From an uncultured Clostridia bacterium (GTDB lineage: Bacteria > Bacillota > Clostridia > Oscillospirales > Ruminococcaceae), in the NCBI GenBank assembly GCA_945876435.1, contig CAMCOD010000003.1, forward strand, positions 1 to 64,000: a DNA stretch of 64,000 bases. The letters are read 5' to 3'. Position numbers and translations under genes: made by a program. Positions 1-64,000 of this stretch are shown here, one piece after another. Below the pieces are notes generated by a model. The model was not told the origin of the DNA, searched no databases, and saw nothing but the letters and a program-made list of their open reading frames with translations. Position 1 is the stretch's first letter; every line of letters starts with the position of its first letter.

Positions 1-79
1 ATCTGGTGGAGTATAGCTTGAAAAAATAAAAAAGACCGCCTCCGGGCTCCTACCCTCGAAAGCGGTCAATGTGCGGAAA

Positions 80-134
80 ATATTGTGCGACAATATCCTC
101 CTGTAAAACATTATACAATATTGTAACATATTGT
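80..134. promoter_or_regulatory. Operator-like cluster of ATATTGT/ACAATAT repeats upstream of the first CDS
   Basis: ATATTGT-GCG-ACAATAT (80-96, perfect inverted repeat), ACAATATTGT palindrome (115-124), further ATATTGT (128-134), just before the SD and ATG at 156. Confidence 0.4.
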
Positions 135-155
135 CAACTTAGGAGGAACAAAAAA

Positions 156-932
156 ATGAAATGTCCAAAATGCGGAACTGAACACGAAAGTAACTTCTGC
201 CCAAACTGTGGAGCCCCTGCTCATCCAGTAGCACCAGAGGCCCCTCAGCCACCTGTTGCAAAAAAGAAAAAGAAGAAAAATGGTTGTCTGACTGTCATTG
301 CTTCCTTTGCTGTTATCATGGTGATTTTGGCTGCAATCGGCTCAATGAATAGCGATAAGTCATCTGCCCCTGCTTCTACACCTTCCAATCCAGTTTCCCA
401 GAATACTCCTCAGAAAGAAGAAACCTCAACTCCCGCTCCTGTTGAGGAAGAAAAATCCGACTGGATTAAGTCTGGTATGTACAAAGTAGGCACTGATATT
501 GAAGCCGGTGAGTATGTTGTTGTGTCTGATTCTATTTCATGCTACATTGAAGTTGCCAAAGACAGCTCTGGAACCATCGACAGCATCGTAACCAACGATA
601 ATATCTCTACCCATACCTATGTTTCTTTGTCTGATGGTCAATACTTCACCGTAAAAGGCGGAAAATTTATTCCAGAAGAAAAAATGGATGCTTTTGAAGC
701 CGAAAATGGCCAACTTGGTGAGGGAAAATACAAGGTTGGTAAAGATATTCCGGCTGGTGAATATAAAGTTAAGGCGACCGGAAGCTGCTATATCGAAGTT
801 AGCACTGGGTCTAAGGGTGTACTCAATGAAATTGTAACCAATGATAATATCGAATCTGGCGCTGAGAAGTATATCACGATCAGCGATGGTCAGTATGTCA
901 CTGTTAAGCGCGGTGTTATTGTAGTTGGTTAA
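156..932 (+). CDS. Zinc-ribbon membrane protein with two tandem extracytoplasmic repeats
   Basis: MKCPKCGTEHESNFCPNCG zinc ribbon, one TM segment, two repeats (SGMYKVGTDIEAGEYVV.../EGKYKVGKDIPAGEYKV...); SD AGGAGG before ATG 156. Confidence 0.75.
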   Translation: MKCPKCGTEHESNFCPNCGAPAHPVAPEAPQPPVAKKKKKKNGCLTVIASFAVIMVILAAIGSMNSDKSSAPASTPSNPVSQNTPQKEETSTPAPVEEEKSDWIKSGMYKVGTDIEAGEYVVVSDSISCYIEVAKDSSGTIDSIVTNDNISTHTYVSLSDGQYFTVKGGKFIPEEKMDAFEAENGQLGEGKYKVGKDIPAGEYKVKATGSCYIEVSTGSKGVLNEIVTNDNIESGAEKYITISDGQYVTVKRGVIVVG

Positions 933-944
933 TTTGTAAATAAA

Positions 945-984
945 AAAGCCCCCATTCCTGCGCCAACAGGAATGAGAGCCTTTT
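945..984 (+). terminator. Rho-independent terminator
   Basis: CATTCCTG-cgccaa-CAGGAATG stem after the stop codon, followed by CCTTTT. Confidence 0.5.
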
Positions 985-1093
985 ATCAATGCTTGCCCCA
1001 AAGATGGAACAATCACGTCGCACTTGTATTTTACCATCTTTCGGACGAGCTTGCAACCGCACACGCAAAAATTTCCGAAAGGTGGTTATTTTT

Positions 1094-2251
1094 ATGATCT
1101 GTAAAGCAAAACGCTGCGGAAAAGAAATCCCAGACGACGCCTATTTTTGCCCTTACTGCGGTAAGCAGCAGCGACCTACCAAGAAATCGACCCGCTCCGA
1201 TGGTCTGATGGAAAAGCGTGTCACCATCGATGGCAAACGCATCTCCTTCTACGGAAAAACGGAGAAAGAAATTCAGAAAAAGATGCTCGAATACTCCCAC
1301 AAGGAGGAATCCAGAAAGATTCGAGGTCAGCAGTTCGATTCCGTGCTTGAAGAATGGTGGGATATACACAGTGGCAGTCTGGCCTACACAACCGAAAAGT
1401 CTTACAAAGCCATCAGCAAGAGAATCAAGGAACACTTTGGGCAGGAAGCAGTCACAGAGATCAGCCCAATGGACTGCCAGGCATTCATTGCGCAGCTGGG
1501 CAAAAGAGGGTTCGCGTACAAAACGGTCAGCAATCATCTGATCGTTTTGAGGATGGTATTTGATTATGCTGTCCTTAATGGCATGATTCAACATAATCCC
1601 ACCTCTTCGGTGAAAATTCCAAAAGGATTGAAAGTAACAGAACGGTTGCCGGTATCAGCTGATATCTGCAAACTGATTGACAGCTCTGTGGATAAGCCTT
1701 TTGGTCTGCTGGCTTACCTTGTTCGCTACACCGGCCTGCGGCGTGGCGAAGCGCTCGCTTTGCAGGGCAAGCATTTCCTCTTTGATAAGAAGATGATTCT
1801 GGTAGAGCGTTCTGTCTATTGGGAGAACAATCGTCCAATCATCAAACTGCCGAAAACCAGAGCCGGTCTGCGCTATGCTCCGCTTCCGGACAATGTGGCT
1901 GCGAAAATCAAAGCGTTAAAGCTGAAGGATGACCAGTTGCTTTTCGCCGATCAAGATGGTAACCTGCTGACAGACTCAAAGCAGCGGGATTTGTGGTATC
2001 AATATCTGCTGTCTATCGGTCAGGCTCATTATGATCAAGATGCCCATGAATATAAGAGTAACTTTCAGCTTCACCAGCTCCGGCACAACTATGCTTCTGA
2101 TCTGTATGATCTGCGTATTGGTGAAAAGGAGATGGAGGCCTTTCTTGGTCATACAAACGCTGCATTCACACGCAAGCAATATGTTGCCCTTCGCGATCCT
2201 GCGATGCAGTCCGCTATCTCCAAGATCAATGATTTCTATACCGCCACATAA
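1094..2251 (+). CDS. Tyrosine recombinase/phage-type integrase with N-terminal zinc ribbon
   Basis: Catalytic motifs TGLRRGE, HQLRHNY, LGHTN, KQYVALRD; N-terminal CKAKRC...CPYC; sits next to the ssrA 3' end. Confidence 0.92.
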   Translation: MICKAKRCGKEIPDDAYFCPYCGKQQRPTKKSTRSDGLMEKRVTIDGKRISFYGKTEKEIQKKMLEYSHKEESRKIRGQQFDSVLEEWWDIHSGSLAYTTEKSYKAISKRIKEHFGQEAVTEISPMDCQAFIAQLGKRGFAYKTVSNHLIVLRMVFDYAVLNGMIQHNPTSSVKIPKGLKVTERLPVSADICKLIDSSVDKPFGLLAYLVRYTGLRRGEALALQGKHFLFDKKMILVERSVYWENNRPIIKLPKTRAGLRYAPLPDNVAAKIKALKLKDDQLLFADQDGNLLTDSKQRDLWYQYLLSIGQAHYDQDAHEYKSNFQLHQLRHNYASDLYDLRIGEKEMEAFLGHTNAAFTRKQYVALRDPAMQSAISKINDFYTAT

Positions 2252-2338
2252 TGGATTTACTACGACACTTTTACGACACTTAATCGTAAAAAACAGTGAA
2301 AAACAGTTACTTTCAAACATTAGCTTAAAACGCGAAAA

Positions 2339-2384
2339 AACCGCATGAACATGGGATTTTCCCTCATTCATGCGGCTTTTTCAT
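2339..2384 (-). terminator. Hairpin between integrase and ssrA; probable tmRNA terminator, possibly bidirectional
   Basis: CCGCATGAA...TTCATGCGG stem with T-rich tracts on both strands. Confidence 0.55.
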
Positions 2385-2395
2385 TTTACATATTC

Positions 2396-2754
2396 TGGTG
2401 GAGGCGGCGGGAATTGAACCCGCGTCCGAAAACCAGTCCATACAAGCTTCTCCGAGTGCAGTTTGTCTATCCGCCTTTCGGCCATTCCCTCCTCACAGCG
2501 CCGGCAAACAGGCTCTGTGGTTTAGTAGCTTCTGGTACAATCCTACCTGCGAAGCTGCTCAGCAGGATCGTTCACCACTAATCGACGCCTGATCCCGGCT
2601 CGTGGTCCTTCCGGGTCAGACGGCTGCTTTAATTAAGCAGCAAGTGCAACTTTATTGTTAGCGTTTAATTTTAAAATGTTGGGGTTTAAAGAGGTCCCAC
2701 ACCTCTACTCGCTTCTCATACTTCCCGATCCCCGTCGAAAACCTTTACGCCCCC
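2396..2754 (-). ncRNA. ssrA: tmRNA (transfer-messenger RNA)
   Basis: Reverse strand starts GGGGGCGTAAAGGTTTTCGACGGGGAT and ends CGGGTTCAATTCCCGCCGCCTCCACCA; acceptor stem pairs; tag ORF ...ANNKVALAA* at 2633-2662; adjacent smpB. Confidence 0.95.
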
Positions 2755-2758
2755 TTAT

Positions 2759-3229
2759 TTAATGGGAACGTTCCTTCAGGGAACGCTCAATGGTACGCTT
2801 TGCGTCTTTTTTCGCCATATCGTTGCGCTTATCGTAAAGTTTTTTACCTCTGCACAAGCCAACTTCCACCTTCACGCGGGAGTTTTTAAAGTACAGAGAC
2901 AGGGGTATCAAGGTTAAGCCCTCCTGCTTCAGCGTTCCGAACAGCTTCATGATCTCTTTTTTATGCATCAGCAGACGTCGGGGCCGGATCGGATCCCGGT
3001 TGAAGATGTTTCCCTTCTCATAGGGGCTGATGTGCATCTGCTTCACATACAATTCGCCGTTTTCGATATCGCACCAGCTGTCCTTCAGGTTGACCGTACC
3101 CTGGCGCAGACTTTTTACCTCTGTGCCGAACAGCTCGATTCCTGCCTCATAGCGTTCTTCAATGAAGTAGTCATGGAATGCTTTTCGATTGCTGGCAATT
3201 TGTTTGGTTCCCGGCTGTTTCACGGCCAA
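2759..3229 (-). CDS. smpB: SsrA-binding protein SmpB
   Basis: [41 protein letters not shown] motif; next to tmRNA. Confidence 0.96.
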
Positions 3230-3334
3230 TCCCCCTTTCTGCTTCTTGTTTTTACCGATTCATCGTTTATCGTAGGGGCAGCGCAAGGACTAATATTCCC
3301 GGCAGCCGCCCTATCTGTTTCCTGTTTCTATTTT

Positions 3335-3937
3335 TTACCCAATTTCCCGTCTGCCTTCGATGGCACGGTACAACGTCACCTCATCGGCATACTCCAGATT
3401 TCCTCCTACAGGGATCCCATAGGCCAACCTGGTCACCCGGACTCCCATTGGCTTGATCAGTCGGGCAAGGTAGGTTGCGGTTGCTTCCCCCTCCACCGTC
3501 GGATTGGTAGCCATAATGACCTCCCGTACGCCGCTGTCACTGAGACGGCTCAACAGTTCCCGGATGCTCAGCTGATCGGGACCGATGCCGTTCATGGGGC
3601 TTAACAAGCCATGAAGCACATGATACAAACCGTTGTATTCCTGTGTACGCTCAATGGCCAAAACATCCTTTGGGCCCTCAACCACACAGATGATGCTACG
3701 ATCCCGTTTATCATCACTGCAAATCTGGCAGGTAGGCTGATCCGTCAGGTTCTGGCACACGGCACAGCGATGGATCTTTTCATGAGCCTCCAAAATCGTC
3801 TGCGCCAATTGTTTTGCCTTTTCCTGAGGCATATCCAGAACATAGAACGCAAGGCGCTGGGCGGATTTTTTGCCAATTCCCGGCATACGTTCAAACTGTT
3901 CGATCAACCGGGTCAAGGGTAAAACATCGTACTTCAT
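3335..3937 (-). CDS. recR: Recombination protein RecR
   Basis: [24 protein letters not shown]; Cys4 zinc finger; Toprim; dnaX-ybaB-recR synteny. Confidence 0.96.
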
Positions 3938-3945
3938 TGGTTCGA

Positions 3946-4293
3946 TTAGAACATTCCCGGGATATTCAGTCCACCGGTGATTTTCTCCATCTCAGAGGAA
4001 TTAATACCGTCAACCTTTGCGATTGCTTCGTTGATCAGCGCTTTGATCATATCCTCCAGCATCTCCACATCATCTGGGTCAACTGCTTCCGGTTTAATTT
4101 TTACAGAGAGGATCTCCCGTTTGCCGTTAATCTGGCACTCTACCATGCCGCCGGCTGCGGAAACCGTATATTCTTTGGCATTCAGCTCTTCCTGAGCCTT
4201 TTCCATCTCTTCCTGCATTTTCTGGGCCTGACGGATCATGCTCTGCATATTGCCGGCGCCGCCGCCCATACCCTGTGGAAGTCTTGCTTTCAT
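3946..4293 (-). CDS. YbaB/EbfC family nucleoid-associated protein
   Basis: [43 protein letters not shown]; located between dnaX and recR. Confidence 0.95.
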
Positions 4294-4368
4294 AATCTTT
4301 TCCTCCTAAAGTTTTTACGAACTGAATTTTTGTATTTATCTGTACAGGCTGCACGCCTGCTGCAAGCG

Positions 4369-5988
4369 TTATTGTGTTTCAACCGCCACTCCTGCCCGTT
4401 CCATTTGACCCAGAAGCGCTGCCATTGGATCCTTTTGTTCCTCTTTTACCGCATATTTTTCCTTGTTGAAAGGCCCCATGCGGAAATCCCGCCCACATGC
4501 CTGCTGAAAAGCCTGATGAATGGCTTTTTTTGCCTGTTCATCGCTGCGAATCAGGCTGAGGAAAAACTTGCTTTCACAGTCAATAAGCACCAAATCACCC
4601 AATTGATAAGCTTTAGAATCCGCCAGAGCGCCGCAAAGCGGACGGTTGATCCCGGAAAGCTGCTCCAGCACCTGAGCCCACGGACGGAAGGGTTCCACCT
4701 TTTCCCGTGGAATATCGGAAAGATCCACATCCATGGAAACCGGCTTTTGTTTTTCCACCGATTTTTCCTTTGGCTGTGGAGAAATCGCTTCTTCCCTGTC
4801 CGGCATTTGATTGTTTTGGCTCGCAGGCGCTTTCAACGCCAGTCCGGAAGCAAGAGCCTTCTCCAAACGATCCAGTCTGGCTTCAATGGCCTGCGCGGAA
4901 CGGTCCATTTCCGGGCTACCCATACGGATCAGCGCCATTTCCAGTTCCGTTCTCGGCTGCGAAGTCCTATTCATTCGGGACAGACAGTCCTGTAAAGCAG
5001 TCAGACAGTACAATATCTGCGGCAGACTGTAGTGGGAGGCCTGTTCTTTCAGCTTCTCCATGTCCTGTGGCAGATTCGGCACCACATCCTCAGGATTTTT
5101 CAGTGCTTTGGCCATCATCAATCCCCGATAGTGCCCGATCAGCTGTGTACACATCTTCTCGAAATCAACGGATGCCTGATGCATGGTTTCCATAACTTCC
5201 AGCATTTTTGCCGGATTCTGCTCCAACACCGCGGCAGCTAAGTCAAACAAACAATCCTGCATGGCAAGACCGGCTGCCTGTGTTACAACAGCCGCGCTGA
5301 CATGAGCTGCCGTACTGCGGCAAACATCCAGCAGAGACAAAGCGTCGCGCATCCCCCCGTCTGCAAGGCGGGCAATCAGCAAAGCTGCGTCCTCATCCAA
5401 CTGGATTTCCTCCTGCCGGCTGACCGACAGAAGATGACTCTTGATCACCTCCGGCTGGATCCGCTTAAAATCAAAGCGTTGGCAGCGGGAGAGAATGGTA
5501 GCGGGCACCTTATGCACCTCAGTGGTCGCAAGAATAAAGATCACATGCTCCGGAGGTTCCTCCAAAATCTTCAGCAGAGCGTTAAACGCCGCTGTACTGA
5601 GCATATGAGTCTCATCAATGATGTAAACCCGGTATTTGGCTTGGGAGGGGGTAAAAGCGGCCTCTTCCCGAAGCTGGCGAATATCGTCCACACCATTGTT
5701 CGAGGCGGCGTCGATCTCCACCACATCCAAAACGGAACCTTCATCAATCCCCCGGCACAGCTCACAGACGCCGCAGGGGTTTCCGTCCTTCTGATTGGGA
5801 CAGTTGACCGCCTTCGCGATAATACGGGAGCAGGTCGTCTTGCCGGTACCGCGGGAACCAGTAAACAGAAAGGCGTGACCAATGCGTCCGCTGGCAATCT
5901 CGTTTTTCAGCGTTACCGTAACCTGTTCCTGTCCAACCACCTCATCAAAGGTTTTGGAACGGTATTTTCGGTACAGGGCCTGATACAC
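4369..5988 (-). CDS. dnaX: DNA polymerase III subunit gamma/tau
   Basis: MYQALYRKYRSKTFDEVVGQEQV; Walker A GSRGTGKTT; DnaX signature motifs. Confidence 0.97.
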   Translation of the reverse strand: MYQALYRKYRSKTFDEVVGQEQVTVTLKNEIASGRIGHAFLFTGSRGTGKTTCSRIIAKAVNCPNQKDGNPCGVCELCRGIDEGSVLDVVEIDAASNNGVDDIRQLREEAAFTPSQAKYRVYIIDETHMLSTAAFNALLKILEEPPEHVIFILATTEVHKVPATILSRCQRFDFKRIQPEVIKSHLLSVSRQEEIQLDEDAALLIARLADGGMRDALSLLDVCRSTAAHVSAAVVTQAAGLAMQDCLFDLAAAVLEQNPAKMLEVMETMHQASVDFEKMCTQLIGHYRGLMMAKALKNPEDVVPNLPQDMEKLKEQASHYSLPQILYCLTALQDCLSRMNRTSQPRTELEMALIRMGSPEMDRSAQAIEARLDRLEKALASGLALKAPASQNNQMPDREEAISPQPKEKSVEKQKPVSMDVDLSDIPREKVEPFRPWAQVLEQLSGINRPLCGALADSKAYQLGDLVLIDCESKFFLSLIRSDEQAKKAIHQAFQQACGRDFRMGPFNKEKYAVKEEQKDPMAALLGQMERAGVAVETQ

Positions 5989-6036
5989 ACTTCCTCACTC
6001 CCACTGGTTTTCAAGTAAAAAGCGAATAAAACAGAT

Positions 6037-6233
6037 GGTAAGAAAAGAGCAGGACCACCTTTCGGTGACGCATCTGCTTGATCATACAGCCATACAGGTT
6101 GAACTGGGGCGCACAGAACGATCCGCTTAATGCTGCTCGGTTCCCCGCCTGACATGATTCACGGTGACCTGTCGCCCAGGACCCGTATAGCTGCATGGTG
6201 AAGCATACGCTGCCCTGCCCCTGCTGTCTTACC
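6037..6233 (-). ncRNA. ffs: Signal recognition particle RNA (large, Alu-domain type); ends approximate
   Basis: Reverse strand contains ATCATGTCAGGCGGGGAACCGAGCAGCATTAAGCGG; termini GGTAAGACAGCAGG/CCTGCTCTTTTCTTACC pair; upstream of dnaX as in Bacillus scr-dnaX. Confidence 0.85.
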
Positions 6234-6365
6234 ATACTCTGATATTATAATATAAGTTTATGCAAAAGGCAAGGTCTTATTAGAAAATTTACAAGTTTGT
6301 CCGTTTTCTTCTCGGATTTTCCCTGAAAACATCTCCAAAACAGCGCAGGAAAGCCCTGTCCTTCT

Positions 6366-6941
6366 TTAAAACCGTATTTTCTCCCGCTCTGTCAGAAGCA
6401 TCTGAATCGGCACATCGTAGCGGCCATGGTGTATCTGTTCCCGTACACATTCCGAGTAGTTGATGCCCACGGTTGTTCCTTTATATTGGGAAAGAAAGCG
6501 GTCATAATAACCGCCGCCATAGCCCAACCGGTAGCCCTTTCTGTCGTTGCAGAAAGCAGGCACCACGCAGAGGCTTCCTTTCCAGTTTTTGCAGGATTCA
6601 GCGGAAGCATTCGGCTCCAAAATTCCGTACGAGCCCGGCTCCAGCTCATCCATGGAATGGATATAGAACATTTCCATCCGGTGAGTTCCCGGCACACAGC
6701 GGGGGACCACCACTTTCTTTCCATCCGCCCAGGCTCGTTCCATCAAGCGGCGCGTATCCACCTCCTGCGCTGTGGATACATAAGTGATGATGGTATGAGC
6801 CTGATGATACTGAGGCAAACGAATCAGCCGATGGAAGATCAGCCGGTCTTTTTCCCCTCTCAAAGCAGGAGACATGGCGGCACGGATGGCACGCATCTCG
6901 CTGCGAAGCTGTTTTTTGTATATGCGGAGATCTATACGCAT
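6366..6941 (-). CDS. 5-formyltetrahydrofolate cyclo-ligase family protein
   Basis: KKQLRSEMRAIRAAM...; RLGYGGGYYDRFL motif. Confidence 0.92.
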   Translation of the reverse strand: MRIDLRIYKKQLRSEMRAIRAAMSPALRGEKDRLIFHRLIRLPQYHQAHTIITYVSTAQEVDTRRLMERAWADGKKVVVPRCVPGTHRMEMFYIHSMDELEPGSYGILEPNASAESCKNWKGSLCVVPAFCNDRKGYRLGYGGGYYDRFLSQYKGTTVGINYSECVREQIHHGRYDVPIQMLLTEREKIRF

Positions 6942-7471
6942 TGGAGGGACTCCCGCAGTTCTTTTGCCGCCGCCTCACCTTTCAGTTCCGCCACCAAAGC
7001 CAGCGCAAATTCCAGCGCAACCCCGGCACCCCTGGCGGTTATGATCCGTCCATCCTTTTCTACCGCTTTTCCGGTAAATTCCGCTCCCATCTGTTCTTCT
7101 TCAAACCCTGGGAAGCAAGTGGCTTTTTTGCTTTTCAGCAGACCCTTGTGCCCCAATACGGACGGAGCCGCGCAGATTGCCCCAATCACTCCATTTTTTT
7201 CCGCGGCAGCACGCAGACCCTGTTCCACCAAGGGAGACCTGTCCAGATTGGTGGTTCCCGGCATACCACCCGGCAGAATTACCGCCTCCGCGTCAGAAAA
7301 ATCCAAGCCTTCCCCGCAGGAATCTGCCTGTATTCCAACACCGTGGGCGCCTCGGATCAGCCTTCCTCCCACTCCTACGGTCAACACTTCAACGCCAGCC
7401 CGGCGCAAAAGGTCGATTGGAGCCAAAGCCTCCATCTCCTCAAAGCCTTCTGCTAAAAAAACGTATACCAT
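6932..7471 (-). CDS. DJ-1/PfpI family protein
   Basis: VFLAEGFEEMEALAPIDLLRRAG...; AICAAPSVL nucleophile elbow. Confidence 0.92.
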   Translation of the reverse strand: MVYVFLAEGFEEMEALAPIDLLRRAGVEVLTVGVGGRLIRGAHGVGIQADSCGEGLDFSDAEAVILPGGMPGTTNLDRSPLVEQGLRAAAEKNGVIGAICAAPSVLGHKGLLKSKKATCFPGFEEEQMGAEFTGKAVEKDGRIITARGAGVALEFALALVAELKGEAAAKELRESLQCV

Positions 7472-7551
7472 AACGATCCTCCCTTGTCTGTAACTTTCTT
7501 TCAATTCTCACTGGCTTATCACTGGCTTATCAATCGGCCGTCGATCTCTCC

Positions 7552-8481
7552 TTAATCTGCCACCAGGGACAGATAACTGTCCTTTAAGACGATTTTTCTC
7601 TCCTCATTGAGCCAGAAAATCATGGCGCTGTTCACTTTTTCTCCATTTTCCACACTTTCCCAGGTTGGCAAACAAAGGGTTATGGATTTTTCTCCCGCAA
7701 ACTCCGCCAGGAGAGACAGCGCACCTTCCCGATGTTCTTCATCACAGAGAAATTCCTTCAGAATCACACTGCCCTGCTCCCAAGGGCTTCCGCCGCCCAT
7801 GGGCCAGCAGCCCGCAATAGCCACCGGTTCACCGTCCGCTGTGATTTTGCAGAGTCCGCCGCCGTAGTAAGCAGCCTCCCGGTGGTTAAAAGCATAGTGT
7901 TCCGCTGTCCAAAGGAAGTAACCTTCGCCTTTTTTCTCCCGACAACCTTTTTCCAGCAAAGCATGGCGGATCTCCTCGTATTCTTCGCCGCTTTCCACAG
8001 GCTCCAGCTCCCAGCCGGCATCCGTATAGTCATCGACAATATCCAGCCACTGTTCCTGTTGTTCTTCCTCCACCTGAGCCTCCAGTTGGGTACAGCAGGG
8101 TTCAAAGCCCTGTTTGGCGTAGAAATCACAAAGGCTCTCTTCCGCTGGATATAATACGGCAAAGTCCTTTCCCTGCTCCCGCAGATCGGTCAAAGCCTCC
8201 CGCATCAGACGGCTGCTGTAGCCCTTTCCCCTGTATTGCGGCAGAGTGGCCACGCCATAAATATAGCTTCCTTCCCTGCACTGCTCACCATTCTGCCACC
8301 GGATCGGCAGCAAAGTCAAAACGGACACGATCTGTCCTTTCGCTTCATAAACATAGGTATCCTTCAGCGGATATTCCTCAGCCGTCAGAATATTCTGATA
8401 GCGCTGATCAGCCCCAAAGCACTGGGACCAGATATTCAGCAGACTGTCCTTATCGGCTTTTTGCGCTTGTCTCATCATCAT
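7552..8481 (-). CDS. GNAT family N-acetyltransferase
   Basis: YIYGVATLPQYRGKGYSSRLMREAL acetyl-CoA binding motif. Confidence 0.88.
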   Translation of the reverse strand: MMMRQAQKADKDSLLNIWSQCFGADQRYQNILTAEEYPLKDTYVYEAKGQIVSVLTLLPIRWQNGEQCREGSYIYGVATLPQYRGKGYSSRLMREALTDLREQGKDFAVLYPAEESLCDFYAKQGFEPCCTQLEAQVEEEQQEQWLDIVDDYTDAGWELEPVESGEEYEEIRHALLEKGCREKKGEGYFLWTAEHYAFNHREAAYYGGGLCKITADGEPVAIAGCWPMGGGSPWEQGSVILKEFLCDEEHREGALSLLAEFAGEKSITLCLPTWESVENGEKVNSAMIFWLNEERKIVLKDSYLSLVAD

Positions 8482-8504
8482 ACCTCCTGATTTGCAACCA
8501 TGCC

Positions 8505-9389
8505 CTACCTGGCCAGTGTCGCGTCGTATTTTACCAGCATCTCGTCCGGAAAATAGGACTCTTTGGCTTTTCGCAGGCTTTCCGAGCCCATATCATCCTC
8601 GCGGTTGATTCGGCTGTAGTTCTGGCAGCTTTTTTCCACAAACTGCTGATTAATCATAGGATAGCAACCCGGATAAGTCAGGTTGGCTTTCTCAAAATGA
8701 ACCACAACGGTGTCCTTGTTGACCGCCGACGCAAGAGTAAAGGCCTCTACCTTTTCACCGACCCGCAGCAAACCTCCCATAAGTTCTTCCTCTTTAAAGT
8801 GGTCCATTGCGGTATAAAGTGCCTTTTGCTCCTCCTCCAGCTTTTCGCCTGTGGTTTCTTCCCGGTTTTTGTACCAGTCCACACTCATGGCACGGCACTC
8901 CGGCAGATTTTCTTCCGTAATCGGTTCGTAGCTCCAATCCGGACAGGAAACCAGAAAATGCTTGATGTGATTGCGTTTGGCAGCCAGCTTTCTGCCCTTC
9001 AGCTCCGCCAGTTTTTCTCTAGTGTAGCAGTAATCGAAGTCAACCCGATCCTCCTCAAAGAGGAATTTCCCCGGCATTTGTTCCTCCAGGCGCTGGCGCT
9101 CCGGTTCAAGAATGCTGTGGAGCCGCAGAGGCACACCTTCTTTTGCCGCTTCCTCCTCCAGCGCCTGAATCAGCTTCAGCCGGTCCCCCGCGCCAAAGTA
9201 ACCAAAAGTTACCCCATCAAAGCGGCTGCGGATCACCGCAAAGCCCTCAAACTTGGCAATCTCATTGTGGTAAAAATCCTGCCAGTTGAATATGGTGGAA
9301 AAACAGTACTCCGCTCCGTAAAACTGATCCACCGCCAGCCGGTCTTTAATCCATTCTTTATCTTCTATTGTGATTTTGCGAAAATCCAC
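8505..9389 (-). CDS. DUF2156-like (phosphatidylglycerol lysyltransferase C-terminal-like) protein
   Basis: FSTIFNWQDFY...KLAAKRNHIKHFL...INREDDMGSESLRKAKESYFP. Confidence 0.75.
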   Translation of the reverse strand: MDFRKITIEDKEWIKDRLAVDQFYGAEYCFSTIFNWQDFYHNEIAKFEGFAVIRSRFDGVTFGYFGAGDRLKLIQALEEEAAKEGVPLRLHSILEPERQRLEEQMPGKFLFEEDRVDFDYCYTREKLAELKGRKLAAKRNHIKHFLVSCPDWSYEPITEENLPECRAMSVDWYKNREETTGEKLEEEQKALYTAMDHFKEEELMGGLLRVGEKVEAFTLASAVNKDTVVVHFEKANLTYPGCYPMINQQFVEKSCQNYSRINREDDMGSESLRKAKESYFPDEMLVKYDATLAR

Positions 9390-9421
9390 AAAGACATCTT
9401 CTTTCTCGTTCTTCTTAACCT

Positions 9422-10087
9422 TTACTCAAAATACTCTTTTACTCTATCCCAAATTTCCTCGGAAATATCTTCTACCCCGCGCATTTTTCCATTCCGGCTG
9501 CAATGGACCATCTGCCAGCCAAATTTCTCCGCCGCGTAGAGAGCTGTCTCCCGGCAGCGGAGCAAATAAGTAAAGTTGGCCTCATGAATATCCTTTTTGC
9601 TTTCGTCGCCCTCATAGCGCTTGGCCAGTAAAGTCCGGGAAAGCTCCGGTTCCACATCCAGATACAGCACCTTGGTTGGACGAGGAAGGCCAACCTTTTC
9701 ATATTCCAGCTCTTCCAGCCAGTTCAAATAGCTGTCCCAGCGTTCCTTCGGTTCTTTGGTACACTGATGGACCATGTTAGAGGTGGTATAGCGGTCCGCT
9801 ACGATGGTATAGCCTTGCTCCCAGTATTTTCGATAAGCTTTTTGAAACGTGGCATAGCGATCCACCGTATAAAAGAGGGAGGCTGCATAGGCATTCACCT
9901 GATCGGCCTGTCCCAAATCTCCCCGCAGGTACATTTTTACCAGCGCGGAACTGTCATCCTCATAATTGGGGAAGGACACCTTTACCGCCGGCCTGTTCAG
10001 CCGCTCCAGCCGTTCCATCAGTTTTTGTGTCTGCGTGGCTTTACCGCTGCCGTCCAATCCCTCGATCACCAGCATGACCTGTTTCAT
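9422..10087 (-). CDS. Thymidylate kinase-like deoxynucleotide kinase
   Basis: VIEGLDGSGKATQ P-loop; DRY motif (VADRYTTSN). Confidence 0.85.
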   Translation of the reverse strand: MKQVMLVIEGLDGSGKATQTQKLMERLERLNRPAVKVSFPNYEDDSSALVKMYLRGDLGQADQVNAYAASLFYTVDRYATFQKAYRKYWEQGYTIVADRYTTSNMVHQCTKEPKERWDSYLNWLEELEYEKVGLPRPTKVLYLDVEPELSRTLLAKRYEGDESKKDIHEANFTYLLRCRETALYAAEKFGWQMVHCSRNGKMRGVEDISEEIWDRVKEYFE

Positions 10088-10111
10088 TGTTCCCCATCCT
10101 CTCCGCTTGGA

Positions 10112-10873
10112 TTACAGATTCTGAAAATACTCCCGGACCTGAGCCGCTTTGCCGCAGCACATTTTTCCTTCCGGGCAGGGACCGCTGACACAGCCTGGCC
10201 CGCAGTTGCGGAACAGGGTGGGAGAAACTTGTTTCACCAAGCGCAGCATTTCGGTAGCCACTTCCCGAATTTCCCACTGGGCACGGTTGCAACAGCGGAG
10301 ATGGAAGAAGTTATAGAGGCTTCTGGCATTCATCGTCACGATCATTTTGGTCTCGCAGGCATTGGGCAGAACAAAACGGGCGTCCTCAATGGCCTTTTTT
10401 TCTGCAGCGGAACGGGCAGCCTTCTCCGTCATCCCACTGGCCAGCATGGTTTCCATGTGTTTCGCCATCAGAATATCGGTCAACTGATGATAGGCCTGTT
10501 CCGCGTCAGCCATAGCCTGCTGGTAACGCTGGGCAGCTTCCGGGATCGCCGCGATCTCTGGCGGTGTCACATATTTCATGTCCGTTTCCACCACATAGCG
10601 CTGGCTCTGAACGCTGAAGGAGGCGATACGGTGTCTGGTGATCTGGGCCAGCAGGGAACGGCTGACACCCTCGATGCCGAAGGTGAACGTTACATGCTCA
10701 ATGGGACTTTGGTGACCCATATCAGTAAGTTTCTGCAGGAAAGCCTCTGTTTTTTCCGGGGTCAGGTTGTCCAGCAGGGTGGAAATATCAGAATTGCTGT
10801 AGCACAGCCGGGCTGCCGCCGCGATATACAGCTCCGGATTCGGCGAATGAGACAGCAAGGTTACGGTTGCCAT
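10112..10873 (-). CDS. thyX: Flavin-dependent thymidylate synthase ThyX
   Basis: RHRIASFSVQSQRYV ThyX motif; start at MATVTLL. Confidence 0.94.
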   Translation of the reverse strand: MATVTLLSHSPNPELYIAAAARLCYSNSDISTLLDNLTPEKTEAFLQKLTDMGHQSPIEHVTFTFGIEGVSRSLLAQITRHRIASFSVQSQRYVVETDMKYVTPPEIAAIPEAAQRYQQAMADAEQAYHQLTDILMAKHMETMLASGMTEKAARSAAEKKAIEDARFVLPNACETKMIVTMNARSLYNFFHLRCCNRAQWEIREVATEMLRLVKQVSPTLFRNCGPGCVSGPCPEGKMCCGKAAQVREYFQNL

Positions 10874-11000
10874 AGAAAAACCTCCTGTTGAAATGAACTT
10901 TTCTCTCGAAGGAGAACATACGAATATAGTATAGCATAAAACCATTGTTGTGTACACAAAAGCGGTCGCGAAAATATGGGTAAGCCACAGTTTTTTCAAA

Positions 11001-11038
11001 AAGAGGACCCTCTGTTTTTAAAACAGAGGGTCCTCTTT
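11001..11038. terminator. Bidirectional terminator hairpin
   Basis: AAGAGGACCCTCTGTTTT-T-AAAACAGAGGGTCCTCTT perfect palindrome. Confidence 0.75.
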
Positions 11039-11273
11039 AATCCATATAATCGCCGCAGTCATGCTGATTATACTGCTTTTTGATTCGAATCAGGATGGAA
11101 CCATCCTCCAGACGTTTTTCCTCCACGATTTGGTATTTCGTGTGATTCCGCTCCATCTGGGCCTTATATAAGGCATATTCTTCTACGGCACGGACGGCGT
11201 TCTCATGAGCAACGTCCTCCTTCAGCATAAAATGGATACACTGTTCCAAACAGGCAAATTGAATTCGTTTCAT
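11037..11273 (-). CDS. Small conserved-looking hypothetical protein
   Basis: 78 aa ORF with SD-like AAGGAGAATCCCG upstream, own terminator. Confidence 0.6.
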   Translation of the reverse strand: MKRIQFACLEQCIHFMLKEDVAHENAVRAVEEYALYKAQMERNHTKYQIVEEKRLEDGSILIRIKKQYNQHDCGDYMD

Positions 11274-11396
11274 CGGGATTCTCCTTTGAAGTTAATAGGT
11301 TTTGTTTTATTTTATCATATAAAAAACGCTGTTCTCAAAGGGATTTTCCCCATTATAACGCCATTTTTGTGAATTCTGCCGCAGCAATACCGGGAA

Positions 11397-12419
11397 CTAC
11401 TTTGTGAAAGATTTCAAATCCGCCACAAAGTTGTGGCACTGGTTCAGATCGGTAGCCCAACTGGTCACCATACGGACACAGCGGGAGCAATTTTCCATGT
11501 CCATATAATCCAGAACCATGTATTTCTCCTTAATTTTCTCCAAAACATCCATAGGGAAAATGGGGAAAATCTGATTGGAGGGACTGTCGCAAAGGAAGGA
11601 GTAACCCAACTGCCGGATCCCATCCCGGAGAACATCCATGCAGGTGTTAGCGTGCTGCGCCAGTTCCAAAAACAGGTTATCCCGGAAGAGTGTTTCGAAC
11701 TGTACACCCAGAACTTTGCCTTTGGCCAGCATTGCTCCCCGCTGCTTCATGTGACGGCGGAAATCTTCTTTCAGCTCATCCTTCACGATGACCATGGCTT
11801 CCCCCAGAAAGGCTCCGTTTTTGGTTCCGCCCACATAGAAAGCATCACAGAGTTTTGGGTAATCCTTCAGAGTCAGGTCGCTGCAAGCCAGCGCGGAGCC
11901 CATTCTCGCGCCGTCAATAAACAGGAGCAGATCATGCTCTTTGCAGTAGGCGTACAGCTCTTCCAGTTCTTTTTTGCTGTATACAGTGCCCAGCTCTGTG
12001 GTATTGGAGATATAAACCAGTTTGGGACGAGGGCAGTATTCCTCCAGATTCATTTTTATTGCGTGCTCCAGCTGCGCAATCGTCAGCTTGCCGTCTTCTG
12101 TCGGCTCCGTCAGGATCTTGTGTCCGGTCTCCTCAATGGAACCGCACTCATGGCCCTGGATGTGTCCCGTCTCCGCAGAGATCACCGCCTGAGTCGGGCG
12201 CAGAAAAGCAGCGATGGCCAAAGTGTTGGTTTGGGTTCCACCGGGAATAAAGTGGATGTCCACCTTCGCGCAGTCCATCTTTTCTTTCATGTAAGCAGCG
12301 GCCTGCCGGCAATGTTCATCCTCGCCGTAGCCGAGACACTGTTCCATATTGGTGTCTACCAAGGCTTGCAGCACCGCAGGATGGGCGGTTTCACTGTAAT
12401 CATTCAGAAAGCTATACAT
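11397..12419 (-). CDS. Threonine aldolase family (beta-eliminating lyase) protein
   Basis: FLNDYSETAHPAVLQAL...; FIDGARMGSAL; YVGGTKNGAFLGEA PLP-lysine motif. Confidence 0.93.
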   Translation of the reverse strand: MYSFLNDYSETAHPAVLQALVDTNMEQCLGYGEDEHCRQAAAYMKEKMDCAKVDIHFIPGGTQTNTLAIAAFLRPTQAVISAETGHIQGHECGSIEETGHKILTEPTEDGKLTIAQLEHAIKMNLEEYCPRPKLVYISNTTELGTVYSKKELEELYAYCKEHDLLLFIDGARMGSALACSDLTLKDYPKLCDAFYVGGTKNGAFLGEAMVIVKDELKEDFRRHMKQRGAMLAKGKVLGVQFETLFRDNLFLELAQHANTCMDVLRDGIRQLGYSFLCDSPSNQIFPIFPMDVLEKIKEKYMVLDYMDMENCSRCVRMVTSWATDLNQCHNFVADLKSFTK

Positions 12420-12745
12420 AAATGACCCTCTTTCCGCTGTATTTCAGCAGTTTTTTGCTATTTTTCACTATACGCTTTTCCACCTGCTGTGTCAAGATAC
12501 TTTAGCTCTGTAAAATATTAAACCATTTGTTAAATTCGAATACTTTTCGGTTATTTTTATTAAATCAGCTAAAAATTATTGAGTGATTCAGAGATTATTT
12601 ATGGGTTTCGTTGACACTTTCTCCTTTATCTCCTATAATAAAATTGTAAGATTTCGGATTTGTCTTTTCTTTCCGCAGCAAACTTTGTCCGTCGGAAAAA
12701 GACAGTCGTAAGATTCATAAGTGACAGAAAGGCTGGTAAGCTGAA

Positions 12746-14023
12746 ATGGAGAAAAACACAAAAAAAGCCACCCTGGACAGCGTCGTTATTGGTGCTGCCC
12801 TTTTCGCTATGTTTTTTGGCGCGGGAAACATGATTTTTCCGCCCTACCTGGGTTTGCAGGCCGGACGAGAGTGGCTCACCGCTTTCCTCGGTTACTACAT
12901 CGCTGACATTGGCCTGGCGTTGGTTGCCATGTTCGCTTTGATCCGCGTGCAGGGCCGGGAACCGATTCTCCGTCCTCTGGGTACAAAGATCAGTACATTA
13001 TTTATGTCCGCCATTGTCTTGTGCCTTGGCCCGTTTATCTGTATTCCCCGTACCGCCGCTACTACTTATGAATTATCCATTGTTCCCCTGTTCGAAAAAT
13101 TTAATATGCCGCTGTTTTTTGTCCTGTTTTTCGCACTGGTGCTGATTTTATCCATCAATGAATCTGCCGTAGTTGATATTGTGGGAAAGATCCTGACACC
13201 AGTGCTGTTTTTAGGACTCATATTCCTCATTGTTCTGGGTATTCTCTATCCTCTCGGCCCAACCGATACCGCTCCTGTGGTCGATTCGGTTGTCGCCACC
13301 GGCGTCCAATCCGGATATCAAACCATGGATGTTCTCGCTACTACCCTTTTCGGCGCCTTGATCCTGAACAGTGTGGCCAACAAGGGCCATACTCAGCCAA
13401 AACAGCAAATCCGTGTTGCCCTTGGCGCCAGCATTGTAGCGGGAATCGGTCTATTGATCGTATATCTTGGCCTGACCTATCTGGGCGCTACCGTATCGAC
13501 GGTTTATAACGCATCCATGGACCGGACCCAGCTATTGATTCTTCTGATTCAGGACCTGATGCCGGGACGTTTGGGTATTCTCTTCTTCGGAGTGGTGGTT
13601 TGTCTGGCCTGCCTGACTACCGCCATCGCTTTGACCAGCTCTGCCGCAGAATATTTCACGACTCTCTCCCGCGTGCGGCTCCAATATAAAGGCTTGGTCA
13701 CTTTGATTTGTGTATTCAGTGCCGTCATTTCCTGCGTGGGTACCGAAACCATCATTGCTTTGGCCTCTCCAATCCTCAGCATCGTGTATCCGCCGATTCT
13801 GGTTCTGGTATTTCTCAGTTTCCTTCGCAAATATGTAAACGCCTGGGGCTGCCGTTTGGGTGCCTTAACGGCAACCGCCTGCGGCATGATTGAGGTCCTT
13901 GCCAGCTTCGGTGTTTGCAGCAATTTCCTTACTTTGCTTCCTTTCGGCAGTATGGGCTTTGGTTGGTTATTGCCGGCCGTCGCCGCGATTATAATCGGCT
14001 GCCTCATTCCGGATAAAAAGTAA
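12746..14023 (+). CDS. brnQ: Branched-chain amino acid transport system II carrier protein
   Basis: VVIGAALFAMFFGAGNMIFPPYLG signature; 12-TM pattern. Confidence 0.93.
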   Translation: MEKNTKKATLDSVVIGAALFAMFFGAGNMIFPPYLGLQAGREWLTAFLGYYIADIGLALVAMFALIRVQGREPILRPLGTKISTLFMSAIVLCLGPFICIPRTAATTYELSIVPLFEKFNMPLFFVLFFALVLILSINESAVVDIVGKILTPVLFLGLIFLIVLGILYPLGPTDTAPVVDSVVATGVQSGYQTMDVLATTLFGALILNSVANKGHTQPKQQIRVALGASIVAGIGLLIVYLGLTYLGATVSTVYNASMDRTQLLILLIQDLMPGRLGILFFGVVVCLACLTTAIALTSSAAEYFTTLSRVRLQYKGLVTLICVFSAVISCVGTETIIALASPILSIVYPPILVLVFLSFLRKYVNAWGCRLGALTATACGMIEVLASFGVCSNFLTLLPFGSMGFGWLLPAVAAIIIGCLIPDKK

Positions 14024-14080
14024 GCTTTTGCAATTGTTTTGCTTGTTTTTCCTTATTTTGTCCAGCTGAAACAAAAGTCA

Positions 14081-14114
14081 AAAGCCCTGAGACGGACCGT
14101 CTCAGGGCTTTTAT
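14081..14114. terminator. Rho-independent terminator (convergent genes)
   Basis: AAAAGCCCTGAGACGGACCGTCTCAGGGCTTTT. Confidence 0.8.
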
Positions 14115-14144
14115 GATGAAACAACGATTTTCAAATGCTCTCAT

Positions 14145-15155
14145 TTAGAAAGCAATGGAGCGCTTTTTTGCCAGCCAGCTGAAGAAATGCCCTCCAACAT
14201 ATCCGGCAATCAAACCGCCAACGGCCCCCAGGGCCAAAGCCAGCACCACTTTTCCTGGAGGATTAAAGCCGAAGGGGGCAATCATGCCTGGGATTGGGGA
14301 AGCCGTGCCAGGCGCGTTATTCACAATACCCAATGCTGCCGCCGCTAAACCCGCAAAGCCGCCGCCAAAAAAGTTGGAGGCAAAAATCGGAATTGGATGC
14401 TTGGTAATGATATGCGCCTGCGTCAACGGCTCCATCATAACGGCAATCACATTGCTGCGGTCGCCATATTTCATCTTGTGGAAAACCATACCGTTGGTGA
14501 AGGAACCGCCAAAGCAGGCAATGGATGCGATGCCCATGGGCAGACCGGTCAATCCCAGCATAGCCGTCAAAGCCATGGAACTGAGCGGAGAGGTGCAGAT
14601 CATCTTCATCAAACCGCCCAGCAGGAAGCCCATGACCAATGGAGATTGATCCGCTGCAGCGGAAATTGTGCTGCCAATCAGGTTCAGTACCGAATTGACC
14701 GCCGGATCAACAGCGAAGGCGATCAGTCTCGCCAAAGGTGCCACAGTCAGCGCTCCCAGGATTACATCCAATCCAGTGGGCAGGTGTTTTTCAATCCACG
14801 GCGCAATCAAACCAATCAGATATCCTGCAATAAAACCAGGGAGAATACCATATCCGCCGCAGGCCAAACCGCCTACCAATGCAAATACCGGATTCACACC
14901 CATAGCCAGAGGCACCATAATTCCCGCAGCCACGCCGGCCAGACTGCCGGAGGTAGCGCCGACTTCCGCCAGAAATTGGATGCCCAGCAGATCACCGGTA
15001 ATATATTTGTGAACTGCTTCTACCAGGAAAGAAGCCACAGCCGCATTGGCCATGCCGGACATCGCTTCGGAACCCTTCGGAAACTTCATACTGAATAAAG
15101 AGAACAGCCCCAGCGTCAACAGGAGTAAGGCCATTCCGGATAAAATAGTCATCAT
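14145..15155 (-). CDS. PTS EIIC-type sugar transporter membrane protein
   Basis: Gly/Ala-rich multi-TM protein with conserved GSFTNGMVFHKMKYGD and ITKHPIPIFASNFFGGGFAGL. Confidence 0.75.
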   Translation of the reverse strand: MMTILSGMALLLLTLGLFSLFSMKFPKGSEAMSGMANAAVASFLVEAVHKYITGDLLGIQFLAEVGATSGSLAGVAAGIMVPLAMGVNPVFALVGGLACGGYGILPGFIAGYLIGLIAPWIEKHLPTGLDVILGALTVAPLARLIAFAVDPAVNSVLNLIGSTISAAADQSPLVMGFLLGGLMKMICTSPLSSMALTAMLGLTGLPMGIASIACFGGSFTNGMVFHKMKYGDRSNVIAVMMEPLTQAHIITKHPIPIFASNFFGGGFAGLAAAALGIVNNAPGTASPIPGMIAPFGFNPPGKVVLALALGAVGGLIAGYVGGHFFSWLAKKRSIAF

Positions 15156-15466
15156 AAAAAAACCTCCACATTATTATGTCTCATTACAGCTTTATTATAG
15201 GAGGCAGTTTCAGAAAAATACAAAAAACTACAACTTCCTTTTTCGGAAAAATACCAAAAGTTACAACTTTGTCAAAGTTCGTTATTCTCTCTTGCAAAAA
15301 CAAACAAATTGCACAAGGATTTTCCCGATTTTTTCGGGAACATTTTTCATTTTTCCGGTTTTTTTGCAATTTTCACACTTTAAATATACAAAAATATTGA
15401 TTGGCCTATCTCTTTTGAAGTTTTCTGTAACAAAAAAGCCCGCCGAACGGATTCGGCGGGCAGCGT

Positions 15467-16219
15467 TTATTCTGGTTTTACCGCTCTGGTTGCCCAGAAG
15501 CTTTCTATTCCATATTCATGGAGGCGACCCTGTCCATTGGTATCCCCGTAGACTGCCGTCAGACGGAAGCCTGCCTGAAGCTGGCCGCCGATCTGCTCCC
15601 CGATGGTGTGGGAAAACTGGATTCCCCAATCCAAGCGGAGGGACTCCTCATACAGTGCCGGATCCTTCAATGGATTAAATGGCAGTTTATAACGCAGTTG
15701 ACTTTCGCTGTCATCATAAACATAGTTGATCCCCGCATCCAACCCAGCCAGAAGAATCCCGCCCGGTTTCAGCACCCGGTAACACTCCTTCCAAATTGGA
15801 AGAACATTCTCCACATAACAGTTGGACACTGGATGGAAGATCAAATCAAAACTCTCATCTTCAAAGGGCAGAGGACTGCTCATATCCGCCCGAACGGTTT
15901 CAATGGTGTAACCTTCCCGCTCCGCTACCTTTCTCTCACTTTCCAGTTGGGCAGAAGAGTAGTCCAAAACGGTACATTTGGCTCCCAGCACAGAAAAGAT
16001 AGGCATCTGTTGTCCGCCTCCAGAGGCGAGACCCAGGATTTTTGCCCCATTTAATTCACAAAACCAATCCTTCGGAACAGCCTTTGTCGGCGTCAGCAGC
16101 ACAGACCAATCCCCTGCTTTGGCTTTTTCCACCGTCTCATGATCAATGGCCTGCCCCCATTTCCAGCCTTCACGGCACCAACGGTCAATACTTTGGGCGT
16201 TAACATCCGTGTACTTCAT
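15467..16219 (-). CDS. Class I SAM-dependent methyltransferase
   Basis: GAKILGLASGGGQQMPIFSVLGAKCTVLDYS motif I; LKPGGILLAG. Confidence 0.9.
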   Translation of the reverse strand: MKYTDVNAQSIDRWCREGWKWGQAIDHETVEKAKAGDWSVLLTPTKAVPKDWFCELNGAKILGLASGGGQQMPIFSVLGAKCTVLDYSSAQLESERKVAEREGYTIETVRADMSSPLPFEDESFDLIFHPVSNCYVENVLPIWKECYRVLKPGGILLAGLDAGINYVYDDSESQLRYKLPFNPLKDPALYEESLRLDWGIQFSHTIGEQIGGQLQAGFRLTAVYGDTNGQGRLHEYGIESFWATRAVKPE

Positions 16220-16231
16220 TTCTTTCCCCCC

Positions 16232-17080
16232 TTAATTATTGCAGGCAAAAGCCAGTGCATGCAGAAAATATTTCAAAGAGACTTTCCCTCGGGTTTCTGA
16301 TTTTCCCCGGATAAAATCCATTTCCTTCCGAAGCTGCTCAAAGGTATACAGGCTGGCCAGACTCTGAAAAACATCACTGTCATAGCTTTCCAGGCCTAAA
16401 TGAGCCAGATTGCTGAGCCCTGCCGCTGCTGCGCGGCGAAGCCTTTGTTCCATTGCTTTGGGATTTCCCGGGCTGAAACGGCTGCACAGCTCCGAAACGG
16501 TAACGCGTCCGGCCTCTCCCTCATTTTCGACCAAATATTCCACCAAGGAAATGATGTCGCTGCTTCCGCTCTCTCCGAGAATCCCCAGAGTCTGCAAGAT
16601 GGAACGCAGCCGCTTCCCATAGGGCTTTTCATCCCGAACAGCCGGCTGCTCCTGCGCGACCGCCGCCCCGGTACCTCCCAGCAAAGACTGAACCTGATGA
16701 AACGTACGTTTCATGTTCAGGTTCTCGATCACGCCGGACAGCACCCGTTCCACCTCCACACCGTTAACCGGTTTTTGAATAAAGAAAGTAATGCCGCTTT
16801 CATAGGCCTGTGAAACCATAGCCTTATTGTCCACTTGCGACAGCATGATAAAACAGATATCCGGGTATTTTTCCCTCGCCTTTTCTACAAATGTGATTCC
16901 ATCCATCAAGGGCATCAGCAGATCCACAATGCAAATATCCGGTGTCACATAGTCCAAATCCTCCAACGCATCCAATCCGTTGCCGGCAACCCCGCAGATC
17001 TCCCCCAGATTCTTCTTTTCAATCAAAATTTTTAAAATCCGGCAGACATTTTCATCATCGTCGATGAGATAAATTTTCAT
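16232..17080 (-). CDS. Response regulator with YcbB-like C-terminal domain
   Basis: N-terminal receiver (DDDEN...DLLMPLMDG...QKP); C-terminal YcbB-like region. Confidence 0.85.
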   Translation of the reverse strand: MKIYLIDDDENVCRILKILIEKKNLGEICGVAGNGLDALEDLDYVTPDICIVDLLMPLMDGITFVEKAREKYPDICFIMLSQVDNKAMVSQAYESGITFFIQKPVNGVEVERVLSGVIENLNMKRTFHQVQSLLGGTGAAVAQEQPAVRDEKPYGKRLRSILQTLGILGESGSSDIISLVEYLVENEGEAGRVTVSELCSRFSPGNPKAMEQRLRRAAAAGLSNLAHLGLESYDSDVFQSLASLYTFEQLRKEMDFIRGKSETRGKVSLKYFLHALAFACNN

Positions 17081-17082
17081 TT

Positions 17083-18375
17083 TTATACCTCCAAACGCTT
17101 TGCCGGGATTTGAATAATAAATTCCGTATGACCATCGTCAGACTGAACCGAAATGCTTCCCCCCAGCTCCTGCGTTACCATATCCTGTACCAGCGCCAAA
17201 CCCAATCCACGGTTTACTTCGCCTGTTTCCTCGCTGAATTTTGTCGAAAAACTCGGCAAAAAAATAGCATCCAGGTATTCCTTTTCAATTCCGCCGCAAT
17301 CATCCTTCACAGAAAAACAAATTTGTTCGCCTGTTTTATCAACCTCCAGCTCCAGATGAGCACAACCCTGCTCCAATGCCTCCAAGGCATTGGTCATCAG
17401 ATTCCGCAGAATGGACATCAAATAATAGTGTTTATCCGTGTAGAAATCATATCGGCAAGACAGCTCCAGCTTTACTTCTTTTCCTTGCGTCTGTGCCAAA
17501 TGGACACAACTTTCTTTTAAAATATCCAGAATATCGCCGATCCACATTCCTTTTTCTTCTACATCTTTGTTCAAGGCTTCCGATAGTCCCTTCATGATCA
17601 GGCGATATTCTTTTTTGATCTCGTGAACATCCTTCGCAACTGTCAAAGCCCTTTGGGCCAGCGGAGAATTTTCCTCCTTCAGCTGGTGGTAAAGCTGGTA
17701 GGAAACGGTCATGGTATCTTCGATGGCAACCGTGTTCTTCTCCATCCAGATCAGCTCTCCCTTCATGCGGGAAATCAACAAAAGCAGCTTCTTATAGCGC
17801 TCCCGTTCATCCTGCTGCAGGCTCAATTCGCCGTACAGAGACAAACCGCCCAGCAGCGCCGCCGCCAGAACGGACCGTCCAAGGGCAATAATTGCGATCT
17901 GCGCCAGAATTTGCCCGTTGAAAGGGTCGATCCCAGGCCGGACCAGTAATTCTCCCACATTGGAGAGCAGATCAATACCCGCCAGAAAGGGAAAATTACG
18001 CCAGTCAAAGTGATGAAAGTCTACTTTTTTCGTCAGCTGCCAGAAGAGCAGACCGTAAATCAAATAAAACACCGTCTCCGGCGCATAAGCAGCTAACGCC
18101 TGGTCAAGAGGCACCTGCCGCAGCAGTTCCGCAGCCGTCCGAAACAGCAATATCCCCGGCGCAACCAGAAGGGTGGTTCTGATAACCTGAAAATCTTCAA
18201 TTAAGAAATAAAACAGAGGAAAAAGAATAACTGCCAGCGAAATTTTAAATTCGCTGACAAACAAATTAACATTCAGCTGTGCCGCCAACACCACCAACAG
18301 GCTGCAAAGCACCGTCATATTTCCCTGGGAGATCTGCTTTTGCTTTTTCACTGTTCCACTCTCTCCTTGTTCCAT
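17083..18375 (-). CDS. Sensor histidine kinase (YcbA-like)
   Basis: HATPase motifs NLMTNALEAL, DDCGGI, GLGLALVQDMV; N-terminal TM helices; adjacent response regulator. Confidence 0.85.
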   Translation of the reverse strand: MEQGESGTVKKQKQISQGNMTVLCSLLVVLAAQLNVNLFVSEFKISLAVILFPLFYFLIEDFQVIRTTLLVAPGILLFRTAAELLRQVPLDQALAAYAPETVFYLIYGLLFWQLTKKVDFHHFDWRNFPFLAGIDLLSNVGELLVRPGIDPFNGQILAQIAIIALGRSVLAAALLGGLSLYGELSLQQDERERYKKLLLLISRMKGELIWMEKNTVAIEDTMTVSYQLYHQLKEENSPLAQRALTVAKDVHEIKKEYRLIMKGLSEALNKDVEEKGMWIGDILDILKESCVHLAQTQGKEVKLELSCRYDFYTDKHYYLMSILRNLMTNALEALEQGCAHLELEVDKTGEQICFSVKDDCGGIEKEYLDAIFLPSFSTKFSEETGEVNRGLGLALVQDMVTQELGGSISVQSDDGHTEFIIQIPAKRLEV

Positions 18376-18438
18376 TGTTTGGTCCGTTAAAAACCAAGGA
18401 ATACTATCATCCTGCCACAGCCGCAGGAAAATGTCAAT

Positions 18439-18467
18439 AAAAAAGCCCTCTGTTTCAGAGGGCTTTT
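18439..18467. terminator. Rho-independent terminator
   Basis: AAAAGCCCTCTGTTTCAGAGGGCTTTTTG. Confidence 0.75.
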
Positions 18468-18517
18468 TGTTTCACAATGAAACTTTTTATAATTTGGGAA
18501 ATCCGCTGCGCTTCCGA

Positions 18518-19810
18518 TCAATCCTTAAGAGCAGAAAAATGGGATTCATCCACTTTATATTTCAGAGTTTCCGGCAGGGAAATCAGCAAAGGCAAGCGAA
18601 TAATCCCTTCGCAGGCGATATAAAGAATGAAAACCCACTGCGGACCCAAGTTGTCATAAACCATACCGGCGATCGCTGCAACAAAAGCAGAAAATACAGA
18701 CCCTACCAAGCTGTTGACCCCTGACCAGCGGCCCCGTGCCCATGAGGGCACCAGCTCATGCTGGATAGAACCGGCGAGAACGGTGCCGATTTCCTGGAAA
18801 CCGGCAAGAATACCAACGAGAATAAGGGTTAGGTTGTTCTGCGCGGTGATCAGAAGAAGCAGTCCGCTGAGATACAAACAAATCGTGGCAGCCAGCATTT
18901 TCTTGCGTCCAATCCGATCCGATAAAACGCCGAAGAAATAGCCGCAAGCCACAGAAGTAAGCGCGGTCGCTGTTGTCATTGCCGCTAAGGTGGCAGCGTC
19001 AGCCCCCTTCACTTCGGCGGCAAAAAGCTGGAGATAAGGGATGATCATGGCAACAGGCATACGCCCCACGCCAACCATCATGATCCATTTCATACAGTTC
19101 TTATCCGCTTTTACCATTGTGACAGCATCCTTGATAACATTGCGTCTTCCCCTTGAAGCGCTGCCCCAGTTTTTTACGTTTAATTTAAAGAGAACCACAA
19201 GCAGGGAAAGCGCCGTAAGAATCAAGGTAAAGAAGAACAGGGGACGAATCTGTTCTGGATCTGTCGGTGTTCCATTGACCTTCATCACATTGACCAGGAA
19301 CCAACCGGAGAACAGCGGACCAACCATCCCCAAAACACCGGCAGCCAGCGTTTCACAGATCAGCATACCTTTTGCCCGGTCGCAGTTGGCCAGACAGTTC
19401 CCGCAAATATTGGAACAGCTCTGTCCACCCAGCGTGGAACCCATCTGATGGAGGAACATTCCCAGCGCGGCAACCTGCCACACTTTTGCACCTGCAAAGG
19501 CTATGTAGCCGCCAATAAGAACACAGATGCCCAAAATGTACATTTTTTTCGGGCCATGACGGTCAATATGCTGACCCAGAACTGGGCCTAAAAGACCTGC
19601 AACGATCAAACCGGCTGAAGTGACCAAACCCAGCTGCGTCTTATTGGCGCCCAATAAAATAACAAACAGCGACAAATAGGGCAAAACCATTTTATAACCC
19701 AGACGTTCCAGAGAGCTTCGCACGACAGTTACCCTCCAGGCTTTTTGCTGCGCTTTCCAGAACGTGAAGATATTCAGTTCAGATGATGGACTGTTTTCAT
19801 TGGATGACAT
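18518..19810 (-). CDS. MFS transporter
   Basis: 12-TM, GPVLGQHIDRHGPKKMY and GVLSDRIGRKKML motifs. Confidence 0.9.
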   Translation of the reverse strand: MSSNENSPSSELNIFTFWKAQQKAWRVTVVRSSLERLGYKMVLPYLSLFVILLGANKTQLGLVTSAGLIVAGLLGPVLGQHIDRHGPKKMYILGICVLIGGYIAFAGAKVWQVAALGMFLHQMGSTLGGQSCSNICGNCLANCDRAKGMLICETLAAGVLGMVGPLFSGWFLVNVMKVNGTPTDPEQIRPLFFFTLILTALSLLVVLFKLNVKNWGSASRGRRNVIKDAVTMVKADKNCMKWIMMVGVGRMPVAMIIPYLQLFAAEVKGADAATLAAMTTATALTSVACGYFFGVLSDRIGRKKMLAATICLYLSGLLLLITAQNNLTLILVGILAGFQEIGTVLAGSIQHELVPSWARGRWSGVNSLVGSVFSAFVAAIAGMVYDNLGPQWVFILYIACEGIIRLPLLISLPETLKYKVDESHFSALKD

Positions 19811-20137
19811 CGTATTGATTCCCCTTTCTCAAGAATCCTTTTCTTACTGCAAAAATAGAACAGCTCTATTCTATAGCGATTCTCTGTCAGCGTCAAACCA
19901 AAATTTGCCTGAAAAGCCGAAACAAGTCTATGACATGACGTAAAAGGCATACCATTCTTTTTATTTTATTTTCTGATCATTTAATTTCTTCCCGATTTTG
20001 CATGATTTCCGTTTTTATTTTCCAATAGAAAGGCAATTATTTCGTTGTTTTTTATAAAAATATCCACCAGAAAAGTGAATAATAACAAAACATGCGCTAT
20101 TTTTAATACGACCTTTCATTTTATTCCGCTTAACAAC

Positions 20138-20168
20138 AAAAAAGCCCTCTGTCCAGAGGGCTTTTTTT
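20138..20168. terminator. Rho-independent terminator
   Basis: AAAAAGCCCTCTGTCCAGAGGGCTTTTTTT. Confidence 0.75.
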
Positions 20169-20664
20169 AATTTTTCTGCTGATTTTGTTTGCGTTGACTG
20201 CGATCGGCCCAAGACTCGATAATTCGGATAAAATTCTCCACGGACTCCAGACCGAATTGGTTAATGGAACGTTCCAGCGCCGCCCCCATGTTTCGCTCAT
20301 CAAAGGCTTTGTGACAGCGGCTCAGATAGGCTCCCGTTTCTGTCACATACAGACAGGCTTTCCGGGCATTTTGAGGATCTTTTTCTCTGCGGATCAGATT
20401 CTTAGCCTCCAATTTTGCCACGATCTGTGATACGGCCCCCTTGGTACGCGCTGTCTGCTCCGCAATTTCCGTGACTGTGATGCCGGGATTCTCCTCAATG
20501 CGGGTGACCGTATGAACCTCCACCGGTGTATAAAGCTCTCCTGTGCCGTAATCCGCCAACCGTTTGCTGGCCTCCAACTGCAGCTGACAATAATGGTAAA
20601 TCAAATCCGCAACCTCATAAGGGCTTTTGCTTAGCTGTTCATGCATATTTTTCTTGTCCACGGC
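20167..20664 (-). CDS. MarR family transcriptional regulator (start approximate)
   Basis: winged-helix region GITVTEIAEQTARTKGAVSQIVAKLEAKNLIRREKDPQNARKACLYVTETG. Confidence 0.9.
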   Translation of the reverse strand, partial: AVDKKNMHEQLSKSPYEVADLIYHYCQLQLEASKRLADYGTGELYTPVEVHTVTRIEENPGITVTEIAEQTARTKGAVSQIVAKLEAKNLIRREKDPQNARKACLYVTETGAYLSRCHKAFDERNMGAALERSINQFGLESVENFIRIIESWADRSQRKQNQQKN

Positions 20665-20841
20665 GATTCCTCCCAGCTTAGAGTTTGCTATCAGTTTTAT
20701 TATCCCATCTTTTCCCTGCACTGTCAAGGAAGAGCGCAGAAAATCCTACCGCAGAAAAACCGTTCGAAAGCAGAAGTCCCGTACCCTACTTTACAAAAAT
20801 TGTCCTCGGGGTATATACTATGCCTGTAAGGGGGGCTTTGC

Positions 20842-21417
20842 TTGAATAAACACCAAAAGAAACTGAAAACTCTGTTTTTCTCCACGTTCCGCCTCAGCGC
20901 CTGCACCTTTGGGGGAGGCTTTGTTATTATTCCGCTTCTCCGGAAAAAATTTGTCGAGGAGCTGCACTGGATCGAGGAACAGGAGATGATGGACCTGTGC
21001 GCCATTGCCCAATCTTCCCCGGGAGCGATTGCGGTCAACGCTTCCATCCTTGTGGGATATCATACAGCCGGCTTGGTGGGGGCTCTCATTGCTACTCTGG
21101 GAACCGTTCTGCCTCCTTTGTGCATCATTTCTCTGATTTCCCTGTTTTATCAAGCTTTCCGGGACAGTGTTGTCGTCAGCTTGGTCATGACCGGTATGCT
21201 GGCCGGCGTTGCCGCTGTGATTTTTGACGTGGTCATCACCATGATCCAGGGCATTTTCCAGCAGAAACGTCCGCTGCCCTTGCTGATGCTGCTGGTATCC
21301 TTCGCGGCTGCCCGCTATTTAAAAATCAATATTATCCTGATTCTGCTTCTCTGCGGCTGCGTTGGCGCCATCGACAGCCTGAGCCGGGAAAAAGCTCGAA
21401 AGGAGCGTGGCTGCTGA
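20842..21417 (+). CDS. Chromate transporter, short-chain ChrA subunit
   Basis: FFSTFRLSACTFGGGFVIIPLL...AIAQSSPGAIAVNASILVGY. Confidence 0.93.
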   Translation: MNKHQKKLKTLFFSTFRLSACTFGGGFVIIPLLRKKFVEELHWIEEQEMMDLCAIAQSSPGAIAVNASILVGYHTAGLVGALIATLGTVLPPLCIISLISLFYQAFRDSVVVSLVMTGMLAGVAAVIFDVVITMIQGIFQQKRPLPLLMLLVSFAAARYLKINIILILLLCGCVGAIDSLSREKARKERGC

Positions 21418-21989
21418 TGATTTATCTGGAATTGCTTTGGAGTTTCATCCAAATTGGGCTGTTCAGCGTCGGCGGCGGCTATGCCGCTCTGCCTCTGATC
21501 CAGCAGCAGGTAGTGGATCTCCATCCCTGGCTGACTATGAACCAATTTGCGGATGTAATGGCCATCGCGGAAATGACACCGGGGCCAATCGCCATCAACT
21601 CGGCCACCTTTGTCGGTATTCAGGTTGCGGGACTGCCTGGAGCGATTGTAGCGACTGTGGGTTGTGTGCTTCCTTCTTGCGTGATCGTCCTTTCTCTGGC
21701 ATATATTTATTACCGCTTTCGGGGATTGAGCATGGTGCAGGGCATTTTGCTGGGTCTGCGTCCGGCAGTGATCGCCATGATCGCTTCCGCAGGTCTTTCC
21801 CTTCTGATTTTGGCCCTTTACGGTCAGCGAACACTGCCTTCTGACCCCACGCAACTTGACTGGATCGCTGCCATTCTCTTCTGCGCTGCTCTGTTTGTTC
21901 TGAGAAAATGGAAAATCAGCCCCATACTGGTGATGGCCTGCTGCGGCCTTGCCGGTTTGATTCTTTACGGCCTGCCCATTCTTCTTTAA
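21417..21989 (+). CDS. Chromate transporter, short-chain ChrA subunit
   Basis: FIQIGLFSVGGGYAALPLI...AIAEMTPGPIAINSATFVGI; start overlaps upstream stop. Confidence 0.93.
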   Translation: MIYLELLWSFIQIGLFSVGGGYAALPLIQQQVVDLHPWLTMNQFADVMAIAEMTPGPIAINSATFVGIQVAGLPGAIVATVGCVLPSCVIVLSLAYIYYRFRGLSMVQGILLGLRPAVIAMIASAGLSLLILALYGQRTLPSDPTQLDWIAAILFCAALFVLRKWKISPILVMACCGLAGLILYGLPILL

Positions 21990-22299
21990 TCTTGGCTTAT
22001 TTCTGCGTCCTGCTTTTCGGCGGGGCGTTTTTCTTTATTTCCAGGCGGCGTCCATCTTTTTTCTTCTTATTCTTCTTATTCTCGGCTTCGATTCCCGCTG
22101 TCAAAGCCGAAAATCAAGCCAAAAGTACGACTGTGCAAACTTCGTTGTCCTTTGCTAACATATAGGAAAAGTTTATAGCATTTGGTACTTGCAATGATAA
22201 TCTCCATATTCGTTGAAAAGCCTGATCCGTCATGCTATAATCGTCATAATGTGTCGAAAACACTTTCGACAACAAAATAACCTATTGGGGGATTACATT

Positions 22300-22683
22300 A
22301 TGAAACAGAAAATCACAACCATCGGCACCATTCTAGTGGGTATTCTTCTCGCCGCAGGACCGCAGTTCCTTTTCCGTCCCTGCCCAACCACCGAAAAATT
22401 CATGAAATGCTTTTGGAGCTGTAAAGCTCTGATCGTTGTCGGCATTTTGATTGCTCTGGTGGGCGCTCTCCAGCTCCTGGCTAAGGAAAAAGAAAGCCGT
22501 AAGCTGTTGAGCATTGTCGGAATTGCCGCCTGCGTCTTTGCCATTCTGATCCCCACTGTTATCATCGGCGGTTGTGTAAAACCGGAGATGACCTGCAAGC
22601 TGCTTACCTTCCCTATCACTCACACCCTCTCTGTCATCGGCATCGTTCTTCAGGGCATCAGCCTTCTGGACAGTCGGAAATAA
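22300..22683 (+). CDS. DUF4418-like small membrane protein
   Basis: 4-TM protein with GPQFLFRPCPTTEKFMKCFWSCKA; precedes ABC genes. Confidence 0.65.
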   Translation: MKQKITTIGTILVGILLAAGPQFLFRPCPTTEKFMKCFWSCKALIVVGILIALVGALQLLAKEKESRKLLSIVGIAACVFAILIPTVIIGGCVKPEMTCKLLTFPITHTLSVIGIVLQGISLLDSRK

Positions 22684-22695
22684 GCAGGTAGAGCC

Positions 22696-23910
22696 GTGAA
22701 AAAAACTGTTGTACAAACTATGGCGCTGAAAAACCTGCAGCGCCGTCCCGTCCGCAGCTGGTGCATGATTTTCTTCGTCTTTATGCTGGCAGCTTCCCTT
22801 TTTCTCAGCACGGTTCTGGTGGACAGCATGAAGGATGGGCTGGAGAAAACCGCAAACCGCATGGGAGCCGACATTATCGTTGTACCCAAAGAATATGAAC
22901 GGGATATGGCGGATTCCCTGTTTCTTGGCGAGATGTGCAGCTTTACCTTTGACCGCAGCTGGATCGAACCGATTTCTTCTCTGGAAGGAGTCAAAGCCGC
23001 CTCTCCCCAGCTATATATGGAATCTCTGGCAGCCTCCTGCTGTTCCTCTGAAACACAGCTTATTGCTTTCGATCCGGAAACGGATTTTATTGTAAGTTCC
23101 TGGCTGTCGGACAATGGGATCAGCACCCCAAAACGGGGAGAGATGATCATCGGCAACCTGATCCGACCGGAAGTAGCCGGGGAAATCCGCTTCTTTGATC
23201 AGACCTACAAGGTTGTGGGACAGTTAGAAAAGACTGGGACAAACTATGATGTATGCGTCTTTATGACTTATGAAACGGCACAGGACATTATGAGCAGCCC
23301 ACGGTGGCTTGAAACATTCGGATCCAATCCGGATGCCAGCCGGCTGGTTTCTTCTTTGATGATCCGCACCGAAGCCGGCGCCGATTTCAAAACCATTGCC
23401 CGCACCATCAACTATTCCTTGGCCGATGACTGCCCCGTGGCCGCCTACACCACCAATGGTATTATGACGGACGCAATGAAGACGGTCAACAGCATGAGCG
23501 GCTACAGTGTGATTCTGCTCAGTTTGATCTCGATCCTGGTCATTGCCGCTTTGGTCTGCATTTTTACCATTACCATCAACGAGCGCACCCGGGAATTTGG
23601 CGTCCTATCCTCTCTTGGAGCCGGCAGCGGCAAACTTTCCGGCATCGTCCTTACCGAAGGAATGTTGATTGGCCTTGCCGGCGGCCTGATCGGCTCTCTA
23701 TTTGCGGCAGCGGTCGTTCTTATTTTTGGCAGCACCATCGTAACGCTGCTGGAGATCCCAAAACTGCACAGTGAACTGGGTTATCTGCTGCTTCTCACCG
23801 TAAAATGTCTTGGACTGTCCCTGCTGGTTTCCATTGCGGCTTCTCTCTACTCCGCGTGGAAAATTAACCGCAGCCATTTGGACGCTTTGATCAAAGGGGA
23901 GGAACTCTAA
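22696..23910 (+). CDS. FtsX/MacB-like ABC transporter permease (GTG start)
   Basis: ALKNLQRRPVRSWCMIFFVFMLAAS...; C-terminal FtsX region; overlaps ATPase. Confidence 0.88.
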   Translation: MKKTVVQTMALKNLQRRPVRSWCMIFFVFMLAASLFLSTVLVDSMKDGLEKTANRMGADIIVVPKEYERDMADSLFLGEMCSFTFDRSWIEPISSLEGVKAASPQLYMESLAASCCSSETQLIAFDPETDFIVSSWLSDNGISTPKRGEMIIGNLIRPEVAGEIRFFDQTYKVVGQLEKTGTNYDVCVFMTYETAQDIMSSPRWLETFGSNPDASRLVSSLMIRTEAGADFKTIARTINYSLADDCPVAAYTTNGIMTDAMKTVNSMSGYSVILLSLISILVIAALVCIFTITINERTREFGVLSSLGAGSGKLSGIVLTEGMLIGLAGGLIGSLFAAAVVLIFGSTIVTLLEIPKLHSELGYLLLLTVKCLGLSLLVSIAASLYSAWKINRSHLDALIKGEEL

Positions 23911-24572
23911 TGCTGAAAACCAAAGAATTGACCAAAACCTTTTCCCGTCAGAGCCAGACTTTTGCGGCTGTTGACCATGTGGATTTTTCCATCAACGGCG
24001 GTGATTTCTGTGTTATTACTGGCCCTTCCGGCTGCGGCAAAAGCACCTTCTTCCATTTGATCTGCGGTATTACCAGAGGGGACGACGGAGAGATCCTTTT
24101 TGACCGGGAAGCGATTCATACTTACAGTGACAAGCAACTCGCCCAACTTCGAGCCACCAAAATCAGCTACATCATGCAGGGCGACAGTCTTCTGCCCAAC
24201 TTTACGGTTCTGGAAAACATCTGCCTTCCTCATCAGCTGAGTGGCTTTGGTGACGAACTGGAGGAAAAGGCAATGGAGCTGCTGCGGGAGTTTGGGCTGG
24301 AAAACATGGCTCACGAGTATCCCTCCAATCTTTCCGGCGGTGAGCGTCGACGGGTGGCGATTGCCCGGGCTTTCGTCCATGAACCCAAGCTTGTGGTAGC
24401 GGATGAGCCTACCTCTGATCTGGATGAAGAAAACACAGCTATTATTCTTGATCATTTCCAGCGTCAGGCCAAATCCGGAAAAGCCATTTTGGTCAGCACC
24501 CACGATATGTCCTGTCTGCGCCCCGGAGTGATCCATTACGTTATGAGAAAAGGCGTTATCCGAAAAGCATAA
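23910..24572 (+). CDS. ABC transporter ATP-binding protein (LolD/MacB-like)
   Basis: Walker A GPSGCGKST; LSGGERRRVAIARA; DEPTSDLDEEN. Confidence 0.95.
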   Translation: MLKTKELTKTFSRQSQTFAAVDHVDFSINGGDFCVITGPSGCGKSTFFHLICGITRGDDGEILFDREAIHTYSDKQLAQLRATKISYIMQGDSLLPNFTVLENICLPHQLSGFGDELEEKAMELLREFGLENMAHEYPSNLSGGERRRVAIARAFVHEPKLVVADEPTSDLDEENTAIILDHFQRQAKSGKAILVSTHDMSCLRPGVIHYVMRKGVIRKA

Positions 24573-24586
24573 TGCAGGCACAAACA

Positions 24587-24616
24587 AGAGCCGTGCGCAG
24601 TTGCGCACGGCTCTTT
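24587..24616. terminator. Rho-independent terminator
   Basis: AAGAGCCGTGCGCAGTTGCGCACGGCTCTTT. Confidence 0.75.
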
Positions 24617-24650
24617 CCGTTTTGTTATCCTTTTCGGCTTTTTATCCTTT

Positions 24651-25175
24651 TCAGCAGTTCCAGTTGATCTTTGCCGGATTCGGCTCGTTTTCAACCGCAG
24701 CTTTCTCCAGAGAGGATAATGCTCGCCGCAGTTCCTCCGCCGCCAAACGGTCATACTCCTCCGGCTTCGCTTCCAGACCCGCTTGGGCATAAGCTGCGGC
24801 CGCTGCTCCATACAGCAGGCAGCCAAAGGCATTGGTCGGCGTTTGTATTGCCGAACAAGCAGTTGAAATTGCCCTGGCTGCTGCCTGCGCTACTGGTTCC
24901 TGTTCTGCCGCCGCCATTTCCCTTGCCTTTTTCAGAAACGGTTTTAGTTCTGTCAACTTGATTTTTCCCGCCAGACAGCGCTCACAGGCGGCGATGCCGT
25001 CCTCCAGCACAGCGGATTCCGGATTCACGGCCTGAAACAGAGGCAAATATCTCTCCTTCGCGTAGGCGGAAGCCCATAAAGCCAATGTTTTTTTGCTTTG
25101 TGTTCCCATGAGAGCCATCAGCGCTCTGCACTCCGCAGATTGTATATCACCCAGCATTTTTCTCCGTTTAGCCAT
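24651..25175 (-). CDS. Imm-5-like putative immunity protein family
   Basis: Alanine-rich helical protein with LWASAYAKERYLPLF...AIQTPTNAFGCLLYGAAAAAYAQAG; family call from memory. Confidence 0.5.
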   Translation of the reverse strand: MAKRRKMLGDIQSAECRALMALMGTQSKKTLALWASAYAKERYLPLFQAVNPESAVLEDGIAACERCLAGKIKLTELKPFLKKAREMAAAEQEPVAQAAARAISTACSAIQTPTNAFGCLLYGAAAAAYAQAGLEAKPEEYDRLAAEELRRALSSLEKAAVENEPNPAKINWNC

Positions 25176-25303
25176 GGTTTTCTCCACTCCTGTTGCCTGT
25201 TTTGCTCCAGTATAGCACAGGTTTCTTCTTTTTGTCCATGCACCGAACCAGCCCTTTGGCACATAGTATGGTAACAGTATTTTATTTTGAAAGGATGTTG
25301 CTC

Positions 25304-25504
25304 ATGCTCTCGCCTGTTCTGCTTCTGGCTCTGTCTAATATGCTTTTTTTCGCCCTGCATATCACCACCATCGGATCTTTTCCTCGTCCCCTCTCCCGGG
25401 AGGAGGAGCTGGACTGCCTGAAACGGATGAAAGAAGGGGATCCGGAAGCCAAAAGCAAGCTGATTGAACACAACCTGCGGCTGGTGGCTCACATTATTAA
25501 AAAG
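25304..25504 (+). pseudogene. sigK: sigK 5' segment (pro-sigma-K residues 1-67), interrupted by intervening element; rejoinable, not decayed
   Basis: MLSPVLLLALSNMLFFALHITTIGSFPRPLSREEELDCLKRMKEGDPEAKSKLIEHNLRLVAHIIKK, pro-sequence plus start of sigma region 2; SD GAAAGGA 8 nt upstream. Confidence 0.95.
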
Positions 25505-27119
25505 GGATAATGCAAAAGGAAACTTTTTTCCGGTCAAGGACAGCCTCATAAGAAATTCCCAGCTTTAAATGAATATGCAGAACGATTTTATCCTTTGTAC
25601 TGCTCCTTTTGACGAACACCCGGTCCAAAATTGTGGTCGCAAGCGCTGAATTTATGCCATTTTGGAAGGACAGCTCCTGTTCCAAAAAATGACGCAGCTC
25701 CTTTATCTGTTGGTCAGCAGTCCGGCTGTTTTCCTTTTCCTCCCATAAATCCTTTTTTCGCTGCTCCAGTTCAGAGATCCGATCCTTAAAACCCTTGTTG
25801 CGCAGCTTAAATTCGCGGATCGAAATCGCTCCGTCCAGGTTCAGCTCCAGCAAACGGTCCTTTTTAGCTTCAAGGGCCAGCAATTCTTCCTCCACTTTTC
25901 CAAGTTCATGACTGAAATCCTGTTTTCCGGTCACTGTTTGTATCACCTGCAAAACAGCATCGATCATGGCATCTTTGTTCTGGATGATCTGCCTGAAGAT
26001 CTCTGCCATGATCTCGTCCAACTCACTGCTTCGCAGCTGCGGCATAGAACAGCCCGCCTTCCCTCTTTGACGATAGCACCGGCAGTTCCAAACCTCTTTT
26101 CCACTTTTCAATAAGCGCCTGTGAAAACCGCAGTTATGCTCCTCACAGATAAGCTTGCCGCTGTAAGGATAGCGATTGTGAAAGCTGGCAGCAGGAACGT
26201 GTTCCTTCATCTGCTTGCTTCGCTGCTTATAGAGGGTGTTGGCACGGTTCCAGAGATCCTCTGACACGATTGCCGGAATGGATGGATCCGGATACAGAAT
26301 CCACTCACTTTCATCGAGAAAGATCCTACGCTTGCTGCGGTAGTCCACAGTTTGACTCTTGTTGGCACAGTACCAGCCCTTATATTTGGGGTTGCATAGG
26401 ATATTTCGGATCGTCCGAACATTAAAGGAATTGCCTTTGCGGCTGGTATACCCTTCCTTTAAAAGAATCTGCGAGATTTTCCGCACGCCAACCTGCTGAT
26501 TGGCGTAAAGCTCAAAGATCCTCCGAACCACTCTGGCCTCCTCCTCCTTGACAGTCAGCACACAATCCTTCTTGTCATACCCCCAAAGTTGATCATTCCC
26601 CAGCACATGACCATTGTGAATCGCCTGGCGGAAACCGAATTTCAAGCGTTCTGATAGCTTTCGTACCTCATCCTGTGCCACACCGGCCATAACAACCAGT
26701 CGAAATTCGCTGTCTGAATCCAAAGTATTGATATTATCATTCTGAAAAAAGACTCCCACATTGTACTCCAGCAGCTCCTGCGTATATTTGATGCTGTCCA
26801 GCGTACTTCGGGAGAAGCGGGAAATTTCCTTGGTGATAATGAAATCAAAGCAGCCTGCTTTGGCATCGGCGATCATACGATTGAAGCTATCCCGCTTTTT
26901 GGTGCTGGTACCGCTGATGCCTTCATCCACATAGCCTTCAACAAAAGTCCAGTTTGGCTTGCTCTGGATCAGCTCCCTGTAGTACTGCACCTGATTCTCC
27001 AGACTGTTTCGCTGTTCGTCCTTGTCGGTGGACACGCGGGCGTAGAATGTCACCCTCAACGGCAAATCAAAAAGGGACTTGCCTTTTTTCATTTCACTGC
27101 GGATCTTCAGAATATTCAT
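25497..27119 (-). CDS. Large serine recombinase (SpoIVCA-like, element integrase/excisionase)
   Basis: FYARVSTDKDEQRNSLENQVQYY resolvase motif; FDFIITKEISRFSRSTLD; recombinase domain, zinc ribbon, coiled coil; stop codon overlaps the core. Confidence 0.96.
   Translation of the reverse strand: MNILKIRSEMKKGKSLFDLPLRVTFYARVSTDKDEQRNSLENQVQYYRELIQSKPNWTFVEGYVDEGISGTSTKKRDSFNRMIADAKAGCFDFIITKEISRFSRSTLDSIKYTQELLEYNVGVFFQNDNINTLDSDSEFRLVVMAGVAQDEVRKLSERLKFGFRQAIHNGHVLGNDQLWGYDKKDCVLTVKEEEARVVRRIFELYANQQVGVRKISQILLKEGYTSRKGNSFNVRTIRNILCNPKYKGWYCANKSQTVDYRSKRRIFLDESEWILYPDPSIPAIVSEDLWNRANTLYKQRSKQMKEHVPAASFHNRYPYSGKLICEEHNCGFHRRLLKSGKEVWNCRCYRQRGKAGCSMPQLRSSELDEIMAEIFRQIIQNKDAMIDAVLQVIQTVTGKQDFSHELGKVEEELLALEAKKDRLLELNLDGAISIREFKLRNKGFKDRISELEQRKKDLWEEKENSRTADQQIKELRHFLEQELSFQNGINSALATTILDRVFVKRSSTKDKIVLHIHLKLGISYEAVLDRKKVSFCIIPF
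25512..25523. repeat. Left terminal inverted repeat arm of the sigK element
   Basis: GCAAAAGGAAAC, inverted partner GTTTTCCTTTTGC at 31718-31730; both 12 nt from the predicted crossover in the joined circle. Confidence 0.8.
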
Positions 27120-27124
27120 TGCCG

Positions 27125-27301
27125 TCAGCCTCCCTGATCAACTTCTGCATCCCATGGGGCAGGGTATCGGAAAAACTCCGGCAAGTCTGTCATCGAATGT
27201 ATCAAATCCACTGCTTTTTCGCAGGTATTTTTGGATAGAAACCCACTGCTGCAAAGCCGCTCCACCAAAATCTGCATAATTTCCTGTTCTATGCTCTCCA
27301 T
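27125..27301 (-). CDS. 58-aa small ORF immediately upstream of the recombinase
   Basis: MESIEQEIMQILVERLCSSGFLSKNTCEKAVDLIHSMTDLPEFFRYPAPWDAEVDQGG; strong SD AGGAGGTGATGGTATG; 5-nt gap to recombinase start; missing from supplied ORF track. Confidence 0.75.
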   Translation of the reverse strand: MESIEQEIMQILVERLCSSGFLSKNTCEKAVDLIHSMTDLPEFFRYPAPWDAEVDQGG

Positions 27302-27318
27302 ACCATCACCTCCTATTC

Positions 27319-27346
27319 AATTTATGTGGGAATAGGCTTCTCATAG
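27319..27346 (-). promoter_or_regulatory. Weak candidate mother-cell (sigma-E-like) promoter for 58-aa ORF and recombinase
   Basis: Reverse strand CTATGA-N14-CATAAATT; -10 resembles CATACANT; by eye only. Confidence 0.25.
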
Positions 27347-27602
27347 AAGAAAACAGCTCTTGTTGCTTCACACTTTACTCTCTTTTTGCAAAATTGCATG
27401 TAGAAAAATCAATACAACAATATTTACAGGATATGCCCATGGCATGCCACACAGGCATAAGCTTCTGTCAAACCCCATCCACCAATCGCTTTTTCGATAA
27501 AAGCCTTCGCTTGATCCCATCAAAAATCGCAACGCACCTTCCGCAAAGTCAGTAAAAATAGCCTGTTTATTTAAAATAAATGAAAAAATATGCATATAAT
27601 CA

Positions 27603-27631
27603 TTGACTTTTTCCGATTAATCATGTATATT
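27603..27631 (+). promoter_or_regulatory. Sigma-A promoter for cargo ABC importer
   Basis: TTGACT (27603-27608) - 17 nt - TATATT (27626-27631). Confidence 0.75.
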
Positions 27632-27715
27632 ATCTTATATCATATACAAGTTACAGCGATCCTGTTCAGCTGTTCTGTTTCGAAATCTATTTTATTCTTC
27701 AAAGGAGAAACGAAA

Positions 27716-28477
27716 ATGAAAAAAATACTTACACTGGTTCTCGCCGGCGTTATGGCCCTTTCGATGGCTGCCTGCGGCACAAAAGAAAGCAAAAAACTGA
27801 CCCTTGCTACCTCGGCAGATTTCCCGCCCTATGAATATGTTGCGGACGACGGCTCCTATGCCGGTATTGATGTTGAGATCGCAAGCGCCGTCGCTGAAAA
27901 ACTGGGCATGGAATTTGAAGTGGTAAACATGAACTTTAACTCCATTGTAACCTCTGTTTCCACCGGAAAATATGACATGGGCATGGCCGGTCTTACGGTC
28001 ACGGAAGACCGGCTGAAATCGGTGGACTTCTCCCAGTCCTATGCCACCGGCGTTCAGGTGGTTATCGTGAAGGAAGACAGCCCTATCACATCGGTAGATG
28101 ACCTGTATGCGGAAGGCGCCTCCTATGCCGTCGGCGCACAGATCTCCACCACCGGCGCCATTTACTTCGGCGACGATATCGCAGGTGGAGCTACCACCTG
28201 TACGCTTCAGGAATTTACCTCCGGCGCTGATGCCATCGCGGCTCTCACCGCAGGAAAAATTGACTGCGTGATCATCGACAACGAGCCAGCCAAAAGCTTT
28301 GTTGCCGCCAACGATGGCCTGAAGATCCTGGACACCGAATATACCGTTGAGGATTATGCCATCTGCGTAAAAAAAGGCAACAGCGAACTGCTGGAGAAAA
28401 TCAATACCGCTCTGAATGAATTGACTGCTGACGGCACGATCCCATCCATCATCAGCAAATACATCCCGGCGGAATAA
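27716..28477 (+). CDS. Amino-acid ABC transporter substrate-binding lipoprotein
   Basis: Lipobox LSMAACG; LATSADFPPYEYVADDGSYAGIDVEIASAVAEKLG SBP family 3 motif; SD AAAGGAGAAACGAAA. Confidence 0.95.
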   Translation: MKKILTLVLAGVMALSMAACGTKESKKLTLATSADFPPYEYVADDGSYAGIDVEIASAVAEKLGMEFEVVNMNFNSIVTSVSTGKYDMGMAGLTVTEDRLKSVDFSQSYATGVQVVIVKEDSPITSVDDLYAEGASYAVGAQISTTGAIYFGDDIAGGATTCTLQEFTSGADAIAALTAGKIDCVIIDNEPAKSFVAANDGLKILDTEYTVEDYAICVKKGNSELLEKINTALNELTADGTIPSIISKYIPAE

Positions 28478-28504
28478 TTGATGAAACAATCGGAAGAAAA
28501 ACCT

Positions 28505-28545
28505 GAGGACAGGTGTAAATTCAGTGCCTGTCCTCCTGTTTTGTT
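28505..28545 (+). terminator. Attenuator-like hairpin between SBP and permease genes
   Basis: GAGGACAGG...CCTGTCCTCC then TGTTTTGTTT. Confidence 0.55.
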
Positions 28546-28557
28546 TATGGAGGATTC

Positions 28558-29283
28558 ATGAGCGCTTGGTTTGAAGATTTAAAAGAGCAGTTTATTCTTA
28601 ATTTCATTGAGGGTGACCGCTGGAAATGGCTGCTGGACGGTTTAAAAATGACCTTGCACATCGCCTTCTTTGCCGTCATTCTTGGTATTGTGATCGGCGT
28701 GGCGGTAGCGGTCATCCGTTCCTCGTGGGACCAAAACAACCACAAGATGCACGGCCTTTCCCGGGCTGTTATGGCTGTGCTGAATTTTATCAGTAAAGTT
28801 TATCTCACCGTTATCCGCGGCACACCAGTTGTGGTGCAGCTGATGATTATGTACTATGTCATCTTTGCCTCCTCAACCAATGCCCGTATGGTGGCAACCC
28901 TGGCCTTCGGCATCAACAGCGGCGCTTATGTTGCGGAGATTTTCCGCAGCGGCATCATGTCCATTGACAAGGGCCAGTTCGAAGCCGGCCGTTCCCTGGG
29001 CTTCAACTATATCCAGACCATGTGGTACATTATTGTGCCTCAGGCTCTGAAAAATGTGTTGCCCGCCCTGTGCAACGAGTTTATTGCTCTGCTGAAAGAA
29101 ACGTCCGTTGCCGGTTATGTGACCATCACCGACCTTACCCGGGCCGGTGACCTGATCCGTGGACGCACCTTCTCCGCGTTTATGCCGCTGATCGCCGTCG
29201 CTTTGATCTATCTTGCACTGGTCATGGCTCTTACCTGGCTGGTGGGCAAACTGGAAAGGAGACTGAGAACCAGTGACCACTAA
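28558..29283 (+). CDS. Amino-acid ABC transporter permease
   Basis: [52 protein letters not shown]. Confidence 0.95.
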
Positions 29284-30025
29284 TAACGCAAATAACAATG
29301 TTCTGATTCAGGTTAAAGACCTGACCATGGATTTCGGGGACGTGCATGTTTTAAAAGGCATCTCCACCGAAATTAAAAAGGGAGAAGTTGTGGTCATTGT
29401 CGGCGCTTCCGGCAGCGGCAAAAGCACCTTCCTCCGTACACTGAACCTGCTGGAAGAACCCACCAGCGGCCAGATCCTCTTTGAAGGGGTCGATATCACC
29501 GACAAAAACGTGAATATCAACCTTCACCGTCAAAAAATGGGTACCGTATTTCAGCAGTTCAACCTGTTCCCCCACATGACGATCCTGAAAAACATGACCA
29601 TCGGCCCTATGAAGCTGCTGAAAAAAAGCCAAGAAGAGGCAGAAGCTGAGGCAATGGAGCTGCTCGGACGGGTTGGCCTGGCGGATAGAGCCAACGCCTA
29701 CCCCAGTCAGCTCTCCGGCGGCCAGAAACAGAGGGTTGCCATTGTCCGCGCCTTGGCTATGCACCCGGACGTGATGCTCTTTGACGAGCCAACCTCCGCC
29801 CTGGATCCGGAAATGGTCGGCGAAGTGCTGGAAGTTATGCAAAATCTGGCGAAAGAGGGCATGACTATGGTGGTCGTGACCCATGAGATGGGCTTTGCCC
29901 GAGAGGTCGCCGACCGAGTCATGTTTATCCACGACGGTATCATTGCGGAGGAAAATGATCCGCAATCGTTCTTCACCAATCCACAGCACCCCCGACTGAA
30001 GGAATTCCTGTCAAAAGTACTGTAA
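29273..30025 (+). CDS. Amino-acid ABC transporter ATP-binding protein
   Basis: [42 protein letters not shown]. Confidence 0.97.
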
Positions 30026-30072
30026 AAAAGAATCAAAAGGATGCCTCTGTTTTTTTATGGGTACCCCTATCA

Positions 30073-30126
30073 GCCCATCCGCCGCATACCTCTCTCCTGC
30101 ATCTGCGGCGGATGGGTTTTCTTTTC
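30073..30126 (+). terminator. Rho-independent terminator
   Basis: CCCATCCGCCGCATACC...GCATCTGCGGCGGATGGGTTTTCTTTT. Confidence 0.75.
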
Positions 30127-30247
30127 CCTTTTTGCCGCGGGATTATGTTTTTTCGAATACCGGTTCCAACATTTGGGGAAAAGTATTTTCTTCCTGCTGG
30201 CAATATGATATGATTGTTTCAATATTTGACGAACAGGAGGATATTTT

Positions 30248-31612
30248 ATGTCAAATCTTCGATCTCAGACAGTGGATATGGTCAACGGTCCATTGCTGAA
30301 AAACGTCTGGATATTTGCCGTTCCGTTGATGCTGACCAATCTTCTGCAAATGCTGTTCAATGCAGCGGATACAGTGGTTGTGGGAAGATTTGCGGGAGAA
30401 CAGGCTCTGGCTGCTGTCGGAGCAACCGGTTCCATCTGTTTCCTGCTGATTTCCCTGTTTAACGGGCTCAGTATTGGAAGCAATGTTTTGATTGCCAGAT
30501 ATCTTGGGGCGAACGATCATGAAAAAATAGAAAAATCCGTTCATACCTCGATCACTATGGCAGCGGTCAGCGGTCTGTTTCTGGCTGTACTGGGCTTCTT
30601 CCTGTCCAAACCCCTGCTGAACATGATGTCAACTCCCAGTGATATCATCAATCTGAGTGAGTTATATATGCGTATCTACTTTGTGGGTACCTTTTTTGGC
30701 TTGATTTATAACTTTGGCGCCTCCATTCTGCGTGCCAAAGGCGATACCAAACGCCCTTTGTATTTTCTCTTTATCAGCGGCGTCACCAATATGGTATTGA
30801 ATCTGCTTTTTGTGGTGGTTTTCAAGATGAGCGTTGCCGGCGTTGCCTTTGCAACCGTCATTTCTCAGGCACTTGCCGCGGTATTGGTGTGCATTACGCT
30901 GATCAAAGAAACGGATTCCACCCACTTGGATCTTCAAAAGCTGGGCATTGATCTTTCCATGGCTTGGAACATCATTAAAATCGGCGTACCGGCAGGAATC
31001 CAAGGTATGGCCTTTTCTCTGAGCAATGTTGTGGTGCAGTCCAGCATCAACTCCTTTAATTCTTCCATTATCGTTGCAGGAAACAGCGCCAGCTCCAATG
31101 TTGAAAACTTTGTTTACATCGGTATGTCGGCCTTTACGCAGGCATGTATCACCTTTACCAGCCAAAACATCGGTGCCAACAATCTGAAACGAGTGAAGGA
31201 AATATTTAAGACTACCATGCTTTTGACCATTATCAGCGCAGCGTCGATCGGCTTTATTGTGTGGTATTTTGGTGAATTTTTCCTGGTTCTTTATACCAGC
31301 GAAGCAGCGGTTATTGAAGCCGGCATGATCCGTCTGTTCTGGGTTTCTCTGTTTTTGGTGCTGAACGGTATTCTGGACGTTTTTGTCGCCTCCATGCGAG
31401 GCATGGGGTATTCCACACTGCCAACCATCGTCATGATCGCCGGAATTTGCGGCGTGCGTCTGACCTGGCTGTGGACCGTCTTCCCGATTTACCGGTCTCT
31501 TAAGGTTATTTATATGTGCTTCCCGCTCAGCTGGACGATCACCAGCATTATTCTGGGATTCATCTGGATCAAATGTCACCGTAAACTGATGAAAACAATG
31601 CAAGAGGCATAA
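30248..31612 (+). CDS. MATE family efflux transporter
   Basis: MVNGPLLKNVWIFAVPLMLTNLLQMLFNAADTVVVGRFAG; 12-TM. Confidence 0.95.
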   Translation: MSNLRSQTVDMVNGPLLKNVWIFAVPLMLTNLLQMLFNAADTVVVGRFAGEQALAAVGATGSICFLLISLFNGLSIGSNVLIARYLGANDHEKIEKSVHTSITMAAVSGLFLAVLGFFLSKPLLNMMSTPSDIINLSELYMRIYFVGTFFGLIYNFGASILRAKGDTKRPLYFLFISGVTNMVLNLLFVVVFKMSVAGVAFATVISQALAAVLVCITLIKETDSTHLDLQKLGIDLSMAWNIIKIGVPAGIQGMAFSLSNVVVQSSINSFNSSIIVAGNSASSNVENFVYIGMSAFTQACITFTSQNIGANNLKRVKEIFKTTMLLTIISAASIGFIVWYFGEFFLVLYTSEAAVIEAGMIRLFWVSLFLVLNGILDVFVASMRGMGYSTLPTIVMIAGICGVRLTWLWTVFPIYRSLKVIYMCFPLSWTITSIILGFIWIKCHRKLMKTMQEA

Positions 31613-31616
31613 AAAA

Positions 31617-31647
31617 ACGTCCTGACTTTGGTCAGGACATTTTTTTA
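31617..31647 (+). terminator. Rho-independent terminator inside right end of element
   Basis: GTCCTGACTTTGGTCAGGACATTTTTTT. Confidence 0.8.
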
Positions 31648-31717
31648 TGTTAACAGACCGGTTCGCAAAATTTTTCCACAGTGCGAAAGCTTCGTTTCTC
31701 TATTGGAATTTGTAAGT

Positions 31718-31730
31718 GTTTTCCTTTTGC
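31718..31730. repeat. Right terminal inverted repeat arm of the sigK element
   Basis: GTTTTCCTTTTGC, inverted copy of 25512-25523. Confidence 0.8.
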
Positions 31731-31742
31731 TTTCGCTGTTCA

Positions 31743-32245
31743 AAAAATACTACTCCACCTACCGGGATCAGGAGGATTTGATCTCAATTGGCACCATTGG
31801 TCTGATCAAAGCGGTTTCCAGCTTTGATTATACAAAAGGAACCAAATTCGCTACTTATGCTTGCAGATGTATTGAAAATGAAATCCTGATGTATTTTCGC
31901 AGCAAAAAGAAATCCGCTCATGACGTATACCTCAGCGATTTCATTGATGTTGATAAAGACGGAAACAGCATTACTCTCAACGATATCATCCCCGACGACG
32001 TAAACATTCTGGATGCCATTGATCTGCATTTTCAATCGGAACAGTTATACCGTTACATTCAAAGCCGGCTCAGCCCACGGGAACAAACCATCCTGAAGCT
32101 TCGCTATGGGCTTTATGGTACAAAACCTTTGACTCAAAGAGAGGTCGCGCAAAAACTGAACATTTCCCGTAGCTATGTATCCCGCATCGAGAAAAAAGCC
32201 TTGGAAACCTTGCGAACCTGTCTTTCGCAAGGCAAAAACAACTGA
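31743..32245 (+). pseudogene. sigK: sigK 3' segment (sigma regions 2-4), separated from its start by the element; rejoinable
   Basis: KKYYSTYRDQEDLISIGTIGLIKAVSSFDYTKGTKFATYACRCIENEILMYFR...RLSPREQTILKLRYGLYGTKPLTQREVAQKLNISRSYVSRIEKKAL; in frame with 25304-25504. Confidence 0.96.
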
Positions 32246-32283
32246 AAAAGGCATCACCTCAAAGAGGTGATGCCTTTTTCTCC
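32246..32283. terminator. Rho-independent terminator after sigK
   Basis: AAAAAGGCATCACCTCAAAGAGGTGATGCCTTTTT. Confidence 0.8.
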
Positions 32284-32294
32284 GTTCATTTCGG

Positions 32295-33035
32295 TTATTT
32301 TGCTTTTGTCACAGAAGTAATATGCGGGTTTACACCCTCGTACCAGTAGAGGAAGCCTTCCATATCAATTTTTTCACCGATTTCCAAGGCTTTTACGGCT
32401 GCGTAAACATCTGTGGTTTTATCGCACAGATAGGATTCTACCGTGAAGGTATAAGTTTCACCATTCAAAGAAGCCTGGAAGTATAGGTCATCGCCATCCT
32501 GACCGGAACCATCCCAGTTGTACAGGAAAGCAACCTCATTGCCGTCCGCATCTTTGGAAGCTTCTACCGTCAGACCTTTGAAGGCAGCAAACTGGTTCTG
32601 ATGATCAACCAGTTCTTCTTTTCCCAGCAGTGCAGTCACATCGGTGGCAGGAGCTACATAGCTGCCATCCATGATCTCGAAGCTTGCATCAATGATCTCA
32701 ACTTCGCCAGCCCATTCTGATTTGTAGCCGGTAACCTTGATTTTGGTACCCTGGGTCAGTTTGCCGTAATCCGTCTCCGAGCAGGCCATATTGTACAGGA
32801 AATAAGCACCGTCCCCATCCTGGGCATAAACAGTCGCTTTATCCTCCCACCAGGACTGCTTTGCCTGAACGTACGCTTCGATGACAACTTCGCTGTCCAA
32901 CTCAGCGGCAACATACTCTTTGTACGTCATAACGCCTTCGGATTTGGCAGAAGGATCATCTTTCTTTGTGGTGGAGCAGGCTGCCATAGAAAGAACCATG
33001 GTAAAAGCCAGCGCCAATGCTAAAATTTTTCTCAT
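32295..33035 (-). CDS. Secreted lipoprotein of unknown function, possible OB-fold-like region
   Basis: MRKILALALAFTMVLSMAACSTTKK lipobox; GTKIKVTGYKSEWAGEVEIIDA. Confidence 0.7.
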   Translation of the reverse strand: MRKILALALAFTMVLSMAACSTTKKDDPSAKSEGVMTYKEYVAAELDSEVVIEAYVQAKQSWWEDKATVYAQDGDGAYFLYNMACSETDYGKLTQGTKIKVTGYKSEWAGEVEIIDASFEIMDGSYVAPATDVTALLGKEELVDHQNQFAAFKGLTVEASKDADGNEVAFLYNWDGSGQDGDDLYFQASLNGETYTFTVESYLCDKTTDVYAAVKALEIGEKIDMEGFLYWYEGVNPHITSVTKAK

Positions 33036-33122
33036 ATTTATTCTCCTTTGCAACGTAATGTCCCTTGGGACAAGGATATTATACATCAAAAAACAAAGAA
33101 ATCAATGTCTTGTCAGGTAATT

Positions 33123-34718
33123 TTACATTCTTTTCTTCCGAATCGCCTCAAAAAGAACATAGAAAAGGATCAAAATCCACGCAATTGCCAATATGGACAG
33201 CAAGGCCACCGATGCTGCGGGCAGTTCACCCAATTCTTCCCGGTCAACTGAAATAGAAGCCCTGCCGCCAATCTGATCCAAGCGGTAAAGAGAGCTCACA
33301 TCCGCGAAAAGTTTTTCTATATAGCTGTTGTCCACTGTTTCCTTCCGTTTGACGGATTTGGTCACATTTTCAATCAGCTGTCCCGCCGCATCCCGCAGGG
33401 AGGCGGAACCATTAAACACCGGTGTGACGAAGGTATTCTCCACATGATCCAGCAAAAGCTGAGAGGCCTTGATTTTTACATCGTAAAATGTACTGTTATC
33501 GTCCCTGATGCGGGACAGGTAGGTCTGATAGGCAGCAGAATTTTGCGCTTTGAGGGTAACAGGCACATAACCCTCGGTTTGAGCGTAAGCGATCTGCAGC
33601 TCATTGGTCAGCAAATACTGGGCAAAAAGCCAGGAAGCCAAAACTTCCTGCGGATCCTCCCTGTTAAAGATACAAACCGATGGCCCTTGCGAGATCATCT
33701 GCGGCTGTTCCGGGTCAAACTGGGGCACCATCTTAACCTCTGTCTCAAATTCTATAAATTTATCTCTGCTGATATCTGACAGGGGTGCGTGGCTTCCCAT
33801 CCAGGTCGCGCCGGCGGTGGAGTCAATGGCGAAAACACACTGGCCCGCGTTCAGGAAGTTGGCCGGGTAGCTGGAAATCTTGAAGGTGGAAAACGCACCG
33901 CTTTTGGCATGTTGAGCAATGGTATTCAACAGTTCTCTGGTCGTATCGTTGAACAGCAGGATCTCTCCCCTGTCGTTGGAATAGCCGGCCTCCTTTTGAC
34001 ACAGCATTTGGATCATCATGTTATCCGTAGACTTGTCAATAAAGGGGATCATGACGTTCTGACCGTTCAGGCGGTAAGTCCCGTCCACGTTTTTTGCAAG
34101 GGCCGCTTCCGAAACCTCCCAGATAAAATCCCAAGTCAATACCTCCGGCAGTTCATAGCCCAGCTTCTCCACATAGGTTTTATTGACATAACAAGCTTCG
34201 GTGGAACGCATAAATGGGATCGCGTAATGCTGTCCGTCAATCACACATTCTTCCAAAAAAGAAGGGATCATCTCCTCCTGCGTTGGGGAGTCGAACCGAA
34301 GCGAGCTGCCGCCCAGACCATATTTTTCATTTGCAAACAGCTCATCCAACGGCACCACCGTATTGGCTCCTGTTAAATAAGTGGCAATATGATCCGGATA
34401 TGTTATGCACACATTGGGTGTGGTATTGGTGGAAATATTGGTGATCACATCGTTATAGATCTTTCCATAATCCGTATAAAGCCGCAGATTTACCGTAATA
34501 TTGGGGTATAAAGCCTGAAAATCAGCAATTGCCTTCTCGTAGATTCGGGTCTGAGTCTTATTCGTATCGTTTTTGGCCCAAAAAGTGATTTCATAATCCC
34601 GGGATTCATCAAAATCTTCCGGAATCGCAAAGGCCTCCAGGCCTCTTGAGCCATGACAGCCACTGAACAGAAAGGAAAACAGCATTGCAAAGACCAAACA
34701 AAGCGAAATCTTTCTCAT
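33123..34718 (-). CDS. Extracellular solute-binding protein family 1, lipoprotein with extra C-terminal TM helix
   Basis: Lipobox LFSGC; ITFWAKNDTNKTQ...ALYPNITV; C-terminal SVALLSILAIAWILILFYVLFEAIRKKRM. Confidence 0.88.
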   Translation of the reverse strand: MRKISLCLVFAMLFSFLFSGCHGSRGLEAFAIPEDFDESRDYEITFWAKNDTNKTQTRIYEKAIADFQALYPNITVNLRLYTDYGKIYNDVITNISTNTTPNVCITYPDHIATYLTGANTVVPLDELFANEKYGLGGSSLRFDSPTQEEMIPSFLEECVIDGQHYAIPFMRSTEACYVNKTYVEKLGYELPEVLTWDFIWEVSEAALAKNVDGTYRLNGQNVMIPFIDKSTDNMMIQMLCQKEAGYSNDRGEILLFNDTTRELLNTIAQHAKSGAFSTFKISSYPANFLNAGQCVFAIDSTAGATWMGSHAPLSDISRDKFIEFETEVKMVPQFDPEQPQMISQGPSVCIFNREDPQEVLASWLFAQYLLTNELQIAYAQTEGYVPVTLKAQNSAAYQTYLSRIRDDNSTFYDVKIKASQLLLDHVENTFVTPVFNGSASLRDAAGQLIENVTKSVKRKETVDNSYIEKLFADVSSLYRLDQIGGRASISVDREELGELPAASVALLSILAIAWILILFYVLFEAIRKKRM

Positions 34719-35581
34719 TATCCCTTGGTTCCTCCTCTCGATACGCCCTCCATGATTTTTTTGTGGAACAGCAGGAACAGCAGGATCAGCGGAATGGAAA
34801 TAACCACGACCGCTGCCATCATAGCGGGAATATTTTCCCTGCCCATTCCGTTTTCCCGAATTTCCTGGATGCCATTGGAAACCAGATAGTAGGCCGGATC
34901 GTCAGTGATCAGCCGGGGCCACACATAGGAATTCCAGCACTCAATCACCTTCAAAATGGTGATGGTGATAATGGTCGGACGGCAGATAGGAAGCAAAACC
35001 TTCAGCAGATAGCCCAAATCGGAACAGCCGTCCACCTTCGCCGCATAGTACAGTTCGTCCGGGATCTGGGCGAAATTTTCTTTGAGCAGATAAATGTAAA
35101 ATACAGAGGTCACCGAAGGCAGAATCAGTCCCAGAAAGCTATTTCGCAGATCAAGATTGGTGATCGTCACATAGTTTGTGATCACCACCAGTTCCCCCGG
35201 TATCATCATCAGAGAGAGGAACAGAGTAAACGCCAAATTTTTCCCCCTAAAGTCCAGTCTGGCAAAGGCGAAGGCCGCTAAAACCGTCACCACCAGCATG
35301 ATCGCTGTGGTCACAACTGTGAATATCAGCGTATTCAGCAGATAATTGGTCAACGGTACGGTCGTAAAGACATCCACATAGTTCTGTAAGGTTGGCGAAA
35401 GGGTAAACAGCTTGGGAATATACTCCGAGTTATAGGAACTGTAGCTTTTTACTGAGCTGAGAAGCATCCAGTAAAAGGGAAACAGCACCATCAATGCCCA
35501 AAACGTCAGCAGAACATAAGTCAAGGTTTTCAGAGCTGTTTTTCTCAATCTTGCCTTCTGTTCCATTTTTGCAACATTCAT
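34718..35581 (-). CDS. Carbohydrate ABC transporter permease (UgpE-like)
   Basis: FALSLMMIPGELVVI-type region; EAA-like loop ELYYAAKVDGCSDLGYLLKVLLPICRPTI. Confidence 0.92.
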   Translation of the reverse strand: MNVAKMEQKARLRKTALKTLTYVLLTFWALMVLFPFYWMLLSSVKSYSSYNSEYIPKLFTLSPTLQNYVDVFTTVPLTNYLLNTLIFTVVTTAIMLVVTVLAAFAFARLDFRGKNLAFTLFLSLMMIPGELVVITNYVTITNLDLRNSFLGLILPSVTSVFYIYLLKENFAQIPDELYYAAKVDGCSDLGYLLKVLLPICRPTIITITILKVIECWNSYVWPRLITDDPAYYLVSNGIQEIRENGMGRENIPAMMAAVVVISIPLILLFLLFHKKIMEGVSRGGTKG

Positions 35582-35593
35582 CGCTTTTCCCTC

Positions 35594-36484
35594 CTAATAG
35601 TGCACATGCTTTTTGCTGATCAGCAGATTAATGCAGGTGATGGTCAATACAACCGCAAACAAAAGAATGGCTGCCGCCGACGCGAAGGAGGGATAACCAC
35701 CGCTGTTGCCATAAAGCATATCATAAATATATCCCACTATGGTGTTCATTTCTGCCGCGTTCAAATCGGTACCAAAAAGGGCCACCGCATCGCTGTAAAC
35801 CTTAAATGCACCAATAAAACCGGTGATGATCAAATAAAACAGGGTTGGTGAAATCATTGGGATGGTGATGCTGAAAAATGTCCGCAGCTTTGAAGTTCCA
35901 TCCACCTTTGCCGCCCGGTAATAGTCCGGATTCACTGAGGCTAAAGCGCTGGTCAGGATCAAAATCTTGAAAGGCAGCACGACCCAAATCGTATAAAAAC
36001 ATAAAACAAACATTTTCGCCCAGTAGGGTCCGTCAATAAAATCAATCGGTGTCATACCGAAAAAGCTGAGAATCAGATTGACCAAGCCATCGGTATAGGC
36101 TGTCTTTTTAAAAAGGATCATGAACACCAGTCCCACCGCCAGAGTGTTGGTCACATAAGGCAGAAAATAGATGGTTTGGTACAGATCCCGCAGCTTCTCA
36201 ATGGAGCTCAGGCCCACCGAAATCAGCAGCGCAAGGGCTGTTGACAGCGGAACCGTAATGAGAACCAAAATAAACGTGTTTTTCAGAGCCTGCAAAAAAT
36301 ATGGGTCCCGCAAAACATAAGAGTAATTGTAAAGCCCTATGCCAAAGAAAGTTTGAGAAGCGGAATTATATCCTTCCTCAACAGAATAAACAAACACGTC
36401 GATCAGCGGATAGACCATAAAAGCTCCCAGAAAGAGTATTGCCGGCAGCAAATAGAGCCAGCCCTTCCAGTCCTTTTTATCCAT
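35594..36484 (-). CDS. Carbohydrate ABC transporter permease (UgpA-like)
   Basis: WKGWLYLLPAILFLGAFMVYPLI; DYYRAAKVDGTSKLRTFFSITIPMISPTL. Confidence 0.92.
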   Translation of the reverse strand: MDKKDWKGWLYLLPAILFLGAFMVYPLIDVFVYSVEEGYNSASQTFFGIGLYNYSYVLRDPYFLQALKNTFILVLITVPLSTALALLISVGLSSIEKLRDLYQTIYFLPYVTNTLAVGLVFMILFKKTAYTDGLVNLILSFFGMTPIDFIDGPYWAKMFVLCFYTIWVVLPFKILILTSALASVNPDYYRAAKVDGTSKLRTFFSITIPMISPTLFYLIITGFIGAFKVYSDAVALFGTDLNAAEMNTIVGYIYDMLYGNSGGYPSFASAAAILLFAVVLTITCINLLISKKHVHY

Positions 36485-37604
36485 TTTCCTTCTCCTCCCG
36501 TTCATTCCATTTGAAAGGAAGTCTCTCCCCGCTTTCCCGGTCAAACAGGAACAGTTTATTGGGCTTAATATCGAAACGAACTGTCTCGGACGGGACTTTC
36601 TCCCGGTTTTCCGCGCTGATGATGGAGCGGATGGTGGGGTTTTCGGAAGCTTCATGGGTGGAAACGACGGTAATATCCCGTCCCATCACCTCCACAGCGT
36701 TGCGTTTGCAGCCAAGTGCGCCGTTTTCCCGCAGAAGAAAGCCTTCCGGTCGGATAGCCACCGATACTTCCTGATCCTTAACTCCCTCCACAGGGAAAAT
36801 TGGATCCGGACCAAGATAGAGCACACTTTCTTTGACCTGACCACGGAACACATTGATGGGTGGCGTCCCCAAAAAAGTGGCCACAAAGAGATTGCTCGGA
36901 TCGTCATAGACTTGCTGCGGTTTGCCGATCTGCTGAATAACGCCAGCTTTCATCACCACGATCAAATCCGAAATGCTCATGGCCTCCTCTTGATCGTGGG
37001 TCACAAAAACAGTGGTAATCTTCGTTTCCCTCTGGATACGGCGGATCTCCTCTCTGGTCTGCAGCCGCAGACGGGCATCCAGATTGGAAAGCGGTTCGTC
37101 CATCAGAAGAACTTTTGGCCTTTTTACCAGCGCTCGGGCAATGGCAACCCTTTGCTGCTGTCCACCGGAAAGCTCGCTGGGCTTACGCTCCATCAGCGAA
37201 TCGATCTGCACCAGTTTGGCCGCTTCCTTTGCCTTTTCCAGCATTTCTTTCTTGGACAGTCTATCCTTCCCCTTCCGGTTTTGCAGCGGAAACAGGATAT
37301 TTTGTTTTACCGTCAGATGCGGATACAGGGCATAATTCTGGAACACAAAGCCCACGCCTCGGTTTTCCGCGGGAAGATCCGTTACGTCGTCATCACCGAA
37401 GAAAATTTTGCCGCTGGTGGGCTTCAGTAAGCCGCAGAGCAGATTCAAAGCTGTGCTTTTGCCGCAGCCGGAAGGACCCAACAGACCAATCAGTTTGCCG
37501 TCCGGAATCTCCACATTAAAATGATTCACCGCAATCACGTCTTCATGGGTATTTTTATTGCGGCTGGGGAATGTTTTTGTCAGATTTTGTACTACAATTT
37601 TCAT
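36477..37604 (-). CDS. Sugar ABC transporter ATPase (UgpC/MsmK-like)
   Basis: LLGPSGCGKSTALNLL; LSGGQQQRVAIARALV; TOBE-like C-terminus. Confidence 0.93.
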   Translation of the reverse strand: MKIVVQNLTKTFPSRNKNTHEDVIAVNHFNVEIPDGKLIGLLGPSGCGKSTALNLLCGLLKPTSGKIFFGDDDVTDLPAENRGVGFVFQNYALYPHLTVKQNILFPLQNRKGKDRLSKKEMLEKAKEAAKLVQIDSLMERKPSELSGGQQQRVAIARALVKRPKVLLMDEPLSNLDARLRLQTREEIRRIQRETKITTVFVTHDQEEAMSISDLIVVMKAGVIQQIGKPQQVYDDPSNLFVATFLGTPPINVFRGQVKESVLYLGPDPIFPVEGVKDQEVSVAIRPEGFLLRENGALGCKRNAVEVMGRDITVVSTHEASENPTIRSIISAENREKVPSETVRFDIKPNKLFLFDRESGERLPFKWNEREEKENG

Positions 37605-37725
37605 GTTATCCCTTTCCTTGTATCGTGGTTTGGATAAACGCTCATACTCAAGTTCATTTTATTCCAAGGGAACTGTCAAGTCAATGAATGTTTTTCGAAA
37701 AGCTCAGTTGCCGGAACTTTTTCTC

Positions 37726-38385
37726 CTACAGCAGGGTAAATGTGCTGCGGCTGCCGCTTAAAACGCCTTCCGCTTTTAAACGGCTGATCTCCATAGATAA
37801 ACCGCTTCGATCTACCCCCAAATAATCCGCCAGCTCCTGCCGGTCAAAAGGAATCGTGAATTGACGGCTTCCCTGCTGTCTGGCTTGCTGAGCCAGATAA
37901 GTCAGCAGCTTTTCTCTGGTGGTACGCTTGCCAAGTACCTGTATTTTTTCGTGAAAGCGGACATTTTTATCCGCTAAGACTGTCAGCAGATTGCGCAGAA
38001 GCTGCTGATGAAAGGTACAGCCTTTTCCGCAGGGAGAAACGATCCGTTGGCAGTCCAGCAGCAGTACTTCGCTGTCCCTTGCAGCCGTCACACTGACCGG
38101 CAGAGCCTCCAGACCAGCGCAGGCAAAGGCTTCCCCAAATAGCTCTCCTTCTGTGACCTGAGCCACTATGCTCCGCTTTCCGTAATAATCGCTTTGCCAG
38201 ATCCTTGCCTCCCCCCGCAGCAGAATTCCGACAGAACGAGGCGCGTCTCCCTCCCGGAAAATATTCTGCTCTTTGGGGAAATTCTGTATTTTTACATCCA
38301 AACAAGCCAGTAGGAACGGTAATTCTTCCTCCGAGATCCCCTGAAACAGGGGACAGTTCTTTAAAATTCCAGTATATCCTTTCAT
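37726..38385 (-). CDS. Crp/Fnr family transcriptional regulator
   Basis: cNMP-binding-like region LFQGISEEELPFLLACLD...; HTH RQELADYLGVDRSGLSMEISRLKAEGVL. Confidence 0.92.
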   Translation of the reverse strand: MKGYTGILKNCPLFQGISEEELPFLLACLDVKIQNFPKEQNIFREGDAPRSVGILLRGEARIWQSDYYGKRSIVAQVTEGELFGEAFACAGLEALPVSVTAARDSEVLLLDCQRIVSPCGKGCTFHQQLLRNLLTVLADKNVRFHEKIQVLGKRTTREKLLTYLAQQARQQGSRQFTIPFDRQELADYLGVDRSGLSMEISRLKAEGVLSGSRSTFTLL

Positions 38386-38398
38386 TTCATGCTCCTTT

Positions 38399-38414
38399 TG
38401 TTGAATTTTCAACA
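38399..38414. promoter_or_regulatory. Palindromic operator candidate in Crp/Fnr-ferredoxin intergenic region
   Basis: TGTTGAA-TT-TTCAACA, perfect 7-bp arms. Confidence 0.45.
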
Positions 38415-38479
38415 TACAACAGGCTTTTACTATAGTATACTGAATTTGCAAAGTCAAGTAATCAATGGAGGTTTGCAAA

Positions 38480-39178
38480 ATGAAACGAAAAATTATTAAA
38501 ATAGAGGAAGAAAAATGCAACGGCTGCGGTCTCTGCGCCCAGGCCTGCCACGAAGGCGCCATCGGAATGGTGGATGGCAAAGCCAAACTGTTGCGTGAGG
38601 ACTACTGCGATGGGCTGGGCGACTGTTTGCCTGTCTGTCCAACCGGTGCGATCTCCTTCGAAGATCGAGAGGCTCCCGCCTACAATGAGGCGGCTGTTCT
38701 TCAGGCAAAACAACAGAAGGATGCCTTTTCCCCTCCCTGCCATTGCCCCGGCAGTCAGTCTCATTCGATCCGTCGGCAATCTTCCCCTTCCTTATCTGCT
38801 CCTGTCTCCAGCCAACTTGGTCAGTGGCCGGTGCAGATCAAACTGGCTCCCCTCACCGCCTCTTACTTTGACGGGGCAGATCTGTTGGTCGCCGCTGATT
38901 GCAGTGCCTTTGCCTACGGAAATTTTCATAACGATCTTCTCCGGGGGCGAGTGCTGCTCATTGGCTGCCCAAAACTGGACGGCGTGAATTACCAGGAGAA
39001 ACTTGAACCGATCATTCGCCTGAACAATATCCGCAGCCTTACCATTGTTCGCATGAATGTACCCTGCTGCGGCGGTTTGGAACAGGCTGCTAAGCAGGCT
39101 CTTCAAGCAAGCGGCAAGTTTCTTCCATGTCAGGTGATCACAATTTCAACCGATGGCCGCATCTTAGGCAAATCGTAA
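38480..39178 (+). CDS. 2x[4Fe-4S] ferredoxin-like protein
   Basis: CNGCGLCAQACHEGAIG and CDGLGDCLPVCPTGAI; C-terminal PCCGGLEQA. Confidence 0.9.
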   Translation: MKRKIIKIEEEKCNGCGLCAQACHEGAIGMVDGKAKLLREDYCDGLGDCLPVCPTGAISFEDREAPAYNEAAVLQAKQQKDAFSPPCHCPGSQSHSIRRQSSPSLSAPVSSQLGQWPVQIKLAPLTASYFDGADLLVAADCSAFAYGNFHNDLLRGRVLLIGCPKLDGVNYQEKLEPIIRLNNIRSLTIVRMNVPCCGGLEQAAKQALQASGKFLPCQVITISTDGRILGKS

Positions 39179-39284
39179 TCTGTTTTTTTTAAAATTTATC
39201 CTTTTGCTGGACTTTTTTCTCTCTTTGGCGTATAATTAAGTTCATAAACATGAAATACTGCATCCCAAAGGAGAGAAAAAACAT

Positions 39285-39896
39285 ATGGATTATAATGGTT
39301 CCATCGGCGCTCGAATCAAATCGCTTCGTACCGAACAGAAAATGACTCTCAAACAGCTCAGCGAGTTGTCCGGCCTGTCAGCTGGTTTCCTTTCTCAGCT
39401 GGAACGAGGACTCTCCACGATCGCTATTGATTCTTTGGCAAATTTATCCAAAATTCTTAATGTCAGCCTCTCCTCCTTTTTCCAGGATCAGGAGGATCCA
39501 ACTACGGATCCGGTGGTTCATAGCTTTGACCAGCACTTCAGCCAAGTGAATCCACAAATCATTCAGTATATTCTCAGCCATCATCCCTCTTCCTCTCATC
39601 TTCTTCCCCGTATTTTTACACTGCTGCCTATGGCAAACGCGCAGATGGACCATCTTGAGATCTACTGCCATGAAGGTGAGGAGTTTATCTATGTGCTGGA
39701 AGGTATTGTAACCGTTATGCTTGGTGATAATCAGTACACGCTTTACCCCGGTGACAGCATTATGGTGGACTCAACCGTTCCCCACAACTGGATCAACTAC
39801 ACCAATCATATTTCCAAAATTCTGACAATCAATTACCCCAACCCCTTTAATGAAAACCTCAATGTGGAAGGCGATGTGGAGGGTAACATTCAGTAA
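39285..39896 (+). CDS. XRE family regulator with C-terminal cupin
   Basis: IGARIKSLRTEQKMTLKQLSELSGLSAGFLSQLERG; cupin HEGEEFIYVLEGIVTVMLGDNQYTLYPGDSIMVDSTVPH. Confidence 0.93.
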   Translation: MDYNGSIGARIKSLRTEQKMTLKQLSELSGLSAGFLSQLERGLSTIAIDSLANLSKILNVSLSSFFQDQEDPTTDPVVHSFDQHFSQVNPQIIQYILSHHPSSSHLLPRIFTLLPMANAQMDHLEIYCHEGEEFIYVLEGIVTVMLGDNQYTLYPGDSIMVDSTVPHNWINYTNHISKILTINYPNPFNENLNVEGDVEGNIQ

Positions 39897-40036
39897 ATAT
39901 TTTAAGGCCTGAAGATATTTCGGGCCTTTTTGTCATTTTATAAATAACAAAGAAAGCATAAAACAAAAAGACAGCCCCGAAAACGGAGCTGTCTTTTTGT
40001 TATGTTAGCTTGATTGAAAAAAGAGGGTAGCAGGGA

Positions 40037-41665
40037 TTATTCCTCGTCCATGAAAGGATAAGTGATTGCTTTGGTTGGCAGGAAGTTTTCCTTGATGGAA
40101 CGTGGGCTGATCCAACGATACAGGTTCAGCATGGAACCAGCTTTGTCGTTGGTACCGGAAGCGCGGCTACCGCCGAATGGCTGCTGGCCGATAACTGCGC
40201 CGGTAGGTTTGTCGTTAATGTAGAAATTGCCGGCGCTATTGCGGAGGGCACGTTCCATTTCAACAATAGCCTGACGATCCTGTGCAAAGATAGCACCGGT
40301 GAGAGCATATGGAGAAGCCTGATCGCAAATCTTCAGGGTTTCTTCCAGTTTTTCATCTTGGTATACATAAACGGTCAGAACTGGGCCAAAGATCTCTTCT
40401 ACCATGGTCTTGAAGTCTGGTTTCTTTGCCTGAATAACGGTTGGATATACGAACCAGCCCTTAGAATCGTCGTAGCTGCCGCAGAGAACGTCAGCGTCAG
40501 CGGATTCTTCTGCGTATTTAATGTAATTTACGATATTTCTGTAAGATTTTTCGTCGATAACAGCACCCATGAAGCTGGTGAAGTCCTGAACATCGCCAAC
40601 TTTCAGTTCTGCTACGCGAGCCAGCAGTTTTTCTTTTACTTCATCCCAAAGGCTTGCAGGAATGAAAGCGCGGGAAGCTGCGGAGCATTTCTGACCCTGG
40701 AACTCGAAAGCACCGCGAGCCATTGCGGAAACCAGTTCATCCACTTTTGCGGTTGGGTGAGCGAAGATAAAGTCTTTACCACCGGTTTCACCAACCAGAC
40801 GTGGGTAGCTGCGGTATTTGGAGATGTTCTGGCCAACCAGAGACCATACGCCGCTGAATACTGCGGTAGAACCAGTGAAGTGGAAGCCTGCCAGATTTTC
40901 ATCAGACAGAACATATTTGCTCATGTCAGTACCGGAGCATGGAACGAAGTTGATAACGCCGGCTGGCAGACCTGCTTCAACCAGTACCTGATAGAAGTAG
41001 TAGTTGGAGAGAACAGCGGTAGAGGATGGTTTCCACAGTACGGTGTTGCCTACGATGGCAGGTGCGGTGCACAGGTTGCCGCCGATGGAAGTGAAGTTAA
41101 ATGGAGAGATGGCAGCTACGAAACCATCCAGAGGACGGTACTCAGTGCGGTTCCATACAGCAGGGGTGTTGTTTGGCTGCTGCTGGTAGATCTGCTGTGC
41201 GAAGTATACGTTGAAGCGCAGGAAGTCAGCCAACTCGCAAGCGGAGTCGATTTCAGCCTGGTAAGCGGTTTTGCTCTGGCCCAGCATAGTAGCAGCGTTT
41301 ACTTTGTCACGCCATGGACCGGTCAGCAGGTCAGCAGCTTTCAGGAAAATAGCAGCGCGATGCTCCCAAGGCAGCTCCTCCCAGGCTTTTTTGGCTTCCA
41401 TAGCAGCTTTTACTGCTGCTTTCAGCTCTTCTTCACCAGCCATATGGAAAGTAGCCAGTACATGATGATGATCATGGGGCATCGTAACGGTTTTGGTGTT
41501 GCCGGTGTAGATTTCTTTGCCGCCAATAATAACCGGGATCTCAACCTGTACCGCAGACTGGCGTGCCAGCTCTGCTTTCAGGCTTTCTCTTTCGGCTGTG
41601 CCAACAGCATAGCTGTTAACCGGCTCGTTGTTTGGCATCGTTACCTGATAGTAAGCGTTGTTCAT
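40037..41665 (-). CDS. pruA: L-glutamate gamma-semialdehyde (1-pyrroline-5-carboxylate) dehydrogenase
   Basis: RLVGETGGKDFIFAHPTAKVDELV; FEFQGQKCSAASRAFIP; QQPFGGSRASGTNDKAGS. Confidence 0.95.
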   Translation of the reverse strand: MNNAYYQVTMPNNEPVNSYAVGTAERESLKAELARQSAVQVEIPVIIGGKEIYTGNTKTVTMPHDHHHVLATFHMAGEEELKAAVKAAMEAKKAWEELPWEHRAAIFLKAADLLTGPWRDKVNAATMLGQSKTAYQAEIDSACELADFLRFNVYFAQQIYQQQPNNTPAVWNRTEYRPLDGFVAAISPFNFTSIGGNLCTAPAIVGNTVLWKPSSTAVLSNYYFYQVLVEAGLPAGVINFVPCSGTDMSKYVLSDENLAGFHFTGSTAVFSGVWSLVGQNISKYRSYPRLVGETGGKDFIFAHPTAKVDELVSAMARGAFEFQGQKCSAASRAFIPASLWDEVKEKLLARVAELKVGDVQDFTSFMGAVIDEKSYRNIVNYIKYAEESADADVLCGSYDDSKGWFVYPTVIQAKKPDFKTMVEEIFGPVLTVYVYQDEKLEETLKICDQASPYALTGAIFAQDRQAIVEMERALRNSAGNFYINDKPTGAVIGQQPFGGSRASGTNDKAGSMLNLYRWISPRSIKENFLPTKAITYPFMDEE

Positions 41666-41729
41666 GGTAAATCACCTTTCTGAAATAAAATTTGACGTAC
41701 TAACTTTGTTTTTTCTTCAAAAGGGAGCC

Positions 41730-41765
41730 TGCAGGGTCGTTTCGAGCAGCCCTGCAGGACCAAAT
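41730..41765 (-). terminator. Hairpin between hypD and P5C dehydrogenase
   Basis: Reverse strand CCTGCAGGG...CCCTGCAGG then TTTT. Confidence 0.5.
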
Positions 41766-41773
41766 CTTATGAA

Positions 41774-44146
41774 TTAGAAGCTCTGTTCGGTACGGTTGAT
41801 GATCTCATCCTGCAAAGCGCGGCTGAGGTTGTGGAAGTAGTCGCTGTAACCGGCTACACGAACGATCAGATCTTTGTAATCCTCTGGGTTTTTCTGTGCT
41901 TCCAGCAGAGTCTGGCGATCCACAACGTTGAACTGGATGTGGTGACCGTCCAGATTGAAGTAGCTGCGGATCAGATGAGCCATATTTTCCAATCCGTTGT
42001 CGCCGGCTACGTTGGATGGGGTAAATTTCTGGTTCAGCAGAGTACCGCCGGTGCTGATGTGGTCCATCTTCGCCGCAGAGCGAATAACTGCGGTCGGGCC
42101 TTTGCTGTCTCGGCCCTGAACCGGGGAAATACCCTCGGACAGAGGACGGCCGCACAGTCTGCCATCCGGGCTTGCCAGCATAACTTCACCGAAGTAAACA
42201 TGGCAGGTCGTCGGAAGCATGTTGACCCGATACTGACCGCCGCGCATATTTGGACGACCGGTAACACATTTCTGGTAAGCGGAGAATACTTCACGCATGA
42301 TGTTGTCTGCTTCATCGTCATCGTTGCCGTATTTCGGGCTGCGATCCAGCAGCATATTGCGGACAGACTCATAGCCTTCAAAGTTTGCGTGGAGAGCATC
42401 CATCAGTTCCTTCATGGACAGATCTTTCTTGTCATAAACATGGGTCTTAATGGCAGCCAGAGAGTCTGTGATAGTACCGATACCCACACCCTGAATGTAG
42501 CTGGTGTTGTATCTTGCGCCGCCTGCGTTGTAGTCCTTGCCGCGGCTGATGCAGTCGTTGGTGATGATGGACAGGAATGGAGCCGGCATATATTTGGCGT
42601 AAATCGCCTCGATGCGGTTAGAACCTTCCACTTTGATGTCAACAAAGTGTTTGATCTGTTTCTTGTAAGCGTCCATCAGTTCTTCATAGGTCTTGAAGTC
42701 CTCTGCGGAGCCAAGTTTCAGACCGAGCTGTTTTCCGGAAACCGGATCAAAGCCGTTGTGCAGAGTAATTTCGAAAACTTTCGGCAGGTTAAAGTAACCG
42801 GTCAGGATGTAAGCTTCATTACCGAAGGCACCGGTCTCAACGCAGCCGCTGGTACCGCCTTTTCTGGCGTCCTCGATGGATTTACCAGCGTTCATCAGCT
42901 CCTGAATGATCTCTTCGGTGTTGTAGAAGGCCGGCTGTCCCCAACCTTTACGGGAGATCTCGCAGGCACGTTTCAGGAAGCGGTGCGGAGTTTTACGGCT
43001 GATCTGTACGTTGGAGCTTGGCTGAAGCAGACGCATCTCATCCATGCAGTCCAGGATCAGGTAGCTTACCGGGTTAACGCCGTCCTCACCATCCGGGGTG
43101 ATACCGCCGGTATTGATGTTGGCAAAGTCGGTATAGGTGCTGCTCTCCTTCAGGGTGATACCTACTTTTGGAGGAGCTGGCTGGTTATTGAATTTTACCC
43201 AGAGGCATTCCAACAGTTCCAGAGCTTTTTCGTCATCCAGAATACCGTCTGCCACGTCTTTCTGATAGTAAGGATTCAGATGCTGATCCAGACGGCCAGG
43301 GCTGTAAGCATCCCAAGGGTTCAGCTCGGTGGTTACGCACAGATGAACAAACCAGTACATCTGAATTGCCTGCCAGAAAGTCTGGGGTTTATGAGCAGGA
43401 ACCACGTCGCAGTTTGCCGCGATCTGGAGCAGTTCTTTTTTCCGCTGTTCATCGGTTTCCTGTTCTGCTTTTTCTCTTGCAAAAGCAGCATAGCGGCGGC
43501 CAAGGATCATAATTGCGTCGCAGCAGATGCTCATAGCGTTCAGCTGTTCTTTTTTGGCCATCGCTTCCGGATCATGCTGGAAGTCCAAAGCTGCGATGGC
43601 ATCCTGAATCTCCTTCTGATAGTCCAGGAAGCCTTTGCGGAACAGGTTTTCAGAACCAACCGTGTGGCCTGGGCCGCGCTGTTCCATAAATTCGGTGAAA
43701 ATACCGCTTTCATAGCAGTCTTTCCACTCTGGTGTTACGGCTTTCAGAATCTTGCTGCGGATCGAACGTTTCTCCCAGAATGGGATGATCTTATTTTTTT
43801 GCAGTTCCAGATCCGCGTCTGTAACTTTAAAGGAGATCAGATCGCGATCGTTCATAACGTGCATATCTTCCAGTGTATGGCAGCACAGTTCCGGGAAGGT
43901 TGGTGCAGCCTGTGGACCATCGCCCTTTTCGCCAACGATCAGCTCACCGTCGTTGATGCAGAGGGTTTTGTTCTCCATCACTTTTTTCAAAGACAAAGCA
44001 CGCAGCTCTGGGATCGAAACGGTGCCTTCATATTCCAGATAGGCGTCTGTTTCCAGATTGGCTCGCTCCAAGCTGAGTCTTGGCTGGGTGGTGACGCTCT
44101 GCTGACGCAGCTTACGAATACGTTCGTTCATTCCTCGTAATTCCAT
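41774..44146 (-). CDS. hypD: Glycyl radical enzyme, trans-4-hydroxy-L-proline dehydratase
   Basis: GGTSGCVETGAFGNEAYILTGYFNLPKV thiyl Cys region; C-terminal Gly loop VRVAGYSDYF; closely resembles recalled C. difficile HypD. Confidence 0.92.
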   Translation of the reverse strand: MELRGMNERIRKLRQQSVTTQPRLSLERANLETDAYLEYEGTVSIPELRALSLKKVMENKTLCINDGELIVGEKGDGPQAAPTFPELCCHTLEDMHVMNDRDLISFKVTDADLELQKNKIIPFWEKRSIRSKILKAVTPEWKDCYESGIFTEFMEQRGPGHTVGSENLFRKGFLDYQKEIQDAIAALDFQHDPEAMAKKEQLNAMSICCDAIMILGRRYAAFAREKAEQETDEQRKKELLQIAANCDVVPAHKPQTFWQAIQMYWFVHLCVTTELNPWDAYSPGRLDQHLNPYYQKDVADGILDDEKALELLECLWVKFNNQPAPPKVGITLKESSTYTDFANINTGGITPDGEDGVNPVSYLILDCMDEMRLLQPSSNVQISRKTPHRFLKRACEISRKGWGQPAFYNTEEIIQELMNAGKSIEDARKGGTSGCVETGAFGNEAYILTGYFNLPKVFEITLHNGFDPVSGKQLGLKLGSAEDFKTYEELMDAYKKQIKHFVDIKVEGSNRIEAIYAKYMPAPFLSIITNDCISRGKDYNAGGARYNTSYIQGVGIGTITDSLAAIKTHVYDKKDLSMKELMDALHANFEGYESVRNMLLDRSPKYGNDDDEADNIMREVFSAYQKCVTGRPNMRGGQYRVNMLPTTCHVYFGEVMLASPDGRLCGRPLSEGISPVQGRDSKGPTAVIRSAAKMDHISTGGTLLNQKFTPSNVAGDNGLENMAHLIRSYFNLDGHHIQFNVVDRQTLLEAQKNPEDYKDLIVRVAGYSDYFHNLSRALQDEIINRTEQSF

Positions 44147-44163
44147 AATCGATACCTCCTGAT

Positions 44164-45081
44164 TTATCCTCCAATATATACCGGGGCGATTCCTGCCGAC
44201 TGCCAAAGTTGCTTCAGCTGTTCCATACGCTCCGCAGTAGGTGGGCAGAATACTTTCCGGTTCTCCATGCCCAGTCTCTCCCACTTGTCGGAACCAGCCT
44301 TGTGATAGGGCAGCAGGTTCACCTGGGTTACATGGATATTTTCCTTGATAAAGTTGAGCATTTTGCTCATTTCCTCGTCGCCGCCATTGACTTCAATGAT
44401 AACGGGAATACGCAGATTGATCTTCGCGCCCGCCTGGCTGAGGCGTTTCATATTTTCCAAAATCCGCTGATTGCTCCTGCCGGTGTAGAGCCGGTGGATT
44501 CCTTCGGAATAGGCCTTCATATCGTAAAGGAAGGTATCCACATAGGGCAGAATTTTCTCAAAACGTTCAAATTCACACTCGCCGCAGGTATCAATATTAA
44601 CGGAAATTTCTTCTTTCTTCAATTTTTGCAGCAGCTCCAGCAGGTAATCCATATCCTGCACCATCACTTCGCCGCCGGAAAGAGTGACGCCGCCGCCGGA
44701 CTCCTCATAGAAGTTCCGGTCACGGAGCAATTCCTTGATCAGTTCCTTTACCGGAATCTGTTTACCGGAGCGGAAGCGGGCTTCATGAATACAAGCCTCT
44801 TCACAGCGGAAACCGCAGGCTTCTCCACGGCATCTCTGCCAGTCAACCAAAATTTTTCCGTTTTGATAAGACAGCGCTTTCTTGTCGCAGGCCTGCAAAC
44901 AGGCTCCGCAGCCGCAGCATTTGTTGCTATCGAAGAGAATCTGGGGCGTAAAATCCTGACTTTCCGGGTTATGACACCAGGCGCAGGCCAGCGGACAGCC
45001 TTTAAAGAACACCGTTGTACGAATGCCTTTGCCATCGTGGATGGAAAAACGCTGTACATTGATGATATTTGGAATTGGCAT
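44164..45081 (-). CDS. hypE: Glycyl-radical enzyme activating protein (radical SAM)
   Basis: FFKGCPLACAWCHNPES radical SAM motif; two ferredoxin-like Cys clusters; next to hypD. Confidence 0.93.
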   Translation of the reverse strand: MPIPNIINVQRFSIHDGKGIRTTVFFKGCPLACAWCHNPESQDFTPQILFDSNKCCGCGACLQACDKKALSYQNGKILVDWQRCRGEACGFRCEEACIHEARFRSGKQIPVKELIKELLRDRNFYEESGGGVTLSGGEVMVQDMDYLLELLQKLKKEEISVNIDTCGECEFERFEKILPYVDTFLYDMKAYSEGIHRLYTGRSNQRILENMKRLSQAGAKINLRIPVIIEVNGGDEEMSKMLNFIKENIHVTQVNLLPYHKAGSDKWERLGMENRKVFCPPTAERMEQLKQLWQSAGIAPVYIGG

Positions 45082-45369
45082 CCTGCTCGCCCTCCTTTCA
45101 TTAATGTGGATATTGTTGTATCTCAAACAAGATATTTTCATTTTTATGAATTGATGCTTTTCAGCTCTCTATTCGTCCTCATTTTAGCAGGATTTTATTT
45201 TCATGTCAATGAATTTTTAGAAATTCTTTAAATTGAACATATCTAACGGACTTTTTTTGTTTTTTCTACTATTTTACCGTTTTTTGTCGGTTTTTTAACC
45301 AATTATTCTGCAATAATCCTCTGTGCAATATCCATTCTATTCCATATATGATTCATATTTGTGAATTTA

Positions 45370-45416
45370 TTGCAAAAAAACTTGCTGTCCTTCTGTGGGC
45401 AGCAAGTTTTTTTGCG
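45370..45416 (-). terminator. Terminator downstream of aldose 1-epimerase
   Basis: AAAAAAACTTGCTG...CAGCAAGTTTTTTT. Confidence 0.65.
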
Positions 45417-45426
45417 TTTCTGTTAT

Positions 45427-46479
45427 CTATTTCCCGATGGAAAAAGCATACGCTGTCATGTGCTGGTACAGCTCCCCTGCCCGGAGCACCACCGTTGGGA
45501 AATTTTTATGGGCCATTGCGTTTGGCCAATGCTGAGCCTCCAGACAGAAACCTTCCCGCCTTCCATAAAATACACCATGTTTTCCCTTCGCCTGGCCATC
45601 CTGCAGAAAGTTGGCAGTGTAAAGCTGAACGCCGGGCTGGGTGGTGTACATGCTCATATGGATTCCGGTTTTGGGTGAAAATGCCTCCGCGCAAAGGCTG
45701 AATTCTCCCTCCAAGTCCAAAATAAAGTTGTGGTCATAACCGGAACCGTTTTTCAAATTCGGGTCGACAGCATTGATATCCTGACCAATGGCTTTCCACT
45801 GCCGGAAATCAAAGGGCGTCCCCTCCACCAGAATGATTTTTCCTGTAGGCAGACAGCCTGCATCATTTTCCGTAAAGGAATCGCTGTAAATTTTCAATTC
45901 CTGCTCCAAAACGCTTCCGCTGTCATGGCCGTTCAAATTAAAGTAGCTGTGGTTGGTCAGATTCACCACAGTATCTTCATCGGACAGCGCGCAGTACTCC
46001 ATAAGCAGCTGATTTTCTTCATCCAGCGAGTAGGCCACCGAACAAAGCAGATTGCCGGGATAACCTTCCTCTCCATCCGGACTCAGGCGGGAAAATACCA
46101 CTCGTTCCCCCTGAACAGAGTGATTCCAAAGCTTTTTGTCAAAACCCTCTTTGCCGCCGTGCAGGTGGTTCTCCCCATTATTCTTGCACAGCTGGTAGTG
46201 CTTTTCGTTCAGTATAAATTCTCCTTTGCCGATCCGATTGGCGTGCCGGCCGGGAGTCGCCCCCAGAGAAGCGGTCTGGCGCTCCTGATCCGCCGCCGTT
46301 TCACAGCCTAATACCACATCTACCAGCTTTCCTTCCCGGTCAGGAACCTTCAAGGCAGTTACCGCCGCACCGTAGTTGGTTAAGGATACGCTGGCTCCCG
46401 CTTGGTTGGTAATGGTATATAAAACTGCCTCCCTGCCATCGGAAAGCTTTCCAAAGGGCCGCATTGTAATCTTCATCAT
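45427..46479 (-). CDS. galM: Aldose 1-epimerase
   Basis: GATPGRHANRIGKGEF; LTNHSYFNLNGHDSGSVLEQ. Confidence 0.94.
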   Translation of the reverse strand: MMKITMRPFGKLSDGREAVLYTITNQAGASVSLTNYGAAVTALKVPDREGKLVDVVLGCETAADQERQTASLGATPGRHANRIGKGEFILNEKHYQLCKNNGENHLHGGKEGFDKKLWNHSVQGERVVFSRLSPDGEEGYPGNLLCSVAYSLDEENQLLMEYCALSDEDTVVNLTNHSYFNLNGHDSGSVLEQELKIYSDSFTENDAGCLPTGKIILVEGTPFDFRQWKAIGQDINAVDPNLKNGSGYDHNFILDLEGEFSLCAEAFSPKTGIHMSMYTTQPGVQLYTANFLQDGQAKGKHGVFYGRREGFCLEAQHWPNAMAHKNFPTVVLRAGELYQHMTAYAFSIGK

Positions 46480-46580
46480 AACGCCTCCTTGTGAAGTAAA
46501 TTGAACCGTTTGTTACTGCCCTCATTATAAAGCAAAAGAAAGCAAAAGAAAAGCGTTCCATCCAATGGAACGCTTTCAGC

Positions 46581-47708
46581 TTAATTTTTTTCTTTGGCGG
46601 CAGCCCGTTCAAGGTCAGCCTGCTCTTTGAGACGGCGCTGTTCGGCTTCGATTTTCTGCTCCTTCGCCTTAGTGGTCTTCCCCCGGAGGCGCTGAATCTG
46701 GGGAACAACTTTCGTAAAGCCGGTATAGAAGAAACGATTATAAACCCGGTCAAACTCGCCGATAAATTCGGTGGCTCCTTCCTGACGGCAGAAGCCTTCT
46801 TTAAATTTAAAGAGGCCGTTGGTCTTTTCCAGAATGAATACTCCACCGAAATCATAAATTTCAGAGCCGTTTTCCAGACCCCAGCGGATCATCTCCGCCT
46901 GCATGGCGTAATTGGGCATGAGATTGCGCTTCTCGTTGGAACTTGCGCCGTAAATATACCAGGTTTTCTTGCCGTAATGGATGCAGATGGCACCGGAAAG
47001 GCCTTCTCCCTCATGTTCGGCAATGTAAATCCGAATCTGCTCCGGTTTGTAGGCGTGGAGCATACGTTGGAAATATTCATAAGGACGATAGCCGATCTTA
47101 TCCCGCACCGCGGTGATCTTATACAGCTCGTAGAAAGTCTTTAAATCCTCTTCATCGTGGCTCCAGCGGACAGTGACGCCTTTCCGCGCAGCCAGACGGA
47201 TGTTGTAGCGAGTTTTTTCGCTGAAATGTGTCATCAATTCATCAAAGGTATAGCCGCCGATGTTGAGAATCATGTTGTAGCGCGGCTGGATCAGGTCAAA
47301 TTTGTCGCACTGCTCATTGCGGACAAGGTAGCCCAGCTTGGCGTAGGCTTCCTCCAGTTCTTTGTTTCGGGGCAGTTCCGGGTCCATGCGGAAAAGGAAG
47401 GCATGATGCTTCTTCGCCACCTGATCCACACTTTCCATCAGCTCCTGCACCAGAGCCGTATCCGAAAAATCACAGATAGGGCCGCGGGGAGCGTAGATCA
47501 TGGAGGCTTTTCCAAAGACTTTCCGGATCAGCAGAGACATGGCGGCAACGATTTTTCCTTCCCGCTCCACATAGACCTGCTCATTTTCCCACTCTGCCTT
47601 GACCTTGCTCCAGGCAAGATCCTGGGTAGCATTGGCCCAAGGGCTTTCCTCCATGTATTTTGTGTATTCCGCCACCTTGGCGGCATTGTTAAGATCAAGA
47701 ATCGCCAT
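46581..47708 (-). CDS. FemA/FemB/FemX family peptidoglycan aminoacyltransferase
   Basis: LIRKVFGKASMIYAPRGPICD; TRYNIRLAARKGVTVRW; KTWYIYGASSNEKRNLMPNYAMQAEMIRWGLENG. Confidence 0.92.
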   Translation of the reverse strand: MAILDLNNAAKVAEYTKYMEESPWANATQDLAWSKVKAEWENEQVYVEREGKIVAAMSLLIRKVFGKASMIYAPRGPICDFSDTALVQELMESVDQVAKKHHAFLFRMDPELPRNKELEEAYAKLGYLVRNEQCDKFDLIQPRYNMILNIGGYTFDELMTHFSEKTRYNIRLAARKGVTVRWSHDEEDLKTFYELYKITAVRDKIGYRPYEYFQRMLHAYKPEQIRIYIAEHEGEGLSGAICIHYGKKTWYIYGASSNEKRNLMPNYAMQAEMIRWGLENGSEIYDFGGVFILEKTNGLFKFKEGFCRQEGATEFIGEFDRVYNRFFYTGFTKVVPQIQRLRGKTTKAKEQKIEAEQRRLKEQADLERAAAKEKN

Positions 47709-47732
47709 GATTGCACCTCAGTATTATTGGTA

Positions 47733-49229
47733 TTATTGAATATTTAAGCAGCGTTTCGCGATGGCAAGGTCCGATTCATAGGGTTCGAAACCGCCCCGAA
47801 CTTTCTGGTAAACTTCCTCACCCTTCGCCGCCAGAATGATCACATCGCCTTTTTTCGCTTGCAGAATGGACTTCTCCACTGCCGTTTTTCGATCCTCGAT
47901 GATCTCGTAGGGCGTATGATAGGGCTCCAGATAGGAGGCAATTTCCCGGCAGATTTCTCCAACATCCTCAAACTGAGGGTCCTCAGCGGTCAGATACAGG
48001 TAATCCGCGTTCTGGCCGGAAAGAGTGCCAATATCCCGGCGGCGCAGGTAGTTTTTCCCACCTGGACAACCAACCACCACTACGATTCTTCTGCCCGGAT
48101 AATCGGCTTTCAGAGACTCATAAAGCTTGGAAAAGCTGAGATAGTTGTGGGCATAGTCCACAATAACTGTGATTCCATCCTTCTCAAACAGGTTCATTCT
48201 TCCCCGAACCTGACTGACGTAGAGGCCTTTGGCAATGCTTTCATCATCCACACCCAAAGCTTTGGCCGCACAGAACGCCGCCAGCGCATTTTCCACGTTG
48301 AAACGTCCCGCCATAGAGATCGCAAAGCGTTTTTCATAACCCTGCTGCCCATGAATGGTGAAGGAGAAGCCTAATTCTTCCTTCTGAATATCACTGATCC
48401 AGTAATCGCAGCTTTCATCCGTACCGAAAAGCAGTACCTTCTGGGCGTGTTCCTTGGCCGTATTGTAGATCTCTTCAAAATGGTCGCTGTTTTTGTTGAT
48501 CACGGCCGTTTTGCAGTGCTTCATCAGCTGCAACTTGCAGCGGAGGTAATCCTCCTCATTCTCATGCTCCATAGGACCAATATGGTCCACACCGATGTTT
48601 AAAAACAGACCTACATCAAAGTCCATACCATATACCCGCTCCATTTTATAGGCTTGGGAAGAAACCTCCATGGTCAGGTAAGGGATGCCGCTGTCCCGGC
48701 ATTGGCTGAAGTATTTTTGCAGATCCGGGGACTCCGGCGTGGTCAGGTGGGCATCATGATCCTCCACACCGGTGTAAACCTCCACGGTGGAAAGGACGCC
48801 GCTGCGTTTGCCGCAGAACTGATCCAGAATATTTTTCACAAAGTAAGTCGTCGTTGTCTTTCCCTTGGTACCGGTAAGGCCGACCACTTTCATGTCCTGG
48901 TAGGCCTGTCCGTAAAACAGGATGGACACCAGAGACATGGCTTTGCGGATATCCGTCACCTGGATGTAAGGCGCATCCACCTCTTCAAAACGATTCTGGG
49001 ACAAGTAGGCGCCAGCGCCTTTTGTGAGAGCATCGCGCAGATACTGCTCTTTAAAGGTCGCACCCTTGCAAATAAAGAATGTATTGTCCCGCACATCGGC
49101 GGAATTATAGGAAAGATAGGTAAATTCGTGGTCATACAGTTCCCTTGGACAGCAAAAATCGGCCAGCAGACCTTCTTTTTCCAAGACATCCACCATGCAG
49201 TGGATGGAAATTTTATTTTTTGGGTTCAT
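47733..49229 (-). CDS. MurE-like UDP-MurNAc-tripeptide ligase (mDAP motif not canonical)
   Basis: VVGLTGTKGKTTTTYFVKNIL P-loop; TPESPDLQKYF; EDPQ where DNPR is expected. Confidence 0.9.
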   Translation of the reverse strand: MNPKNKISIHCMVDVLEKEGLLADFCCPRELYDHEFTYLSYNSADVRDNTFFICKGATFKEQYLRDALTKGAGAYLSQNRFEEVDAPYIQVTDIRKAMSLVSILFYGQAYQDMKVVGLTGTKGKTTTTYFVKNILDQFCGKRSGVLSTVEVYTGVEDHDAHLTTPESPDLQKYFSQCRDSGIPYLTMEVSSQAYKMERVYGMDFDVGLFLNIGVDHIGPMEHENEEDYLRCKLQLMKHCKTAVINKNSDHFEEIYNTAKEHAQKVLLFGTDESCDYWISDIQKEELGFSFTIHGQQGYEKRFAISMAGRFNVENALAAFCAAKALGVDDESIAKGLYVSQVRGRMNLFEKDGITVIVDYAHNYLSFSKLYESLKADYPGRRIVVVVGCPGGKNYLRRRDIGTLSGQNADYLYLTAEDPQFEDVGEICREIASYLEPYHTPYEIIEDRKTAVEKSILQAKKGDVIILAAKGEEVYQKVRGGFEPYESDLAIAKRCLNIQ

Positions 49230-49415
49230 CTATTTTGTGCCGCCTTTCTTAAAACGGAAGACTCCGGCATTTTTCCGAATATTTGATTTCTTTTTGTATC
49301 TCACCGGATACAGCATAATACATTATAACACGATACGGTCACTTTTTCACCCGAAATGCCTGAATTTTCTCAAAGAAAAGCCTGATCCTGCCTGTTTTTC
49401 TGGGAAATGTACAGA

Positions 49416-49443
49416 AAGAGGAGCTTTTCAAGGCTCCTCTTTG
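49416..49443. terminator. Rho-independent terminator
   Basis: AGAGGAGCTTTTCAAGGCTCCTCTTT. Confidence 0.6.
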
Positions 49444-49446
49444 GGT

Positions 49447-50022
49447 TTATAACAGAATCGGCTGCAGCTGTATTCCCTCCAAAGCCGCTTCTGCCGCCGG
49501 GATCAGCAAATCAAAGTCTGCCACCACGGAACGAGGCTTTCCGGCAGGATCATCCTGCTTCATGGGTACAAAGAAAATATTCCTCTGATTCATCAGCTGG
49601 CCAATATTCCGGGCAGCGGCAGCAAGAGCGTCATTGGTGCTGACTGCCAGCAATACCGGTCGATTGTTGCGGATATGGGACTTGACAGCCATGGTCACCG
49701 GCGTATCATTAATACCGTTGGCAACTTTTGCCAGAGTGTTGCTGGTGCAGGGAGCAACCATCAGAATATCCAGCAGTTTTTTCGGACCAATGGGTTCGGC
49801 CTGCGGGATCGTATGTATCACTTCTCGCCCGCTCAGATCCTCCATGGTTTGAATGGTGGATTGAGCTGTTCCGAATCGGGTGTCCATGGTGTAGGCGTTC
49901 TCACTGAGAATCGGAAAAATGTCCCATTTTCCCTGTTCCGATAAACGACGCAGCTGCTCCAATGCCTTGGCAAAGGTGCAGAAGGAACCGGTCATAGCAA
50001 AACCAATGCGTACATTATTCAT
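49447..50022 (-). CDS. dpaB: Dipicolinate synthase subunit B
   Basis: IGFAMTGSFCTFAKALEQL; LMVAPCTSNTLAKVANGINDTPVTMA. Confidence 0.95.
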   Translation of the reverse strand: MNNVRIGFAMTGSFCTFAKALEQLRRLSEQGKWDIFPILSENAYTMDTRFGTAQSTIQTMEDLSGREVIHTIPQAEPIGPKKLLDILMVAPCTSNTLAKVANGINDTPVTMAVKSHIRNNRPVLLAVSTNDALAAAARNIGQLMNQRNIFFVPMKQDDPAGKPRSVVADFDLLIPAAEAALEGIQLQPILL

Positions 50023-50894
50023 TTTTCTTCCCTCCGATACAGTTGATCAACGGTTTTTGCGATCAGGATCCCTGCGGATTTTGGGCTGTGTTTTCCCGGC
50101 AGTCCGGAGGCCAGGATCCCCTTTCGCCCAAGAGTCTGGGCCGCCTCAAGGTCAATGCCGTAAGGCTTGGAGGCGAGTTCAATCAGCAGCACATCTGGAG
50201 CGGTCTGCCGGATCTCCTCCAGCCCCAGAATCCGATTGGGAACCGTGTTGAAAATAACCTGCTGATAGCCCAGAATCGAGGGCAGGCAGCCAAAGTCCAC
50301 TGCCCGAACTCCCTCAGCCTGAGCCCAGCTTCGCTGCTCCGGGCTGCGCGCCGCCGCTGTTACTCTGGCTCCGAATCCTGTTAGGCGTGATGCCAAGGCT
50401 CGGCCGATCCTTCCATACCCACAGATCAGGCCGCGGCTCTGCCACAGGCTGACCGGCAGCTCACGCATAGCGATCTCCAGCGCCGCTTCCGCCGTCAGAA
50501 CTGCATTGGCCACGGTCAAATCTTCTTCCCGGAAAAAATCGGACAGTTTTAAGCCCAAATTCTCCGCCTGTTTCCTCTCTTCCATTGTCAGATTTCCACC
50601 GAAGACGGCGCATGTGGGAGAAAGGGCTTTCAGGCAGGTGGATAAGGAAAGCTCCCCCTCATACAAGGGGGTGTTTAAGTTTTCTCCACGGCTCATTCCC
50701 AGCGGAAAAAGCGCCAGATCAGCGCGGTTCAGAACCTCCGGGCTGTTTGTCACCTGGATCCCTTCTTCAAAGGGCAGATTCTGCCCAAAACCAACTGCGG
50801 CAACAGCATAACCCCGGCGCTGTAATTCGTTGGCCGCATACACCTGCCGCAGGTCTCCGCCGACTACGACAGCAGGTATCCCTTTTGTTTCCAT
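50019..50894 (-). CDS. dpaA: Dipicolinate synthase subunit A
   Basis: VVGGDLRQVYAANEL; ICGYGRIGRALASRLTGFGARVTAAARS; overlaps dpaB. Confidence 0.95.
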   Translation of the reverse strand: METKGIPAVVVGGDLRQVYAANELQRRGYAVAAVGFGQNLPFEEGIQVTNSPEVLNRADLALFPLGMSRGENLNTPLYEGELSLSTCLKALSPTCAVFGGNLTMEERKQAENLGLKLSDFFREEDLTVANAVLTAEAALEIAMRELPVSLWQSRGLICGYGRIGRALASRLTGFGARVTAAARSPEQRSWAQAEGVRAVDFGCLPSILGYQQVIFNTVPNRILGLEEIRQTAPDVLLIELASKPYGIDLEAAQTLGRKGILASGLPGKHSPKSAGILIAKTVDQLYRREEK

Positions 50895-50968
50895 TGGATC
50901 TCCTCCCCTTGTTTTCTCGCTTCTATCCTATGCGAAAATCAGGAAATCCTTGCCTGTACCCTTAAAAC

Positions 50969-51244
50969 TTAAGGCTGCATCTCTCCCATCGCTTTCTGCT
51001 CCTCATAAGCCTGCAAAACAGCTTCCTCCAAATGATCCCGTGCCTCCTTGGTAATAGGATGGATAATATCCCGAAACATACCATTCTCGTCCTTTCGGCT
51101 GGGCATGGCCACAAAAAGCCGCTGGGGGCCTTGAATGACTTTGATATCGTGGATCGCCAGCTCCTGTTCCAAAGTCACCGAAACCAGAGCCTTTAAACGG
51201 GTTTCGTCATACAGTTTCCGAATACGAATGTTGGTGATTTCCAT
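50969..51244 (-). CDS. spoVG: Septation/sporulation regulator SpoVG
   Basis: MEITNIRIRKLYDETRLKALVSVTLEQELAIHDIKVI...FVAMPSRKDENGMFRDIIHPI. Confidence 0.97.
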   Translation of the reverse strand: MEITNIRIRKLYDETRLKALVSVTLEQELAIHDIKVIQGPQRLFVAMPSRKDENGMFRDIIHPITKEARDHLEEAVLQAYEEQKAMGEMQP

Positions 51245-51495
51245 ACTGTCTCTCCTTTTGGATGAAATGTCCCTGTTAGTCTTTGTGTTTCCTACCAAAG
51301 ATATGCGCAAATAGGATAAAAAAATAAGGCGCAGTGATAATTTTTCCCGCAGACTGTTTATTTTCAGACGATTTTGCAATATACTATAAAAAGACAACAT
51401 GGAGCAGTCTGCCCTTCCGCAGGGGCAGGCAGCTCTTTTGTATAAATTTTTTGAATTTTTCTACAAAACCAATGCGGAGAAACGGCGGTATTAGC

Positions 51496-52866
51496 ATGAC
51501 AAACAACTGTGAACTGTTAAAAGATAAAAAACACATCCACTTTATCGGCATCGGCGGCAGCGGTATGTTCCCTCTGGTGCAGATCCTGCACAAAATGGGC
51601 TACACCATCACCGGTTCCGACAACAATCCCGGCGACACCATCGACTTCGAGCGTAATGTTCTGGGCATTCCTGTTGTCATGGGACAAAAAGCGGAAAACA
51701 TTGAGGGCGCAGACCTGATCGTTCACACCGCCGCCATTATGGCGGATAATCCGGAGCTGATCGCGGCGAAGGCCAGCGGCATACCCACCATTGAGCGCAG
51801 TATTTTGCTGGGTGAGGTGACCCGCTGGTTTGATAACTGCGTCTGCATCAGCGGCACCCATGGCAAAACCACCACCACTGCCATGCTGACTCAGATCCTT
51901 CTGGAAAGCGGCATGGATCCCTCCGCTGTTATCGGCGGAAAGCTGGAAGCCATCGGCGGCAGCGGCCGTTTGGGCAGCAGCGAGGCCATGGTCTGTGAAG
52001 CCTGTGAGTTTGTGGATACCTTCCTGAAGCTGTATCCGGACGTAGCGGTGATCCTGAACATTGACGCTGACCACCTGGATTACTTTAAAACTCTGGACAA
52101 TATCATCGCCTCCTTCCGAAAATTTGCCGCGAAAGCGACAAAATGCGTTATCGCCAACGGAGATGACAAAAATGTTCGCAAAGCTCTTGACGATCTTGCG
52201 CTTCCGAAGCTGATCACCTACGGCTCGGCGGAAAGCAACGACTATTACCCGCTGAATATTCAGCATCACGAGGGCGGACGCTGCAGCTACGATCTGATGC
52301 ATCACGGCCAGTTGATCGATCATGTACAGCTTTCCATTCCCGGCAGCCACAATGTGCTCAATTCCATCGCCGCCATTGTCGCCGCCATCGAGATCGGCGC
52401 GGAAACAGGCAAAGCAATCGCCGCGGCGGATTCCTTCCGGGGGGCCCACAGACGCTTTGAAATTCTGGGCAGGGTAAACGGCATCACCATCGCTGACGAC
52501 TATGCCCATCATCCGGCGGAGATCGAAGCCACCCTTCTGGCAGCAAAAGAAATGAACTTCCGCCAGATCTGGGCCGTACACCAGCCCTTCACCTATTCCC
52601 GCACAGCCATGCTGCTGGATGATTTTGCCCGCGTGCTGTCTATCGCGGACCATGTAGTCCTGTCGGAGATCATGGGCAGCCGAGAAAAAAACACCTACGA
52701 CATCTACGCTAGGGATCTGGCGGAAAAAATCAACGGCTGCGTTTGGTTCTCCACCTTTGAGGAAATGGCTTCCTATGTGATGGCCAACGCCAAAGCCGGC
52801 GATTTGGTGCTGACAATGGGTTGCGGAGATGTATACAAATGTGCTAAAATGATGTTGGGAAAATAA
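51496..52866 (+). CDS. murC: UDP-N-acetylmuramate--L-alanine ligase family (MurC)
   Basis: HFIGIGGSGMFPLVQILHKMGYTITGSD; SGTHGKTTTTAML; DDYAHHPAEI. Confidence 0.92.
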   Translation: MTNNCELLKDKKHIHFIGIGGSGMFPLVQILHKMGYTITGSDNNPGDTIDFERNVLGIPVVMGQKAENIEGADLIVHTAAIMADNPELIAAKASGIPTIERSILLGEVTRWFDNCVCISGTHGKTTTTAMLTQILLESGMDPSAVIGGKLEAIGGSGRLGSSEAMVCEACEFVDTFLKLYPDVAVILNIDADHLDYFKTLDNIIASFRKFAAKATKCVIANGDDKNVRKALDDLALPKLITYGSAESNDYYPLNIQHHEGGRCSYDLMHHGQLIDHVQLSIPGSHNVLNSIAAIVAAIEIGAETGKAIAAADSFRGAHRRFEILGRVNGITIADDYAHHPAEIEATLLAAKEMNFRQIWAVHQPFTYSRTAMLLDDFARVLSIADHVVLSEIMGSREKNTYDIYARDLAEKINGCVWFSTFEEMASYVMANAKAGDLVLTMGCGDVYKCAKMMLGK

Positions 52867-52899
52867 TTTTCCAAATTAACACAAAGGAACGTGAGTAAC

Positions 52900-53280
52900 A
52901 TGAAAAACATCATCGCAACCGAAAAAGCTCCAGGCGCAATCGGTCCATACTCTCAGGGCGTAAAAGCAGGCAACTATGTTTTTGTATCCGGCCAGCTTCC
53001 TATTGATCCAGCTACCGGCGCTTTTCCTGGCGACTGCATTAAATGCCAGACCAAACAGTCTCTGCTGAACATCCAGGCTATTCTGGAAGCACAGGGCCTG
53101 TCCATGAAAAATGTGGTGAAAACAACCGTTCTGCTGAAAAACATGGACGATTTCGCCGATATGAACGGTGTTTATGCTGAATTCTTCACCGAGGACTGCC
53201 CAGCCCGCGCCGCTTTCCAGGTTGCAAAACTGCCAAAGGACGCTCTTGTTGAAATCGAAGCAATCGCTTACGCTGAATAA
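52900..53280 (+). CDS. ridA: RidA family reactive enamine/imine deaminase
   Basis: [35 protein letters not shown]. Confidence 0.97.
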
Positions 53281-53288
53281 GAATTCCT

Positions 53289-53321
53289 TTTCAAGGCTCT
53301 CATTATGAGAGCCTTTTTTCT
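53289..53321 (+). terminator. Rho-independent terminator
   Basis: AAGGCTCTCATTATGAGAGCCTTTTTT. Confidence 0.75.
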
Positions 53322-53462
53322 TTTTTTGGCTATTTTTTCATTAAAATGTGGATAAAAATTCGAAAAAACAACCTTGCATTCTCGCATCTTTGTTGTTACA
53401 ATAGGTCTTAAATGTGCTATGTTACCCACAGAGTGAAAGATGAAAGAATAGAGGGAAAATAC

Positions 53463-54353
53463 ATGAATATACAACTGATCGGTGTTCCCCTTTGGTACGG
53501 CTGCGACAATCCCGGCACAGAACAAGCCTATTCCCTGTTCTGCCAAGCCGGTATCGAAGAGCTGGCAGCCTCCTGCGGACACAAAATAACGAAAAAACAT
53601 GTGGTTCTTGTGCCTGAAGACAAGGAAAAGCATTTTGACCCTTCCATGGAATACTTAACGGGAACCGTTGAGACTTGCCGTAATTTGGAGAAATCGGTTT
53701 CTTCCGCAATGGCAGCTGGGGATTTCCCCCTGATTCTGGGTGGAGATCACTCTCTGGGCATTGGCTCCATCTCCGGCATCAATCATCATATTCCAAAGGA
53801 AGATCTGACCGTGATCTGGGTGGATGCTCATACGGACATCAATACCAATGATACATCCGATTCTCATCATATCCACGGCATGCCTTTGGCCGCCTGTCTT
53901 GAACTCGGCAGCAAAAAGCTGATCCACGGCTTTGGCCGGGAGGAACAAAAGCTGCTGCCGGAAAATCTGTTCTACATCGGCTCCCGCTCAGTGGATGACG
54001 GCGAATGGGAGATCCTGCGGGAACACAACATTCGGGCTTTTACAATGGAAGAAGTAAAGGAAAAAGGAATGGAGAGCGCGGTAAAAGAGCTGCTGTCTCT
54101 GGTAAAAACACCTTATATCCATTTAAGTTTTGACGTAGACTTTATGGACGCGGCGGAATACCATGCCACCGGCTTGCCAATTCCCGATGGTCCATCCGTA
54201 GCGGATACTCACAAATGTCTGTCTCTGCTGCTGCAAAGCGGCAAAGTTGGCTCTATGGATTTTGTGGAGTACAGCCCCAAACATGATCAGGATGGCAGCG
54301 GTTTAAAAATCTGTATGGAACTGCTGAAAACCTGTTTTGAAACGATTTCATAG
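53463..54353 (+). CDS. Arginase/agmatinase/formimidoylglutamase family protein
   Basis: LILGGDHSLGIGS; VIWVDAHTDINT; LSFDVDFMDAAEY metal ligands. Confidence 0.92.
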   Translation: MNIQLIGVPLWYGCDNPGTEQAYSLFCQAGIEELAASCGHKITKKHVVLVPEDKEKHFDPSMEYLTGTVETCRNLEKSVSSAMAAGDFPLILGGDHSLGIGSISGINHHIPKEDLTVIWVDAHTDINTNDTSDSHHIHGMPLAACLELGSKKLIHGFGREEQKLLPENLFYIGSRSVDDGEWEILREHNIRAFTMEEVKEKGMESAVKELLSLVKTPYIHLSFDVDFMDAAEYHATGLPIPDGPSVADTHKCLSLLLQSGKVGSMDFVEYSPKHDQDGSGLKICMELLKTCFETIS

Positions 54354-54354
54354 C

Positions 54355-54391
54355 AAAAAGCCACTGACTTAAGAAAGTCAATGGCTTTTTT
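54355..54391. terminator. Rho-independent terminator (convergent genes)
   Basis: AAAAAGCCACTGACTTAAGAAAGTCAATGGCTTTTTT. Confidence 0.75.
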
Positions 54392-54405
54392 ATTTTATCC
54401 ATCGC

Positions 54406-54975
54406 TTATTTTACCCAAACATGGGCGCAGACCAGCCTGCTTTCCCCGGCAAGCTGTGCATGAACAGGTTCCGCAGGTGAAAGAAACAGGGCGTCCTCTT
54501 TCTTCAGGAAGATTTTTTCTCCGCCTATACAGAGTTCCGCTTGTCCCTCGCTGCAGAAAAGCAACAGATAGCCCGCATTTTCTGGTGCGATCTCCCCGCT
54601 TTCCGCGCACACGGACAGTCTGCCTTCGCTGTTTTCCCGGCACATCAGATTGAAATCCCGCACCTTTCCTTTGGCGCAGCTTTCCCAGCCGCCGTCAAAG
54701 GTATCAATTTCCTTGTAAGGTGTCATATTCAGGCTATAGTGGCCTTTATGCTCCACCTGGGCAGTTCCCTCCAGCATCAGAAGATACCGGATAACACCGG
54801 GCAGACTGGTGTAAGGGGAAAGTTCATCGCTGTCCGCTGTTGCTGTACTGACGCGGAAGAGAAAATCCCGCCTACTGTAGTCCGCGTTCTCTGGCCAGAT
54901 GCAGATCTGAGAACTGCTTCCACCTGCCCAATGACTGATCTTTCGCTGGCTTCCGGGAATAATGATCCGGCTCAT
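54406..54975 (-). CDS. hutD: HutD family protein
   Basis: HWAGGSSSQICIWPEN...DFLFRVSTATADSDELSPYTSLPGVIRYLLMLEG; 3' end of hut cluster. Confidence 0.85.
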   Translation of the reverse strand: MSRIIIPGSQRKISHWAGGSSSQICIWPENADYSRRDFLFRVSTATADSDELSPYTSLPGVIRYLLMLEGTAQVEHKGHYSLNMTPYKEIDTFDGGWESCAKGKVRDFNLMCRENSEGRLSVCAESGEIAPENAGYLLLFCSEGQAELCIGGEKIFLKKEDALFLSPAEPVHAQLAGESRLVCAHVWVK

Positions 54976-55613
54976 TACAGGCTCTCCAGAACGCTGTTGT
55001 AGATGTGATCCGCTAGAGGCAGCGCTTCTTTCAGAATGGCTTCGCCCTTGCTTCTGTATTCGGCTACAAAAGCTTCATCCTTAATACCGCCCAGATTGAT
55101 GAGCACATTGAGCCATGCGCCCTGTATGGCGGATTTCAGGTTCAGCGCAGCCACACCAAGGTCGCTGGCGGCAGAGGTATTGGTCTTACCCAGACCTTTT
55201 TCCACGACTTTCAGGGATTCCACGCAAAGCTCCATCACGCTGTACGGCGCCAAAGTAGCCTCCTTCAGCGCTTTCTGCATGGCTTCTTTTCTTGCGGCCT
55301 TGTCTTCCTCGGTCTCCTTTGGCATGGCGAATACAGCAGACACCCCATCAAAGGCCTCAGTATCCTTATCAATGCTGACGATCATTTCTTCACAAAGTTT
55401 TGCGGACTTTTCTTTTATTTCAACGGCATTTTCCTCAAATTCCGCATATTTTTTCTTGCCAATGGTGAGATTTGCCACCATTTCCGCAAGGCCGATACCC
55501 ATTGCGCCCGCCAGAGCGGAAGCAGAACCGCCGCCGGGAGCCGGTGCGTCGGAGGCCAGCAGTTCGCAGAAAGCTCTTACCTGCATTTCGGTCAGTTTCA
55601 TTGGAAAATTCAT
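54975..55613 (-). CDS. fchA: Formiminotetrahydrofolate cyclodeaminase
   Basis: LLASDAPAPGGGSASALAGAMGIGLAEMVANLTIGKKKY. Confidence 0.95.
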   Translation of the reverse strand: MNFPMKLTEMQVRAFCELLASDAPAPGGGSASALAGAMGIGLAEMVANLTIGKKKYAEFEENAVEIKEKSAKLCEEMIVSIDKDTEAFDGVSAVFAMPKETEEDKAARKEAMQKALKEATLAPYSVMELCVESLKVVEKGLGKTNTSAASDLGVAALNLKSAIQGAWLNVLINLGGIKDEAFVAEYRSKGEAILKEALPLADHIYNSVLESL

Positions 55614-55671
55614 CCTTTCTTCCTGTCTATTTGAAAGTTGAGCCTTCACCGCTGGGTGAAGGCTCAATATG

Positions 55672-56919
55672 CTATTTGCTTTTAACAATACGGCCTTTTT
55701 TGATGACGGTATCCACCTGATTGTTGCCGTAACGATAGAAGATGTAGTTCAGGTTTGGTGCGTTCCAGATCAGCAAATCAGCCTGTTTGCCGCATTCCAC
55801 TGTTCCCACCTTGTCAGCGCAGCCGATAGCGGCGGCAGCATTCAAGGTTGCCGCGGTCAGAACCTCCTCCGGTGTCATCCGATATTTGAAGCAGGCAATG
55901 TTCATTGCCAGCTGCAAAGACAGATTTGGTGTGGAGCCTGGATTAAAGTCACTGGCAACCGCCACAGGAACACCCGCGTTGATCATATCTCTGGCTGGTG
56001 CGAAGGTGGCTCCCAGATAGAAGGAAGTTGCCGGCAACAGGCAGGCAATGGTTCCACCCTTAGCCATAGAGGCAATGCCCTCCGGCGGGCAGACGATCAG
56101 ATGTTCCGCGGAAACTGCAGAAATCTCCCCGGCCAGCACCGAACCGCCGATGGGGTCGATCTCATCGGCATGGATCTTTGCTTCCAGACCCAGCTCTTTG
56201 GCCGCCAAAAGGATCCGTTTGGATTCCTCCGTGGAGAATACACCGGTTTCACAGAACACATCACAGTATTTTGCCAGCTTATGCTCCGCCACATAAGGCA
56301 GCATCTGGTTGATAATTTGGTCAATGTAAGCTTCTCGATTGTTTTTGTATTCCTCCGGAACCGCGTGAGCCGCCATAAAGGTCGATACCAATTCCACTGG
56401 CTGGCTTTCGTTCAGTCTCTGTACCACACGAAGCTGCTTGCATTCATTCTCCAGATTCAGGCCATAACCACTTTTCGCTTCGCAAGTGGTAGTGCCCAAC
56501 GCCAGCATTTCGTCCAAGGCCGCTGCGGTTTTTTCCCGAAGCTCTTCCTCGCTGGCAGCTCTGGTGCTGCGGACAGTGGACAGAATGCCGCCGCCCTGGG
56601 CCAGAATATCCAGATAAGGCACACCATGGAGCTTCAGCGCCAGCTCGTTTTCCCGCCAGCCGCCGAACACCAGATGGGTGTGAGCATCCACCAGACCGGC
56701 TGTTACCAAGCGCTTCTGTGCGTCAATGACCTGCTCCGCTTCCATGTTTTCCGGCTCGCCTTGGCCGATCTGGGCAATTTTTCCGTCATCAACGGCGATC
56801 CACACATTTTCCTGGATGGAGATCTCACCTTGCTCCTGTCCGGATTTTGCCGCATTGCCGCAGGCAGTAGCCAGCATACCTATATTTTTGATTAAAAGTT
56901 GTGCTTTCATCGCAAACAC
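55672..56919 (-). CDS. hutI: Imidazolonepropionase
   Basis: GLVDAHTHLVFGGWRENE; SGYGLNLENECKQLRV; ASDFNPGSTPN. Confidence 0.97.
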   Translation of the reverse strand: MFAMKAQLLIKNIGMLATACGNAAKSGQEQGEISIQENVWIAVDDGKIAQIGQGEPENMEAEQVIDAQKRLVTAGLVDAHTHLVFGGWRENELALKLHGVPYLDILAQGGGILSTVRSTRAASEEELREKTAAALDEMLALGTTTCEAKSGYGLNLENECKQLRVVQRLNESQPVELVSTFMAAHAVPEEYKNNREAYIDQIINQMLPYVAEHKLAKYCDVFCETGVFSTEESKRILLAAKELGLEAKIHADEIDPIGGSVLAGEISAVSAEHLIVCPPEGIASMAKGGTIACLLPATSFYLGATFAPARDMINAGVPVAVASDFNPGSTPNLSLQLAMNIACFKYRMTPEEVLTAATLNAAAAIGCADKVGTVECGKQADLLIWNAPNLNYIFYRYGNNQVDTVIKKGRIVKSK

Positions 56920-56943
56920 TCCTTTTTCCGCTTTGTTTTGGGC

Positions 56944-57840
56944 TTACAGGAGATGTTTCTCCATGATCTGGTTCTCTTTATCGAAGTTTTCCACCTTCAG
57001 GTAGTATTCCGCCGCGTCGATCATAGCGTTCATTGGCAGCAGACCGATGATTTCGGAACCAATGATATGAACGCCGTAACGCTCCGCCTCAAAACGGACG
57101 TTTTCAAACACCCGGTACATTGGGGTTTTGGTGTAGTTGATCATATTGATGGAAACCTGTGCCACATTGCGTTCTTCCAGCATGACGCCGATGGCCTTGA
57201 TCCACTTCATGCCACCAGAGGATTCCCGGATGGTTTTCGCGATCTTGTTGGCGATCTCCAGATCGGAGGTGGAAAGGTTGATGTTGAAAGCTACCAGTGG
57301 GAAACGGGCGCCAACGGCTACGATACCGGCAGTTGGATGGATCTCATGGTTGCCGTAGTCTGGGTACCACTGAGGATCTTTCAGTTTTTCCGGCATAGCC
57401 TCAAACTGTCCTTTGCGGATAGCAGCCAGATTTCTGCGGTGGGGTGCGGTTGCGGATTCTTCGTAGAGAGTTACTGGCATGCCCAGCTCGTTCCAGATGC
57501 GCTCCGCTACCTTCTTCGAAAGCTCAATGCATTCCTCCATCTCCACATCTTTTACAGGAGTAAAGGGGATAACGTCAACAGCGCCCATTCTTGGGTGGGC
57601 ACCTTCGTGTTTGGTCATGTCAATTTTTTCTACACAGGCTTTTGCGAAACGGAAAGCGGCTTCCGCCATCTGATCCGGGTCGCCAACCATGGTGAAAACG
57701 CTGCGGTTATGGCTCTCGTCCGAGGAATAGTCCATCAGAGTAACGCCTGGAACAGAGCGTACAGCGTCTGCAATATATTCGATAACTTCCTTGTTTCTGC
57801 CTTCGGAGCAGTTGGGAACACATTCGATGATTCTTGCCAT
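56944..57840 (-). CDS. ftcD: Glutamate formimidoyltransferase (single domain)
   Basis: MARIIECVPNCSEGRNKEVIEYIADAV...LMDYSSDESHNRSVFTMVG. Confidence 0.96.
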   Translation of the reverse strand: MARIIECVPNCSEGRNKEVIEYIADAVRSVPGVTLMDYSSDESHNRSVFTMVGDPDQMAEAAFRFAKACVEKIDMTKHEGAHPRMGAVDVIPFTPVKDVEMEECIELSKKVAERIWNELGMPVTLYEESATAPHRRNLAAIRKGQFEAMPEKLKDPQWYPDYGNHEIHPTAGIVAVGARFPLVAFNINLSTSDLEIANKIAKTIRESSGGMKWIKAIGVMLEERNVAQVSINMINYTKTPMYRVFENVRFEAERYGVHIIGSEIIGLLPMNAMIDAAEYYLKVENFDKENQIMEKHLL

Positions 57841-57913
57841 TGTTTTTAATCTCCTTTTTATTTTGTGAAAGCACAGGGAAACAAGCTCCTCTGACGAGGA
57901 GCTTGTGCACTTT

Positions 57914-59935
57914 TTACTTTTTCTGAACACTTTCCAGAGCGGCTTTTACCACTGCGTCATCTGCGATATAAGGCAGAGTAATGTGGTAATCGCCCTGATG
58001 AGACTGATTAAACTCGATGCAGGTCTCAATGGAGTGCTCATTTCTTGCCCAGGAACGACGGGCTACACCGCCGATAACGTCCCAGGTCATGGACAGGCGA
58101 AGAATATTATCAACCCGTTCGGAGCCATCCAGCACCATACCAAAACCGCCGTTAATGGCTTTGCCGATACCGGTGCCGCCGCCGTTGTGCAGAGCAACCA
58201 GGCTCATACCGCGAGCGCAGTTACCGGCGAAGCACTGAACCGCCATATCCGCCATAATATTGGAACCGTCTTTAATGTTGGAGGTTTCGCGGAAGGTGGA
58301 GTCGGTGCCGGCAGTGTCGTGGTGGTCACGACCCAGCATAACCGGGCCGATCTTGCCTTCCCGAACCATCTGGTTGAATTTCAGAGCGATATTGGTTCTG
58401 CCATAAGCATCCTGATAGAGAATACGGCACTGAGTACCAACCACCAGTTTATTTTTCTTAGCGTCACGAACCCAGATCCAGTTATCCCGGTCCTGATAAC
58501 GGGCATTGGGATTGATGCACTCCATAGCGGCAGCGTCAGTGGCGTCCAGATCCTCCGGTTTGCCGGAGAGGCAGCACCAGCGGAACGGGCCGTAGCCGTA
58601 GTCAAAGAGACAAGGACCCAGAATGTCCTCAACGTAGGATGGGAAGACGAAGCCGTCTACTTCATCATGGCCGTTGCGGCAAATTTCCGGAACGCCAGCG
58701 TCATAAATAGCCTTCAGGAAGCTGTTGCCGTAGTCAAAGAAGTAGGTTCCTTTGTCATGGAGCTTGCAGATCAACTCATAGTGGTGGCGCAGGGTCTTGT
58801 TCACCAACTCTTTGAAGCCTTCCGGATCGGTAGCAAGCATTTCGGTGCGCTGTTCAAAGGTCAGACCCTGTGGGCAGTAGCCGCCGTCGTATGGAACATG
58901 GCAGGAGGTCTGGTCAGAGAGCAGGTCTACATGAATATCCTTCTCCAGCAGGTACTCCAGCAGGTCAACCACATTGCCGTGGTAAGCGACAGCGCAGGGA
59001 ACCTTGGCTTCCTGTGCTTCTCTTGCCCATTTTACGGCTTCTTCCAGGCTGTCGGTGTATTTATCGACCCAACCCTGGGTGTAGCGGGTCATGAGACGGG
59101 ACATATCCACTTCGGCAATGATGGACGCAGCGCCGGCAATATCGGCTGCTTTGCCCTGTGCGCCGGACATACCGCCCAGACCGGAGCTGACAAAGAGCTT
59201 GCCGGCCAGGTTTCCTTCCTTCGGAACGCCCAGGAACAGACGGCCTGCGTTGAGCAGAGTGTTGAAGGTACCGTGAACAATGCCCTGTGGGCCGATGTAC
59301 ATCCAGCCGCCGGCGGTCATCTGGCCATAGTTGGCAACACCCAAAGCGGCAGCACGGTTAAACTGTTGCTGATTATCAAACATACCGATCATCAAACCGT
59401 TGGTGATGATGACTCTTGGGGAAGTTTTATGGGATTTGAACAGGCCCAGCGGATGACCGGACTCCATAACCAGTGTTTGTTCATCGGTCATGACTTCCAG
59501 GTATTTTTTGATCAGGCGGTACTGCATCCAGTTCTGGCAAACCTGACCGGTCTCGCCGTAGGTGGTCAGTTCATACGGATAAAGAGCAACATCAAAGTCC
59601 AGGTTATTGTCGATCATTACCTGGCAGGCTTTGCCTTCAATGCAGTTGCCTTTGTATTCGTCGATAGGCTTGCCGTGCAGTTCGCCCTCCGGACGGAAAC
59701 GGTAGCCGTAAATACGGCCGTATGTCTCCAGTTCTTCCGCAAACTCCTTGGCCATCTGCTCGTGATGGTCAGGATGAATGTAGCGCAGGGCATTTTTAAT
59801 GGCCAGTTCTTTGTCGGCCTGGCTCAAATGCGATTCTCTCTTCGGCGCGCGACGGATTCCTTCTCGGATCGGGGGATATTCCGGCAGGTCGTAATCCAGT
59901 TTTATGGTCATAGCGTCGTCAATATTGAAATCCAT
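57914..59935 (-). CDS. hutU: Urocanate hydratase
   Basis: YIGPQGIVHGTFNTLLNAGRLFLG; SSGLGGMSGAQGKA; DQTSCHVPYDGGYCP. Confidence 0.97.
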   Translation of the reverse strand: MDFNIDDAMTIKLDYDLPEYPPIREGIRRAPKRESHLSQADKELAIKNALRYIHPDHHEQMAKEFAEELETYGRIYGYRFRPEGELHGKPIDEYKGNCIEGKACQVMIDNNLDFDVALYPYELTTYGETGQVCQNWMQYRLIKKYLEVMTDEQTLVMESGHPLGLFKSHKTSPRVIITNGLMIGMFDNQQQFNRAAALGVANYGQMTAGGWMYIGPQGIVHGTFNTLLNAGRLFLGVPKEGNLAGKLFVSSGLGGMSGAQGKAADIAGAASIIAEVDMSRLMTRYTQGWVDKYTDSLEEAVKWAREAQEAKVPCAVAYHGNVVDLLEYLLEKDIHVDLLSDQTSCHVPYDGGYCPQGLTFEQRTEMLATDPEGFKELVNKTLRHHYELICKLHDKGTYFFDYGNSFLKAIYDAGVPEICRNGHDEVDGFVFPSYVEDILGPCLFDYGYGPFRWCCLSGKPEDLDATDAAAMECINPNARYQDRDNWIWVRDAKKNKLVVGTQCRILYQDAYGRTNIALKFNQMVREGKIGPVMLGRDHHDTAGTDSTFRETSNIKDGSNIMADMAVQCFAGNCARGMSLVALHNGGGTGIGKAINGGFGMVLDGSERVDNILRLSMTWDVIGGVARRSWARNEHSIETCIEFNQSHQGDYHITLPYIADDAVVKAALESVQKK

Positions 59936-59972
59936 ACAAATTCCTCCTTATGTTCATGTTGATATTTTTCAG

Positions 59973-61550
59973 TTAGTCAAAGTCAGGAACCATCTCGTCC
60001 ACGATCTGCAGCAGCTTCTCATCCCGAATGATCTTCTCCACTGCTTCAATATCCGGACGGATCTCCCGGTCAATCTCATAGAAGTCCACTTTTTCACGAA
60101 CCAGCTCATAAACCTTCTGGTGAACCGGGGAGATGCCCTGTCCATGGGTGTTCAAGCGGCGGCGAATGTCAATGGCCTGGCAGGCAGTCAGCAGCTCGTC
60201 CGCCAGAACAGACAGGGTATTCTGTAAAATCCAGCCGGATTTTCTGGCTGCGGTGGTACCCATGGAAACCATATCCTCCTGGTTCGCGGAAGATGGGATG
60301 GAGTCAACGGAAGCAGGATGAGCCAGAACCTTGTTTTCCGATACCATAGAAGCCGCAGAGTACTGTACGATCATAAATCCAGAGTTTACGCCGCCCTGGG
60401 TGGTCAGGAACGGGGTCAGGCCGTTGGACAGAGCCGCATTCACCATGCGCTCGGTGCGGCGCTCGGAAATATCAGCGATCTCAGAGCAGGCGATGCCCAG
60501 AAAATCGAAAGCCAGAGCCATTGGTTCGCCGTGGAAATTGCCGCCGGAGATAACAGCCTCGTCATCCAGGAACATCAGCGGGTTATCGGTTACGGCGTTC
60601 AGCTCGATCTCCACCTTGGAGCGCACATATTCGATGGCATCACGGATCGCGCCGTGAACCTGCGGGATGCAGCGCAGGGAGTAAGCGTCCTGTACACGGT
60701 CATTCTGGCACTTGGACAGGATTTCGGAGCCTTCGGTAAGCAGGAGGATGTTTTTTGCAACCTGCATCTGGCCTTTATGGCCGCGAACCTGATGAACGCG
60801 GGGATCAAAGGCATTTTTCAGACCGGTGAGGGCTTCCATGCTCAGGGAAGCAACTACATCGGCGGTTTTTGCGGCGCGGATGGTGTCATACAAAGCCAAA
60901 GTACCTACGGAAGTCATGGCGCAGGTACCATTGGTCAGTCCCAGACCCTCTTTGCAGACCAGAGTGTCAACCGTCTGGATGCCGGCTTTCGCCATTGCTT
61001 CACCGCCGTCCATTTCCACGCCTTCATAAACAGCGCGTCCTTTGCCCAGCAGCGGCAGACACATATGCGCCAGTGGGGTCAGGTCGCCGGAAGCACCCAG
61101 AGAACCCTTCTGGGGAACCACAGGAACCACATTTTTATTGAGCATTTCTACCATCATTTCTACCAGCAGCGGACGAACGCCGGAAACACCGCCGCAGAGG
61201 GCATTGGCACGCAGCAGCAGCATACCGCGGACAACTTCCTGGCTGTAAGGATCGCCGGTAGCCGTGCAGTGGCTGAGGATCAGATTGGTGGAAAGCTGGT
61301 TGGACATTTCTTCCGGTACGGCAACGGTGGCGAAGTCACCGAAACCGGTGGTGATGCCGTAAGCGACACGCTTTTCTGCGGCAATTTTTTCAGCCAAGGC
61401 ACGGGATTCTTTCATGGCCTCCATGGCTTTGGGAGCGAGAGAAACTTTTGCGCCGTAACGGGCTACTGCAACGAAGGTCTCGATGGTCAGGCTATGGCCG
61501 TCGATAACGATTTCTTTTACAGCAGATGGTTTCATCAACATGCGGAACAC
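59973..61550 (-). CDS. hutH: Histidine ammonia-lyase
   Basis: VPQKGSLGASGDLTPLAHM (MIO Ala-Ser-Gly); AYGITTGFGDFA. Confidence 0.97.
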   Translation of the reverse strand: MFRMLMKPSAVKEIVIDGHSLTIETFVAVARYGAKVSLAPKAMEAMKESRALAEKIAAEKRVAYGITTGFGDFATVAVPEEMSNQLSTNLILSHCTATGDPYSQEVVRGMLLLRANALCGGVSGVRPLLVEMMVEMLNKNVVPVVPQKGSLGASGDLTPLAHMCLPLLGKGRAVYEGVEMDGGEAMAKAGIQTVDTLVCKEGLGLTNGTCAMTSVGTLALYDTIRAAKTADVVASLSMEALTGLKNAFDPRVHQVRGHKGQMQVAKNILLLTEGSEILSKCQNDRVQDAYSLRCIPQVHGAIRDAIEYVRSKVEIELNAVTDNPLMFLDDEAVISGGNFHGEPMALAFDFLGIACSEIADISERRTERMVNAALSNGLTPFLTTQGGVNSGFMIVQYSAASMVSENKVLAHPASVDSIPSSANQEDMVSMGTTAARKSGWILQNTLSVLADELLTACQAIDIRRRLNTHGQGISPVHQKVYELVREKVDFYEIDREIRPDIEAVEKIIRDEKLLQIVDEMVPDFD

Positions 61551-61744
61551 TCACTTTCTTATAGAAAATAAACAGGGCAAAATTGCGCCTTTTGTCATAA
61601 TTCCATCCTAACAGATTGCCCCACCAGCGTCAATTCCAAATCCCCCTTTCTTCCCCAAGAATCTCTGTATTTTATAGTTTAGTCCGCGAAAATTTTAGCA
61701 CTATGTAGCATGGTAAAGTAGCATGATAACAGGCTAAAGCGCAG

Positions 61745-61776
61745 CAAAAAATCCACCCGTCACCGGATGGATTTTC
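61745..61776 (-). terminator. Terminator after DUF3810-like gene
   Basis: Reverse strand AAATCCATCCGGTGACGGGTGGATTTTTTGC. Confidence 0.65.
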
Positions 61777-61780
61777 CTCC

Positions 61781-62866
61781 CTAACATTTCCCCTTAAAAT
61801 ATTCCACCAGAAGATCCACACACTGTCCATAACTCTGTATGCCGGCCTCCTGCTGGTTGTGTTTCAGGTAGCTGTCGTACACCGTAGTCGCCGCAGTCTC
61901 CACCGGGGACTCAAATTTCGCCCAGTAAGCACTGTTATCCCGCCAATCCTGCAAAACTTCCTCCGGCAAAGTCTCCCGGATGGCAAGCCACGCCTCCCGA
62001 TCCACCCCGGACAGGGCATTGCCCAGATGGGTCAGGCCGGAAAGATAGCCGGAATACGCATAAACTGTTTTCCCGGAAGTAACACAAGCGGTGATTCCTA
62101 CAAAATTCGCCTCTGCTTCACTGTTCACCCGCCGCTGATGGGCCATTTCGTGGGCAATGGTCTCCGGCTGAAGAGCTGGCGGGAAGTCCACATTCACGTT
62201 TGCTTCCCCTGTAAATGGAAAATAAAAACCGGTAAAACCGATGAGACTCATAAATTTGGAAAAAAGCATGGGTTTGGGCCGCAGCATTTTCTGCTTCAGC
62301 AGAGGAAATTCCTCCTCTATTGCGTCATACAGCCCCTGGGTATCCTGGAAAAAGCCGTTTTCCGCAAAATGCCCCTCCCCATCCCTGGCAACCTTTTGGG
62401 AATAGTCCCCTGCCTGCTCCGCAAAATATTGGGTCACCTTGATCAGTTCCTCCACAGACACACCTGTTGAGACAAGGCCACTTTTTTCTCCAAAGCTGCT
62501 GCCGTAATAGCCGATGGCCCAAAGCCAGTTGTAGCCTGACCAAATTATTGCCGGGATCAGGGCCATCGCCGCTACGCGCATCATAAAAATTTGGACTTTT
62601 TTCTTCCAACCAGAGGTTTTTATCACTTCTCTGATCAAACGCAGCAACAGCCAAAGGAAAAGGATAACAACCAAGACGTAAAAAAACTCTGCCAGAGAGA
62701 AGGGGAAAACACTAGTCACCCGCCCCAAGCTTTCCCGGATCGGGGCGGAAATGTGATTTACCACCCAATCCGCCGCATCCTGATATGGCCGAAGCAAATA
62801 AAACAATCCTGTCAGTACAGCAAGCATCACCCAGCCCGTCAGAAGGGCTTTTTCTTTCTTCTTCAT
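61781..62866 (-). CDS. DUF3810-like membrane metallopeptidase-like protein
   Basis: N-terminal TM helices; QPETIAHEMAHQRRVNSEAEANFVG (HExxH). Confidence 0.85.
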   Translation of the reverse strand: MKKKEKALLTGWVMLAVLTGLFYLLRPYQDAADWVVNHISAPIRESLGRVTSVFPFSLAEFFYVLVVILFLWLLLRLIREVIKTSGWKKKVQIFMMRVAAMALIPAIIWSGYNWLWAIGYYGSSFGEKSGLVSTGVSVEELIKVTQYFAEQAGDYSQKVARDGEGHFAENGFFQDTQGLYDAIEEEFPLLKQKMLRPKPMLFSKFMSLIGFTGFYFPFTGEANVNVDFPPALQPETIAHEMAHQRRVNSEAEANFVGITACVTSGKTVYAYSGYLSGLTHLGNALSGVDREAWLAIRETLPEEVLQDWRDNSAYWAKFESPVETAATTVYDSYLKHNQQEAGIQSYGQCVDLLVEYFKGKC

Positions 62867-62898
62867 GTTTTCTCTTCCTTTTTTTGATTGATTGGACG

Positions 62899-62934
62899 AA
62901 AAAACGCTTCGCAGAGAACTGCGAAGCGTTTTTT
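62899..62934. terminator. Rho-independent terminator after tRNAs
   Basis: AAAACGCTTCGCAGAGAACTGCGAAGCGTTTTTT. Confidence 0.75.
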
Positions 62935-63009
62935 GGAGCGGGTTACGAGGCTCGAACTCGCTACCTCCACCTTGGCAAGGTGGCGCTCTACCAGATGAGC
63001 TAAACCCGC
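62934..63009 (-). tRNA. tRNA-Gly(GCC), CCA encoded
   Basis: Reverse strand GCGGGTTTAGCTCATCTGGTAGAGCGCCACCTTGCCAAGGTGGAGGTAGCGAGTTCGAGCCTCGTAACCCGCTCCA. Confidence 0.96.
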
Positions 63010-63025
63010 AAACAACTGTCTTTTA

Positions 63026-63099
63026 TGGAGCAGGTGACGAGAATCGAACTCGCAACCTCAGCTTGGGAAGCTGATGTTTTACCACTAAACTACACCTGC
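63026..63099 (-). tRNA. tRNA-Gly(CCC), CCA encoded
   Basis: Reverse strand GCAGGTGTAGTTTAGTGGTAAAACATCAGCTTCCCAAGCTGAGGTTGCGAGTTCGATTCTCGTCACCTGCTCCA; loop TTCCCAA. Confidence 0.95.
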
Positions 63100-63135
63100 A
63101 TATCCGGCTGAACCCAAAGATTCAGCCGGTATTGT

Positions 63136-63211
63136 TGGTCTGAGTGGCGGGACTTGAACCCACGGCCTCTACCACCCCAAGGTAGCACGCTACCAGCTGC
63201 GCCACACCCAG
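63136..63211 (-). tRNA. tRNA-Pro(GGG), CCA encoded
   Basis: Reverse strand CTGGGTGTGGCGCAGCTGGTAGCGTGCTACCTTGGGGTGGTAGAGGCCGTGGGTTCAAGTCCCGCCACTCAGACCA; loop TTGGGGT. Confidence 0.95.
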
Positions 63212-63305
63212 ATCTACTGACGATTATTATATCACATCCTATGGAAAAATCAAGTACAAAATTACTTCGCTCTTTAAAAAATCCATCGACTCTTTTCGCC
63301 GCCCC

Positions 63306-63626
63306 CTATTTCCCACTGAGTGAGCGCAAAACAAAGCTTTCTTCCTCCAACTGGGCTTTCAGTTCCATGATCAGACGGCACTGCTGGCGGATATCGGCAG
63401 CTCTTTCTTCGCATTGTTCCCGTATTCTCTCCAGCCGACCGATGTAAAGGGCCACGCTGCGGTTGGACGGATCCTTTTCCCGAAGCATTTGCTGCTCCAG
63501 ACAGGCCTTTTCATCCATTTTTTCAACGGTTTCCAACTGTTTCAGCAGCTCCGGGATCTTCCGCAGATACTCGCTGTAAACCTCCATGCGGCAGCGTTCT
63601 TCCTGTGTATTCAGCAAACGTTCCAT
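63306..63626 (-). CDS. Small coiled-coil hypothetical protein
   Basis: MERLLNTQEERCRMEVYSEYLRKIPELLKQLETVEKMDEKACLEQQMLREKDPSNRS; charged helical pattern. Confidence 0.6.
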   Translation of the reverse strand: MERLLNTQEERCRMEVYSEYLRKIPELLKQLETVEKMDEKACLEQQMLREKDPSNRSVALYIGRLERIREQCEERAADIRQQCRLIMELKAQLEEESFVLRSLSGK

Positions 63627-63771
63627 AAAGCACCTCCAGCATAATTTTCTGCTTTCAGTATAACGCAGCCACAGCAAAAAGTCCATGACTAAGCTGTAAA
63701 CATCGAAGCCATTCCCTTGTCTTTTCCATTTTTCCATGTTAGAATGAGGGAAAAAGGAAAGGAGACTGGCC

Positions 63772-64000
63772 ATGCTGGACTATCGCTTTGACACGCAGCT
63801 TTTGATTGAGGGAGAACAGCTTTCGGAAGACAGCATCCACGAACATATTCTTCAAACCATTCCCGGTGACTGTCTGCTGGTGGTGGGGGATGATACCCTG
63901 ATCAAAGTTCATTACCACACGAACCTTCCCTGGAAAGTTTTGGAGTATGCCGCCTCTTTGGGCGACATCCATGATATTATCGTGGAAAATATGGAGCGTC
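63772..64000 (+). CDS. Partial CDS: DAK-phosphatase/YloV-like domain protein, runs off window
   Basis: MLDYRFDTQLLIEGEQ...TIPGDCLLVVGDDTLIKVHYHTNLPWKVLEYAASLGDIHDIIVENMER, open at window end. Confidence 0.75.
   Translation, partial: MLDYRFDTQLLIEGEQLSEDSIHEHILQTIPGDCLLVVGDDTLIKVHYHTNLPWKVLEYAASLGDIHDIIVENMER

What the first reader, a model, noticed from the sequence alone, without database searches (positions are those of the whole stretch)
27125..27301. Unlisted 58-aa ORF with a strong SD just upstream of the recombinase: candidate directionality factor or regulator
Minus-strand MESIEQEIMQILVERLCSSGFLSKNTCEKAVDLIHSMTDLPEFFRYPAPWDAEVDQGG has AGGAGG 7 nt before ATG and ends 5 nt before the recombinase start. 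It was below the ORF-track cutoff. Established: large serine recombinases usually need a recombination directionality factor to excise, and a small skin-encoded one is known in C. difficile. Inference: this is the only plausible small partner in the element, but it may instead be a translational leader.
Basis: partly seen in the sequence, partly recalled or inferred. Interest (0 to 1): 0.6.

Follow-up and report, generated by a model that had tools for sequence, protein, structure and literature searches.

The report
Excision-partner gene of a sigK-splitting element
The 58-residue reading frame is a real, conserved gene that travels with the enzyme which cuts a mobile element out of the spore gene sigK, and it most likely tells that enzyme to cut out rather than insert, as a similarly placed small gene does in Bacillus subtilis.

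Summary
The ORF is exactly where stated (27125-27301, minus; AGGAGG 7 nt before ATG; stop 5 nt before the recombinase ATG). It is a genuine gene. Of 79 relatives of the recombinase with readable upstream DNA (Oscillospiraceae genomes plus the window), 78 carry a homologue in the same place and strand, typically 64 aa and overlapping the recombinase start by 26 nt. It evolves under purifying selection (dN<dS in 37 of 37 disjoint pairs). At least 73 of 81 recombinases abut a split sigK, so this is a compact skin-like element (6,243 bp in the window; att core AA at 25499 and 31742; rejoining restores SigK in frame). A mother-cell-type -10 (CATA) sits about 27 nt upstream of the small gene in 72 of 78 loci and almost never upstream of the recombinase, so the two probably form one sporulation operon. 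Apart from the recombinase it is the only gene common to the elements. Best reading: the recombination directionality factor (RDF) of this skin lineage, positionally like Skr of B. subtilis skin, but with no detectable similarity to the RDFs compared. RDF activity is inferred, not shown. The leader-peptide alternative is disfavoured by protein-level conservation. New member of a known kind.

The parts
27125..27301 (-). 58-aa ORF, proposed recombination directionality factor (acidic, computed pI 4.2; AF2 helical hairpin at residues 2-18 and 24-36)
27309..27314 (-). Shine-Dalgarno AGGAGG of the small ORF
27319..27326 (-). CATAAATT, mother-cell sigma (sigmaE/sigmaK-type) -10-like element; CATA at the equivalent place in 72 of 78 loci
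25497..27119 (-). large serine recombinase, 540 aa (Resolvase, Recombinase and Zn-ribbon domains)
27129..27134 (-). GGGAGG, likely Shine-Dalgarno of the recombinase, lying inside the 3' end of the small ORF
   Evidence: by inspection
25304..25500 (+). 5' part of sigK up to the att core
31742..32245 (+). 3' part of sigK from the att core
25499..25500 (+). core dinucleotide AA at the sigK-5' junction (inferred crossover)
31742..31743 (+). core dinucleotide AA at the sigK-3' junction (inferred crossover)
25512..25522 (+). attP inverted-repeat arm GCAAAAGGAAA
31720..31730 (+). attP inverted-repeat arm TTTCCTTTTGC
27590..30025 (+). cargo: amino-acid-type ABC transporter (binding protein, permease, ATPase)
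   Evidence: permease and ATPase by inspection
30248..31612 (+). cargo: MATE transporter

Best explanation
The 58-aa ORF encodes the recombination directionality factor of a small skin-like element in sigK. Shown: it is a conserved gene paired with this recombinase; the element splits the only sigK found in the genome; rejoining at the att core restores SigK in frame; a mother-cell-type -10 motif precedes the small gene. Inferred: during sporulation the mother cell transcribes small ORF and recombinase together, translation is coupled, the small helical-hairpin protein binds the recombinase (probably near its coiled coil, by analogy with other RDFs) and biases it to attL x attR, the element is excised, and sigmaK is made.
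For: Homologue in 78 of 79 recombinase loci, same strand, mostly overlapping the recombinase start. Purifying selection. Only gene besides the recombinase common to the elements: the next cargo family reaches 13 of 62 loci. Outside recombinase-selected loci, the family profile finds only 2 of 100 related genomes, both with the sigK recombinase. At least 73 of 81 recombinases abut sigK. -10-like CATA upstream of the small ORF in 72 of 78 (shuffles mean 8.6, max 17) versus 1 of 78 upstream of the recombinase. Genome has no intact sigK elsewhere and has SpoIIID. Rejoined SigK has 233 codons with no stop inside. Precedents: Skr in B. subtilis, same position, required for excision; CD1234 in C. difficile, sigmaE/SpoIIID-controlled, acidic, transcription start 14 bp upstream of its start codon.
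Against: No direct evidence of RDF activity or binding. Some serine recombinases (for example CcrAB, PMC5595907) excise without an RDF, and CcrB/CcrC are among this recombinase's best NCBIfam matches, below cut-off. No sequence similarity to SprB, TP901-1 Xis, A118 gp44 or a Bacillus Skr-like ORF, although known RDFs are mutually dissimilar. The window copy ends 5 nt short of the recombinase instead of overlapping it. A SpoIIID-like motif is not enriched.
Confidence: 0.8

Rival explanations
1. It is a translational leader: its translation opens or tunes the recombinase ribosome-binding site, and the peptide itself does nothing.
For: It ends next to, or usually 4-53 nt inside, the recombinase gene, and its 3' end contains the likely recombinase Shine-Dalgarno; coupling is therefore likely.
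Against: Purifying selection on the amino-acid sequence of the non-overlapping part, 37 of 37 pairs dN<dS; positions such as L12, L13, A30 and P41 strongly conserved; AF2 core pLDDT about 94. A pure leader needs none of this.
Confidence: 0.07
2. It is a recombinase-binding regulator other than an RDF, for example an inhibitor or stability factor that keeps the recombinase off outside the mother cell.
For: Strict linkage to the recombinase fits any partner protein; SHOCT-like hairpins are not specific to RDFs.
Against: It appears co-expressed with the recombinase from a mother-cell-type promoter, which fits activation at the time of excision better than repression; the position matches Skr.
Confidence: 0.1
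3. The ORF is a spurious reading frame.
For: Short; no Pfam, PHROG or meaningful NCBIfam match for the window copy.
Against: 78 of 79 conservation, codon-level selection, conserved start region and promoter motif.
Confidence: 0.01

Closest known systems
Skr, RDF of the B. subtilis skin element (PMC6957869)
   Same: Small protein (64 aa; modal length here 64) encoded directly upstream of the skin recombinase, overlapping its start in most relatives, mother-cell promoter before the small ORF, element in sigK.
   Different: No detectable similarity between this family and a Skr-like ORF from a Bacillus sigK-bearing contig (B. subtilis Skr itself was not obtained). Overlap is 4-53 nt here, or a 5-nt gap in the window, versus 101 nt. 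The element is 3.8-8.4 kb in complete examples, with non-phage cargo in the window, whereas skin is a defective prophage.
CD1234, RDF of the C. difficile skin element (PMC5025042)
   Same: Small acidic protein from a sigK element, sigmaE-type promoter just upstream, needed for excision there.
   Different: CD1234 is a separate gene from the recombinase CD1231, which has its own sigmaA promoter; sequences were not compared (not obtained).
SprB, RDF of phage SPbeta (NC_001884 yotN)
   Same: 58 aa, acidic, mother-cell expressed in sporulation (per the papers).
   Different: No sequence similarity (hhalign probability 0.6%); encoded at the opposite end of the prophage from its integrase.
SHOCT / SHOCT_2 domains (PF09851, PF20612)
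   Same: Short helical hairpin with a G-[LI]-[IL]-S turn (resemblance by inspection).
   Different: Only weak, below-cut-off matches in a few members and none for the window copy.

Membership tests
RDF of a large serine recombinase | encoded by the same element as the recombinase | tested here: met
RDF of a large serine recombinase | promotes attL x attR and blocks attP x attB | not testable with these tools
   needs a recombination assay
RDF of a large serine recombinase | binds the cognate integrase | not testable with these tools
RDF of a large serine recombinase | specific partner: present with the recombinase, absent without it | tested here: met
   78 of 79; 2 of 100 relatives, both with the sigK recombinase; no match in the phage collection
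Skr (B. subtilis skin RDF) | ORF immediately upstream of and overlapping the sigK-element recombinase | tested here: met
   most relatives overlap by 4-53 nt; the window copy itself has a 5-nt gap
Skr (B. subtilis skin RDF) | mother-cell promoter upstream of the small ORF | tested here: met
   sequence motif only
Skr (B. subtilis skin RDF) | sequence homology | tested here: inconclusive
   no match to a Bacillus Skr-like ORF from L183; Skr itself not obtained
SHOCT / SHOCT_2 | match above Pfam gathering score | tested here: not met
CD1234 | sequence homology | not tested
   sequence not available in the collections used
skin-type sigK element | element splits sigK, att sites flank it, rejoining restores the frame | tested here: met

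The most novel reading that the evidence does not exclude
SHOCT-like helical-hairpin proteins encoded just upstream of large serine recombinases are a general, unrecognised RDF superfamily in Clostridia, of which the sigK family is one branch; more distant recombinases outside sigK also have SHOCT-like small ORFs upstream on the same strand.
Probability: 0.25. Interest if true: 0.75.

Novelty: new member of a known kind. Interest (0 to 1): 0.5.

Why it matters
RDFs share no common sequence and are usually found one at a time by experiment. Here one gene yields about 78 natural recombinase-partner pairs with a common attB and readable half-sites, so directionality control can be tested across a whole family and mined for reversible DNA-integration tools. 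It also extends skin-type control of sporulation to many gut Oscillospiraceae, for which I found no description in the papers searched.

Tried and rejected
Pfam, NCBIfam and PHROGs on the ORF: no family. Direct genome-contig scan with the 58-aa protein found nothing; reaching relatives through the recombinase did. Comparison with SprB, TP901-1 Xis, A118 gp44 and a Bacillus Skr-like ORF: no similarity. PDB by sequence and by fold of the AF2 model: nothing meaningful, as expected for a short hairpin. SpoIIID motif enrichment: none. The literature held has no paper linking SHOCT proteins to integrase directionality in the searches made.

Full report
Observation. The ORF lies at 27125-27301 on the minus strand, 58 aa, with AGGAGG 7 nt before ATG and a stop 5 nt before the recombinase ATG. 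The surroundings form a skin-type element: the 5' part of sigK ends and the 3' part resumes on either side of a convergent large serine recombinase, an amino-acid ABC transporter and a MATE transporter. The two sigK pieces are the only sigK found in this genome; the next best hit, 45% identical on another contig, is taken to be sigE. SpoIIID is present. A species of the same genus has an intact sigK, the empty-site form.

Attachment sites. The junctions share AA at 25499 and 31742. Rejoining there gives a 233-codon SigK in frame, and the circle would carry attP with 11-bp inverted arms TTTCCTTTTGC / GCAAAAGGAAA around the core; element length 6,243 bp. The crossover position is inferred from the arms and the shared bases.

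Relatives. A genome scan with four sigK-element recombinases (A1) returned 80 loci, 53-84% identical, almost all Oscillospiraceae or unclassified Clostridia by record title. At least 73 of 81 recombinases, window included, abut a sigK half; several of the others lie at contig ends. In 79 loci the recombinase start and at least 150 nt upstream are readable. A profile from seven small ORFs finds a homologue on the same strand in 78; the exception, L156, has a recombinase match that lacks the first 46 residues. Lengths cluster at 64 aa; 72 of 78 overlap the recombinase start, 37 of them by exactly 26 nt. The shortest, 37 aa in L164, keeps only the hairpin region. The loci were fetched by recombinase, so the converse was tested separately: the family profile finds only 2 of 100 related genomes, this one and G004, both with the sigK recombinase.

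Selection and structure. Outside the overlap, all 37 disjoint pairs have dN<dS, means 0.25 and 0.75; over 1318 unsaturated pairs the median dN/dS is 0.46. AlphaFold2 gives helices 2-18 and 24-36, pLDDT about 94 for residues 11-30, with a low-confidence tail. The proteins are acidic, median pI 5.1, window 4.2. SHOCT-type Pfam models touch a few members below cut-off; Foldseek found nothing significant.

Expression. CATA lies within 40 nt upstream of the small ORF in 72 of 78 loci, mostly at -25 to -28 (shuffles mean 8.6, max 17), and CATANNNT in 49 (mean 2.0, max 7). The same window before the recombinase has 1 and 0. This matches the -10 of mother-cell sigma factors (consensus from general knowledge); a T-rich -35-like block sits 14-18 nt further up. 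The operon is inferred from this arrangement. The SpoIIID motif is not enriched.

Partner logic. Among 62 loci with 3 kb of DNA beyond the small ORF, no cargo family reaches more than 13 loci; larger clusters are the recombinase, the small ORF or overlapping frames of these, by inspection. Ten complete elements, window included, range from 3.8 to 8.4 kb. If this recombinase needs an element-encoded RDF, the small ORF is the only general candidate. That it needs one is inferred.

Known systems. In B. subtilis, skr (64 aa) lies directly upstream of spoIVCA, overlaps it by 101 nt and is required for skin excision (PMC6957869). In C. difficile, CD1234 (72 aa) is the skin RDF under sigmaE and SpoIIID (PMC5025042). 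The present family is like Skr by position and promoter; homology to Skr or CD1234 is not shown.

Orientation. The same crossover in sigK is used in both orientations: 44 elements with the recombinase in the sigK direction, 29 against. Aligning the rec-proximal arms places AA at the core in one class and TT in the other (by inspection), and the recombinase tree needs 13 switches, at least 5 forced by starred branches.

Limits. Activity, binding and transcription are untested. Start codons were chosen by alignment. Shuffles and disjoint pairs only partly correct for relatedness. The parts list includes cargo for completeness.

Noticed in passing
L089-L168 and window 25499 / 31742: The same sigK att site is occupied in both orientations (44 versus 29), with element core AA in one class and TT in the other; orientation changed repeatedly on the recombinase tree.
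   Followed up: partly
L012, L014, L018, L022, L025-L027, L032, L033, L035: More distant serine recombinases (35-47% identical; sigK not seen in those whose wider flanks were fetched) also have SHOCT-like small ORFs upstream on the same strand; the sigK family profile does not link them significantly.
   Followed up: partly
upstream of the small ORF in about half of L089-L168, for example L097 about -75 to -40: A terminator-like hairpin with T-run ends right at the -35 region; T-run of 5 or more in 41 of 78. It may insulate the operon from read-through.
   Followed up: no
window 27590-31612; L104, L119, L130, L143, L164: Cargo between the att sites differs from element to element; in the window it is an amino-acid ABC transporter and a MATE pump, not phage genes, and L164 has a 2,002-aa ORF.
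   Followed up: partly
L183 and L193: Bacillus-type sigK-bearing viral contigs carry SpoIVCA-like recombinases with 55-aa Skr-like ORFs overlapping the start by about 71-74 nt.
   Followed up: partly
window 25497-27301: If recombinase and presumed RDF share one mother-cell promoter, it is unclear how the recombinase is made for integration, although the elements evidently have moved.
   Followed up: no
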